Shown: positions 1-34,234 of the stretch, piece by piece | Layout of the letters: every line of letters starts with the position of its first letter | Numbering within the stretch: the stretch's first letter is position 1 | Assembly (NCBI GenBank): GCA_013298995.1 | Contig: JAAFJW010000016.1 | Location: forward strand, 1-34,234 | DNA from: Sphingobacteriales bacterium | Lineage (GTDB): Bacteria; Bacteroidota; Bacteroidia; Sphingobacteriales; Sphingobacteriaceae | Direction of reading: 5' to 3' | DNA length: 34,234 nucleotides | The notes under the pieces: generated by a model | The model's database searches: none | Seen by the model: the letters and a program-made list of their open reading frames with translations, nothing else | What the model was told of the DNA's origin: nothing | Made by a program: the position numbers and the translations under genes

Positions 1-1
1 C

Positions 2-2473
2 CTACGCATTAACGTAGAATTTGAGTACTCGGATAAGGTATTTGCCCGAAGTTTGGTTTTTGCAAACCAAAATTTTGAAAGCAAAAAACTAAAAATTGGT
101 TTTAACTACTATAACGAACAAGATAATCCCAACCAACCTTTTTTACAAACACTTACCGACCCTCAAAAAGATTTTTTAAAAACCATAGGAAATAACATTA
201 ACCAAGCCTTTTATAGCAATGCCACCGAAGTAGCATTTAACCGAAACGAAGTACTATACCGCCTGGTAGATACTTTAAATACAAGTATTTATGTATATAG
301 TGCCGATTCGTTAAAGGCAAAATACAGGCTCGGTTTTACCCTGCTAGGTAGCGGAAAAGGAAACTACAAACTTAAAACCAATGCTACTGCCAATGGTAGG
401 GTATTCGAATATGTGCCACCTATAAACGGCATAATGCAAGGCGATTACGAGCCTATTACACTTTTGGTAACACCCAAAAAACAGCAATTAATAACCCTAA
501 ACACAAATTATAAACTAGGCAAACGCACCACCATATTTACCGAAACAGGCTTTAGTAACAACGATGTAAACCTGTTTTCGCCCATTGGCAACACACAAAA
601 TAAAGGCCTAGCCTATAAAATTATAGCCAACCACGCCCACCTTATTAACGGTAACGATAGCACAGGCCTACAACTAAAAAGCCAAATAGCTTACGAATAT
701 GTAAACAAGCAATTTAAACCGCTTGAAAGGTACCGGGCCGTAGAGTTCGACCGTGATTTTAACCTTACCGGGATAAACAATACCGCCGCAGGAAACGAAA
801 ACTGGCTAAGCGCACAACTACAATTGTACAAATCGCCTTTAAAACAAATGCTTTACCGCATCAATAAATTTGACAGGCAAAATGTTTATACAGGGTTTCA
901 ACACGCCCTTAATGCCAATTACGAAATAAAAAGCCACCAAATAGCCTACACTGCTAGCTTGCTAAACTCTCACAACAACCTTAACCAACAAGGTAGTTTT
1001 TTACGCCAATACCTTAAATACCTTAAAAAATTTAAAGGCCTCGAAACTGGCTTTAACTTCGAGCAAGAACAAAACAAAACCAAAGATATAGCTAGCAACA
1101 TATACAGCCTACAAAGTTTTGCTTACCGCCAATACCAATTGGTGTTACAAAATGCGGCTACATCTAAAAATAAATTTTCATTTACATACACCACAAGGTT
1201 AGATGATTTGCCTTTCGGCGATGACTTAAAAGCGTTTAGCAAAGGCAATATTTATAGCGCTAGGGCGGAGTTTAATAAAAACCCCAATTCGCAATTATCC
1301 TTTAACACATCGTACCGAACCGTAAGCTATACCCAAAAAGATAGCCTAAAAAGCGATGAAAAAACCCTGCTAGGCCGTGTTGATTATAATTTTAAAGCCT
1401 TACGGGGATTTATCATCCTCAATACTTTTTACGAATTAGGCACCGGGCAAGAGCCCAAGCGAGAGTTTACCTACCTAGAAGTGCCCGCTGGCCAAGGCAT
1501 ATACGCTTGGAACGATTATAACCAAAATGGCATTAAAGAACTAAACGAATTTGAAATATCACGCTTTACCGACCAAGCAAAATATATCCGAATATTTAGA
1601 ACCACCAATCAATTTATACGCTCCAATTTTACCGCTATTAACCAAAACCTAGCCCTAAACCTCGCATCGTTATTTAAAACAAAGCAAAGCAATTTTTATA
1701 CCTTCATCAAAAAAATAAGTACCATAACCGCTTTACGTATTGATAAAAAACTATTATTAGGTAACGATGGTGTAGCGGCTTTTAACCCTTACCAAACCAA
1801 TGTTAACAACGATAAACTATTGGCATACAACCAGTTTTTTAGAAATACGCTGTTTTTCGACCGCATAAACCCCATATTTGGTATTGATATAAATTACCAA
1901 CAAACAGCCAGCCGTATATTATTAACCAACGGTTTTGATAGCCGCAAGCGCAGCGAAAACAGCCTACGCCTGCGCTGGAACTTTGTACAAAAAGCCAATT
2001 TTATGGTAGAAATAAAGCAAGGGAACAAACTTTATTTATCCGAACTTTTTGGTGCCAATAACTATGTAGTTAAATTTTACGAAACCCAGCCCGAGTTTAG
2101 TTACCAGTTTACCACCGATTTTAAAACCATACTTTCGGGCGCATTAAGCCAGCAAAAAAACGCTCCCCAGTACGGTGCCGAAAGCACTTTAAACTTTAGG
2201 CTTAGCACCGAGGTAAAATATAATTTACTTAAAAAAGGCGTGTTTTCGGCCCGTGTAAATAGTATTAACAACAGGTTTAAGGGTAAAAACAATACCGCCG
2301 TAGCTTACGAATTATTAGATGGCCTGCAACCTGGCAATAACCTTACGTGGAGTGTAGGTTTCCAGCGCACCATATCCAACGGCATACAGCTAAACCTAAG
2401 CTACGAAGGCCGCAAAGCCGCCGATGTACGTACCATACACACAGGAGGTATGCAGGTAAGGGCGTTTTTTTAG
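2..2473 (+). CDS. Putative outer-membrane beta-barrel protein, 5' end outside window
   Basis: The frame is open to the left edge: codons from base 2 read LRINVEFEYSDKVFARSLVF before the first possible start (TTG at 53), so the N-terminus is missing. The 820 or so visible residues show alternating polar/hydrophobic strands rich in Asn, Tyr, Phe and Lys, and end in RAFF; a terminal aromatic is typical of outer-membrane barrels. About 60% along is the stretch EVPAGQGIYAWNDYNQNGIK, whose DYNQNGIKELNEFE resembles a Ca-binding loop (DxNxNGxxExxE). I recall similar stretches in large uncharacterised Bacteroidota proteins of more than 1000 residues, but no function. The barrel assignment is inference from composition and the C-terminus. 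It is convergent with the minus-strand surface-protein genes that follow. Confidence 0.6.
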   Translation, partial: LRINVEFEYSDKVFARSLVFANQNFESKKLKIGFNYYNEQDNPNQPFLQTLTDPQKDFLKTIGNNINQAFYSNATEVAFNRNEVLYRLVDTLNTSIYVYSADSLKAKYRLGFTLLGSGKGNYKLKTNATANGRVFEYVPPINGIMQGDYEPITLLVTPKKQQLITLNTNYKLGKRTTIFTETGFSNNDVNLFSPIGNTQNKGLAYKIIANHAHLINGNDSTGLQLKSQIAYEYVNKQFKPLERYRAVEFDRDFNLTGINNTAAGNENWLSAQLQLYKSPLKQMLYRINKFDRQNVYTGFQHALNANYEIKSHQIAYTASLLNSHNNLNQQGSFLRQYLKYLKKFKGLETGFNFEQEQNKTKDIASNIYSLQSFAYRQYQLVLQNAATSKNKFSFTYTTRLDDLPFGDDLKAFSKGNIYSARAEFNKNPNSQLSFNTSYRTVSYTQKDSLKSDEKTLLGRVDYNFKALRGFIILNTFYELGTGQEPKREFTYLEVPAGQGIYAWNDYNQNGIKELNEFEISRFTDQAKYIRIFRTTNQFIRSNFTAINQNLALNLASLFKTKQSNFYTFIKKISTITALRIDKKLLLGNDGVAAFNPYQTNVNNDKLLAYNQFFRNTLFFDRINPIFGIDINYQQTASRILLTNGFDSRKRSENSLRLRWNFVQKANFMVEIKQGNKLYLSELFGANNYVVKFYETQPEFSYQFTTDFKTILSGALSQQKNAPQYGAESTLNFRLSTEVKYNLLKKGVFSARVNSINNRFKGKNNTAVAYELLDGLQPGNNLTWSVGFQRTISNGIQLNLSYEGRKAADVRTIHTGGMQVRAFF

Positions 2474-2599
2474 GTGGTGGTGCGGAGTGTAAATCAAACG
2501 TTGCCAAATTAATAGAAATACTTTCGTAGGGAAGTGCTAAAAAAAACATCCATATAACTCAAAATGTTCTATTAATCGAACCGAGGCTAATATGTTGTT

Positions 2600-2881
2600 T
2601 TAACAGTTTTTTATATTTCCTGTATTTGTTTTAATATCATTTAATTTCTGATTTTTAACAAAACCTACTGATAAGCAAATAGTAAGGGCTACAAGAATAT
2701 AGGTGTAATTATCAAGCGGTACATCTATAGAGGCGGGGTCATCACAATCTTCAGTTAATTCGCCTGTGATAGGGTCTAAACACAATGCAAACAATGTTGA
2801 TGAACAAATAAAAAAAGCTATAAATGTTAAAAAAATAATTCGTTTAAATTTGTTGATTTTGTTTATAATTTGAAAAAGCAT
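2600..2881 (-). CDS. Small signal-peptide membrane protein with Pro-Leu-Asp/TM tail (PID-CTERM-like)
   Basis: A 93-residue protein with an ATG start. It has a basic N-terminus and a hydrophobic signal segment (about 14-34), a short acidic stretch with two cysteines (LCLDPITGELTEDCDDP), then DVPLDN followed by a second hydrophobic helix (about 60-75) and a Lys-rich tail. This order (signal, acidic linker, P-I/L-D motif, single helix, basic end) matches the small Bacteroidota proteins I know under the PID-CTERM label, whose role is unknown. It follows the out-of-frame T9SS sorting-domain segment by 27 nt on the same strand, so cotranscription is likely. The helix contains a Cys and lacks the usual Gly-rich core, so family membership is tentative. 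Confidence 0.5.
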   Translation of the reverse strand: MLFQIINKINKFKRIIFLTFIAFFICSSTLFALCLDPITGELTEDCDDPASIDVPLDNYTYILVALTICLSVGFVKNQKLNDIKTNTGNIKNC

Positions 2882-2908
2882 TTTAATGTTAATTAAATTA
2901 AACAGAAA

Positions 2909-3382
2909 TTAGTTTTTAGTAAATTTACTTATACCAATTGTGTTTTTAGTTTTGTGATTTTTAAGCTTAAGAAAATAAGCTCCTGAGCGGGCATCGCTAA
3001 ATGGTGTTTTAAAATTTTGGGTATTTATGTTTTTAAATGATTTTACTAGCCTGCCGTTTAAGTCAAAAATATCTATATCAACTGGTTGTGTAGTTTCCCA
3101 GGTTGCATTAATTTCATTTTTAACAGGGTTCGGAAAAATCATTAACTCCTTGTTAATGCTCAAACCAAATTTTACAGAAACTATATCACTGTAACTAATA
3201 GATCCATTTATATCTACTTTTTTAAGTCGGTAATATCTAATGCCATTTAAAGGCTCGGTATCCAAAAAGCTGTATGTTAATAATTTATTAGAGTTGCCGT
3301 TTATAGCCTGTGTATTTATAGATTTAAAAACCTTTTGGTTATTTGAGCTTTCAACAACAATTTTTGAATGCTGATTTTTTAA
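2909..3382 (-). pseudogene. Detached T9SS type A C-terminal sorting domain (frame-shifted 3' part of the preceding gene)
   Basis: This frame opens just after a stop at 3383-3385 and overlaps the end of the 1008-residue frame. It reads KNQHSKIVVESSNNQKVF and continues through YSFLDTEPLNGIRYYRLKKVD, the module that usually precedes a T9SS domain. It then has the sorting domain itself: IFPNPVKNEINATWE, IDIFDLNGRLVKSF and SGAYFLKLKN, ending KFTKN. It has no ATG in a plausible position and no promoter. Removing one A from the A6 run at 3375-3380 joins the two frames as GQGFLVKNQHSKIVVE. It is therefore most likely the 3' end of the upstream gene, separated by a real frameshift, a larger deletion or a sequencing error. 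Confidence 0.75.
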
Positions 3383-6377
3383 CTAAAAAACCTTGCCCTG
3401 GTGCTATTAATCTAATATCAGTTAAAGAGGATGTTGCACTACCATTTACTTTAGTATAATTATTGTTTACACCATTACTGGTAGATGCAAAGCCCGAACG
3501 ATTTGGCCTTGTAATAATTAATTGGTTGGCTAAGGATGTATTATCAAGTATAAATTTGCTAAAATCTAAAGTTGAAGGGTATGGGTTTCCTATCAAATTA
3601 TAGCCATCAAACGAAGTGTTTACGGCATCAACTGTGTGGGTTGCATTTATGGTTACATCGCCCGAGTTTATTGTACCAACATAAGTAGCTGTCCAATTTT
3701 CGGGGTCTGCGTAGTTATTAGTAACAATATCTCTGTTTACTTTATTGGTATAATTATCTCTGTTTCCTCTGAAAAAAAAGAAATATCCTTTTCCTTTTGT
3801 TGTTAAATCGTTTATGTTGTTAAGTACCGGATAATTATTAGTTGATGAAAATGCAACAGGCTCGTTGTAAGTCATAAACGTTGTAGCATAAGGTACTTTA
3901 ACTCCGCCAGCATCCATGCCAACCCCAGCAGTTGGGCCACCTGTAACAATAAACCTTTTTTGTATTTGTTTGAAAATATTATCAGTACCAGCAACATCTA
4001 CAACAGGAAAAGATACCATGCGCATACCTCGGTTTACGTTGCTTAAGCCCCCTTTAAAAAAAGATTGCACTACCACATTTCCTAAAATTTGAACATCGGT
4101 ACCTAATGCCAAAATGCTTGATGTGGTATTTTGGGTTGATAGCATTACTAAATTACCGTTACTTTCTAAAATGCCTTGTGTAGGTATTAAATGGGTATTT
4201 ATTTGCATTTGGTTTCCCAAAATAACCCTACCCATAGTAGTAACTAAGCCTATGGTTGTTGTACCACGGTTTAAGGTAAAGTTTCTTACATTATTGGTTG
4301 TGCCAGGTGCTAATGGGATAAAATCGGTATTGCCTGTACCTGTACTTTTACCTGGTATGCTTTGGTCGAAAAATAAAGTAACTACTGAGCCACTTCCCGT
4401 TACAATTAAATCAGACAAACCATTAGCCTGCAAGCAATTAATGGCCGAACAAACCATATCACGCTGTAGCGTAAAACTATTGCTACCTATGGCAAGTATC
4501 CCATTTGTAAGCGTACAAAAATTAGTTACCACACTAGCCCCCATGGTTACTATGCTACCAAGTCGGTTTACAGTTAATTGCGCTAATAAATTTGTGGTAT
4601 TAGGAGTGGTATTATCCATAAAAAAAGTACAACTTGCTGCAACTGCACCATATGTACCAAATATTAAGGTGGCTGTACTACTGCCTACAATGGCGTTGCT
4701 GCTGCTGGTTGTAACACCACCATTTAGCGAAAGGCTATGAGTAGCAATTCTAAATTTCCCATTTTTAAGCCAAAAAGTACCATTAACATTTATGTTGTGC
4801 AATGCACTAATTCCGTTCGAATTATCAATAGTTAAATTATTGTAATCTTGCGCATTAGAAATTTGCTGTACCAGTACCCCATTGCCATTGTACACCACTG
4901 TTGAGCCATTTACACCCATTGCCAATGTGCCTATATTGGGCGATGTTGCACCCGCTATTGTTAAGGTATTATTACCCGACGAAGCCGAAGTAATGTTTAA
5001 AGTACCCGAAACTATTGCCCCAGTTGCTGTAATGGTAAGTGTTACACCTGGCAAACCAGCCTCGCCCAATTGGAAAGTAGTATTTGCACCTAAAGTTAAA
5101 GTTGTAGGTAACGATTGCGAGTTGGTTAAAATAAATTTAAAGCCATCGCCAGTAAAAGAAGTTGGTATAGTACCCGAGCCATCAGCGTTTATTCCCCAAT
5201 TTGCTAAAACGGTTAAATCAGTTTGCGCTGGTTTAAAATAAAAAGTTTTAAAAATGGTAATGTTTGCCAATACCGCAGTTCGTGGGCTTTCGCAACCTAC
5301 AGTCTGGCTAGCATAATAGGTATTGCCATCAACCAAAGCGGTACTGCTACTTAGTGGGCTACCACCCGAAGCTGCTGCATACCATTTTATACCTGTTCCG
5401 CTTGTGGTTGTTAAATCAGCTACAGTTGCACTATTAAAAAAAGATTGTGGGCTATTTGCAACTGGAGCTACAGGAGGTGCATTTACGGTTACATCAATTT
5501 CTAGTTTTTCACTTTCACAACCATTTATTGTTTGTGTTACATAATAGGTTCTTGTAGTTAATACTGTTGTAATGGGTAAAGGGAAACCCTCATAGTTATT
5601 GTAATAGGTTATATCACTACCTGTTACCACAATATTTGCAAATGTAGCTCCATTACAAAAATTTTGTGGCGAAGTTGCCACAGGTTGGGCTGTTCCAATA
5701 TTTACCTCAACTGGTAAGCGGGGGCCTTCGCAAGTACCAATAGTTTGCGATACGTAAAAAGTTTTTGTTTCAAAAAAATAATCAAATAAGCTAGCATCAA
5801 TAGCGGTACCACCAGTTGGTTCTGTGTACCATTTAATATCTGTACCAGTAGCTAACAATTCGGTAATAAAAAAACCATCACAAAAATTTTGAGGGCTAGG
5901 CGCAACAGGTGCTGGCGTTGTACAAAAAGAACTAAAACCTGCCCACACAGCTGTACCACTGTATAATGCACTTGTACCTAAAGGCACAAACAAGGGTATT
6001 GCCGAAATAGTAACACCGTTAAACACATTGACATTAATAGCTAAAGGAGTTGCCCAATTTACAACTACTGCCGCCAAACCTGTACAATTTGAAAACGCAT
6101 TGGCGCCTATACTCGTTATTGAACTGGGTATAACTACTGATTGTAAACCTGTACAACCATCAAAAGCAGAAGCACTAATATGTGTTACCGTGTAATTAAC
6201 ACTATTAAACAAAACACTAGACTTAATTGCAGCATAGCCTAAAAAACCAGGGTTTGTACTTACTTCGGCCGTAGTTGGGCTAGTTATGGTGTATTTAATG
6301 CCACCCGAAGTAAAAGTTTGTGCAAATAATGTACCCGAGGCAAATAATGCAAGTGCAAACAGTAGTATTTTTTTCAT
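3351..6377 (-). CDS. Secreted BspA-LRR/Ig-like T9SS protein, sorting domain lost by frameshift
   Basis: 1008 residues from ATG. A signal peptide (MKKILLFALALFASGTLFAQ) is followed by a short BspA-type leucine-rich block (about 60-150, e.g. SSITSIGANAFSNCTGL). Three Ig-like modules follow (about 155-370), each with PQNFC or PQSF, a WYT/WYA or YYN core, and a YYVSQT/GCES-type end. Residues 375-860 are Thr/Gly/Asn-rich beta-strand sequence of the kind seen in Bacteroidota adhesins. Near 925 comes GYNLIGNPYPSTLDFSKF, then APGQGFLVKK. That motif is normally followed by more strands and a sorting domain, but here the frame stops after SAFKNCC. The sorting domain is present in another frame directly downstream. 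As written, the product could be exported across the inner membrane but would lack the T9SS signal. It shares LRR, Ig-like modules and promoter architecture with the 1303-residue gene upstream. Confidence 0.8.
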   Translation of the reverse strand: MKKILLFALALFASGTLFAQTFTSGGIKYTITSPTTAEVSTNPGFLGYAAIKSSVLFNSVNYTVTHISASAFDGCTGLQSVVIPSSITSIGANAFSNCTGLAAVVVNWATPLAINVNVFNGVTISAIPLFVPLGTSALYSGTAVWAGFSSFCTTPAPVAPSPQNFCDGFFITELLATGTDIKWYTEPTGGTAIDASLFDYFFETKTFYVSQTIGTCEGPRLPVEVNIGTAQPVATSPQNFCNGATFANIVVTGSDITYYNNYEGFPLPITTVLTTRTYYVTQTINGCESEKLEIDVTVNAPPVAPVANSPQSFFNSATVADLTTTSGTGIKWYAAASGGSPLSSSTALVDGNTYYASQTVGCESPRTAVLANITIFKTFYFKPAQTDLTVLANWGINADGSGTIPTSFTGDGFKFILTNSQSLPTTLTLGANTTFQLGEAGLPGVTLTITATGAIVSGTLNITSASSGNNTLTIAGATSPNIGTLAMGVNGSTVVYNGNGVLVQQISNAQDYNNLTIDNSNGISALHNINVNGTFWLKNGKFRIATHSLSLNGGVTTSSSNAIVGSSTATLIFGTYGAVAASCTFFMDNTTPNTTNLLAQLTVNRLGSIVTMGASVVTNFCTLTNGILAIGSNSFTLQRDMVCSAINCLQANGLSDLIVTGSGSVVTLFFDQSIPGKSTGTGNTDFIPLAPGTTNNVRNFTLNRGTTTIGLVTTMGRVILGNQMQINTHLIPTQGILESNGNLVMLSTQNTTSSILALGTDVQILGNVVVQSFFKGGLSNVNRGMRMVSFPVVDVAGTDNIFKQIQKRFIVTGGPTAGVGMDAGGVKVPYATTFMTYNEPVAFSSTNNYPVLNNINDLTTKGKGYFFFFRGNRDNYTNKVNRDIVTNNYADPENWTATYVGTINSGDVTINATHTVDAVNTSFDGYNLIGNPYPSTLDFSKFILDNTSLANQLIITRPNRSGFASTSNGVNNNYTKVNGSATSSLTDIRLIAPGQGFLVKKSAFKNCC

Positions 6378-6453
6378 ATTTTATAATTTTATATGCTGTT
6401 TTAATATAAATTTTGTTTTTTTAAGTGTTTTTAATATGATAATTGTTTTTGTG

Positions 6454-6510
6454 CAAAATTAAAAGAAAGGGTATTAGTAAAAATAGGTAGGAGTACTCAT
6501 TTTTTTAGAC
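6454..6510 (-). promoter_or_regulatory. Promoter with shared activator-like element for the 1008-residue T9SS gene
   Basis: Read on the minus strand, the element AGTACTCCTACCTATTTTT (6479-6497) is followed after 17 nt by TAATTTTG (6454-6461), a perfect TAnnTTTG -7 box. No TTG lies at the -33 position, so the element probably substitutes for it, as at an activated promoter. The 32-bp block 6479-6510 matches 11301-11332 at 31 positions. The predicted 5' UTR is about 70 nt. The box and match are visible; activator binding is inference. Confidence 0.55.
6479..6497. repeat. 19-bp repeat aaaaataggtaggagtact, copy 1 (left of transposase)
   Basis: Identical copies lie at 7322-7340 and 11301-11319, and a diverged copy starts at 13866. 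Copies 1 and 2 bracket the transposase and its palindromes as direct repeats. The flanking bases differ on both sides (t/g before, c/a after), so the identity is exactly 19 bp. Confidence 0.85.
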
Positions 6511-6513
6511 TAT

Positions 6514-6542
6514 ACTTTCCAAGTTTTAAAAACTTGGAAAGT
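6514..6542. repeat. REP-like palindrome, upstream of transposase
   Basis: Perfect 14-bp arms (actttccaagtttt and its complement) around a single A. Outer AGACT/AGTCT segments (from 6507 and to 6550) extend it imperfectly. The core TTCCAAGTTT...AAACTTGGAA is shared with palindromes at 7233-7289 and 11337-11399. It lies 52 nt upstream of the transposase ATG, the position expected for a REP hairpin recognised by a RAYT enzyme. Confidence 0.85.
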
Positions 6543-6593
6543 CTAAGTCTAAAAAAAATAGGAAAATATAAAAATCTTCCCTATTTTCACGTT

Positions 6594-7235
6594 ATGAAAA
6601 ACGATTTTTATCCTGTATTAACAGCAAATAACTTTTACCATATTTATAATCGAGGCAACAACCGAGAAAATATATTTCATAAACCAGAAAACTATTTTTA
6701 TTTTCTTCGGAAGTATGATACTTACCTTTCACCTTTTTTAGAAACTTATGCCTATTGTTTGTTGCCTAATCATTTTCATTTATTAGTGCGGGTGCGTAAA
6801 GAAACAGAGGTGCTATTGGCAGCAAAAGCCCTAAATTTTACCAAACAGGGTAAGCCTATAACCGATGTTGATGTAATTATATCGGAAGCGTTTAGAAGAT
6901 TTTTTATGGCTTACGCAAAAGCTATAAATAAACAAAGCGGGCGCACAGGTAGTTTATTTCAGAAAAACTTTAAACGCAAATTAGTTGATAACGAAGCCTA
7001 TTTTACAACTTTAGTGCGTTATATACACATAAACCCGCCGCTACACGGTATTTGCGATGATTATGGCACATATTTATACAGTTCGTACCATAGAATATTG
7101 ATAGATAACCCCAGTAAACTATACAAAAAAGAGGTTTTGGCGTGGTTTAATGGTAAAAATGGGTATGTGCAGTTTCATAACACCAAATGGGCTGATGTAA
7201 CAAACAGTGAGTGTTACGAGATAGAGGATTATTAG
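6594..7235 (+). CDS. REP-associated tyrosine transposase (RAYT, Y1/IS200-like)
   Basis: 213 residues from the ATG at 6594. An upstream in-frame TTG (6534) would lie inside the palindrome, and the family normally begins near the FYHIYNRGNNRENIF stretch seen at 14-28. The HUH metal-binding motif is NHFHLLV (H60, H62) and the catalytic tyrosine is Y143 in LVRYIHINP, the expected order for the Y1 transposase superfamily. Such enzymes nick and rejoin single-stranded DNA at palindromic REP hairpins and are usually domesticated single-copy genes. Matching palindromes lie on both sides, and the TAG stop is the first triplet of the downstream one. It is on the opposite strand to both flanking T9SS genes and appears intact. 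Confidence 0.9.
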   Translation: MKNDFYPVLTANNFYHIYNRGNNRENIFHKPENYFYFLRKYDTYLSPFLETYAYCLLPNHFHLLVRVRKETEVLLAAKALNFTKQGKPITDVDVIISEAFRRFFMAYAKAINKQSGRTGSLFQKNFKRKLVDNEAYFTTLVRYIHINPPLHGICDDYGTYLYSSYHRILIDNPSKLYKKEVLAWFNGKNGYVQFHNTKWADVTNSECYEIEDY

Positions 7236-7289
7236 ACCAAGACTAGACTTTCCAAGTTTTTGAAACTTGGAAAGTCTAGTCTTGGTCTA
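7233..7289. repeat. Perfect 27-bp-arm REP-like palindrome overlapping the transposase stop
   Basis: The left arm (7233-7259) and right arm (7263-7289) are exact reverse complements around a TTG loop. The core TTCCAAGTTT is shared with the other two copies, with added AGACCAAGACTAG arms. The first three bases are the transposase stop codon. In RNA it would be a very stable hairpin and may also end transcription in both directions, although it lacks a clean T-tract. Confidence 0.9.
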
Positions 7290-7321
7290 GTTTATACAAA
7301 TAATGGTTTAGGTTCTTTTTG

Positions 7322-7340
7322 AAAAATAGGTAGGAGTACT
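7322..7340. repeat. 19-bp repeat aaaaataggtaggagtact, copy 2 (right of transposase)
   Basis: Exact copy of 6479-6497. It overlaps the stop codon (7339-7341) of the 1303-residue T9SS gene. Unlike the other copies, no TAnnTTTG box is found 17-18 bp from it on the minus strand (the sequence there reads TTATTTGT), so it is probably not an active promoter. Confidence 0.8.
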
Positions 7341-10300
7341 ATTTGCTAACTATTAGTTTTTTGGTATAGTTGCCGTTGGCTGTTTGTACTTGTATAATAT
7401 AAACACCAGTTGGCCAGTTTCTCGAATCAATAGCCGTTACTTTACTATCAGTTCTAATAACTTTCATTAGTTTTCCTTCAAGCGAAATAATAAAAATAGT
7501 AGCATCTTCATTATCTGTTGCTACATTAAATACATCGCTTGCAGGGTTAGGGTAAATAGCTACATTTTGTACTTTATTCTCGCTGTAATCTTTTACTAGC
7601 TTATCGCTATTGCCTACCACATTCATCCCGCCACTGCTTACCCCTACGCCTGTTAGGGCAAAAGTATAAGGGTTTTCGTTTAGGTCGTTGTTAGGAATAG
7701 TTACCGTACATGCACTTGTACCTAAAGTGCTAGGCGTGTACTTTATACTAAAGCCTGCCGTTCCGCCTGACTCTATGCTTGTACCTAGTGGTTTTGTTAA
7801 GGTATAATTAGGGTTCGAAAACGTAACTGTTCCTAGCGTTAAGCTGGCTGTGCCTGTATTACTTATGGTGTAACTTCTTGTAAAGCTGCTGCTTAGGTTT
7901 ACTGTGCCAAAATCGCAGCCTACTGTACCACTAGCTACGCTTGTACCGCTTACTATTTCGTTGTTACGCCCTTTTACTATTATTTCGGGGCTTACTCCTA
8001 CGCTTGTTAAGGCAAAAGTATAGGGATTTTCGTTGCTATCGTTGTTAGGAATAGTTACCGTACATGCACTTGTACCTAAAGTGCTAGGCGTGTACTTTAT
8101 ACTAAAGCCTGCCGTTCCGCCTGGCTCTATGCTTGTACCTAGTGGTTTTGTTAAGGTATAATTAGGGTTCGAAAACGTAACTGTTCCTAGCGTTAAGCTG
8201 GATGTGCCTGTATTGCTTATGGTGTAACTTCTTGTAAAGTTGCTGCTTAGGTTTACTGTGCCAAAATCGCAGCCTACTGTACCACTAGCTATGCTTGTAC
8301 CGCTTACTATTTCGTTGTTACGCCCTTTTACTATTATTTCGGGGCTTACTCCTACGCTTGTTAAGGCAAAAGTATAGGGATTTTCGTTTGCATCGTTACT
8401 TACAATTGATACCGTACAATTACTATTACCCAAACTAATAGGCGTAAATTTTATTTTAAATTCTGTAGTATCGTTAGGAACTAAAGTGTTAGCCGGAAAT
8501 TTCACCACAGTATAATTACTATTATTAAGCGTAATTTCCCCAATAGTTAAATTGCTAGTACCCGTATTATTAATTACATAGGTGCGTGTAAGGCTACTGC
8601 CTAATTTAAGGTTGCCAATATTAGTACCTGTAGTAATACTGGTAGTGGTTGTGCCACTTACTATTTCGCTACTACGCCCCGTAATAAATATTTCGGGATG
8701 AGTAATGCTTACGGTTACAGCTGTTCTGGCACTTTCGCAGTTAATAGTTTGGCTGGCATAATAAACATTGCCGTTTACCAAATTTGTAATGGCAGCCAAT
8801 GCACTACCACCTGTGGCAGTACTATACCATTTTATATTGCTTCCCGTAGCCACTAAGCTCGATACCCTTGCCAAACCTACAAAGGTTTGTGTGGCAGAAG
8901 CCGTTGGTGCTGATGGTATTGCATTAATTGTTAAATTTAATTTATCAGCAACACAATTTACAGTTGGTGTGGTGTAAACCCCAGATGTGGTATAAGTTTG
9001 ACCGTTGCTTGCCCAAGTATAACTGCCGCAAGCGGTGGTTGTGGTTTCGTTATAAGTAACCGTACTGCAATTTTCTATAATGTTAAAAAAGTTAGTCCAA
9101 ACAGGAGCAGCATCATAAGTAGCAACTTTATCTGGCGGCACAATAAGCGTAGCATTAGTATTGATACCAGTAAAAGCTCCTATAGAATTAATATTTAAAG
9201 GCGTTGCCCAGCTTACGGTAACCGAGGCTAAACTTGTACAATTACTAAAAGCACTGTCACCGATACTTGTTACTGAATTCGGGATTGTAATTGATGACAA
9301 ACTGTTACAACTGCTAAAAGCACCATCTCCAATACTTGTTATTGAGCTTGGTAGTGTAACTGATGTTAAACTTGTGCAATTATTAAAAGTATAAGCCACG
9401 ATGCTTGTAACAGAATTTGGAACTGTAACCGATAGTAAATTTGTACAATTATTAAAAGCATTGTAGCCAATACTCGTAACAGAATTGGGGATAGTAATTG
9501 ATGTCAAACCAGCACAATCAAAAAAGGCAGCATCTCCAATACTCGTAACCGTATAGGTGTTGCAAATGCTACTAACCGTTGCTGGTATTGTTATAGCTCC
9601 CGATGCTGTCGGCGTAACATCAACAGCAACAGTGTTTGTGCCAGTAACCACATAGTTAATGCCATTTACTGTAAAATTAGTTGGCGCGTTTAAGATGGTT
9701 AAATTTAATTTCTCTGTTACGCAATTGGTGGTTGTACCGGTGTAAGTGCCAGAAACCGTATAAGTTTGTCCGTTATTTGGCCAAGTATAGCTGCCACATT
9801 GAGTTACATTAGTTGTATTAACCGTTGCTGGAATAATATATATATCAGTGTACCTAGCTCGACAATATTCTTCATCATTGTAATCAAAAACATATGCAGA
9901 TTCTGTATATGTTTTGCCCTTATATGTATAACTACCGCAAGCAGTTATCTTATATGGTTCATCATCAAAAGGACTAAACGTCTTAATGGTCAACTCTAAT
10001 TTTTCGACAGCGCAATCATTAGAAAGATCGCTATAATAGATTCCTGATTCAGAGTAACGTTTACCTTTCCACTCATAAGAAGAACAAGCTGTTTTTGTAA
10101 AAAGATATTCGGTAATGGGTGTAATGGTTAAATCTAATTTCTCGGTTACGCAATTGGTGGTTGTACCAGTGTAAACGCCCGTTGTAGTATAGGTTTGGTT
10201 GTTATTTGCCCAAGTGTAACTGCCACAAGCGGAAATGGTAGTAACGTTGTCTGTACTTGGCGTAATGGTTACGGCTACTGCGGTTCTTGCACTTTCGCAT

Positions 10301-11250
10301 CCGTTTATGGTTTGCGAAACGTAATAAGTTGTTGTTGTTGTTAAAGCGTTTGATGTTGTTAATGCTGTTCCGCCAGTTGCGTTGGCATACCAAAGCAAGT
10401 TGGTTCCTGTGGCTGTTAAAGAAGCAATTGTAGCATTTCCGCAAAAGGTTTGCGTTGCAGCCGCAGTTGGTGCAACATTCAAAATATTGGTGCAAGATGT
10501 ATTAGAAACTACACCACCAGAAGCAACAAAGTTACTGCTTGTACCCGTTAAGTCAAAATTTGCTAATGAAGCATTGTTATTGAAACCGCTTGAGTCGGTT
10601 AAAGCACTAATTGTTGTATTGGACAATCCAGCAAGACCTTGATTGAAATGCAAATTCGTAATCAACCCGCAGGCAGTTGTTGGAATTTCGCAATTCATTC
10701 GGGCTACAATTTCGGTTTGTGTTAATGCTCTGTTCCAAACTCTAAATTCATCAAAAGCCCCTTTGAAAGGAAATACAGAAACCCCTCTTGAACCTAAAAG
10801 CAAAGGTGAGATATTGTTTATAACCGCTGAACTTAACGGATTTGCTCCAGCATTAGTTGTATTTAGATCTACACCATTAATATATATTTTCGCTAACGAA
10901 GTAGTAGGATTGTAAACGCAAGCCACATGAAACCAAGTATTTTCAGGCAAAGTGTTGGCATCGGTATCTATAAAAACGCCTGCTGTTGGTATAAAGCGAA
11001 TACTCTTGTTGGTTTTATTGAGATGAATTTCCATATTCTCATACCCTTTAGAGCAGACAAAAGGAACCACCACTGTAGAAGAAGCATCCCATTTGAGCCA
11101 AGTTTCTATCGTAAATTGATTAACATTAAAACTGCTGTTGTTTGCGATGGTTGCATAATCGTTGGTGCCATCAAAATCTAGGGCTGCACCTTGCTGGGCA
11201 AATACAGTGGTAGTGGTTAAAAACAAAAGGGCAAGTAGCAATTTTTTCAT
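7339..11250 (-). CDS. Modular secreted T9SS protein: LamG, Ig-like, BspA LRR, choice-of-anchor-D-like repeats, type A sorting domain
   Basis: 1303 residues from ATG. Order: signal peptide (1-18, ending VFAQ); LamG/concanavalin-like domain (about 20-190; [22 protein letters not shown]); Ig-like module (about 260-335; [18 protein letters not shown]); four Cys-paired ACGSYTW-like units (about 338-520) and a fifth near 740; BspA-type LRRs (about 530-690; repeated NSVTSIG.AF.NC); a second Ig-like module; three 118-residue units resembling choice-of-anchor-D/ASH domains (about 850-1205; [15 protein letters not shown]); and a T9SS type A domain ([15 protein letters not shown] to the terminal KKLIVSK). 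It is expected to be exported by Sec, then T9SS, and anchored or released at the surface, probably in adhesion. No catalytic motif was seen. Confidence 0.88.
7637..8344. repeat. Two near-identical 354-bp tandem repeats within the T9SS gene
   Basis: Units 7637-7990 and 7991-8344 are in register every 354 bp (118 codons). Their translations differ at only about six positions by my reading. A third, clearly diverged unit follows from 8345. Near identity at the DNA level indicates recent duplication or gene conversion, and repeat number may vary between strains. Confidence 0.85.
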
Positions 11251-11274
11251 AATTACAAATTATATTGGTTATCA

Positions 11275-11332
11275 CAAATTTAAAGCTGTAATGCTTACCA
11301 AAAAATAGGTAGGAGTACTTATTTTTTTAGAC
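11275..11332 (-). promoter_or_regulatory. Promoter with shared activator-like element for the 1303-residue T9SS gene
   Basis: On the minus strand AGTACTCCTACCTATTTTT (11301-11319) is followed after 18 nt by TAAATTTG (11275-11282), a perfect TAnnTTTG box, giving a UTR of about 20 nt. A TTG occurs only 16 nt before the box, which is short of the usual 19-21. The arrangement copies that at 6454-6510. Confidence 0.6.
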
Positions 11333-11336
11333 CAGA

Positions 11337-11399
11337 TTAGACTTTCCTTAGACTTTCCAAGTTTTTGAAACTTGGAAAGTCTAGGAAAGGAAAGTCTAA
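11337..11399. repeat. Compound REP-like palindrome between response regulator and T9SS gene
   Basis: Inner arms 11349-11364 and 11368-11383 (16 bp, loop TTG) carry the TTCCAAGTTT core. Outer arms 11337-11348 and 11388-11399 (12 bp) repeat the ttagactttcct part. It is joined to the 19-bp promoter element in the same order as copy 1. It may end response-regulator transcription on the minus strand. Confidence 0.82.
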
Positions 11400-11410
11400 G
11401 TCCACTAATC

Positions 11411-12037
11411 CTAAAAAAACCTACTATTTTTTACTGCAAAAGTTAGCAAACTATTGCTACCTGTTAGTTGCAGTTTTTTTGAAATATTATTTCGGTGGTT
11501 ATCAATAGTTTTTATACTTACAAACAAGGTATCGGCAATTGTTTTGCTTGTTTTATTTTGAGCTATATATTTTAATACCAAGCATTCGGTTTTGGTTAAA
11601 GTGGCTAAAATTTCGTTTTTATCTTCGGTTTGGTTTAAAATACTAGGGTCTGATAAATAAATATTATTTGTTAAAACATTTTTAATAGCGTTGGTTAATT
11701 CGTTTACAGCATCGTCTTTAAACACAAAACCATCAATACCTTTAGCAATAACCGATCGTATAATATCAGGTTCTTTATGCATGGTAAGTATAATCACTTT
11801 TAAGGCAAGTTTAATCAGTTTTAAGTTTTCGCTTAGTTTAATTCCATTTATTACTGGCATATCTAAATCTAATATGGCAATATCGGGGTTTATGATAGTA
11901 AAGTTTTTTAAAGCCTCTACCGATGATGTGTAAGCAAAAATTTTAGCTGTTTTTAATTCATCTTGCAGTATTTCTATCAATCCTTTCAAAAAGATAGGAT
12001 GGTCATCAACCACCATAATTGTTAATTTACTTTTCAT
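11411..12037 (-). CDS. NarL/FixJ-type response regulator (REC + LuxR HTH)
   Basis: 208 residues. The receiver domain (1-120) has the acidic pair D11/D12, phosphoacceptor D57 in ILDLDMP, T85 and K107, all intact. The C-terminal LuxR-type helix-turn-helix (about 143-205) reads LTKTECLVLKYIAQNKTSKT and then VSIKTIDNHRNNISKKL. It acts as a phosphorylation-controlled DNA-binding regulator. Its start codon lies inside the end of the histidine kinase gene (11-nt overlap, 12027-12037), a sign of translational coupling and of a cognate pair. A diverged copy of the promoter element found before the two T9SS genes lies upstream of this operon. It could be the protein that binds that element, which is inference. 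Confidence 0.93.
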   Translation of the reverse strand: MKSKLTIMVVDDHPIFLKGLIEILQDELKTAKIFAYTSSVEALKNFTIINPDIAILDLDMPVINGIKLSENLKLIKLALKVIILTMHKEPDIIRSVIAKGIDGFVFKDDAVNELTNAIKNVLTNNIYLSDPSILNQTEDKNEILATLTKTECLVLKYIAQNKTSKTIADTLFVSIKTIDNHRNNISKKLQLTGSNSLLTFAVKNSRFF

Positions 12038-13835
12038 TTTTAGTAGGAATTATAACCGTAATAGCTGTACCTTTATACAAGTAAGATTTAATAGTAATTG
12101 TGCCTTTTAAAATATTTACACGTTCTTTTATACCCGAAAGCCCGTTTCCTATGCCCGATGCAATTTTTAATTTAGTATCAAAGCCAATACCATTATCTTT
12201 AACATGTAGCTTAACTTGGCTATCCGTTTTTTCGATTACAACTGTGGCGTGGGTTGCTTTGGCATGTTTAAGCAAATTGTTAAGCAGTTCTTGCAGTATT
12301 CTATAAAAATTAATTTCAGTGTCTTTTGGCAAAATATCGTCAATACTTTCTTCAAAAATAGGCTTAATAATTACGCTGGTTGATTTTTGTATTTTATCAA
12401 TCATTAATTTAATTGATGCAGTAATGCCAATAGTATCCAAAGTGGAAGGCCTTAAATCTTGTGCAATGGCCCTAATTTCATCTAAGGTTTCGGATGTTAT
12501 AGCGGCTAATCCATTTAGTGCTTCGGTATGTGTGGGTAACATATCTTTTTTAAGTAGTAACAGTATGCGGTTTCTTATTACCAGTAAATTTTGCCCTATA
12601 CTATCGTGAAACTCATGTGCCATTCGTTTACGTTCGGTTTCTAGCGTAAATATTAACGATTGCGAATGCAAAGCCGAAGATGTTAAAAGCGATTGTTGAA
12701 GCCTCGATTTTTCTTTAATAATTAATTTTAAACGCTTAGCCAATGCAAAGGTTTGTATAAATATTTGAGGTAAAATCATAAAATATAATACATACTGTGT
12801 TATAAAACTTATAGGCAGTAAACCCGCAAAATAAAACTGTGCTATTGTGCCAAACACAATTAAAAATATAACCGAAGTAAGTTGGGTTAAAAAATATTGC
12901 TTTTCTTTTTTTTGGATGTATAATACGCAAGTTAAAAGTAAAAACGCCTCGGCTGTTAAGGTAATAAGGTTAAGTAAAATATAAATTTTAAATCCTACGG
13001 GATGCCAAAAAGAGATGGCCAGTTGTAATAATAAAACAACATTAATTAATTTAAAAAAATTGTTTAAAACAGTATCGTATTTTTTAATGTTTAAAAATTC
13101 CGAAATATAAAAATTGGTACTTATAAAGCTGGCTATAAAGCCTATTGCTACAAGTTCGTTGTTCCAATAAATAGAATTTGTGAAAATAAAAAGTTTTGTA
13201 AAACCATCAAAGCTAAAAATGATACTCCACCCAAATACGTTAAATGCTACAAAATATAAATATAATTTTTGCCCCGTACTTATAAAAAAAACTAAATTGA
13301 TAACAATAATAAAAAATATAATACCATATATTAAACCAGTAATTAATATAGGTTTTAATTTAACAACGTTGTAAATACGAGGGTAAATACTTAAAGGTAA
13401 AGCTATGGGTTGCCCATTACCAATAACTTGTAAATATAATATCGTTTTTTTTGAAGCTGCTGTTTTAAAATTAAAGTTTAAAAAACGCTCGGTGCTAGCA
13501 AAACCTTCACCTATATAGGTTTTTGTGTAAATATTTCCGTTCAAAATATAAACCGCAATGGAATCAGGTGTTATTGTGGCAATGTGTAATTTATAGTTTT
13601 GTAAAGGTGTTGCATTTGTAATTTCTATTTTTAACCAGTGTACATTATTGGTAATGCCAAAGTTTAAGGTATTGATATTGTTAACTTTAGTAAAATTATT
13701 AGTTTTTAAAACAGTTGCTAAGGTTATGTTTTTATTAGATGTTTCAAAACTATACACCTTAAAGCTAACACTTTGCTGATGCGAAAAAACCAACAGCGGA
13801 AATATAACAAGCCAAAACGAATATAAAAATCTCAT
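12027..13835 (-). CDS. 7TM-DISM sensor histidine kinase (HisKA_3/HATPase)
   Basis: 602 residues. A signal peptide (1-18) is followed by an extracytoplasmic DISMED2-like beta domain (about 22-150; NNVHWLKIEITN), then about seven membrane helices (about 160-375) of 7TM-DISM type. Next come a short coiled segment (KEKSRLQQSLL), a HisKA_3 dimerisation domain with H410 in MAHEFHDSIGQ, and an HATPase domain with N-box (ELLNNLLKHAKATHA), DNGIGFD and GNGLSGIKERV. The family senses extracellular ligands, often carbohydrate-like; the ligand here is unknown. It phosphorylates the overlapping downstream response regulator. All catalytic motifs are present. A -7-like box ends only about 5 nt before the ATG, so the mRNA may be leaderless or the true promoter lies further away. 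Confidence 0.93.
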   Translation of the reverse strand: MRFLYSFWLVIFPLLVFSHQQSVSFKVYSFETSNKNITLATVLKTNNFTKVNNINTLNFGITNNVHWLKIEITNATPLQNYKLHIATITPDSIAVYILNGNIYTKTYIGEGFASTERFLNFNFKTAASKKTILYLQVIGNGQPIALPLSIYPRIYNVVKLKPILITGLIYGIIFFIIVINLVFFISTGQKLYLYFVAFNVFGWSIIFSFDGFTKLFIFTNSIYWNNELVAIGFIASFISTNFYISEFLNIKKYDTVLNNFFKLINVVLLLQLAISFWHPVGFKIYILLNLITLTAEAFLLLTCVLYIQKKEKQYFLTQLTSVIFLIVFGTIAQFYFAGLLPISFITQYVLYFMILPQIFIQTFALAKRLKLIIKEKSRLQQSLLTSSALHSQSLIFTLETERKRMAHEFHDSIGQNLLVIRNRILLLLKKDMLPTHTEALNGLAAITSETLDEIRAIAQDLRPSTLDTIGITASIKLMIDKIQKSTSVIIKPIFEESIDDILPKDTEINFYRILQELLNNLLKHAKATHATVVIEKTDSQVKLHVKDNGIGFDTKLKIASGIGNGLSGIKERVNILKGTITIKSYLYKGTAITVIIPTKNEK

Positions 13836-13839
13836 TTTG

Positions 13840-13893
13840 TAAAAATAGGGTATAAGCAGGCTATTAAAAATAGGTACTGTTATTCATTTTTTA
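13840..13893 (-). promoter_or_regulatory. Candidate promoter of the histidine kinase/regulator operon with diverged shared element
   Basis: On the minus strand TGAATAACAGTACCTATTTTT (ending at 13866) matches the T9SS-gene element in 16 of 21 positions. It is followed after 18 nt by TATTTTTA (13840-13847), one base off TAnnTTTG. The same spacing as at 11275-11332 supports a common regulator and self-control. The box is very close to the ATG. Confidence 0.4.
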
Positions 13894-14222
13894 TAGAAAC
13901 GGGCATCCCGAAAAATTTTATCTAGCTTTTATTTATTTACGGATAGTACTTACAACTGGCTTTGCATTCATTGCGTTAATTTTTTATAAAAAAAAATCAA
14001 AAAACTAAGGCTAGCATTTTATTGCATTGGCTAGAGCCCCCACCACCTGCCTTTTTTTAACTTTAATAAGGGTGTTTTAATTCAAAAAAAATATAATCAA
14101 TAGATTTTGCTTTTATATTGAATAAAAAAAACAACATTATTGCACAAAATCATAAATTAACAATAAAATCTTACATAATTTCTATAAAAAAACAATATAA
14201 TTAAATTTTTACATGCTTTTAT
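13894..14222. other. AT-rich divergent intergenic region
   Basis: Between the kinase promoter and the ATP-grasp operon. It is mostly A/T runs, with a short GC-richer patch (about 14010-14055) and a minor cgggcatcccg inverted repeat near 13900. No open frame, RNA gene or strong hairpin was recognised. Confidence 0.5.
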
Positions 14223-14254
14223 TTGTTTTATTGAGTAATTTATACATATCTTTT
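14223..14254 (+). promoter_or_regulatory. Possible promoter of the ATP-grasp/alpha-E/transglutaminase operon
   Basis: TTG (14223-14225), 21 nt, then TATCTTTT (14247-14254), one base off TAnnTTTG. It lies 40 nt before the ATG at 14294. The region is so A/T-rich that a chance match is possible. Confidence 0.35.
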
Positions 14255-14293
14255 CAAAAAATTATAAAAATTATAAAAAATTGTGTTTAAAAT

Positions 14294-15748
14294 ATGAATT
14301 CAACCGAATTATTTAGCGCCTATCCTACCGATAGTAAAGTATGGGACGAAATGTTTTCGCCTACCAAAGTGCGAGAACCCTACAAGCGCATATTACAGTT
14401 TTTAAAACAATTATCGGCCGATGAGTTAACCAAAAAAGAGGAAATGGCTCGCCGATTATTTATGAGCCAAGGTGTTACGTTTACTGTATATTCGAGTGGC
14501 GAAGGCATCGAAAAAATTTTCCCCTTTGATATTATCCCACGTATTATTACCGCTAGCGAATGGGCATATATTGAAACAGGAATTAAGCAACGGTTAAAAG
14601 CATTAAATTTATTTTTAAACGATATTTACTCCAATCAATTTATCCTAAAAGATAAAATTATACCTATTGATATGATATACTCATGCGAGCATTATTTGCG
14701 TGAGATGCATAACCTTAAAGTACCGCACAATATTTTTGTACACATATCGGGTATTGATATTATTCGCGATTCCGACGGTACGTTTTATGTATTAGAAGAT
14801 AACCTACGCACCCCATCGGGCGTATCGTATATGCTCGAAAACCGAGAAATTACCAAACGGATATTTCCCGATTTGCTGCCTCAAAACTTTGTAAAACCAG
14901 TAACTAATTATCCGCAAATATTATACAAAAACCTAGCCGCTTTATCGCCTAGGCACAATAGTAACCCTAATATTGTAATGCTTACACCGGGTATATTTAA
15001 CTCGGCTTATTTTGAGCACTCGACCCTAGCCCGCCTTATGGGTATAGAATTGGTAGAAGGCCGAGACCTAGTAGTAGATAACCACCGTGTATTTATGAAA
15101 ACCACCAAAGGCCTACAAAGGGTTGATGTAATTTACCGCCGAGTGGACGATGAGTTTTTAGACCCCCTTGCCTTTAATACCGATAGTATGCTGGGCGTAG
15201 CAGGCCTAATGTCGGCCTACCGCAAAGGGCATGTAGCCATTGTAAACGCCCCAGGTAATGGCGTTGCCGACGATAAAGCCACCTATATTTACGTACCCGA
15301 TATGATAAAATATTACCTTAATGAAGAGCCCATATTAAAAAATGTGCCCACTTATAAAATGGAAGATGTAAGCGAGCGTGAACATGTATTTAAAAATATC
15401 GAAAACATGGTAATCAAAAAAACAAATGCTTCGGGCGGTTATGGTATGATTATAGGCAGTGCAGCTACCGAGCAAGAAATAATTGAGTATAAAAAAGTAG
15501 TAATGGAAGATCCCCGAAAATTTATAGCCCAACCTATTATCAACCTATCATCAGCACCTTGTTATATAAATGGTAAACTGCAACCTAGGCGTATTGATTT
15601 AAGGCCTTTTGCCTTATTTGGCAATAACGAAATAGAAATAGTACCCGGCGGATTAACAAGGGTGGCTTTAAAAGAGGGTTCATTGGTAGTAAACTCATCG
15701 CAAGGTGGGGGCAGTAAAGATACTTGGGTTATTAACGATAAAATTTAA
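14294..15748 (+). CDS. Circularly permuted ATP-grasp protein (DUF404/DUF407, CP_ATPgrasp type)
   Basis: 484 residues, the usual size for the family. Recognisable stretches are MSQGVTFTVYSSGEGIEKIF and PFDIIPRII near the N-terminus, FYVLEDNLRTPSGVSYMLEN (about 170-190), VDVIYRRVDDEFLDP, NAPGNGVADDKA, KKTNASGGYGMIIG, and RRIDLRPFALFG then PGGLTRVAL towards the end. These glycine-rich and acidic motifs form the permuted ATP-grasp site. The family is predicted to make peptide-like amide bonds, but its substrates are not known. It is the first gene of a compact operon, 3 nt before the alpha-E gene and followed by a transglutaminase-like protease, a known conserved trio thought to build and trim a peptide product. 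Confidence 0.92.
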   Translation: MNSTELFSAYPTDSKVWDEMFSPTKVREPYKRILQFLKQLSADELTKKEEMARRLFMSQGVTFTVYSSGEGIEKIFPFDIIPRIITASEWAYIETGIKQRLKALNLFLNDIYSNQFILKDKIIPIDMIYSCEHYLREMHNLKVPHNIFVHISGIDIIRDSDGTFYVLEDNLRTPSGVSYMLENREITKRIFPDLLPQNFVKPVTNYPQILYKNLAALSPRHNSNPNIVMLTPGIFNSAYFEHSTLARLMGIELVEGRDLVVDNHRVFMKTTKGLQRVDVIYRRVDDEFLDPLAFNTDSMLGVAGLMSAYRKGHVAIVNAPGNGVADDKATYIYVPDMIKYYLNEEPILKNVPTYKMEDVSEREHVFKNIENMVIKKTNASGGYGMIIGSAATEQEIIEYKKVVMEDPRKFIAQPIINLSSAPCYINGKLQPRRIDLRPFALFGNNEIEIVPGGLTRVALKEGSLVVNSSQGGGSKDTWVINDKI

Positions 15749-15751
15749 AAT

Positions 15752-16687
15752 ATGTTAAGTAGAGTTGCTTATTCTTTATATTGGCTGTCCAGATATATGG
15801 AAAGATCGGACGGTATATTAAGGCTATTACGTGTAAATTATGCCTATTCGCAGGATGACCCCAAACAATTAAGCTGGCGGCCTGTATTACGTATTTTTAG
15901 CGATATGAAGCCGCCAGAAAAAATAAAAATACAATACCAAAGCCGTACCGTTTTAAAGTTTATGATTGCCGATAAAGAAAACCAAAACTCGGTATTAAAC
16001 CTCGTATGCAATGCCCGCGAAAATGCCCGCTCGGTACAAGATAATGTAACCAAAGAACTATGGCAATGCTTAAACGAGTATTACCACCAAATACGGCAAA
16101 ACCAGATTGAAATATCTTTACAAAAAGACGACCCAATATCTGTAATTGATAGCCTAGTAACCCAAGGAATGCACTATTACGGTACATTCGAAATTACCAT
16201 GGCCCGCAGCGAAGGGTATTATTTTATGAATATTGGTAAATACCTAGAACGGGCCATACAATCCGTAGATATACTAGATGTAAAGTTTAGCGAAGTGGAT
16301 TATTCATTAGAAGAAACCACCGACCCTACTTACTGGAAATTCCTATTGCTATCTATATCGGGCTACGAAGTGTTTTTAAAAAGCTACCGCTCGGCACTGG
16401 ACTCTACCAATATATTAAACCAAATTATATGGAACGATAATTTTCCTCGCTCCATCATTTACTCGGTAAATAGGTTACAAAAATCGTTCGAAACCCTTAA
16501 AAGTGATAAAAATAGCGAAAGCTACAAAGCTTTAAGTTTTATGATAGGCAAACTGGAAAGCAGTATTCGCTACTCGGATATAAAAGATTTACAAGAAATA
16601 GGATTAAAACAGTACCTTCATAAAATTAAAAAAGAACTATTTGCTATTGCAGATGCTTTTAACCTTTATTACTTTGCTTTTAAATAA
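15752..16687 (+). CDS. Alpha-E domain protein (DUF403)
   Basis: 311 residues, all helical. It starts with MLSRVAYSLYWLSRYMERSD, the hallmark of the family, and has ENARSVQDNV and IGKYLERAIQSVDILDV further on. The ATG follows the ATP-grasp stop by 3 nt. Alpha-E proteins nearly always accompany the permuted ATP-grasp enzyme, sometimes fused to it, and are predicted to assist or scaffold ligation. No catalytic role is established. No membrane segments are visible, so it is probably cytoplasmic. Confidence 0.93.
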   Translation: MLSRVAYSLYWLSRYMERSDGILRLLRVNYAYSQDDPKQLSWRPVLRIFSDMKPPEKIKIQYQSRTVLKFMIADKENQNSVLNLVCNARENARSVQDNVTKELWQCLNEYYHQIRQNQIEISLQKDDPISVIDSLVTQGMHYYGTFEITMARSEGYYFMNIGKYLERAIQSVDILDVKFSEVDYSLEETTDPTYWKFLLLSISGYEVFLKSYRSALDSTNILNQIIWNDNFPRSIIYSVNRLQKSFETLKSDKNSESYKALSFMIGKLESSIRYSDIKDLQEIGLKQYLHKIKKELFAIADAFNLYYFAFK

Positions 16688-16734
16688 AACCCATTGCTTA
16701 AAATAAATTTTTTAAGTACTTGTATATTATAACT

Positions 16735-17685
16735 ATGCCCAAATTTACCATTATACATACCACCAGCTATAATTATAACCACAAGGTGTATGATAGCGCA
16801 AACCAAATAATGCTATACCCCATTGAAGATGAGTGGCAGGAACTTTTAACACATAAATTAAAAATATCGGGCGATCCTTCAGTAGATATTTTTACCGATT
16901 ATTATGGCAACAAGGTAGGTACGTTTACCAATCCCCACTTACACGAACAGTTACAAATAGAATCTACCATTATTGTTCAAACTTTAAAAAAAACATTACC
17001 TAATCGTAGTATATTTTTAGCCGACCAATGGGCTACATTGCATAGCCTAGCAAAGCAAATTCCTTATATCAATTTCCTAAAACAGGAACAAATGGCGGCT
17101 AGCGACGAAATTTTTAAAGTTGTAAACCCCCAAATACATCAAAACGAATCGCCATTACAAGTAGCCGAGTTTTTTTGCGATTATGTATTTAAAAACTTCC
17201 AATACGTAAAAGGAGTTACCACGGTAGAAACCACGGTGGATGAAATATGGAAAATAAAATCGGGCGTATGCCAAGATTTTGCCCATATACTACTCGTAAT
17301 GTTGCGCTACGTAAACATCCCCGCAAGGTACGTAAGCGGCTATATATGCCCCAATCATAATGGGATGCGTGGCGAAGGAGCTACCCATGCTTGGGTAGAA
17401 GCATACATACCTGATTACGGCTGGCTAGGGCTGGACCCAACCAATAATTGCCTGGTTGACGATAACCATGTAAGGCTTGCCGTGGGCCGAAACTTTATCG
17501 ACTGTAGCCCAGTAAAAGGCACTTACAAAGGCACTTCTAACCATACCTTGAGTGTAAAAGTAATTGTATCGTACGAAAACGACCCATTACCCAAAATCGA
17601 CGAAGTAATCGAAACAATAACTACCGATACGGCCTTAAACTCGTACCAACGATTTATCGAAATGCAACAAATGCAACAGCAATAG
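16735..17685 (+). CDS. Transglutaminase-like cysteine peptidase with N-terminal beta region
   Basis: 316 residues from ATG 16735. An in-frame TTG at 16720 adds only MYIIT and is less likely, because family members start close to the KFTIIHTTSYNYNHKVYDS stretch (Bact_transglu_N type). The catalytic core has C179 in KSGVCQDFAH, H218 in THAWVEAYIP and D234 in GLDPTNN, a complete Cys-His-Asp triad. No signal peptide is seen, consistent with a cytoplasmic peptidase or amidase acting on the product of the ATP-grasp/alpha-E pair. It lies 47 nt after the alpha-E gene, the last gene of the operon. Confidence 0.93.
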   Translation: MPKFTIIHTTSYNYNHKVYDSANQIMLYPIEDEWQELLTHKLKISGDPSVDIFTDYYGNKVGTFTNPHLHEQLQIESTIIVQTLKKTLPNRSIFLADQWATLHSLAKQIPYINFLKQEQMAASDEIFKVVNPQIHQNESPLQVAEFFCDYVFKNFQYVKGVTTVETTVDEIWKIKSGVCQDFAHILLVMLRYVNIPARYVSGYICPNHNGMRGEGATHAWVEAYIPDYGWLGLDPTNNCLVDDNHVRLAVGRNFIDCSPVKGTYKGTSNHTLSVKVIVSYENDPLPKIDEVIETITTDTALNSYQRFIEMQQMQQQ

Positions 17686-17953
17686 TAAAATCAAAAAAAT
17701 ATTTAATAACTTGAACTAGCCCAATTTTCCCCTTTGGGGGCTAGGGGAGGGCTAGGGAAAAAAAAGATACAACCCTTCCTTTGTAAGGGTAAACTCCAAG
17801 CGTGTCAAAACGCCCTAATTATTACAAAAACGGTATTTATTAATCGCGAGCTCAGTTTAATACTTTTACTAGCCCACACAAGGGTTTCATTGCATTTTCC
17901 ACCGTATGCGCAAAAGGCCAGTTTATAAAATTTTACAATAAAGCACATTTTTT
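17686..17953. other. Intergenic region with a GC-rich CCCC/GGGG element
   Basis: It begins with an A/T stretch, then near 17728-17760 a patch of tttcccctttgggggctag followed by gggagggctagggaaaa, which can fold into short hairpins and stands out from the AT-rich surroundings. It may be an interspersed intergenic repeat or end the upstream operon. The remaining 190 nt hold no recognisable gene. Confidence 0.4.
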
Positions 17954-17983
17954 TTGGAAATCTAATTTACCCTGCTACATTTG
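17954..17983 (+). promoter_or_regulatory. Promoter of the pyrophosphatase gene
   Basis: TTG (17954-17956), 19 nt, TACATTTG (17976-17983): an exact match to the Bacteroidota consensus. The predicted start near 17989 gives a UTR of about 55 nt before the ATG at 18046. Confidence 0.75.
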
Positions 17984-18045
17984 GCAATTGAGAAAATCTT
18001 TCTCTCACCAAAAACCAATTTTAAATAATAAAACCAAATACATGT

Positions 18046-20289
18046 ATGGATTTTTTACAAAATAATTTAATTTACCTTATACCCTTTTCGGGGATAATAG
18101 GCATAATGGTAATGATTTACAAATCGGCCTGGGTAACCAAGCAAGATGCAGGCGATAAAAACATGACCGAACTTGCAGGCTACATTGCCGATGGTGCCAT
18201 GGCATTTTTAAAAGCCGAATGGAAAGTACTTTCGTACTTTGCCGCCATTACCTCTATTTTATTAATTTACTCGGGCACACTAGTAGAAACCTCTAGCTGG
18301 CTTATTGGCGTATCGTTTATTATTGGCGCATTTACATCGGCTTTTGCAGGGTATTTGGGTATGAAAATTGCCACCAAAGCCAATGTACGCACCACACAAG
18401 CTGCCCGCACCAGTTTGGCGCAAGCCCTAAAAGTTTCGTTTACAGCAGGTAGCGTAATGGGTATTGGCGTAGCTGGCTTGGCAGTTTTGGGCTTAGGCTC
18501 GTTATTTATTGTGTTTTACCAAATGTATGTGGTAAACGTAGTGGGCGCAACCGTAAACGGAAAAGATATGGAAAAAGCCTTAGAAGTATTGGCTGGCTTT
18601 AGTTTAGGTGCCGAAAGTATTGCCCTTTTTGCCCGTGTGGGCGGAGGAATTTACACCAAAGCTGCCGATGTAGGAGCTGATTTGGTGGGTAAAGTAGAAG
18701 CTGGCATACCCGAAGACGATGTGCGCAACCCCGCCACCATTGCCGATAACGTAGGCGATAACGTGGGCGATGTAGCGGGCATGGGAGCCGATTTGTTTGG
18801 TTCGTATGTAGCCACCATTTTAGCCACCATGATTTTAGGCCGAGAAATAGTATCTAACGATAATTTTGGCGGCATTGCACCCATTTTATTGCCTATGTTA
18901 ATTGCAGGTTTGGGTTTATTACTTTCTATAGTTTCTTGCAGTTTTGTAAAAATTAAAAACGAAACCGATAGCGTACAAAACGCTTTAAATATAGGCAATT
19001 GGTCATCAATAGTATTAACCGCCATTGGTGCATTTTTTGCTGTAAAATGGTTATTACCCGAAAGCGATTTTTATTTAAGCCGCGATATGGTAAACGGTAC
19101 GCTAAAAGAAGGCGCAAGAACTTTTAATTCAACTGGCGTATTTTTAGCCATCATTGTAGGCTTAATTGTAGGTACATTAATGAGTTTAATTACCGAATAT
19201 TATACCGCCATGGGCAAAGGCCCAGTACAAGCCATCATCAAACAATCATCAACAGGCCACGCCACCAATATTATTGCAGGTTTGGCGGTGGGTATGCAAT
19301 CTACCGTATTGCCTATTTTGGTATTGGCAGCGGGTATTTATGGTTCGTTTTACTTTGCAGGATTTTACGGTGTAGCCATTGCCGCCGCAGGCATGATGGC
19401 TACTACGGCCATGCAATTATCCATAGATGCCTTTGGCCCCATTGCCGATAATGCTGGCGGAATAGCCGAAATGAGCGGTTTACCCGCCGAAGTACGTGAA
19501 CGTACCGATAACCTTGATGCCGTAGGTAACACCACCGCCGCAACAGGTAAAGGCTTTGCCATTGCATCGGCAGCATTAACATCTTTAGCCCTATTTGCTG
19601 CTTTTGTGGGCGTTGCAGGTATCGATAGGATAGATATTTACAAAGCCGATGTACTTGCAGGTTTATTTGTAGGTGGCATGATTCCGTTCATTTTCTCGGC
19701 ACTTTGTATTTCGGCAGTAGGTAGGGCAGCTATGGATATGGTACAAGAAGTGAGGCGTCAGTTCCGTGAAATACCTGGCATAATGGAATACAAAGCCAAA
19801 CCCGAGTACGAAAAATGCGTAGCCATATCTACCGAAGCGTCTATACGTGAAATGATGCTTCCCGGAGCCATTGCTTTAATAGTTCCCATAATTGTAGGCT
19901 TTATTTTTGGTGCCGAAGTGTTGGGCGGCTTATTGGCTGGCGTTACAGTATCGGGCGTATTGATGGGTATTTTCCAGTCAAACGCTGGTGGTGCTTGGGA
20001 TAATGCCAAAAAATCGTTCGAAAAAGGAGTGCTCATTGATGGCGAAATGTATTACAAAAAATCGGAGCCACATAAAGCTTCTGTAACTGGCGATACCGTT
20101 GGCGATCCTTTTAAAGACACTTCTGGCCCATCAATGAATATTTTAATAAAGCTAATGTCGATAGTTTCGCTAGTAATAGCCCCACACATTGGCATTAAAA
20201 GTGCCGAAAAAGTAGGTTTAATTAATAAACCTAAAACCGAACAAGCAGCAAAATTAATTAAAACAGAAAACGTAAATCGTAATTTTTAA
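18046..20289 (+). CDS. hppA: Membrane-bound ion-pumping pyrophosphatase, K+-dependent type
   Basis: 747 residues with about 16 hydrophobic helices. It couples PPi hydrolysis to H+ and/or Na+ export across the cytoplasmic membrane. The substrate-binding loops are present: [18 protein letters not shown] from D208, [19 protein letters not shown], and the C-terminal GGAWDNAKK and [15 protein letters not shown]. At the diagnostic position the sequence is [10 protein letters not shown] (A498, G501), as in K+-dependent enzymes; K+-independent ones have Lys and Thr there. Whether the pumped ion is Na+ or H+ depends on a membrane Glu position that I could not assign. It has its own promoter and a downstream terminator, so it is monocistronic. 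Confidence 0.96.
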
Positions 20290-20301
20290 GAGATAAATTT
20301 G

Positions 20302-20402
20302 GGCGTTCCCCGAAAAGGGTCGGGCTTTTCGCTCATAGCTTTTTTGGCTGGTTTGCTACGCTGCACCAGCCAGAAAAGGCTATCCGCTTCAATCCCTAAC
20401 GC
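20302..20402. repeat. GC-rich intergenic palindromic element of interspersed-repeat type
   Basis: It begins gggcgttccccgaaaagggt and ends tatccgcttcaatccctaac plus gc, with an internal hairpin (arms about 20337-20352 and 20365-20381, ggctggt...accagcc). Much richer in GC than its surroundings. From memory, elements with the same GGGCGTT...GTCGGGCTTTTCGCT...CAATCCCTAACGC skeleton occur between genes in many Bacteroidota genomes. It is unlikely to be coding. Confidence 0.5.
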
Positions 20403-20437
20403 AAAACCCCGTAAAGCAATAAACTTTACAGGGTTTT
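20403..20437 (+). terminator. Intrinsic terminator after hppA
   Basis: Stem aaaaccccgtaaag (20403-20416) with ctttacagggtttt (20424-20437), one C-A mismatch, and a 7-nt loop; the right arm runs into a T6 tract. It lies about 115 nt after the hppA stop, beyond the GC-rich element. Confidence 0.7.
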
Positions 20438-20464
20438 TTGGGTATATTTTTTGGATAAAAAACA

Positions 20465-20506
20465 AAAAAAACGGAGATTGATTTTATAATCAACCTCCGT
20501 TTTAAA
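20465..20506 (-). terminator. Intrinsic terminator after rpsT
   Basis: The inverted repeat aaaacggag.ttgatt / aatcaa.ctccgtttt around TTAT is followed on the minus strand by a long T tract (the A-rich run just below 20470). It sits about 15 nt past the rpsT stop. Confidence 0.75.
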
Positions 20507-20519
20507 ATATAAATTTAAA

Positions 20520-20771
20520 CTATAGCGAATTTACAAATTTTGTAAGTTTCGATTTGTTATTTGCTGCTTTGTTTTTATGAATTACATTTTTTTTAGCCAA
20601 ACGATCAAGCATCGAAGTTACTTTAGGTAATAAAGCCATACCTTCTTCTTTGCTAACTGATGCTCTTAACCTTTTAATAAAGGTTCTAGTGGTTTTTGCT
20701 TGGTAGCGATTACGCAAGCGTTTAGCTACGTTTGATCTAATTCTTTTTAACGTTGATTTATGATTTGCCAT
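20520..20771 (-). CDS. rpsT: 30S ribosomal protein S20
   Basis: 83 residues, normal length. It starts MANHKSTLKRIR and has the expected very basic helical pattern, with NRYQAKTTRTFIKRLR, VTSMLDRLAKKNVIHKNKAA and NNKSKLTKFVNSL. It binds 16S rRNA in the small subunit. It is a monocistronic unit with a consensus promoter and its own terminator, and lies convergent to hppA. Confidence 0.97.
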   Translation of the reverse strand: MANHKSTLKRIRSNVAKRLRNRYQAKTTRTFIKRLRASVSKEEGMALLPKVTSMLDRLAKKNVIHKNKAANNKSKLTKFVNSL

Positions 20772-20816
20772 ATTAAGCTTATTGTTCCTGTATGATTATG
20801 CCGTTTTTACGAACTG

Positions 20817-20846
20817 CAAATATAAGCCGAAATAACTAAAATACAA
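20817..20846 (-). promoter_or_regulatory. Promoter of rpsT
   Basis: On the minus strand TTG (20844-20846), 19 nt, TATATTTG (20817-20824): an exact consensus match. The 5' UTR is about 40 nt. Confidence 0.8.
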
Positions 20847-20906
20847 ATGGAAATTTTAATTATTTTGTTTTAACAATTTATTTACATTAAACACTTAATT
20901 TAGCTT

Positions 20907-21872
20907 ATGCTTAAAAATAAATATTTACTCTTACTATTAATCCCTAGCCTTATTATTTTAGGTTCGTGGGGATTTTTTGCTCATCAACGTATTAACAGAT
21001 TAGCGGTTTTTACCCTGCCCGATAATTTAATAGGTTTTTACAAAAGCAATATCAATTACATTAGCGAACATGCCGTAGATGCCGATAAACGGCGTTATGC
21101 CGATTCGCTCGAAGCGCCTAGGCATTACCTTGATGCCGACCATTATGGCGTTTCGCCATTTGATAGTATCCCAAAAAAATGGAACGATGCCGTTGCTAAA
21201 TACTCCGAAGATAGTTTAAATGCCTATGGTATAGTGCCTTGGCAAATACAGCGCACTTATTTTAAATTGGTAAAAGCGTTCACCTTACGTGATTCGGCTT
21301 TGATACTAAAATACTCGGCCGATTTGGGCCATTACGTAGGCGATGCCCACGTTCCTTTACACACCACCGAAAACTATAATGGGCAATTAACCAAGCAAGT
21401 AGGTATTCATGCTTTTTGGGAAAGTAGGCTTCCCGAGCTTTTTTCGGACAATTACGATTACTTTGTAGGCCGAGCAAAATATATTGATAACCCATTAAAC
21501 GAAGCTTGGAAAATTGTACAAAACACCTACACTAAACTAGATTCGACCTTAGTACTAGAAAGAGAATTAAATAAAACTTTCCCTACCGACCGTAAATATA
21601 CTTTTAGCGAGCGTAACAATAAGGTAATTAAAGAATACTCGGTTGATTATTCCACAGCTTATCATAAAGCCCTTAACGGGATGGTAGAAAAACAAATGCG
21701 TAGCGCAATTTTTGAAATTGGTAGTTTTTGGTACTCGGCATGGGTAGATGCTGGCCAACCCAACATGAAAAACTTGGTTTATAAAGGACAAACCGCTGCC
21801 GAGAAAAAAGCAATTGATGAAGAAGAAAAACTTTATTTAAAAGGTAAAGTAATGGGACGACCAGAAAATTAA
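20907..21872 (+). CDS. Exported zinc-dependent hydrolase of the S1/P1 nuclease-phospholipase C fold
   Basis: 321 residues. A signal segment (MLKNKYLLLLLIPSLIILGS) precedes W21-GFFAH26. In this fold the mature N-terminal Trp and a nearby His bind zinc, so cleavage before W21 is expected. Further ligands are visible in the H142-YVGD146-AH148 motif (followed by VPLH) and in GIHAFWE about 20 residues on, the HxxxDxH...HxxWE arrangement of the trinuclear zinc site. The product is periplasmic or secreted. Whether it cuts nucleic acid or phospholipid cannot be told from sequence. Its stop overlaps that of the convergent DedA gene by 4 nt. Confidence 0.8.
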   Translation: MLKNKYLLLLLIPSLIILGSWGFFAHQRINRLAVFTLPDNLIGFYKSNINYISEHAVDADKRRYADSLEAPRHYLDADHYGVSPFDSIPKKWNDAVAKYSEDSLNAYGIVPWQIQRTYFKLVKAFTLRDSALILKYSADLGHYVGDAHVPLHTTENYNGQLTKQVGIHAFWESRLPELFSDNYDYFVGRAKYIDNPLNEAWKIVQNTYTKLDSTLVLERELNKTFPTDRKYTFSERNNKVIKEYSVDYSTAYHKALNGMVEKQMRSAIFEIGSFWYSAWVDAGQPNMKNLVYKGQTAAEKKAIDEEEKLYLKGKVMGRPEN

Positions 21873-22513
21873 TTCGTACTATTTTTTGCTTTAAATGCGG
21901 CAATAATTGCTGGTGCTGTGGTTAAAACAATAATTACCATAATTAATTCGGTAAAATATTGTTTTACAGCAGGTATATTACCAATTAAAAAACCCATAAA
22001 TAAAAAGCTAATTATCCAAGCTAAACCACCCACGATATTAAAATAGGTAAAACGCCCAAAAGGCATTTTGCCTATGCCTGCTACAAAAGGGGCAATGGTA
22101 CGAAAAATAGGCATAAAACGACTAAAAATAACGGCTTTACCACCATGCTTACTAAAAAAAACATTCGTTTTTTCGTAGTATTCCAGCTTCAATATTTTAT
22201 TACCAGCTTTAAATACCCTAGCTCCAAAAAAACTACCCAAAAAGTAATTGGTGGTATTACCTATAATAGCTGCAATACATAACAAAACACATAATAAGTA
22301 AATATCTAAACCAGTATTACCTTTGGCTATAATAGCACCTGCGGCAAATAGCAACGAATCGCCTGGTAAAAAAGGAGTGATTACAAAACCTGTTTCGGCA
22401 AAAATAATAAGGAATAGTATAAGGTAAGTCCAAACTTTGTAATTACTAATAATTTCGCTTAAATGAACATCAATATGAAGGATAAAATCTAAGATACTTT
22501 TTAAAATTTCCAC
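21869..22513 (-). CDS. DedA-family membrane protein (SNARE-associated/VTT fold)
   Basis: 214 residues starting at GTG (22511-22513), which gives MEILKSILDFILHIDVHL; no better ATG is in frame nearby. Family motifs are present: FAETGFVITPFLPGDSLLF, the re-entrant loop region GNTTNYFLGSFFG, and FSRFMPIFRTIAPFVAGIGK with the conserved R-F-x-P-x-R-T. About five hydrophobic segments. DedA proteins are linked to lipid carrier recycling and membrane homeostasis. A TACTTTTG box precedes the gene without a TTG at the right distance, so the promoter is uncertain. Confidence 0.93.
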   Translation of the reverse strand: MEILKSILDFILHIDVHLSEIISNYKVWTYLILFLIIFAETGFVITPFLPGDSLLFAAGAIIAKGNTGLDIYLLCVLLCIAAIIGNTTNYFLGSFFGARVFKAGNKILKLEYYEKTNVFFSKHGGKAVIFSRFMPIFRTIAPFVAGIGKMPFGRFTYFNIVGGLAWIISFLFMGFLIGNIPAVKQYFTELIMVIIVLTTAPAIIAAFKAKNSTN

Positions 22514-22942
22514 AGTTAAATTTTTTTTTACAAAAGTATAAATATAGCTTGTAATACAGTATTAAATTTAAAACACGATAAACAATAATGAAGTGAAAAA
22601 CGCTTTAACTTGCTGTTAATGTTATATTTAAGTTAAATAAAATTTATTAATAAAAACATCACCCACACAATATAAACGAATAAACAATGGAACGAATTAT
22701 TTTTTTAACCTCATAAGGGGTATGTATATTTTATTTTTATAAATTGCAGGCAGCATAAATCTAAGCGTTTTTTAGCAATTTAATAATCCTAAATACCTGT
22801 ATATAATTTTATGTTTTGTTTTATTGATTACTGTTTTTTAGCTTTCAATATCTAACGCAATTTTGTATTAATTTTAAAATGAACAATTTAAAACGAAATT
22901 AATTTATACCGCTTGGCCAAAGCCAAAGGTAATTAACCCTAA
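22514..22942. other. 430-nt divergent intergenic region between dedA-type gene and smc
   Basis: Strongly A/T-rich with no open frame. A TACTTTTG box (minus strand, about 22530) may serve the DedA gene. No TTG-N19-TAnnTTTG match was found on the plus strand for smc, so its promoter remains unassigned. No stable hairpin was seen. Confidence 0.5.
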
Positions 22943-25900
22943 ATGCGCTTAAATAAACTCGAAATAAAAGGCTTTAAAAGCTTTGGCGATAAAGCAACCG
23001 TAAATTTTAACGAAGGCGTAACGGCCATTGTTGGGCCTAATGGTTGCGGAAAATCGAACGTTATTGATGCCATACGCTGGGTACTGGGCGAGCAAAGCAC
23101 CAAAGCCCTGCGTAGCGAAAAAATGGAAAACATTATTTTTAATGGTACCAAAAACCGAAAAGCAGCACAACTGGCCGAGGTTTCGCTCACATTTGATAAT
23201 ACCAAAAATATATTGCCCACGGCTTACTCGCAGGTTACACTTACCCGTAAACTGTACCGCACTGGCGACTCGGAATACCGCCTAAACGATGTGCAATGTA
23301 GGCTAAAAGACATTACCGATTTGTTTTTAGATACAGGCATTGGCTCCGATTCGTATGCCATCATCGAGTTAAAAATGATTGATGAAATTATCGTAAACAA
23401 AGAAAACTCTCGCAGGGCTTTGTTTGAAGAAGCATCGGGCATATCAAAATATAAGCTCCGCAAAAAGCAAACTTTTGCTAAATTAAAAGATACCGAAGCC
23501 GATTTAAGTAGGGTGGATGATTTGCTTTTTGAGATTACCAAAAACTTAAAAGTATTAGAAAACCAAGCCAAAAAAGCCGAAAAATATAACGTTTTAAAAG
23601 AAAATTATAAAAACCTTAGCATACAATTTTCTACTTTTAAAATCGAAGGATTTAGAAACGCATTACAAAAATTAGAAACACAAGAAAATCAGTTTAATAA
23701 CGAAATAATACAAGCCACCACCCAACTAGATGTAAATGATGCGCTAATACAAAAATTAAAATTAGAATACCTAACCGAAGAAAAAAATTTAAGTGTACAG
23801 CAAAAAGCCACCAACGATTTTGTAGCCAAAATAAAAGCCTACGAACACGAAAATAAAATTAAAGACCAACAAATATCTTACCTAAACGAGCAAAAAAAAC
23901 GTATCGAACAGGATTTAGAAAAAGATAAAAACCAGCTAAATCATGTTTTATACAACCAAAAACGTTTAAGCGCTGATAAAGCAACAGAAGAGATTTTATT
24001 AACTCAAAAGGTAGGCGAATTAGCCGTTTTACAACAAGATATTGATACCTTAAAAGCGCAACAAGTTGTACAAAAAAAGGAATTAGAAGCCTTTAGTAAT
24101 CAAAATACAAGCCTGCAAAACCAAATTTACCAAATCGAAAAAGAACGAGATATTTTACAAATACAAAAAGATACACTTTTAAACGAGCGTTTAAGAAACA
24201 CACAAGATGCAAACGCTAAAAATTTAGAACTAAACGATTTTAACGCCGCCCTTGCCAAGCTTTTGCAAAATCAAAATCATACCCAAACCCAATTAAATAA
24301 TGCCCTGCTTTTTGAGGACGAATTGCTTTTAAAAATTACCGAAACCGAAAGCCAATTAACCATTTTAAAAGATACCCTAGCTACCGATACCCGAAAACTA
24401 GATGCCCGCCAAAACGAGTATAACCTTACCAAAAGCTTGGTTGATAATTTAGAAGGCTACCCACAATCTATCCGTTTTCTTAAAAAAAATGCGGTTTGGC
24501 AAAAGCCAGCCCCACTTTTTTCGGATATTTTATTTTGTAAAGAAGCATATAGAGTTGCCATCGAAAATTATTTAGAACCGCTAATGAACTATTATGTAGT
24601 AAATAATTATGCCGATGCCATTGCAGCAATAAAATTGTTAAACAACGCATCGGCTGGTAAAGCGGGGTTTTTTATTTTAGATAATTACCAAAACTTAGGC
24701 ACCAATACAACTGTACAAACGCCGCTAAATGCTATTTCGGTATTAGATGTTTTAGAGGTTGATACCAAATATAAAAAGCTTTGTACCCATTTATTACAAC
24801 ACGTTTTTTTGGTTGATGATGATTTAGAAAGCCATTTAAACATGGATAAAATTGATGAGAATTTGGTTTTTTTAGGCAAATCGGGCAAGTTTAACAAAAC
24901 AAAATATACGCTTTGGGGCGGCTCTATCGGTTTATTTGAAGGAAAGCGCATTGGCCGAACAAAAAATTTAGAAATGCTAGCCAAAGAGATTAAAGGCTTA
25001 GAAGATGGAGCTGAAAAGTTAAAATTAAAAATTCAAAATCTTGCAACCGAAAAAGAAAATTTAAAATCATCTTCAAAAAAATCCGAAATTTTAAACCTTC
25101 AAAACATAAAAAACAAGCTAGATAACGAGCTAATATCGGTGCAAACCAAACAACAACAATACCAAAGTTTCATACAAAACAGTACCAATGTAAAACTAGA
25201 TATCGAAAATAAAATTGCTACCATTAGCGAAAGTTTAATAAACATACAGCCTAAATTATTGGCATTTAAGCAACAGCAAGAAACCTTAAAACAACAAATA
25301 TTTACCTTACAAACTACTTTTACGGCTTTAACCGAAACCATAAGCGTACAAAGTGCCGATTTTAATGCCAAAAATATCAAGTTTTACCAGCAACAAAGCA
25401 AACTAAACAGTATTGTTAAAGATTTAGATTATAGGCAAAGCCAGCTACAAAACCTGCAAAAACAAATAGATAAACTGGCCTTTGATTTACAAAAAAACTT
25501 TAGCGAAATTGCCGAAGTGTCTAAAAAAAACAGCTTGCAAGACGATGAACTTATAACCCTTTACCAGCAAAAAACAGAGATGGAAAACGGCCTACAAAGT
25601 GCCGAAAAAACATATTACACCCTGCGTGGCACCATTGCCGATGTAGAAACCCAGCAAAGCGATTTACGCAAGAAAAAAGAAACTAATAATTATTTATTAA
25701 CCGAGGTAAAGGACAAAAAAACCAACCTTAAAATAGAACTTAATAGCTTAAAAGAACGCCTTAGCTTAGAGTTTGGCATTGATATTGAGGAACTTTTAGA
25801 TACCCAAATACCCGATAACGAAACCGAAGAAAGCCTAAAAACTAAAATCGACAAAATAAAAACCCAAATTGCTGATTATGGGGCTATAAACCCAATGGCA

Positions 25901-26482
25901 ATGGAAGCATACAAAGAAATTAGCCACCGTTTTACTTTTATTGAAGAACAAAAAACCGACCTTTTAACGGCCAAAAAATCGCTATTGCAAACCATTGCCG
26001 AGATTGATAATACAGCAAAAGAAAAGTTTATGGAATCGTTTACCCAAGTGCGAGAAAATTTTATAAAAGTATTTCGTTCGTTATTTAACGAAGAGGATAA
26101 TTGCGATTTATTGCTAAGCGATGCCGAAAACCCTTTAGAATCAGATATTAACATTATAGCCCGCCCCAAAGGCAAACGCCCACTTACCATTAACCAGCTT
26201 TCGGGAGGCGAAAAAACTTTAACTGCAATAGCTTTGCTATTTTCGCTTTACTTATTAAAACCTGCCCCATTTTGTATTTTCGACGAAGTAGATGCCCCGC
26301 TTGATGATACCAATATTGATAAATTTAATAATATCATTCGCAAATTTTCGTCCGATTCGCAGTTTATTATTGTATCGCACAATAAAAAAACCATTGCCTT
26401 TACCGATATTATTTACGGCGTAACCATGGTAGAGCAAGGGGTTTCTAAACTGGTAGCGGTTGATTTAACTACGGTTGATTGA
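22943..26482 (+). CDS. smc: Chromosome segregation ATPase SMC
   Basis: 1179 residues, full length. The N-terminal head has Walker A GPNGCGKSN (31-39). Two long coiled-coil arms (about 165-500 and 670-1010) flank a hinge domain (about 505-660; AYRVAIENYLEPLMNYYVVN, ASAGKAGFFILDN). The C-terminal head has the ABC signature LSGGEK from L1086 and Walker B IFDEVDAPLDD (D1114, E1115). It forms the condensin-like complex that compacts and segregates the chromosome; its partners ScpA and ScpB are not in this window. It is isolated from its neighbours. The sequence is complete and no frameshift was seen. Confidence 0.98.
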   Translation: MRLNKLEIKGFKSFGDKATVNFNEGVTAIVGPNGCGKSNVIDAIRWVLGEQSTKALRSEKMENIIFNGTKNRKAAQLAEVSLTFDNTKNILPTAYSQVTLTRKLYRTGDSEYRLNDVQCRLKDITDLFLDTGIGSDSYAIIELKMIDEIIVNKENSRRALFEEASGISKYKLRKKQTFAKLKDTEADLSRVDDLLFEITKNLKVLENQAKKAEKYNVLKENYKNLSIQFSTFKIEGFRNALQKLETQENQFNNEIIQATTQLDVNDALIQKLKLEYLTEEKNLSVQQKATNDFVAKIKAYEHENKIKDQQISYLNEQKKRIEQDLEKDKNQLNHVLYNQKRLSADKATEEILLTQKVGELAVLQQDIDTLKAQQVVQKKELEAFSNQNTSLQNQIYQIEKERDILQIQKDTLLNERLRNTQDANAKNLELNDFNAALAKLLQNQNHTQTQLNNALLFEDELLLKITETESQLTILKDTLATDTRKLDARQNEYNLTKSLVDNLEGYPQSIRFLKKNAVWQKPAPLFSDILFCKEAYRVAIENYLEPLMNYYVVNNYADAIAAIKLLNNASAGKAGFFILDNYQNLGTNTTVQTPLNAISVLDVLEVDTKYKKLCTHLLQHVFLVDDDLESHLNMDKIDENLVFLGKSGKFNKTKYTLWGGSIGLFEGKRIGRTKNLEMLAKEIKGLEDGAEKLKLKIQNLATEKENLKSSSKKSEILNLQNIKNKLDNELISVQTKQQQYQSFIQNSTNVKLDIENKIATISESLINIQPKLLAFKQQQETLKQQIFTLQTTFTALTETISVQSADFNAKNIKFYQQQSKLNSIVKDLDYRQSQLQNLQKQIDKLAFDLQKNFSEIAEVSKKNSLQDDELITLYQQKTEMENGLQSAEKTYYTLRGTIADVETQQSDLRKKKETNNYLLTEVKDKKTNLKIELNSLKERLSLEFGIDIEELLDTQIPDNETEESLKTKIDKIKTQIADYGAINPMAMEAYKEISHRFTFIEEQKTDLLTAKKSLLQTIAEIDNTAKEKFMESFTQVRENFIKVFRSLFNEEDNCDLLLSDAENPLESDINIIARPKGKRPLTINQLSGGEKTLTAIALLFSLYLLKPAPFCIFDEVDAPLDDTNIDKFNNIIRKFSSDSQFIIVSHNKKTIAFTDIIYGVTMVEQGVSKLVAVDLTTVD

Positions 26483-26537
26483 TTTTTATCTCTTTTTTTT
26501 GTCCGTCCCCGTTGGTTGAAGCCAAACGGTGAAAAAC

Positions 26538-26571
26538 AAAAAAACGCTTTCTAAATTAATAGAAAGCGTTT
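26538..26571 (-). terminator. Intrinsic terminator of the rplU-rpmA operon
   Basis: Stem aaacgctttct / agaaagcgttt (26542-26552 with 26561-26571). On the minus strand it is followed by a T-rich tract, about 25 nt after the rpmA stop. It may also stop smc transcription arriving on the plus strand. Confidence 0.75.
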
Positions 26572-26594
26572 ACATATTATTAATTAAAAAAAAA

Positions 26595-27014
26595 TTATAC
26601 CTCTTCAGTAGCTTCTGTTTCAGAAGCAGCTTCAGCAACTGGTGTAGCTGTTTCAACTTTTTCAGCTACAATTTTAGCTTTTTTAGGTGCCGCAACCACT
26701 ACTGGTTCTGCAACAACTTCTGTAACTGCACCATTTTTAGCGGCTTTAGCAGCTGCAAAATCAAATGGTAAAACCGAAACGTACGATTTGTTATCAGCTT
26801 TTTTGCGGAAAGATACTTTGCCAGCTATTAAAGCAAATAGGGTATGATCTTTACCAATACCTACATTTTTTTCGGGGTGATGTTTGGTACCACGTTGCCT
26901 AACAATAATATTACCAGCAATTGCTGCTTGGCCACCAAATATTTTGATACCCAAACGTTTGCTATGCGATTCTCTACCGTTGTTAGAACTACCCGCTCCT
27001 TTTTTATGTGCCAT
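26595..27014 (-). CDS. rpmA: 50S ribosomal protein L27 with a long Ala/Val/Glu tail
   Basis: 139 residues, against about 85-90 in most bacteria. Residues 1-85 are canonical L27 ([44 protein letters not shown], with GKVSFRKK). The start AHKKGAGSS places the flexible N-terminal arm near the peptidyl-transferase centre, with no cleavable leader visible. From about residue 86 a low-complexity extension rich in Ala, Val, Glu and Lys follows ([19 protein letters not shown] to EATEEV). The tail is in frame with no sign of a frameshift; its function is unknown. It is cotranscribed with rplU, 51 nt downstream of it. Confidence 0.96.
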
Positions 27015-27065
27015 TTTTGTATATTTTATATGTTAAGCCAAAGGCTTAACTAGTTAGCGAATGAA

Positions 27066-27377
27066 TTAAATCGAAATACTATCGATAATGATTTTGGTAA
27101 AAAACTGGCGATGACCATTTTTCTTTTTGTAACCTTTTCTACGTTTTTTATGAAAAACAATTACTTTATCACCTTTTAAATGAGACACGATTTTTGCCGA
27201 AACTTTAGCACCGCCCACAGCAGGCGTACCTACTGTAAATGCACCATTGTTTTCAATCATTAAAACGTTGTCAAATTCAATGATAGCGCCCTCATCTCCT
27301 TGTAGCCTGTGTACAAAAAGGTGCTGGTCTTTAGCAACTCTAAATTGCTGGCCTGCTATATTTACTATTGCGTACAT
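27066..27377 (-). CDS. rplU: 50S ribosomal protein L21
   Basis: 103 residues, standard length. It begins [20 protein letters not shown] and carries the signature [18 protein letters not shown] near the C-terminus. It binds 23S rRNA. First gene of the rplU-rpmA operon, with a consensus promoter about 34 nt before the ATG. Confidence 0.97.
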
Positions 27378-27410
27378 ATTTTAAATTATTTATTTTTTTT
27401 ATTGAGGGTG

Positions 27411-27440
27411 CAAATATAAAAATTTAGTTCACATAATCAA
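27411..27440 (-). promoter_or_regulatory. Promoter of rplU-rpmA
   Basis: On the minus strand TTG (27438-27440), 19 nt, TATATTTG (27411-27418): an exact consensus. The 5' UTR is about 28 nt. Confidence 0.8.
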
Positions 27441-27562
27441 ACCTAAATATAAAAACAGTAAAACACCAAAACAGTACTTATAAAAGATGTGATGTGAAAA
27501 GCTAGCTCAACATTAGGCTAAGCATAGCACCTTAGGTGTATATGATACATATAGCACAAAAA

Positions 27563-27590
27563 AAACCTTACCATTTTAGTGGTAAGGTTG
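27563..27590 (-). terminator. Intrinsic terminator after the cold-shock gene
   Basis: Stem aaccttacca / tggtaaggtt with a short ttttag loop. On the minus strand it is followed by T8 (the A run at about 27556-27565). It lies about 35 nt past the cold-shock stop. Confidence 0.8.
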
Positions 27591-27624
27591 TGAAGATGTT
27601 AAATGATATATGATAGAAATTAGC

Positions 27625-27816
27625 TTAGGCTAATTTAACATTTACTGCATTTAATCCTTTTTTTCCGTCTTGAAGGTCGAAAGTTACTTCATCATTTTCT
27701 CTGATTTCGTCAATCAGGCCAGAAGCGTGTACAAAGTATTCTTTGCCGGTTCCGTCTTCTTTAATAAAACCAAAACCTTTGGTGTCATTAAAGAACTTTA
27801 CTGTTCCATTGTTCAT
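27625..27816 (-). CDS. Cold-shock domain protein (Csp family)
   Basis: 63 residues, a single cold-shock domain: MNNGTVKFFNDTKGFGFIKE contains RNP-1 (KGFGFI) and YFVHAS is RNP-2. It ends LNAVNVKLA. It binds single-stranded RNA/DNA as a chaperone. Monocistronic, with a perfect promoter whose predicted start leaves only about 15 nt of leader. It therefore lacks the long structured 5' UTR of E. coli cspA, and cold-inducible control of that type is unlikely from this promoter. Confidence 0.95.
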   Translation of the reverse strand: MNNGTVKFFNDTKGFGFIKEDGTGKEYFVHASGLIDEIRENDEVTFDLQDGKKGLNAVNVKLA

Positions 27817-27836
27817 TTTGTGATAATTAATTTCAA

Positions 27837-27866
27837 CAAAAATACCAAGTAAAATCGGAATAACAA
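27837..27866 (-). promoter_or_regulatory. Promoter of the cold-shock gene
   Basis: On the minus strand TTG (27864-27866), 19 nt, TATTTTTG (27837-27844): an exact TTG-N19-TAnnTTTG match, with the start predicted near 27831. Confidence 0.78.
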
Positions 27867-27996
27867 TATTATTTTTTGTTTTTTTTCAAATCAACATTTA
27901 TTAAAGGCTTGTAAGTGTTGATAATAATAAAAAATATTTTACCCAAACGGCAATTTTATGCTATTAATAAAACTGTGTTTTACGCTATACAAAAAA

Positions 27997-29175
27997 TTAA
28001 ACAGATATTTGTAACAGTTCATGCTCCAAAAATGTTTTTAACGAAAGTATTTTAATGCCATGCGCATTGCTTATTGTGTAGGCATTGGGCGTAATAACAT
28101 AATTTTTTGTAGTTTGTAAATCGTTTATCGCCTCGTAAAAGCCTTTACTTAAACTAGGGGCATCAGCGTATTTTATTTCGATGGCTGCCACTGGATTAAT
28201 TCCTTTTACTAATACTACATCTATTTCGGCACCGTGGTGGGTGCGGTAATAATACATTTGTAAAGATGCGGGTAATAGGGCATACATTTGCTCAATCACA
28301 TAGCCTTCCCACGATGCGCCTAAGCCTGGGTGTGTTTGTAATGCTAAAGCCGAGTTTATTTGTAGCAAATAATGCAAAATACCTTGTGTTCTGATATATA
28401 TTTTTGGCGATTTTACCAATCGTTTACCATTGTTGCAAAACCATGGCGGCAAGCGTATTATAAGGTAAGCACCTTGCATATAATCTAAATATTTTTTCAC
28501 GCTAGTACCTGTAATACCTAGTGATCTACCTACATCTTCCATGTTTTCTATCCCACTATTTATATGCGCCAGCATGCCCCATAATTTAAAAATAATTTGC
28601 GGGTTAAGGTTAATATTAAATAGTTGATTTATATCACGGTAAACATACGTTTGTATAAAACTTTGCACCCACTCGGTCCACATTTTATCGGATTTTAATA
28701 ATAGAGCCTCGGGAAAACCGCCTCTAAACCAATGCTGCTCTTGGCTTATATTGGCCGCCAAGGCTTCTAATAAGTTTATTTGGCTTATTTCTTTATAAAT
28801 TACACGGCCAGCAAGGCTTTCGGATACGCCTCTAACAAGTTTAGGGTCGGCTGATCCTAATAATATAAACCTACCTGATACACGGTGTTCATCTATAATA
28901 TTACGTAATGATGAAAGTAACTGAGGTAAATTTTGCACCTCGTCTAGCACTACAATATCATCTTTTAGGCCTTGTAATAAATCATAGGCATTGGTTTGTA
29001 GTGCATATAAATCGCTTTCTTTTTCGAGGTCGAAGTAATGCGCTTTTTTAGAAAAATCGGCAGCTATGTTTTTGGCGAGTGTAGTTTTGCCTATTTGCCT
29101 TGGGCCGTATAGCATTACCGCTGGAAAATTTTCCAGAATCTCTATAATACTTGCTTTTATACCTCTATCAATCAT
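27997..29175 (-). CDS. AAA_14/DUF4143-type ATPase with C-terminal nuclease-like domain
   Basis: 392 residues from ATG. An N-terminal AAA-like domain has Walker A GPRQIGKT (24-31), Walker B DIVVLDEVQN and a GSADPKLVRG sensor-like stretch. The middle holds a winged-helix-like segment (DVGRSLGITGTSVKKYLDYM). The C-terminal DUF4143 region has HHGAEIDVVL...AAIEIKYA, matching the PD-(D/E)xK pattern. The family is common in Bacteroidota and often occurs as scattered single genes; its biological role is not established. It stands alone between csp and ahcY, with an elaborate palindromic promoter. The box ends about 5 nt from the ATG, so a leaderless mRNA is predicted. The start MIDRGIKASIIEIL fits the family, so a later start is unlikely. 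Confidence 0.9.
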   Translation of the reverse strand: MIDRGIKASIIEILENFPAVMLYGPRQIGKTTLAKNIAADFSKKAHYFDLEKESDLYALQTNAYDLLQGLKDDIVVLDEVQNLPQLLSSLRNIIDEHRVSGRFILLGSADPKLVRGVSESLAGRVIYKEISQINLLEALAANISQEQHWFRGGFPEALLLKSDKMWTEWVQSFIQTYVYRDINQLFNINLNPQIIFKLWGMLAHINSGIENMEDVGRSLGITGTSVKKYLDYMQGAYLIIRLPPWFCNNGKRLVKSPKIYIRTQGILHYLLQINSALALQTHPGLGASWEGYVIEQMYALLPASLQMYYYRTHHGAEIDVVLVKGINPVAAIEIKYADAPSLSKGFYEAINDLQTTKNYVITPNAYTISNAHGIKILSLKTFLEHELLQISV

Positions 29176-29179
29176 CCCA

Positions 29180-29209
29180 CAAATATATAATTAATCATGA
29201 AATATTCAA
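29180..29209 (-). promoter_or_regulatory. Promoter of the DUF4143 ATPase, -33 box inside an inverted repeat
   Basis: On the minus strand TTG (29207-29209), 19 nt, TATATTTG (29180-29187): an exact consensus. Transcription should start at about 29173-29176, at the ATG itself. The TTG lies within the first GTGAAA-type inverted repeat, so a protein bound there would block RNA polymerase. Confidence 0.75.
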
Positions 29210-29343
29210 ATGAAAATTGTATTTTTCACGGTTAATATAAAAAATTAATAGTGAAAAATTAAAATAATAATTTAATTATTCACTATTAAAAATAAAAAAT
29301 ACCGTGAAATATTCAAATATAAATTGAATATTTCACGGTATTT
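29196..29343. repeat. Array of three inverted repeats with GTGAAA-type half-sites
   Basis: Repeat 3 has perfect 20-bp arms (29297-29316 and 29324-29343, aaataccgtgaaatattcaa and its complement) around a 7-nt loop. Repeat 2 has 19-bp arms (29245-29263 and 29271-29289, ttaatagtgaaaaattaaa) with one mismatch. Repeat 1 (about 29196-29232) is a degenerate form of repeat 3 (atgaaatattcaa...tttttcacggt). In all, six half-sites of form (c/a)GTGAAAnATTnAA alternate in direction over about 150 bp upstream of the ATPase gene. Confidence 0.85.
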
Positions 29344-29472
29344 GTATCAATATTTTTAGATAAAATCGTACTATAAATTATGCAATGATTTTATAATAAA
29401 GCTAAAATAATTTTTACAACGTATATTAAAGTTTATTTTTTTTTAAATTGATTGTAGATTAAATTTTTTTAC
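29344..29472. other. AT-rich intergenic stretch between the ATPase repeats and ahcY terminator
   Basis: About 130 nt of A/T-rich sequence between the inverted-repeat array and the ahcY terminator. No gene, promoter match or hairpin was seen. Confidence 0.4.
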
Positions 29473-29509
29473 AAAAAAAAGCTACCTCATATAAATGTGA
29501 GGTAGCTTT
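29473..29509 (-). terminator. Intrinsic terminator after ahcY
   Basis: Perfect 12-bp stem aaagctacctca / tgaggtagcttt (29478-29489 and 29498-29509), followed on the minus strand by T8. It lies about 20 nt past the ahcY stop. Confidence 0.85.
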
Positions 29510-29529
29510 AAATAAATTATGTATTTGTG

Positions 29530-30846
29530 TTAATATCTGTAAGCATCCGATTTAAAAGGGCCAGCTACTTTAACGCCAATATAATCGGCTTGGTGGGCAT
29601 CTAGCTCATCTAACTCTACACCAATTTTAGCTAAGTGTAAACGGGCAACTTTTTCGTCAAGATATTTAGGTAATACATATACTTTGTTTTCGTATTTACC
29701 TGGGTTAGTCCATAACTCTAATTGTGCTAGCGTTTGGTTGGTAAACGATGCCGACATTACAAACGATGGATGGCCTGTAGCACAACCAAGGTTTACCAAT
29801 CGGCCTTCGGCCAATATAATTATATCTTTACCGTCAATAGTATATTTATCTACCTGTGGTTTAATTTCTATTTTGGTGTCTCCGTAGTTTCCGTTAAGCC
29901 AAGCCATATCTATTTCGTTATCAAAATGGCCGATGTTACACACTATCACTTTGTCTTTCATGGCTTTAAAATGCTCGCCACGTACAATATCGCAGTTACC
30001 TGTAGTGGTTACCACAATATCGGCTTCTTTAACGGCGGTAGCAAATTTTTTCACTTCGTAGCCTTCCATTGCTGCTTGTAGGGCGCAAATAGGGTCTATT
30101 TCGGTAACAATTACACGCACACCTTGCGAGCTTAATGATTCGGCGGAGCCTTTACCCACATCGCCATAACCGCATACTACGGCTACTTTACCGGCCATCA
30201 TTACATCGGTGGCTCGGCGTATAGCATCAACTAATGATTCGCGACAACCGTATTTATTATCAAATTTAGATTTTGTAACCGAATCGTTTACGTTTATAGC
30301 TGGTAAATGTAATGTTCCGTTTTTCATGCGGTCGTACAGGCGGTGTACGCCTGTGGTGGTTTCTTCGGAAAGGCCTTTAATGGCAGCAATTAGCTCGGGG
30401 TAACGGTCGAAAACCATATTGGTTAAATCGCCACCATCGTCTAATATCATATTTAATGGCTCGCGGTTTTCGCCAAAAAACAGGGTTTGCTCAATACACC
30501 AGTCAAATTCTTCTTCGTTTAAACCTTTCCAAGCGTAAACCTGTATGCCTGCAGCGGCAATGGCAGCTGCGGCATGGTCCTGTGTAGAAAAAATATTACA
30601 TGATGACCACGTAACCTCCGCACCAAGTGCAACCAAGGTTTCGATAAGTACGGCCGTTTGTATTGTCATGTGTAGGCAACCTGCAATACGAGCTCCTTTT
30701 AAAGGCTGGCTTTCGCCAAACTCTTCTCTAAGTGCCATTAAACCTGGCATTTCGGCTTCGGCAAGGCCAATTTCTTTTCTTCCCCATTCGGCTAGGGAAA
30801 TGTCTTTCACTTTGTAAGGGATAAATTTTGTCTCTACTGATGACAT
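29530..30846 (-). CDS. ahcY: Adenosylhomocysteinase (SAH hydrolase)
   Basis: 438 residues, typical length. It hydrolyses S-adenosylhomocysteine to adenosine and homocysteine in the cytoplasm, using bound NAD+ and sustaining the methyl cycle. Motifs: [34 protein letters not shown]; the catalytic segment [19 protein letters not shown]; the NAD loop [46 protein letters not shown]; and the C-terminal FKSDAYRY with the conserved Lys and Tyr that reach into the partner's NAD site. Monocistronic with a strong terminator. No consensus promoter was found; a 24-bp palindrome sits 57 nt upstream of the start. Confidence 0.98.
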
Positions 30847-30902
30847 AGCTGTTGTGTTTTAGTTACCTAAATGATAAGGTAGGGGTTAAAATTATAGTAT
30901 AA

Positions 30903-30926
30903 ATAAATGTAAAATTTTACATTTAT
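30903..30926. promoter_or_regulatory. Perfect 24-bp palindrome upstream of ahcY
   Basis: The two 12-bp halves (ataaatgtaaaa and its complement) are exact and uninterrupted, centred about 68 nt from the ahcY start and 186 nt from the cupin start. Its form suits a homodimeric regulator. A/T richness raises the odds of chance. Confidence 0.45.
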
Positions 30927-31019
30927 GATTAACTGCAAAGTTGCGCATTTGTTTTCCTTTTGTCAAACGTAATTGTACGAATAGTTTGGTATTGTATAAA
31001 AAATATTGTTTTTTATGGT

Positions 31020-31048
31020 TTGATAAGGAAAAAAAAATTATATCTTTA
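31020..31048 (+). promoter_or_regulatory. Possible promoter of the cupin-like gene
   Basis: TTG (31020-31022), 18 nt, TATCTTTA (31041-31048), one base off TAnnTTTG with spacing one short of usual. The leader would be about 47 nt. Confidence 0.45.
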
Positions 31049-31100
31049 TTTTAGCCGTTTATAACCGAAGTGCATTTATATTGCTTAACATTTTCTAGAT

Positions 31101-31979
31101 ATGAGTTTTATTTTAAACCCTGTTGATGTTGTTGACACTATTAGTCACAATGATTTTACAAATAATTATTTAAAAGCTGGGAAGCCACTTGTAATTAAAA
31201 ATTTAGCTAAAGAATGGCCTGCTTACCAGCTATGGAATCCCGAGTATTTAAAAAAAATGGTGGGTAACCCTATTGTGCCTTTATACGATAACTCAAAAGC
31301 CGACCCCTCAAAACCCATTAACTCGGCAGCTACAAGTATGCCTTTTAGCGATTATATTGATTTAATACAATGCGAACCCACCGAATTACGGATATTTTTT
31401 TTTAATATTTTTAAGCATGCGCCCCAATTATTAAAAGATGTAATTATCCCCAAAGATTTGATGGGTGGCTTTATAGAAAACATGCCAGCCATGTTTTTTG
31501 GAGGGTCTAATTCGGTAACATTTTTACATTATGATATTGATTTACCGCATATATTTCATACCCATTTTTGCGGTAAAAAGCATGTTATACTTTTTGAAAA
31601 CAAATGGAAACGTAGGTTATATTGTATCCCTAATGCAACGTATGCGTTAGAAGATTATGATGTTTTACAACCTGATTTTAAAAAATTTCCAGCCTTAGAA
31701 GGTGTAGTTGGGCAAGAGGTATATTTAGAACATGGCGATACTTTGTTTATGCCTAGCGGTTACTGGCATTGGATGAAATATGTAACAGGTTCGTTTTCGT
31801 TAAGCCTAAGGGCTTGGGATGCATCGTGGCCACGTAAAGCGCATAGTTTATATAACTTGGCTATAAAAGGTGGTTTAGATAGTGTATTAAAAATGGCTTT
31901 TAAAAGCAATTACGTTGGCTTTAAAGAAAAACTGGCCATTAAATGGGCCGAGGAAGCGTTACGAAAATCAAAGAAATAA
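31101..31979 (+). CDS. Cupin-like (JmjC/FIH-type) putative Fe(II)/2-oxoglutarate oxygenase
   Basis: 292 residues. The N-terminal GKPLVIKNLAKEWPAYQLW and NPIVPLYD are characteristic of the Cupin_8/JmjC-like family. The iron facial triad is visible as H143-Y-D145 (in FLHYDIDLPHIFHTHFCGKK) and H223 in MPSGYWHWMKYV; the Lys of GKKHVILF is in place for 2-oxoglutarate. Members hydroxylate protein side chains, but the substrate here is unknown. It has no signal peptide, so it is cytoplasmic. It is convergent with cmk, only 4 nt apart, and is not in an operon with a recognisable partner. Confidence 0.85.
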   Translation: MSFILNPVDVVDTISHNDFTNNYLKAGKPLVIKNLAKEWPAYQLWNPEYLKKMVGNPIVPLYDNSKADPSKPINSAATSMPFSDYIDLIQCEPTELRIFFFNIFKHAPQLLKDVIIPKDLMGGFIENMPAMFFGGSNSVTFLHYDIDLPHIFHTHFCGKKHVILFENKWKRRLYCIPNATYALEDYDVLQPDFKKFPALEGVVGQEVYLEHGDTLFMPSGYWHWMKYVTGSFSLSLRAWDASWPRKAHSLYNLAIKGGLDSVLKMAFKSNYVGFKEKLAIKWAEEALRKSKK

Positions 31980-31983
31980 GCTA

Positions 31984-32652
31984 TTAAATTACAGGTAAAT
32001 AAGCCATCGCAAAGGCCAATTGTTCATTTTGGTTTAAATTGGTGTTATCTAAAATTACGGCATCGGTAGCTCTTATCAATGGGCTAACTTCTCGGGTTGT
32101 ATCCTGAAAATCTCGGTGGGCTAGGTTATCAAATACAGCTTCGAGGCTTACGTTTTGGCCCTTGGCCTGCAATTCTTTATACCTTCGTTCGGCCCGTGTT
32201 TTAGGGTCGGCGGTCATAAATAATTTGAGGTAAGCATCAGGGAAAACAGTAGTGCCAATATCTCTGCCATCCATTACAATGTTTTTTTGTTTTCCCATTT
32301 TTTGTTGCTGCTTTACCATACATTGGCGTACTTCTTTTATAGTAGCTATTTCGCTTACATGTTGCGATACAGGCATTTGCCTTATTTCTTCGGAAACTTC
32401 TTCGCCATTTAATAATACATGTGATTGGTAATCTCTCGAGTGAAAATCAATATCAATATGTTGCAAAGCATTGCTAATAGCGGCATGGTTGTTTAAATCA
32501 ATACTTTGCCTTAAAAAAAACAAAGTTACCGCCCGGTACATTGCGCCGCTATCAATGTAAATGTAATTTAGTTTTTGCGCTAAAGCCTTAGCCAAGGTGC
32601 TTTTACCGCATGATGAGTAACCATCAATAGCGATTACAATATTTTTTTTCAT
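31984..32652 (-). CDS. cmk: Cytidylate kinase
   Basis: 222 residues. It phosphorylates CMP/dCMP using ATP. Walker A is GYSSCGKS (11-18), followed by LAQKLNYIYIDSGAMYRAVT, then the lid-side VMDGRDIGTTVFPDAYLKLF, TADPKTRAERRYKEL and HRDFQDTTREVSPL, all typical of the bacterial enzyme. ATG start; the usual -7 spacing could not be matched upstream. It is a housekeeping gene standing alone, convergent with the cupin gene. Confidence 0.97.
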   Translation of the reverse strand: MKKNIVIAIDGYSSCGKSTLAKALAQKLNYIYIDSGAMYRAVTLFFLRQSIDLNNHAAISNALQHIDIDFHSRDYQSHVLLNGEEVSEEIRQMPVSQHVSEIATIKEVRQCMVKQQQKMGKQKNIVMDGRDIGTTVFPDAYLKLFMTADPKTRAERRYKELQAKGQNVSLEAVFDNLAHRDFQDTTREVSPLIRATDAVILDNTNLNQNEQLAFAMAYLPVI

Positions 32653-33050
32653 TGGCTGTAAAAATACAATTTTGATTTTATAACGCTGGTGTATGGGAGT
32701 ATAAAAATCTGGGCATATTTAAGTACTGTTCAAACTCAGATAGAAGAAAACAAAAAGGGGAAAATCCTGCCTGACAGCATTGATATTATCATGCTAAGAT
32801 GCGGCTATGTTTACCCTTTTCGGTGTTGTATTAAATTATACCAAAATTGTAATTTTTTTGATAGGGTAAAGATATGAGGTGGCGGGGCTAGCCTTGGTGA
32901 TGAAATGCTAGCCTTGGTTTTTCAACATATTTTTAAAACAATTAGGGCAAATGATGTGGGGATTTGCGTATTTGTATCCGTTTTATAGCCAGCTGGTTGT
33001 ATAAAAACGGTATTGAATTTTATTGGCTCCAAAACTTTGGGTACTGATAC
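32653..33050. other. 398-nt intergenic region with a short direct repeat
   Basis: No credible gene. A 12-bp direct repeat gctagccttggt occurs at 32887-32898 and 32907-32918. The region is otherwise mixed A/T-rich sequence without hairpins; a 62-codon frame on the plus strand (32689-32877) lacks protein-like features. Confidence 0.5.
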
Positions 33051-34234
33051 TTACAAAGGTATCCACACGCTTATTACTGTGCCATGGCCAATGTGGCTAT
33101 CGAAATCAACGGTGCCTTTAAGGTAGGCTACACGGGTGCTTATATTTTTTAAGCCAATTCCTTCAAATTTTTCTAGTAAATTTTTATCAAATCCTATGCC
33201 ATTATCTTCGATGGTGGCGGTTACGCTTTCGCTATCTTTTACCAGTTGTATATCCAGTTGGCTGGCTTTGGCGTGTTTTATTACATTGTTTACGGTTTCT
33301 TGTAATACACGGTAAAGTACAATTTCGGTATTGTTATTTAGCCTATTATTTAGGCCAATGGTGTGTAGGTTTACTTGTAGGCTTTCTTTATCTATATTAT
33401 CAATAAAATCTTTTATGGCCGATGCCAAGCCCGATTTTAATAACACATTGGGCATCATTTGGTGCGATATGCTGCGTACTTCTTTGCAACTTTGGTCCAC
33501 TAGGGCTATGGTTTTTTGTGCCAATGCTTCGTCGTCGGTATTGGTAATTTCTAGCCTAGCTAATAAGCCCGATAGGTTCATTTTTACTACCGAAAACAGC
33601 TGTCCTACGCCATCGTGTAAATCGCCAGCTATGCGTTTGCGTTCTTTTTCTTCGGCTTCTAAAACGGCTTTGGTGGCTAGGTCTTGTTGTTTTATAATTT
33701 CGGTTTTTAACCTTGTTTCTTGCTTTAGTTTGTAGCGGTTGTAAAACAAAAATCCGAGTAAAATGGTGGTTAGTAATGCAGCCAAACTAAGTGCTAAATA
33801 GGTGTTACGCTTGGCTACGGTTAGTTTTTGAATTTTGTTTTCTTTGTTTAATAGGTTAATATTTTGTTGTTTTTTTTCGGTTTCGTATTTTATTTGCATT
33901 TCTGCGATTTCGGCGGTTAAACTTTTTTTGTAGATGGTATCTTTTAAATCAATTAATGCTTCGTTGTACAAAAATGCTTGCTTGTAATCGCCTTTTTTTC
34001 TGTAAACATTACTGATATTTATTAAAGCGTTTTCTAAATCTTCCATATTATTATTGGTTTTAGATAGGGCAATGCTTTGCTTATAATAATCAATTGCTTT
34101 TGTAAAATTTTCGGTTTCTTCGTTTATCTGCCCTAGGTTGGTTAAGCAACTTGCTTCGCCAAAGGCATTATGAATAGCCCGAAATTTAGCCATGCTTTTT
34201 GTAAGAAACAGCTCGGCTTTGGTATAATTTTTTA
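33051..34234 (-). CDS. TPR-containing HisKA_3 sensor histidine kinase, N-terminus outside window
   Basis: The frame continues upstream of the first internal ATG (34191-34193) to the right edge, reading KNYTKAELFLTKSMAKFR, so the 5' end is missing. The visible order is TPR repeats (NLGQINEETENFTKAIDYYK, INISNVYRKKGDYKQAFLYN), a coiled coil (AEIAEMQIKYETEKKQQNIN), one membrane helix (YLALSLAALLTTILLGFLFY), a second coil, the HisKA_3 site RIAGDLHDGVGQ, and the ATPase with N-box ETVNNVIKHAKAS, DNGIGFD and GIGLKNISTRV. This is the common Bacteroidota design of an exported TPR sensor with a cytoplasmic kinase. No cognate regulator follows within the window. Confidence 0.92.
   Translation of the reverse strand, partial: KNYTKAELFLTKSMAKFRAIHNAFGEASCLTNLGQINEETENFTKAIDYYKQSIALSKTNNNMEDLENALINISNVYRKKGDYKQAFLYNEALIDLKDTIYKKSLTAEIAEMQIKYETEKKQQNINLLNKENKIQKLTVAKRNTYLALSLAALLTTILLGFLFYNRYKLKQETRLKTEIIKQQDLATKAVLEAEEKERKRIAGDLHDGVGQLFSVVKMNLSGLLARLEITNTDDEALAQKTIALVDQSCKEVRSISHQMMPNVLLKSGLASAIKDFIDNIDKESLQVNLHTIGLNNRLNNNTEIVLYRVLQETVNNVIKHAKASQLDIQLVKDSESVTATIEDNGIGFDKNLLEKFEGIGLKNISTRVAYLKGTVDFDSHIGHGTVISVWIPL

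Follow-up and report, generated by a model that had tools for sequence, protein, structure and literature searches.

The window (the whole stretch of DNA analysed, 34,234 nt) covers positions 1-34,234 of contig JAAFJW010000016.1 of a Sphingobacteriales bacterium (GCA_013298995.1), whose genome was scanned as 211 contigs with 2,778,228 bases. It harbours a kinase-regulator pair on the minus strand. The 602-aa sensor histidine kinase (12027-13835) carries 7TMR-DISMED2, 7TMR-DISM_7TM, HisKA_3 and HATPase_c domains, and its gene overlaps by 11 nt with that of a 208-aa response regulator (11411-12037). Pfam recognises Response_reg (5.7e-21) and GerE (1.6e-14) domains in the regulator, whose PDB relatives include EvgA, DevR, NarL and VraR. 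With such a regulator beside a HisKA_3 kinase, the pair is a two-component system of the NarL/FixJ type.

Two surface-protein genes lie on the same strand. The 1303-aa protein (7339-11250) contains Laminin_G_3, Ig_7, BspA-type LRR_5 and HYDIN-type Ig domains and a T9SS sorting tail. The 1008-aa ORF (3351-6377; LRR_5 and Ig_7) looks like the front part of a broken gene: it lacks an in-frame C-terminal T9SS sorting domain, and the tail is present only in a 118-aa ORF (2909-3265, minus strand) that is out of frame with it. The first-pass annotation had spoken of two T9SS surface genes, which is true of the 1303-aa gene but not of the 1008-aa ORF. A plus-strand gene at 6594-7235 encodes a putative RAYT-like Y1 transposase of 213 aa, whose Pfam Y1_Tnp match (1.0e-4, 22.9 bits) is just under the cut-off of 23. 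REP-like palindromes are positioned to its left (6500-6556) and right (7231-7291, with 27-nt perfect arms), and another one is found at 11330-11402, between the regulator gene and the promoter element described below.

Both surface genes are preceded by the same 19-letter element, AGTACTCCTACCTATTTTT (hereafter E, with the core TACCTATTTTT). Exact copies are present on the minus strand at 11301-11319 in the 1303-aa gene promoter (predicted -49 to -31) and at 6479-6497 in the 1008-aa gene promoter (predicted -48 to -30), while a diverged form, TGAATAACAGTACCTATTTTT, which matches at 16 of 21 positions, stands in the kinase promoter (13866-13886, minus strand). These three sites had been reported in the first-pass annotation and are real, but a third exact copy at 7322-7340 (minus strand) had been missed. 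The stop codon that ends the 1303-aa gene overlaps this orphan copy, which has no gene start within 250 nt; its best -7 box at spacings of 15-20 is wrong at two of the six positions.

Counting the spacer from the end of the T-run to the start of the box, we reproduced the earlier distances of 17, 18 and 18 nt to a TAnnTTTG or one-off box. The boxes, all on the minus strand, are TAATTTTG in the 1008-aa gene promoter (6454-6461, exact, 17 nt), TAAATTTG in the 1303-aa gene promoter (11275-11282, exact, 18 nt) and TATTTTTA in the kinase promoter (13840-13847, one-off, 18 nt). The distance from E to the box is kept while the rest of the promoters is dissimilar. From the intergenic rate in the window, the probability of two exact boxes at 17 and 18 nt by chance is about 8e-6.

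PMC7366714 and PMC9723704 give the Bacteroidota primary-sigma promoter as TAnnTTTG at -7 and TTTG at -33, and the boxes resemble it in being exact in both surface-gene promoters and one-off in the kinase promoter. At the -33 place they differ, since it is occupied by the TATTTTT of E. The only TTG near this place is in the 1303-aa gene promoter, 16 nt before the box, so the canonical TTG is indeed missing or misplaced, as had been noted. This is unremarkable in itself because no -33 motif is identifiable in Flavobacterium johnsoniae, according to PMC7366714. When the box is placed at -12 to -5, following PMC9723704, the predicted transcription starts are at about 6449 for the 1008-aa gene and about 11270 for the 1303-aa gene. 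The latter would have a leader of about 20 nt, close to the medians of 24 and 32 reported in PMC7366714 and PMC9723704. The predicted kinase start is the A of its ATG, which would make the mRNA leaderless. This type is reported as rare: about 3.7% of 5' UTRs in B. thetaiotaomicron are shorter than 10 nt, with examples that include sensor kinases.

We then considered the occurrence of E in the source genome. There are three exact copies in the whole genome, all inside the window and within 4.9 kb. The sole further match at up to three mismatches (three, contig C156) is inside a coding gene which we take to be ilvN-like, and dinucleotide shuffles of the window (n=100) yielded 0.01 matches on average at this threshold. 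The core TACCTATTTTT is not over-represented, with 24 genomic sites vs 34 for the reversed control. Fourteen of the 24 fall within ORFs of at least 100 aa, and five of the remaining 10 have a gene start no more than 250 nt away. Only three of the 24 combine a box (up to one mismatch) with a following gene start, and these are the 1008-aa, 1303-aa and kinase promoters. By chance, TACCTATTTTT would turn up in the 100 nt preceding the kinase with a probability of about 4e-4. The genome-wide scans for E and TACCTATTTTT also covered the surface-paralogue loci of the source genome, and no E was found at paralogues outside the window, where contigs C49 and C166 end before the gene starts and leave two promoters unseen. 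At seven paralogue or G015 loci (L044, L069-L074), the best match to E has four mismatches and lies within a coding ORF (L044); the rest have at least five.

We reject the idea that E marks promoters of a general class. No match at up to one mismatch is among those listed outside the source genome (60 genomes, source included), and at least four relatives' matches have two mismatches (G003, G007, G016 and G031). At up to three mismatches, 59 relatives gave 82 matches vs 213 for the reversed control, and in a sample of 399 family genomes the core with a box was matched 12 times (in 11 of the genomes) vs 23 times for the control. A literature search for TACCTATTTTT returned unrelated matches only.

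The sequence of E itself is informative about a possible binding protein. A centre near -41/-42 is a usual activator place, as in class II activation, and NarL binds an inverted 7-2-7 pair of heptamers. E contains two perfect matches, TACTCCT and TACCTAT, to TACYYMT, the NarL heptamer consensus given in PMC4886647; this is the E. coli consensus, and the scan for it was chosen after TACCTAT had been spotted in E. The pair is centred near -41/-42 from the predicted starts. Together with the receiver and GerE domains of the regulator this resembles NarL at class II promoters, although the heptamers of E are in tandem, 6 nt apart, in contrast to the inverted 7-2-7 pair. Two heptamers on one strand within 19 nt occur in the window only in the three E copies, and in none of 225,988 19-mers from other DNA of the source genome. 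The diverged E of the kinase promoter retains one heptamer only.

The kinase promoter could also be compared with that of another genome, G015. The kinase was found in two of 18 genus genomes (E-value up to 1e-40) and two of 399 sampled family genomes (up to 1e-50), in both cases the source genome and G015. A GTDB scan gave one locus, on a Sphingobacteriales MAG contig with the same identity as the G015 contig. The kinase promoter, with its diverged E, is 55/56 identical in G015, while the 60 nt directly upstream match in 35 of 52 ungapped columns. This is modest evidence because a second stretch (13937-13989), likewise upstream of the kinase, is conserved at 50 of 53 ungapped columns, and the kinase and regulator genes are themselves 93% identical in DNA. 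Within this second stretch, AAGTACTATCCGTAA (13937-13951) resembles E; it probably belongs to a dispersed repeat, since G015 has similar sequence again farther upstream. A different gene follows the regulator gene in G015, along with a related palindrome, so this genome is uninformative on E before surface genes.

On balance, these features suggest that E is probably the operator of an activator-dependent primary-sigma promoter, activated by the adjacent NarL-type regulator. We favour this regulator because E holds two tandem NarL-type heptamers at a usual activator place. The kinase would sense an outside signal via its 7TMR-DISMED2 domain and phosphorylate the regulator, which would occupy TACTCCT and TACCTAT, the tandem heptamers near -41/-42, and touch RNA polymerase, replacing the -33 box. 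Both neighbouring surface genes would then be transcribed more strongly, as would the kinase-regulator operon, via the weaker one-heptamer site. Points against this include the E copy at 7322 that is before no gene, the broken look of one presumed target, the single heptamer of the kinase site and the core that is not over-represented in the genome. The earlier proposal of a self-controlled NarL-type regulon is partly supported, by the heptamers, the fixed spacing and the kinase promoter kept in G015, but the regulon would be very small, local and of a known kind, confined to the window locus, with one target broken-looking.

Should the regulator bind E, Bacteroidota would gain a compact and testable system in which sensor, regulator, operator and target surface proteins are all at hand, as well as an example of a regulon with just three promoters at one locus. 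It leaves the general picture of gene regulation unchanged, and searches located the two-component system in no more than two genomes. Narrow literature searches returned no description of an operator for a NarL-type regulator whose gene neighbours are T9SS genes and a 7TMR-DISM kinase.

The motif by itself points to no particular binding protein, and the genome has at least one further HisKA_3 kinase (33051-34193, cut off by the end of the window's contig). E could therefore be a real operator of a regulator encoded elsewhere, with the kinase-regulator operon as just one target. We consider this unlikely. Such a regulator would leave E at its targets elsewhere, and the genome has none outside the window. 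Moreover, the type of the adjacent regulator predicts E-like heptamers, and its gene is 0.1 kb (11301), 1.8 kb (13866), 4.1 kb (7322) and 4.9 kb (6479) away from the sites.

Another explanation is that the RAYT/REP unit or local recombination copied E, so that the copies are recent duplicates whose two promoter fits were inherited and not selected. The copies at 6479 and 7322 form 19-nt direct repeats on either side of the RAYT unit, those at 6479 and 11301 have a common 32-nt block (31/32) adjoining REP-like palindromes, and the third copy is at a gene end. Like the REPtrons (RAYT/TnpA-REP) of Bacteroidetes in PMC6006769, perhaps subclass 2.6, the unit has a gene, here a putative Y1 transposase gene, between like palindromes and more palindrome copies elsewhere in the genome; unlike them, it has only six exact palindromes in the source genome and is flanked by two E copies. 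RAYT relatives, 36-49% identical, are present in 14 of 60 genomes (source included). At 18 other RAYT loci of the source and related genomes, palindromes were on both sides in nine (seven clear, two loose), on one side in three and absent in six. E is absent from the surroundings of all 18 (about 2.5-3.6 kb searched at each, the best matches having 5-7 mismatches), and E as the end of a RAYT element is not supported. Three of the six exact palindromes are outside the locus and without E, and E is absent from IMG/VR contigs. The sequence past E differs between the two surface-gene promoters, with box and spacing nonetheless kept, and the kinase promoter has the core without adjoining exact palindromes. 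We judge the copying explanation to be quite improbable. Hardly probable either is a combination, in which the two-component system would control itself and newly arrived surface genes via an operator copied between promoters with RAYT/REP help. A domesticated transposase may then rewire a local regulon, and the orphan E at 7322 may be a by-product or a spare.

Of the activator or alternative sigma contact proposed earlier, we thus favour the activator, given the heptamer pair at -41/-42. That E is instead contacted by an alternative sigma factor is very unlikely: the primary-sigma consensus is matched by TAATTTTG and TAAATTTG, such a factor would be expected at more than three promoters and the core with box is below control in the sampled family genomes. 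In favour of it, the spacing to the -7 region is fixed, and alternative-sigma motifs are described for T9SS and gliding genes of Flavobacterium psychrophilum (PMC9723704).

The TATTTTT of E is itself one letter off TAnnTTTG at all four sites, the next letter being A, C, T and A, never G. We judged its use as the -7 box less likely because exact boxes follow at 17 and 18 nt and, by eye only, the corresponding -33 place lacks a TTG. At another genomic site (L157), the TATTTTT region forms an exact box that a gene follows after 23 nt.

The 19-letter element AGTACTCCTACCTATTTTT is present in three exact copies in the 2.78-Mb genome, all of them on the minus strand of the window (6479-6497, 7322-7340 and 11301-11319). 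With up to three mismatches allowed, the whole-genome search added only one match, inside a coding gene. The first-pass annotation had proposed one promoter element for two T9SS surface genes and the neighbouring kinase/regulator operon. Its copies at 6479 and 11301 were confirmed, while the middle copy had gone unlisted. This copy shares bases with the 1303-aa gene's stop codon. Its best -7 box has two wrong positions in six (spacings 15-20 examined), and we found no gene start within 250 nt. The genome-wide search placed no copy at the surface paralogues on other contigs of this genome (C49, C166, C164, C150 and C2), the gene starts on C49 and C166 being cut off by contig ends.

On the minus strand, the sensor kinase (602 aa, 12027-13835) comes first in transcription order. 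The gene of the NarL/FixJ-type regulator (208 aa, 11411-12037) overlaps it by 11 nt. Third comes a surface protein of 1303 aa that carries a T9SS tail (7339-11250), and fourth an ORF of 1008 aa whose domains are related to those of the third (3351-6377). A RAYT-like Y1 transposase gene (6594-7235, plus strand) lies between the last two.

The distance from the end of the element to the box is 17 nt for TAATTTTG and 18 nt for TAAATTTG; between the diverged form before the kinase gene (13866-13886) and its box TATTTTTA it is 18 nt. Since the exact box TAnnTTTG occurs at 0.0014 per position in the intergenic DNA of the window, the probability of meeting an exact box at 17 or 18 nt twice by chance is about 8e-6. 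The missing -33 TTG, also put forward as promoter evidence, carries little weight, since a -33 motif could not be identified in F. johnsoniae, according to the available text of PMC7366714.

The available text of PMC9723704 places the -7 box at -12 to -5 in F. psychrophilum. The same placement would give transcription starts at about 6449, 11270 and 13835, with the element at -48/-49 to -30/-31 and its first 15 letters centred at about -41/-42. This is one of the places used by class II activators. The NarL heptamer consensus is given as TACYYMT in the accessible part of PMC4886647, and the element holds two perfect matches, TACTCCT and TACCTAT. Within the window, only the three copies place a pair of such heptamers on the same strand in a span of 19 nt, and none of 225,988 19-mers from other loci of this genome does; the test was not blind, as the consensus was chosen after TACCTAT had been noticed. 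An inverted heptamer, ATRAGTA, overlaps the first heptamer in both gene-preceding copies and is absent by eye from the orphan copy at 7322-7340. The kinase form has a single heptamer, which would suit weaker self-control. The promoter element is real and private to this locus, and we lean towards the operator of the adjacent NarL-type regulator as its most likely role. Counter-evidence comes from the exact copy that precedes no gene, from the apparently broken 1008-aa gene and from the surface paralogues on other contigs, where the search placed no copy.

Local copying may have helped to spread the element, because 31 of 32 nt agree between the copies at 6479 and 11301, in a block that takes in an A-rich run adjoining a palindrome. 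The RAYT gene stands between palindromes that share a core, which gives 6500-7291 a REPtron-like structure, and a third such palindrome precedes the copy at 11301. Their core, CTTTCCAAGTTT...AAACTTGGAAAG, has six exact copies in the genome. Similar palindromes stand on both sides at 9 of 18 other RAYT loci, on one side at 3 and at neither side at 6; the element was near none of the 18. The spacing from element to box is kept in dissimilar downstream sequence, which points to selection on an operator.

The core TACCTATTTTT is not raised in number in the genome, since it has 24 sites against 34 for the reversed control. Fourteen of the 24 lie inside ORFs of at least 100 aa. Five of the ten others have a gene start (an ORF of at least 80 aa) within 250 nt downstream. 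Among these five, a box with no more than one mismatch stands only at the three reported promoters. At another locus, L145, a site inside an antisense ORF has a one-off box and no gene after it.

At strict cut-offs, among 18 genus genomes and 399 sampled family genomes, the kinase was found only in its own genome and in one relative, G015 (proteins 94% identical). In the kinase promoter, from AATGAATAACAG to the ATG, 55 of 56 positions are identical in G015; the 60 alignment columns immediately upstream hold 35 identities in 52 ungapped columns. A special role of this promoter stretch is argued against by a second conserved stretch upstream (13937-13989, 50/53 identical) and by the 93% DNA identity of the kinase and regulator genes. 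The second stretch includes the element-like AAGTACTATCCGTAA. On our reading of its contig end, G015 has a different gene on the opposite strand after the regulator, so the element before the surface genes is not comparable there. Among the matches listed for 59 relatives, none came within one mismatch of the element, and core plus box was rarer than the control in the 399 family genomes.

With the box placed as in the available text of PMC9723704, the predicted kinase start falls on the A of its ATG (13835-13847), so the kinase mRNA may be leaderless. Such messages are described as rare in the accessible part of PMC7366714, with sensor kinases among the B. thetaiotaomicron examples.

The 1008-aa ORF is followed by a 118-aa ORF with the T9SS tail in another frame (together 2909-6377, minus strand). 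In each of the eight relatives compared (open frames of 1194-1737 aa) both match one frame, and about 217 residues between the matching pieces (in the relative's locus L103) are absent from the gene in the window. Judged from these alignments, the two ORFs appear to be parts of a single broken gene, which may be decayed or an assembly fault.

At the window's ends, an 823-aa ORF (2-2473, plus strand) has no Pfam match up to E = 1, and the contig end truncates the front of another HisKA_3 kinase (33051-34193, minus strand), which contains TPR repeats. The 1303-aa gene carries tandem repeats with a 354-nt period (7636-8289; 96% identity between two copies along 300 nt), which leave room for repeat-number variation of the surface protein.
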